Origin: Nitrospinota bacterium
GTDB taxonomy: Bacteria > Nitrospinota > Nitrospinia > JACRGO01
Assembly: GCA_016212295.1 (NCBI GenBank)
Contig: JACRGO010000015.1
Coordinates: forward strand, 1-5,244
Direction of reading: 5' to 3'
DNA length: 5,244 bases
The number at the start of each line of letters is the position of its first letter. Position 1 is the stretch's first letter. The notes under the pieces are model-generated. The model ran no database searches. It was not told the origin of the DNA and saw nothing but the letters and a program-made list of their open reading frames with translations. This document shows, piece by piece, positions 1 to 5,244 of the stretch. The translations under genes and the position numbers were made by a program.

Positions 1-177
1 ATAACGGCCTGTAAAATAGCCATGCCTGTAAATGAGCATAAGCATGGAAGGTGAAATTTTTACAATTTTTTTATCCAATAAAAAAGAATACCTTGTTGAT
101 TTAAAAGACTTTTTCTTATTTATGCGTAGGCTCTATAGTCAACTGACCTAACCTTGACAAGCCGGAACTAAAAATAC

Positions 178-263
178 CAAATCTCAAATCACAAATTGCA
201 GATAAATTCCAATGTCGAAAGGTTTGGCTTGATATTTTGTTTTTGGAGCTTATTTGAGATTTG
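178..263. repeat. Imperfect inverted repeat of the CAAATCTCAAAT type
   Basis: The arm CAAATCTCAAAT at 178-189 is the exact reverse complement of ATTTGAGATTTG at 252-263. Beyond the 12-bp core the arms stay loosely complementary: AATTCC-like sequence at 205-211 faces GGAGCTTATTT at 245-255. The whole segment is made of short words such as AAATCTC, AAATCAC and AAATTCC. Low-complexity palindromes of this composition recur between genes in many environmental bacterial genomes and often yield false hypothetical proteins. That comparison is from general knowledge, not from a search. It is probably a member of a dispersed non-coding repeat family. Confidence 0.55.
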
Positions 264-284
264 ATGTTTGCCGCCTGGACATTA

Positions 285-305
285 GCGCTTTGGTCCTCCA
301 AGCGC
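285..305 (-). terminator. Hairpin just after the glycosyltransferase stop codon
   Basis: GCGCTTTGG (285-293) pairs with CCAAGCGC (298-305) around a TCCT loop. This gives an 8-bp GC-rich stem with one bulged T, only three bases past the stop codon of the gene at 309-1613. On the minus strand it is followed by TAATGTCC rather than a T tract. It is therefore not a textbook intrinsic terminator, and may be a 3'-end protecting hairpin, a weak terminator or chance. Confidence 0.35.
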
Positions 306-308
306 CCA

Positions 309-1613
309 TTAAACCGTTTTGACGCGGTAGACATTAGTTAAAAGACTGGAAAAATCAAGACACGCCGCGCCGGACGCAAGGACCAGCAGGGCGGGCATGC
401 CCTGCAAGGAAAACCTGGCCTCAACATGCATGGGAAGATGCACCGCCGTGACATAGGCAATGATGGTCCAGGGGACAAGGACCAGCCCGCCGGAGGACCG
501 GTACAGCAGCGCGCTCCCCAGTAAAGCCAATATAAAATAAACCAAAATCGGCAAGGCCCCCGGCTCTGTAATCTGGTACTTTTTATACGGATCGATCCAC
601 CAGAGGCGGGGAAGGCGCAGGATACATAACTTCGCGTAATTCCAAGGGTCCTGAAGTATCCTTTTTTTTGCTGTGTCAAAGAGTTTGGCGTCCAGCTCGA
701 ACATCTCGCTTCCCCCGGTCATTGCGTGGCTTTTGTGCAGCATAAGTACGATCTTTTCCACCTCTTCCCTTTCCTGAGGGGGACCGCTGTCCGGCGGGAA
801 TTTCCACCCCTGCTCCATCCACAGGCTAGACTCTTCCCAAGTCCCCATGTAGAGATTCAGCCCCAGGTTGCCCCCGGCAAAGGGGACCACTCTGCCAAAT
901 AAGGTAAAATTCCTGAACGTCCAGGGGACCAGGCACAGGACGAATCCAAGAACCATGCACAAGGCCGGGCGAAGGGCCTTTTTTTTGTCCCGCCGAAGCA
1001 AAACAAGATGGATTAAAACAAGGGGGACCGCCATCCATCCAGCATCCGGCCTTGTGAGTCCGGCCAGGGCGAGGGAAGCCCCCGCCAAGGCCCACAGGGA
1101 AAGCCGTCCGCTCCGGTGTATCTTAAGGTGCAGATAGAGGGCAATGGACATGAAAAAGACCGTTAGGGTCTCGCTCAGCAATTGTCTTGAAAAAAAAATA
1201 AGATAAGGGCAGGTGGCGCCAAGGACCGCGGCAAGGAGTCCGGCCGCGTTTTTCCATCGCCCCCCGCACATGACCCGCGCGGAAAGAAACAAAAAGAAGA
1301 CCGAGGCCGCATCCAGGATTCCCTGCGCTGTCCGGCAGAAATCAGGGGACCATCCCCTCACCCAAAGGCACAAGGCAAGGAAGGCAGGATATAATGGGGG
1401 CCTCAGCATTGAAGGGACGCTCCCGTCCGGCGCGCTTGAAAACCCGGCCCCCTTCACGAGATTTTCGGCGGTCGACATGAAGGCTACTGTATCGCCGAAG
1501 ACCCCCAATCCCCCGATGTTTTTCTCCGGATGGGTCCAGACCGGGACAATGCGCAAGAAAGCGCCCGCCAGCAGAATCAGGCATAGCCAGGAATATTTGA
1601 AATTTTGTAACAT
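309..1613 (-). CDS. PMT/ArnT-like membrane glycosyltransferase (GT39-related)
   Basis: This is a 434-residue integral membrane protein of the dolichyl-phosphate-mannose/ArnT-like glycosyltransferase superfamily (PMT_2). Such enzymes use a polyprenyl-phosphate sugar to glycosylate protein or lipid outside the cytoplasmic membrane. An N-terminal transmembrane helix (about 8-26) is followed by a loop with G-D (D41), the place where the family carries its catalytic acidic residue, and then by family landmarks: RPPLYP (71-76), LLSETL (145-150), LTRPDA (186-191) and PWTFRNFTLFGRVVP (230-244), with GGNLGLNLYMG (247-257) after it. Several more hydrophobic helices follow, and the C-terminal VEARFSLQGMPALLVLA resembles the usual last segment. 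The length is slightly short but the gene looks complete. The ATG at 1613 has an AAAAGG element about 7 bases upstream. Sugar and acceptor cannot be told from sequence. It lies downstream of the broken restriction-modification genes, about 85 bases away, in the same orientation. Confidence 0.88.
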   Translation of the reverse strand: MLQNFKYSWLCLILLAGAFLRIVPVWTHPEKNIGGLGVFGDTVAFMSTAENLVKGAGFSSAPDGSVPSMLRPPLYPAFLALCLWVRGWSPDFCRTAQGILDAASVFFLFLSARVMCGGRWKNAAGLLAAVLGATCPYLIFFSRQLLSETLTVFFMSIALYLHLKIHRSGRLSLWALAGASLALAGLTRPDAGWMAVPLVLIHLVLLRRDKKKALRPALCMVLGFVLCLVPWTFRNFTLFGRVVPFAGGNLGLNLYMGTWEESSLWMEQGWKFPPDSGPPQEREEVEKIVLMLHKSHAMTGGSEMFELDAKLFDTAKKRILQDPWNYAKLCILRLPRLWWIDPYKKYQITEPGALPILVYFILALLGSALLYRSSGGLVLVPWTIIAYVTAVHLPMHVEARFSLQGMPALLVLASGAACLDFSSLLTNVYRVKTV

Positions 1614-1698
1614 TTTCGCCTTTTGAGAAAGTCTGTTTTAGAAAAGAAGGAACAACGAATGAACACTAATGAGGGCGCTATAGTATTTGTATCAATCT

Positions 1699-2137
1699 CT
1701 ATTCTTCGTAAGGTCCCAGAAAACGTTCACCGTTAAAGTGAATCAGATGAGTTGGAGACTCTGCAATCCAGACTTCCGTCTCCCACGAAATGTCATTTAA
1801 ATGCTTGATCATTGCACGTCGATCAAGAAATGCTGTCACAAAAACCAAACCGGCGGTAGAAGCCGCGAACAACTCCTTCAGTTCCTGCCTGCGTTTCGGG
1901 TTCACAGGCCCGTGGCTGGTCACGGCCTCAATTAAAACCAGCCAATTTTTTTCCACATGATGCGCTACAACATCGGGCATCTTCCCATTTGCCAGCAGGC
2001 CTGAGGCCGAGCAGCGCCAAAAGAGTCAGGGCGGACCGTTCGTTCTGTTGTTGTCTTGGAAGACCCAAATTGTTCAGGATCACCAGAGCGTCCTTGATTT
2101 TGTCTTCCGCTTTCTTCCCGCGTGCCTTATTGCTCAC
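1699..2137 (-). pseudogene. Broken PstI/BsuBI-type type II restriction endonuclease (internal deletion plus frameshift)
   Basis: Two fragments of one gene lie in different frames. The N-terminal piece starts at a GTG (2137) and reads SNKARGKKAEDKIKDAL, then LGLPRQQQNERSALTLLALLG and GKWEDA, like the helical N-terminal domain of BsuBI/PstI endonucleases. The C-terminal piece (to 1699) reads GKMPDVV, then VLIEAVTSHGPVNPKRRQEL, and ends in THLIHFNGERFLGPY, the family's highly conserved C-terminus. PD and the E of IEAVTSHG are the likely nuclease residues (inferred). Only about 150 residues remain, against roughly 316-326 in BsuBI and PstI, so some 170 middle residues are gone and the frame shifts at the join. 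The join (1976-1987) encodes WEDA in one frame and GKMP in the other. The GTG overlaps the methyltransferase stop by 11 bases (2127-2137), the normal coupled arrangement. No active enzyme is expected. Confidence 0.88.
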
Positions 2138-3266
2138 AGCTCAATATCTCATCTTCCATGATGGCGTCAATTGTTTCCTGATCGGGCATTCTATCGGCGA
2201 TGTGGACGCCGAGCCTGGCAAGCTGTTCATGAGTGGGATAGGGCATCTTACGAAGGTCGGTGGCATTAACCTGGGTATGCCCGCTAAATAGGCGGAAAAA
2301 TTGATCGACCATGCTGGAATTGAGATATAAGGCAAGCCCTTTCGCCAAGTCAGCAGGCAATCCTCTCCTCTGTTTGTGGAAGTAGTTCAGGTGATTTTCA
2401 AAGCCCACTAGGCGCGCATCGATCCTTGTGGGATCATATATAGCCGCCATGACCTGCCGCGATTGCTCCTTGGACGAAAACCTTTTTGTGAGAACGTAGA
2501 ATCCTGCCTCGACAAGAAGATCTGATGTCCCGGAGGATGACGCGATGGCATTGGGTTTATTTCCAGATTCAACTGGCCATTTGATGAAGCCGTTCAGGAA
2601 ATGGCACGGATAGATAAGAGGAGCTGTTTCTTGTCCTGGGGTCTGTGTAAGTCGTTCACGCACCCTGAAGTCTACAACCCGTCCCGTGGAGACACTAAGA
2701 CCCAGTTTGTCGAGAGAAGATGTAAAACATTTTATTCTCTCAGCTGGCCTTCCGTCGGAATCATCGCCGTTCAAATGAATAAACATATCCCGGTCGCCTG
2801 AGTGAATGACCCGGCTGTATGGAACTGACAGGGCGCGCGTCTTGTCGAAATCGAGGCCATCGGACGTGGAAATCGTGATTGACCCAGGCTTTTGGACTCC
2901 CCGGACGGCGTGATAGATGACGTTTTCCTGTAACACGCCGTCGTCGCCGAACGCATTTTTGCGCGATTCGAATAGGTGAATCCATTTGAGTCCCATGGCG
3001 CGTAAGAACGCAACGCGGAATTTTCTGAAATAAGGGCCATTGCAAAAGCTGCGCGGCGTTATCGCCGCCATTTGCCCGCCAGGTTCCAGCAGTTGCATCG
3101 ACAACCAAACAAAAGCCGCATACAGGTTTGCCACCTCAATGCCGGAAGAATAGAGTTTCCTGCTCATGGCAGTCTGGCTATTGATCTTCATATAGGGCGG
3201 ATTGAGGACGACATGTGTGAATCGCTCGCGTGGAACGGCAAAAAGAGAGTCTCCTGACGAGAAATG
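2127..3266 (-). pseudogene. N-terminally truncated PstI/BsuBI-type adenine-N6 DNA methyltransferase
   Basis: This is the C-terminal three quarters of an Eco57I/PstI-like DNA N6-adenine methyltransferase. The frame is open from 3266, just after a TAA at 3267-3269, and reads SGDSLFAVPRERFTHVVLNPPYM. NPPY (3192-3203) is catalytic motif IV. The ATG at 3191 lies directly behind this motif, so it cannot be the true start. Downstream are PRSFCNGPYFRKFR (residues 46-59 counted from that ATG) and near the end HTQVNATDLRKMPYP (305-319), typical of the target-recognition half. The frame is otherwise unbroken to its TAA at 2127. About 380 residues remain, against roughly 500 in PstI/BsuBI methyltransferases. 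The missing N-terminus would hold motif I, the AdoMet-binding FxGxG-like loop, so activity is not expected. The recognition site is unknown; CTGCAG is known only for the namesakes. Confidence 0.87.
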
Positions 3267-3688
3267 TTAATCGTCTTCACTTCGCATAAGACCTTCTGGC
3301 AATGCAGTTCCCCCTCCAGGTCGGGTGTTTCAACTTCGTCTATGGTGGCCTGTGGAATGAATTGGACATTTGAACAGCCAATGCTACGCAGATAACTATG
3401 GCCTTTCGCCTGATTTAGGATTGAGAATAGCTGTTGCCACCCTCGCCCTCTTTGGTCTTTCTTGGCCAGATAGGGGTGCGCCTCTTTCTTCAAGAAAGCC
3501 CATGACGCCAAGTCGAGCCCTTGTAGATAGCTCTCCAGTTTCTCGTAGCATGGCTTGGTCCTATTCCATGTATCGCTAAGTAAGCTATCGAAGTCATGGA
3601 AATATGTGTTTGGAGCATTGGGGTCTTCACACATATCCCAAAGTTCGTAAAGCCTGGGAAATTCGTTACGGAACATAGATGGGGGCAT
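3188..3688 (-). pseudogene. Truncated PD-(D/E)xK nuclease-like gene joined to the methyltransferase remnant
   Basis: I do not recognise a named family. From the ATG at 3688 the product begins MPPSMFRNEFPRLYELWDMC. It continues through GRGWQQLFSILNQAKGHSYL and VQFIPQATIDEVETPDLEG to KVLCEVKTINIS. PD at residues 122-123 and E-V-K at 136-138 form a good PD-(D/E)xK nuclease signature, with a hydrophobic strand (VLC) just before the EVK. After INIS the frame runs into sequence that encodes the methyltransferase in another frame, so the last 20-odd residues (RQETLFLPF to the stop at 3188) are spurious and the true C-terminus is lost. A TTG at 3718 would lengthen the frame but lies in the repeat at 3691-3780, so I prefer 3688 or the ATG at 3676. 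No clear ribosome binding site precedes either, and the gene's own start may also be damaged. It could have been a third gene of the restriction locus or an unrelated neighbour. Confidence 0.6.
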
Positions 3689-3690
3689 AA

Positions 3691-3780
3691 GGTTCACGCA
3701 GATACGCAAAGGCCGCAAATGGTTCTATCATTATTATGCTTCCCTTTTTTCTTTGCGCTCCTGGCTAGCCTTGCGTGAAA
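3691..3780. repeat. GCAAA-rich palindromic intergenic repeat
   Basis: The left arm starts TTCACGCA (3693-3700) and contains degenerate tandem units ACGCAG, ACGCAAAGG and CCGCAAATGG. The right arm holds TTTGCGC (3752-3758) and ends in TGCGTGAA (3772-3779), the exact complement of the left outer end. An internal GGCTAGCC palindrome sits at 3763-3770. TTCACGCAAAG/GCGCAAAG palindromes are, to my general knowledge, widely dispersed between genes in environmental bacteria. This copy lies between hpnH and the broken nuclease gene, exactly at the edge of the degraded block. On the minus strand it could form a large hairpin 3' of hpnH, but no T tract follows. Confidence 0.6.
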
Positions 3781-3830
3781 TAGAATTTATAATTTTTTTC
3801 TAAGAATTTAACCCATAACCCGCCGCCGGC

Positions 3831-4835
3831 TCAAGAAGACTTCATGTTCCAGACGATCATTTCCCATAAATCCGAGAAGCGTTTTCCCACTTCGCGGACC
3901 ACGGTCGGCTCGAACCCGCAGTGCATCATGCAGTTTGCGCATCTGGGATCATTCCCCACGCCGTATTTCTCCCACGCGGTCTTTTCCATCAAGTCCTTGA
4001 AGGTGGGATAATGGGCGTCGGTGATGAGGTAGCACGGGCTCTTCCACCCCTGCGGGTTCCTGGTGGGATTGCCCCACGGGGTGCATTTCAGGTCGCGCTC
4101 CCCCATGCAGAACTTGAGGTAAAGGGGGGTGCTTTGCAGTTTATACCTGGTGGAGAGCTGGTATACTTTCTTGAACTTTTCATGGATGGACTTACGGTCC
4201 AGGAATATGTCCCTGCCCACGTCTTCATAGCCGAAGGCCGGGGCCACGAGCATCCCGTCGATTTTAATTGAGTCCAGCAGCGCGAAAAGCTCCTCTATTT
4301 CATCCATGTCCGTCTCCTTGAAGATAGAGGTATTGGTGCACACCCGGAACCCCTTTTGCTTCGCGGCCTTGATGGACTGTATGGCCTGCGCGAACACCCC
4401 TTGCTTGCCTGAGATGGAGTCATGTGTCTTTTCCATGCCGTCCAGGGAGATATTGAAATTCAGCCTTGGGCTGGGCTGAAATTTATGGAGGGATTTTTCG
4501 AGGAGAAGTCCGTTGGTGCAAAAGTATATATGCCTGCCCCTTTTAAGAATTCCGGAAATAAGCTCACCTATCCGCGGATAAATGAGCGGCTCTCCCCCGG
4601 TCACCGACACGACAGGCGCGCCGCTTTCCTCCACGGAGCGGAGACAATCTTCCAATGGGAGGCTCTCGGCAAGGGAGTCCTTGTATTCCTGGATCCTGCC
4701 GCACCCGCTGCACTCAAGGTTGCAGGCATGGGTAGGCTCCAGCATGAGGACCATGGGAAATTTTTCCCTTGAGGCAAGCCTGTTCTTCAAGAGATAAGAC
4801 GTGAGGGAAATCTGCAAACTAAGAGGAAAACGCAT
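3831..4835 (-). CDS. hpnH: Adenosyl-hopene transferase HpnH (radical SAM)
   Basis: HpnH is a cytoplasmic radical SAM enzyme. It adds the 5'-deoxyadenosyl group of S-adenosylmethionine to diploptene, giving adenosylhopane, the committed step from C30 to extended C35 bacteriohopanepolyols. The 334-residue product starts MRFPLSLQISLTSYLLKNRL. It has the CxxxCxxC cluster motif as CNLECSGC (C38, C42, C45) behind MLEPTHA. GGEPLIYP (80-87) is the SAM-binding GGE region, and FCTNGLLLEKSLHKF and FNISLDGMEKTHDSI follow. The C-terminal DUF3463-like part has GERDLKCTPWGNPTRNPQGW, SPCYLITDAHYPTF (C268) and CANCMMHCGFEP (C299, C302, C306). Length and motifs indicate an intact enzyme. There is no evident Shine-Dalgarno sequence before the ATG, and a promoter-like TATAAT lies only 5 bases upstream. 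No other hopanoid gene is visible in the window. Confidence 0.96.
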   Translation of the reverse strand: MRFPLSLQISLTSYLLKNRLASREKFPMVLMLEPTHACNLECSGCGRIQEYKDSLAESLPLEDCLRSVEESGAPVVSVTGGEPLIYPRIGELISGILKRGRHIYFCTNGLLLEKSLHKFQPSPRLNFNISLDGMEKTHDSISGKQGVFAQAIQSIKAAKQKGFRVCTNTSIFKETDMDEIEELFALLDSIKIDGMLVAPAFGYEDVGRDIFLDRKSIHEKFKKVYQLSTRYKLQSTPLYLKFCMGERDLKCTPWGNPTRNPQGWKSPCYLITDAHYPTFKDLMEKTAWEKYGVGNDPRCANCMMHCGFEPTVVREVGKRFSDLWEMIVWNMKSS

Positions 4836-4840
4836 TATTC

Positions 4841-4870
4841 ATTATAGGGTTAAAGGTTGAATGGGTTCAA
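4841..4870 (-). promoter_or_regulatory. Possible sigma70-type promoter of hpnH, unusually close to the ATG
   Basis: On the minus strand TTGAAC (4865-4870) and a perfect TATAAT (4841-4846) are separated by 18 bases. The -10 hexamer ends only 5 bases before the hpnH ATG. Transcription would then begin at about the start codon, giving a leaderless message, which fits the absence of a Shine-Dalgarno sequence. An AT-rich stretch can produce such boxes by chance, so this is a weak call. Confidence 0.3.
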
Positions 4871-4872
4871 TC

Positions 4873-5010
4873 ATAGTCAACGCTTTTTTAAAAGTGCCAT
4901 AATTTTTCAGGCAACGAAGCGGATAGCGAACGCAAAAATAAGTATACATGCTGAAGAGCCTCAATCCTATTGAGAAAATTAAAGGCACTTTTTTAAAAAA
5001 CGTTGACTAT
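4873..5010. repeat. Inverted repeat pair A/A' (26-27 bp arms)
   Basis: Arm A (4873-4898) begins ATAGTCAACGC, continues with six T and four A, and ends GTGCC. Arm A' (4984-5010) is its reverse complement, beginning GGCAC and ending CGTTGACTAT. The arms differ by one extra C in A and two extra A/T pairs in A'. The loop is 85 bases and contains arm B of the second pair and a small hairpin, CTCAAT-CCT-ATTGAG, at 4960-4974. A perfect 12-bp palindrome, ATCCGGCCGGAT (5009-5020), overlaps the outer end of A'. The T/A runs make either arm hairpin-prone. The pair resembles the termini of a small non-autonomous element. No target-site duplication is evident. Confidence 0.7.
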
Positions 5011-5061
5011 CCGGCCGGATGCGAGAGCGGCTCATGTCTACTTATTTTTTGCGTTTACTAT
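4923..5061. repeat. Inverted repeat pair B/B' (28-29 bp arms), interleaved with A/A'
   Basis: Arm B (4923-4950) starts ATAGCGAACGC and ends AAGTATACATG. Arm B' (5033-5061) is its reverse complement, starting CATGTCTACTT and ending GCGTTTACTAT, with three substitutions and one indel. The loop is 82 bases and contains A'. Both pairs share the outer module ATAG-NN-AACG(C), present four times in all (4873, 4923, ending 5010 and ending 5061), with almost equal arm and loop lengths and an offset of about 50 bases. The region is otherwise gene-free. Beyond B' it contains an orphan AAGGAG on the minus strand (about 5085-5090) with no start codon at a usable distance. Confidence 0.7.
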
Positions 5062-5144
5062 TCAGTGTGTTTTTATTTTTGTTCTCCTTAAAACTGAATT
5101 TTTATCACTACTGTCCGGTTAAATTATCGAATAAATTCAATTGG

Positions 5145-5244
5145 TTAGGCATATAGCAGTCCTGTATTTTGTATTCTCTTTTTGTAAGTATTTGAAATAA
5201 TGGACTTTTCTCGAACAAGGTCAGGCTCAAAATCTGTAAAATTG
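5145..5244 (-). CDS. Possible 3' end of an unidentified gene entering from the right edge
   Basis: A minus-strand frame open to the window edge reads NFTDFEPDLVREKSIISNTY and ends KKRIQNTGLLYA before a TAA at 5145-5147. The 32 visible residues have an ordinary mixed composition and the orientation matches the other genes. A stop-free run of this length is not rare by chance, and I recognise no family. It could be the tail of a transposase, given the CACTACTGTCCGGTTAAA sequence at 5105-5122 just downstream, but that is speculation. Confidence 0.33.
   Translation of the reverse strand, partial: NFTDFEPDLVREKSIISNTYKKRIQNTGLLYA

Follow-up and report, generated by a model that had tools for sequence, protein, structure and literature searches.

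A PstI/SdaI-type restriction endonuclease pseudogene whose two pieces meet at a 10-bp word repeated in intact relatives

The window, meaning the whole 5,244-nucleotide stretch of DNA analyzed here, carries a PstI/SdaI-type restriction endonuclease pseudogene. On the minus strand, from position 2137 to 1699, an endonuclease gene of the BsuBI/PstI/SdaI family is present as two pieces in different frames. The pieces meet at TGGGAAGATGCC (window 1976-1987, minus strand), where the plus strand reads GGCATCTTCCCA. We consider it probable that the pseudogene was produced by the loss of 530 bp in a single deletion between direct repeats of 10 bp, most likely through slippage or related annealing, with a separate deletion in the adjoining methyltransferase gene. 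The features concerned are collected in Table 1.

Table 1. Location and description of features in the window.
Feature	Position	Strand	Description
Endonuclease pseudogene, 5' piece	1976..2137	-	GTG start at 2137 to W-E-D-A, 54 codons; fragment of N-terminal HTH/recognition domain
Endonuclease pseudogene, 3' piece	1699..1986	-	G-K-M-P-D-V-V to stop; second half of catalytic domain with PD...E motif
Junction word GGGAAGATGC	1977..1986	-	Sole kept copy of the 10-bp direct repeat
Cognate adenine methyltransferase remnant	2127..3253	-	PF07669 match (Eco57I-type); longest ORF 2127-3191
Unrelated upstream ORF	3254..3718	-	155 codons; joined to the methyltransferase remnant in a different frame
hpnH (adenosyl-hopene transferase)	3831-4835	-	Intact, E 3.2e-134

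Both pieces are recognized by Pfam, each in part. The 5' piece matches just positions 2-45 of the 140 in the HTH domain PF17728 (E 1.5e-11) and ends with 15 frame-shifted codons. The 3' piece matches the catalytic domain PF06616 over positions 67-154 of 154 (E 2.4e-39, above the curated cut-off), and positions 1-66 of that domain are absent. Across the junction, the frame of the 5' piece runs ..GK-W-E-D-A and that of the 3' piece ..G-K-M-P-D-V-V. Together with the Pfam matches, these frames confirm the initial annotation of the window, which had read the junction word as W-E-D-A in one frame and G-K-M-P in the other. An active BsuBI/PstI/SdaI enzyme is expected to have a continuous frame of ~322 codons; the window gene has two frames and spans 439 nt, compared with 969 nt. 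The loss amounts to ~177 codons, which takes away the greater part of the recognition domain along with the beginning of the catalytic domain.

Relatives were gathered by scanning one genome per species across 84,980 species with the 3' piece as the query, and the best 80 loci were kept. Against the closest relatives in this set, the 3' piece shows 90-94% amino acid identity; the 5' piece is 78-83% identical to its counterparts in L003, L005, L006, and L009. The eight nearest intact genes (L003, L005, L006, L008, L009, L016, L018, L021) all comprise 966 nt plus the stop codon, hence 969 nt, and align without indels. One of them, L006, matches SdaI (PDB 2IXS) over residues 9-322 (E 2e-77). Aligning the two fragments to intact homologues, the check suggested in the initial annotation, places both in one gene of fixed length, with breaks that fall at codons 51-54 on the 5' side and at codons 228-231 on the 3' side. 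The spacing given at that stage (W..A near residue 50 and GKMPDVV about 170 residues later) proved close to that of the intact relatives, in which the tryptophan is residue 51 and GKMPDVV begins 177 residues further on. As 530 is not a multiple of 3 (530 mod 3 = 2), loss of the middle and change of frame can be read as one event. The proposal that a single deletion between direct repeats accounts for both is supported by the fixed gene length and the exact 530 bp.

Intact relatives carry the repeat on either side of the stretch that the window gene has lost. In L003 and L006, GGGAAGATGC is exact at both breakpoints, at nt 152 and nt 682, with a spacing of 530. These two genes read GGCAAATGGGAAGATGCAACC at the N site and GAACACGGGAAGATGCCTGAT at the C site, and the window has GGCAAATGGGAAGATGCCCGAT, in which GGGAAGATGC is retained once. 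One copy has been kept, and the other copy has been lost exactly together with the intervening DNA, since the difference between the intact gene and the remnant (969 - 439 = 530) equals the repeat spacing. The GGGAAGATGC pair is the sole direct repeat of at least 10 bp in the L003 and L006 genes. Deletions of at least 100 bp in the L006 gene could create ~360,000 junction positions; 11 of these show at least 10 bp of homology (a probability of 3.0e-5 for a random junction), and all 11 correspond to the GGGAAGATGC repeat.

Agreement between the two sites varies among relatives. The exact 10-bp pair occurs in two of the 67 intact genes that are readable at both sites (L003 and L006 only). It is near-exact in L005, L008, and L009, and 8-9 of 10 positions agree in L008 and some others. 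The W-x-x-A and G-K-M-P codons set a baseline of roughly 5-7 of 10 across most of the family. The three relatives nearest to the 3' piece (L003, L006, L008) all have GGGAAGATGCC at the C site. In L005 and L009, the N site is TGGAAAGATGC or TGGGAGGATGC and the C site ATGGGAAAATGC; each is one base off the window word, and the N-site mismatches fall at different positions. The word of 10-12 bp suggested for both ancestral sites is present as an exact 10-mer in L003 and L006, but not in L005 and L009. The initial annotation had held that a closest intact homologue without the word at one breakpoint would count against it; L005 and L009 (81-85% DNA identity) depart from the word only weakly, by one base per site. 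The form CATGGG at their C site would let the overlap reach 12 bp.

Among the best 80 loci, no intact relative exceeds about 86% DNA identity for any part. Because of this distance, and with no near-identical parent carrying the word, we infer the exact ancestral repeat of the window lineage from these relatives. Viral contigs and plasmids searched for closer intact relatives yielded at best 68-71% amino acid identity in the 3' part, below L003-L009, and the exact junction sequence was absent from the viral contigs.

We propose the following course of events. The first copy of GGGAAGATGC would have encoded W-E-D-A (codons 51-54) and the second G-K-M-P (codons 228-231) in the other frame. A deletion would then have removed one copy of the word together with the intervening DNA; replication slippage without RecA, or a related repair by annealing at short homologies, is the most likely route. 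With a length of 530 bp, not divisible by 3, this deletion would also have shifted the frame and silenced the toxic enzyme in one step. In bacteria, DNA flanked by direct repeats is known to be prone to precise deletion, with slipped mispairing independent of RecA among the recognized causes (PMC3519483). Sequence alone does not separate slippage from annealing-type repair as the cause of the 530-bp deletion.

The partner methyltransferase is dead too, a finding that is new relative to the initial annotation. No intact cognate adenine methyltransferase is found next to the endonuclease. The remnant lacks its first ~140 codons (the 5' third), including motif I / DPGAGAGVLF; homology to relatives starts at about 3253-3256, and the 5' part is absent from the contig and the rest of the genome. 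At this second junction (~3253), the truncated gene abuts an unrelated ORF out of frame. The ORF appears cut at its 3' end, where the methyltransferase remnant begins. It has no family match and one distant relative was found (L084, 41%); by eye, its TPDLEG...KVLCEVK resembles a PD-(D/E)xK nuclease motif.

Loss of modification is lethal when the endonuclease remains (reviewed in PMC3874152), so the endonuclease should have died before or together with the methyltransferase. We infer an order in which the endonuclease was lost first or together; the 5' third of the methyltransferase would have been removed by a separate deletion, tolerable only with or after endonuclease loss. The damage to the restriction-modification system looks recent, because dN/dS is low and no further stops have accumulated in the system: in pairwise comparisons, the values for both endonuclease pieces and for the methyltransferase piece fall within or near those of intact pairs. 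The system is flanked by the gene for a glycosyltransferase-like membrane protein and by hpnH, both of which are open. With an intact hpnH, the host is probably a hopanoid producer. In the one genome of the same genus, hpnH adjoins a phosphoglycerate-mutase-like gene and the PstI/SdaI-type system is absent.

It is unlikely that the junction is an artefact of library preparation or amplification (template switching at short homology) or of assembly, with the real gene intact. The contig is one of 237 in an incomplete genome (90.5% complete), and amplification chimeras arise at short homologies too. However, k-mer assemblers do not join sequences over a repeat of just 10 bp, and elsewhere in the genome there is neither an intact copy nor a copy of the missing middle, nor any further match to a PstI/SdaI-type enzyme. 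There is also a second lesion in the partner gene, whereas hpnH and the glycosyltransferase-like gene on either side have open frames, which fits natural decay.

Different parts of the locus have different affinities. The methyltransferase and the 5' half have L005 and L009 as nearest relatives (81-85% DNA identity), and the 3' half has L003, L006, and L008. Approximately-unbiased (AU) tests reject a grouping of the methyltransferase and 5' piece with L003/L006 (p 0.0016 or lower) and weakly reject a grouping of the 3' piece, which is 285 nt long, with L005/L009 (p 0.036-0.040). Such a pattern would be produced by unequal crossover or gene conversion at the shared word between two diverged PstI-type copies, with the methyltransferase and 5' piece from an L005/L009-like parent and the 3' piece from one grouping with L003/L006 or L008. 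We regard this origin as quite improbable. The genome has no second copy, the support from the short 3' piece is weak, and even in the intact L005 gene the affinity shifts from one part to another, so that we read the conflict as a trace of older recombination in that lineage. More broadly, trees of different parts of the methyltransferase-endonuclease locus of L003, L005, L006, L008, L009, and L016 conflict, which suggests past recombination between relatives. The single 530-bp deletion remains our preferred account of the junction.

Judging from their sequences, loss of the endonuclease gene recurs in the family, because other members are broken too. The 5' ends are truncated in L007, L010, L061, and L064. 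Independent internal out-of-frame deletions are seen in L029 (4597-5279, about 238 bp lost) and L127 (G341:C233:9800-11700), both of which retain a 5' piece and a 3' catalytic part. Since the 3' piece was the query, this sample of broken members favours copies that keep it. For the junctions of L029, L061, L064, and L127, the nearest intact relatives share only about 65-77% DNA identity, too distant for repeats to be read. The PstI-type catalytic domains of L040 (2359-3069), L041 (4572-5276), and L056 (4650-5276) are preceded by an N-terminal region that is shorter and of another kind, which may be a variant recognition domain.

One reading of the coding overlap between W-x-x-A and G-K-M-P is that it forms a built-in frame-shifting deletion hot spot of the endonuclease family. 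We hold this to be very doubtful; if it were true, host lineages could irreversibly switch the enzyme off in one step, repeatedly. It is extremely improbable that the short ORFs still function, as a 5' DNA-binding regulator or a 93-residue catalytic piece starting from the ATG inside the word: both pieces are open with low dN/dS, but this is expected of a recent pseudogene, and the 5' piece has only 44 of 140 HTH-domain positions plus its frame-shifted codons, the catalytic domain in the 3' piece is missing the first 66 of its 154 positions, and the adjoining methyltransferase is broken as well.

Deletion between short direct repeats is a well-known, textbook mechanism, of which the window is an unusually clear example. 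The classic case of slipped mispairing between short direct repeats is E. coli lacI. No report of the window deletion event was found in the literature searched. The window documents, cleanly and in a form that can be checked, the silencing of a potentially lethal endonuclease, with one deletion of exact length, a repeat visible in relatives, and a frame shift. Taken together with the other broken family members, it could be the starting point for a systematic tally of the ways in which restriction genes die.

Compared with SdaI (PDB 2IXS) and the BsuBI/PstI family (PF17728 and PF06616), the window gene keeps the start of the first Pfam domain and the end of the second, but it is short of about 177 codons and out of frame. 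As in other short-direct-repeat deletions, in E. coli lacI and in mycobacteria (PMC3519483), one copy of the repeat is kept and the other copy and the spacer are lost exactly. The repeat in the mycobacterial construct is 38 bp long (PMC3519483), whereas here it is 10 bp with a 530-bp spacing and is deduced from relatives rather than observed. Likewise, in decayed type II restriction-modification systems, the endonuclease is lost and the methyltransferase is not kept intact. The window differs from these in that part of each gene remains legible, and the lesion in the endonuclease is a readable scar.
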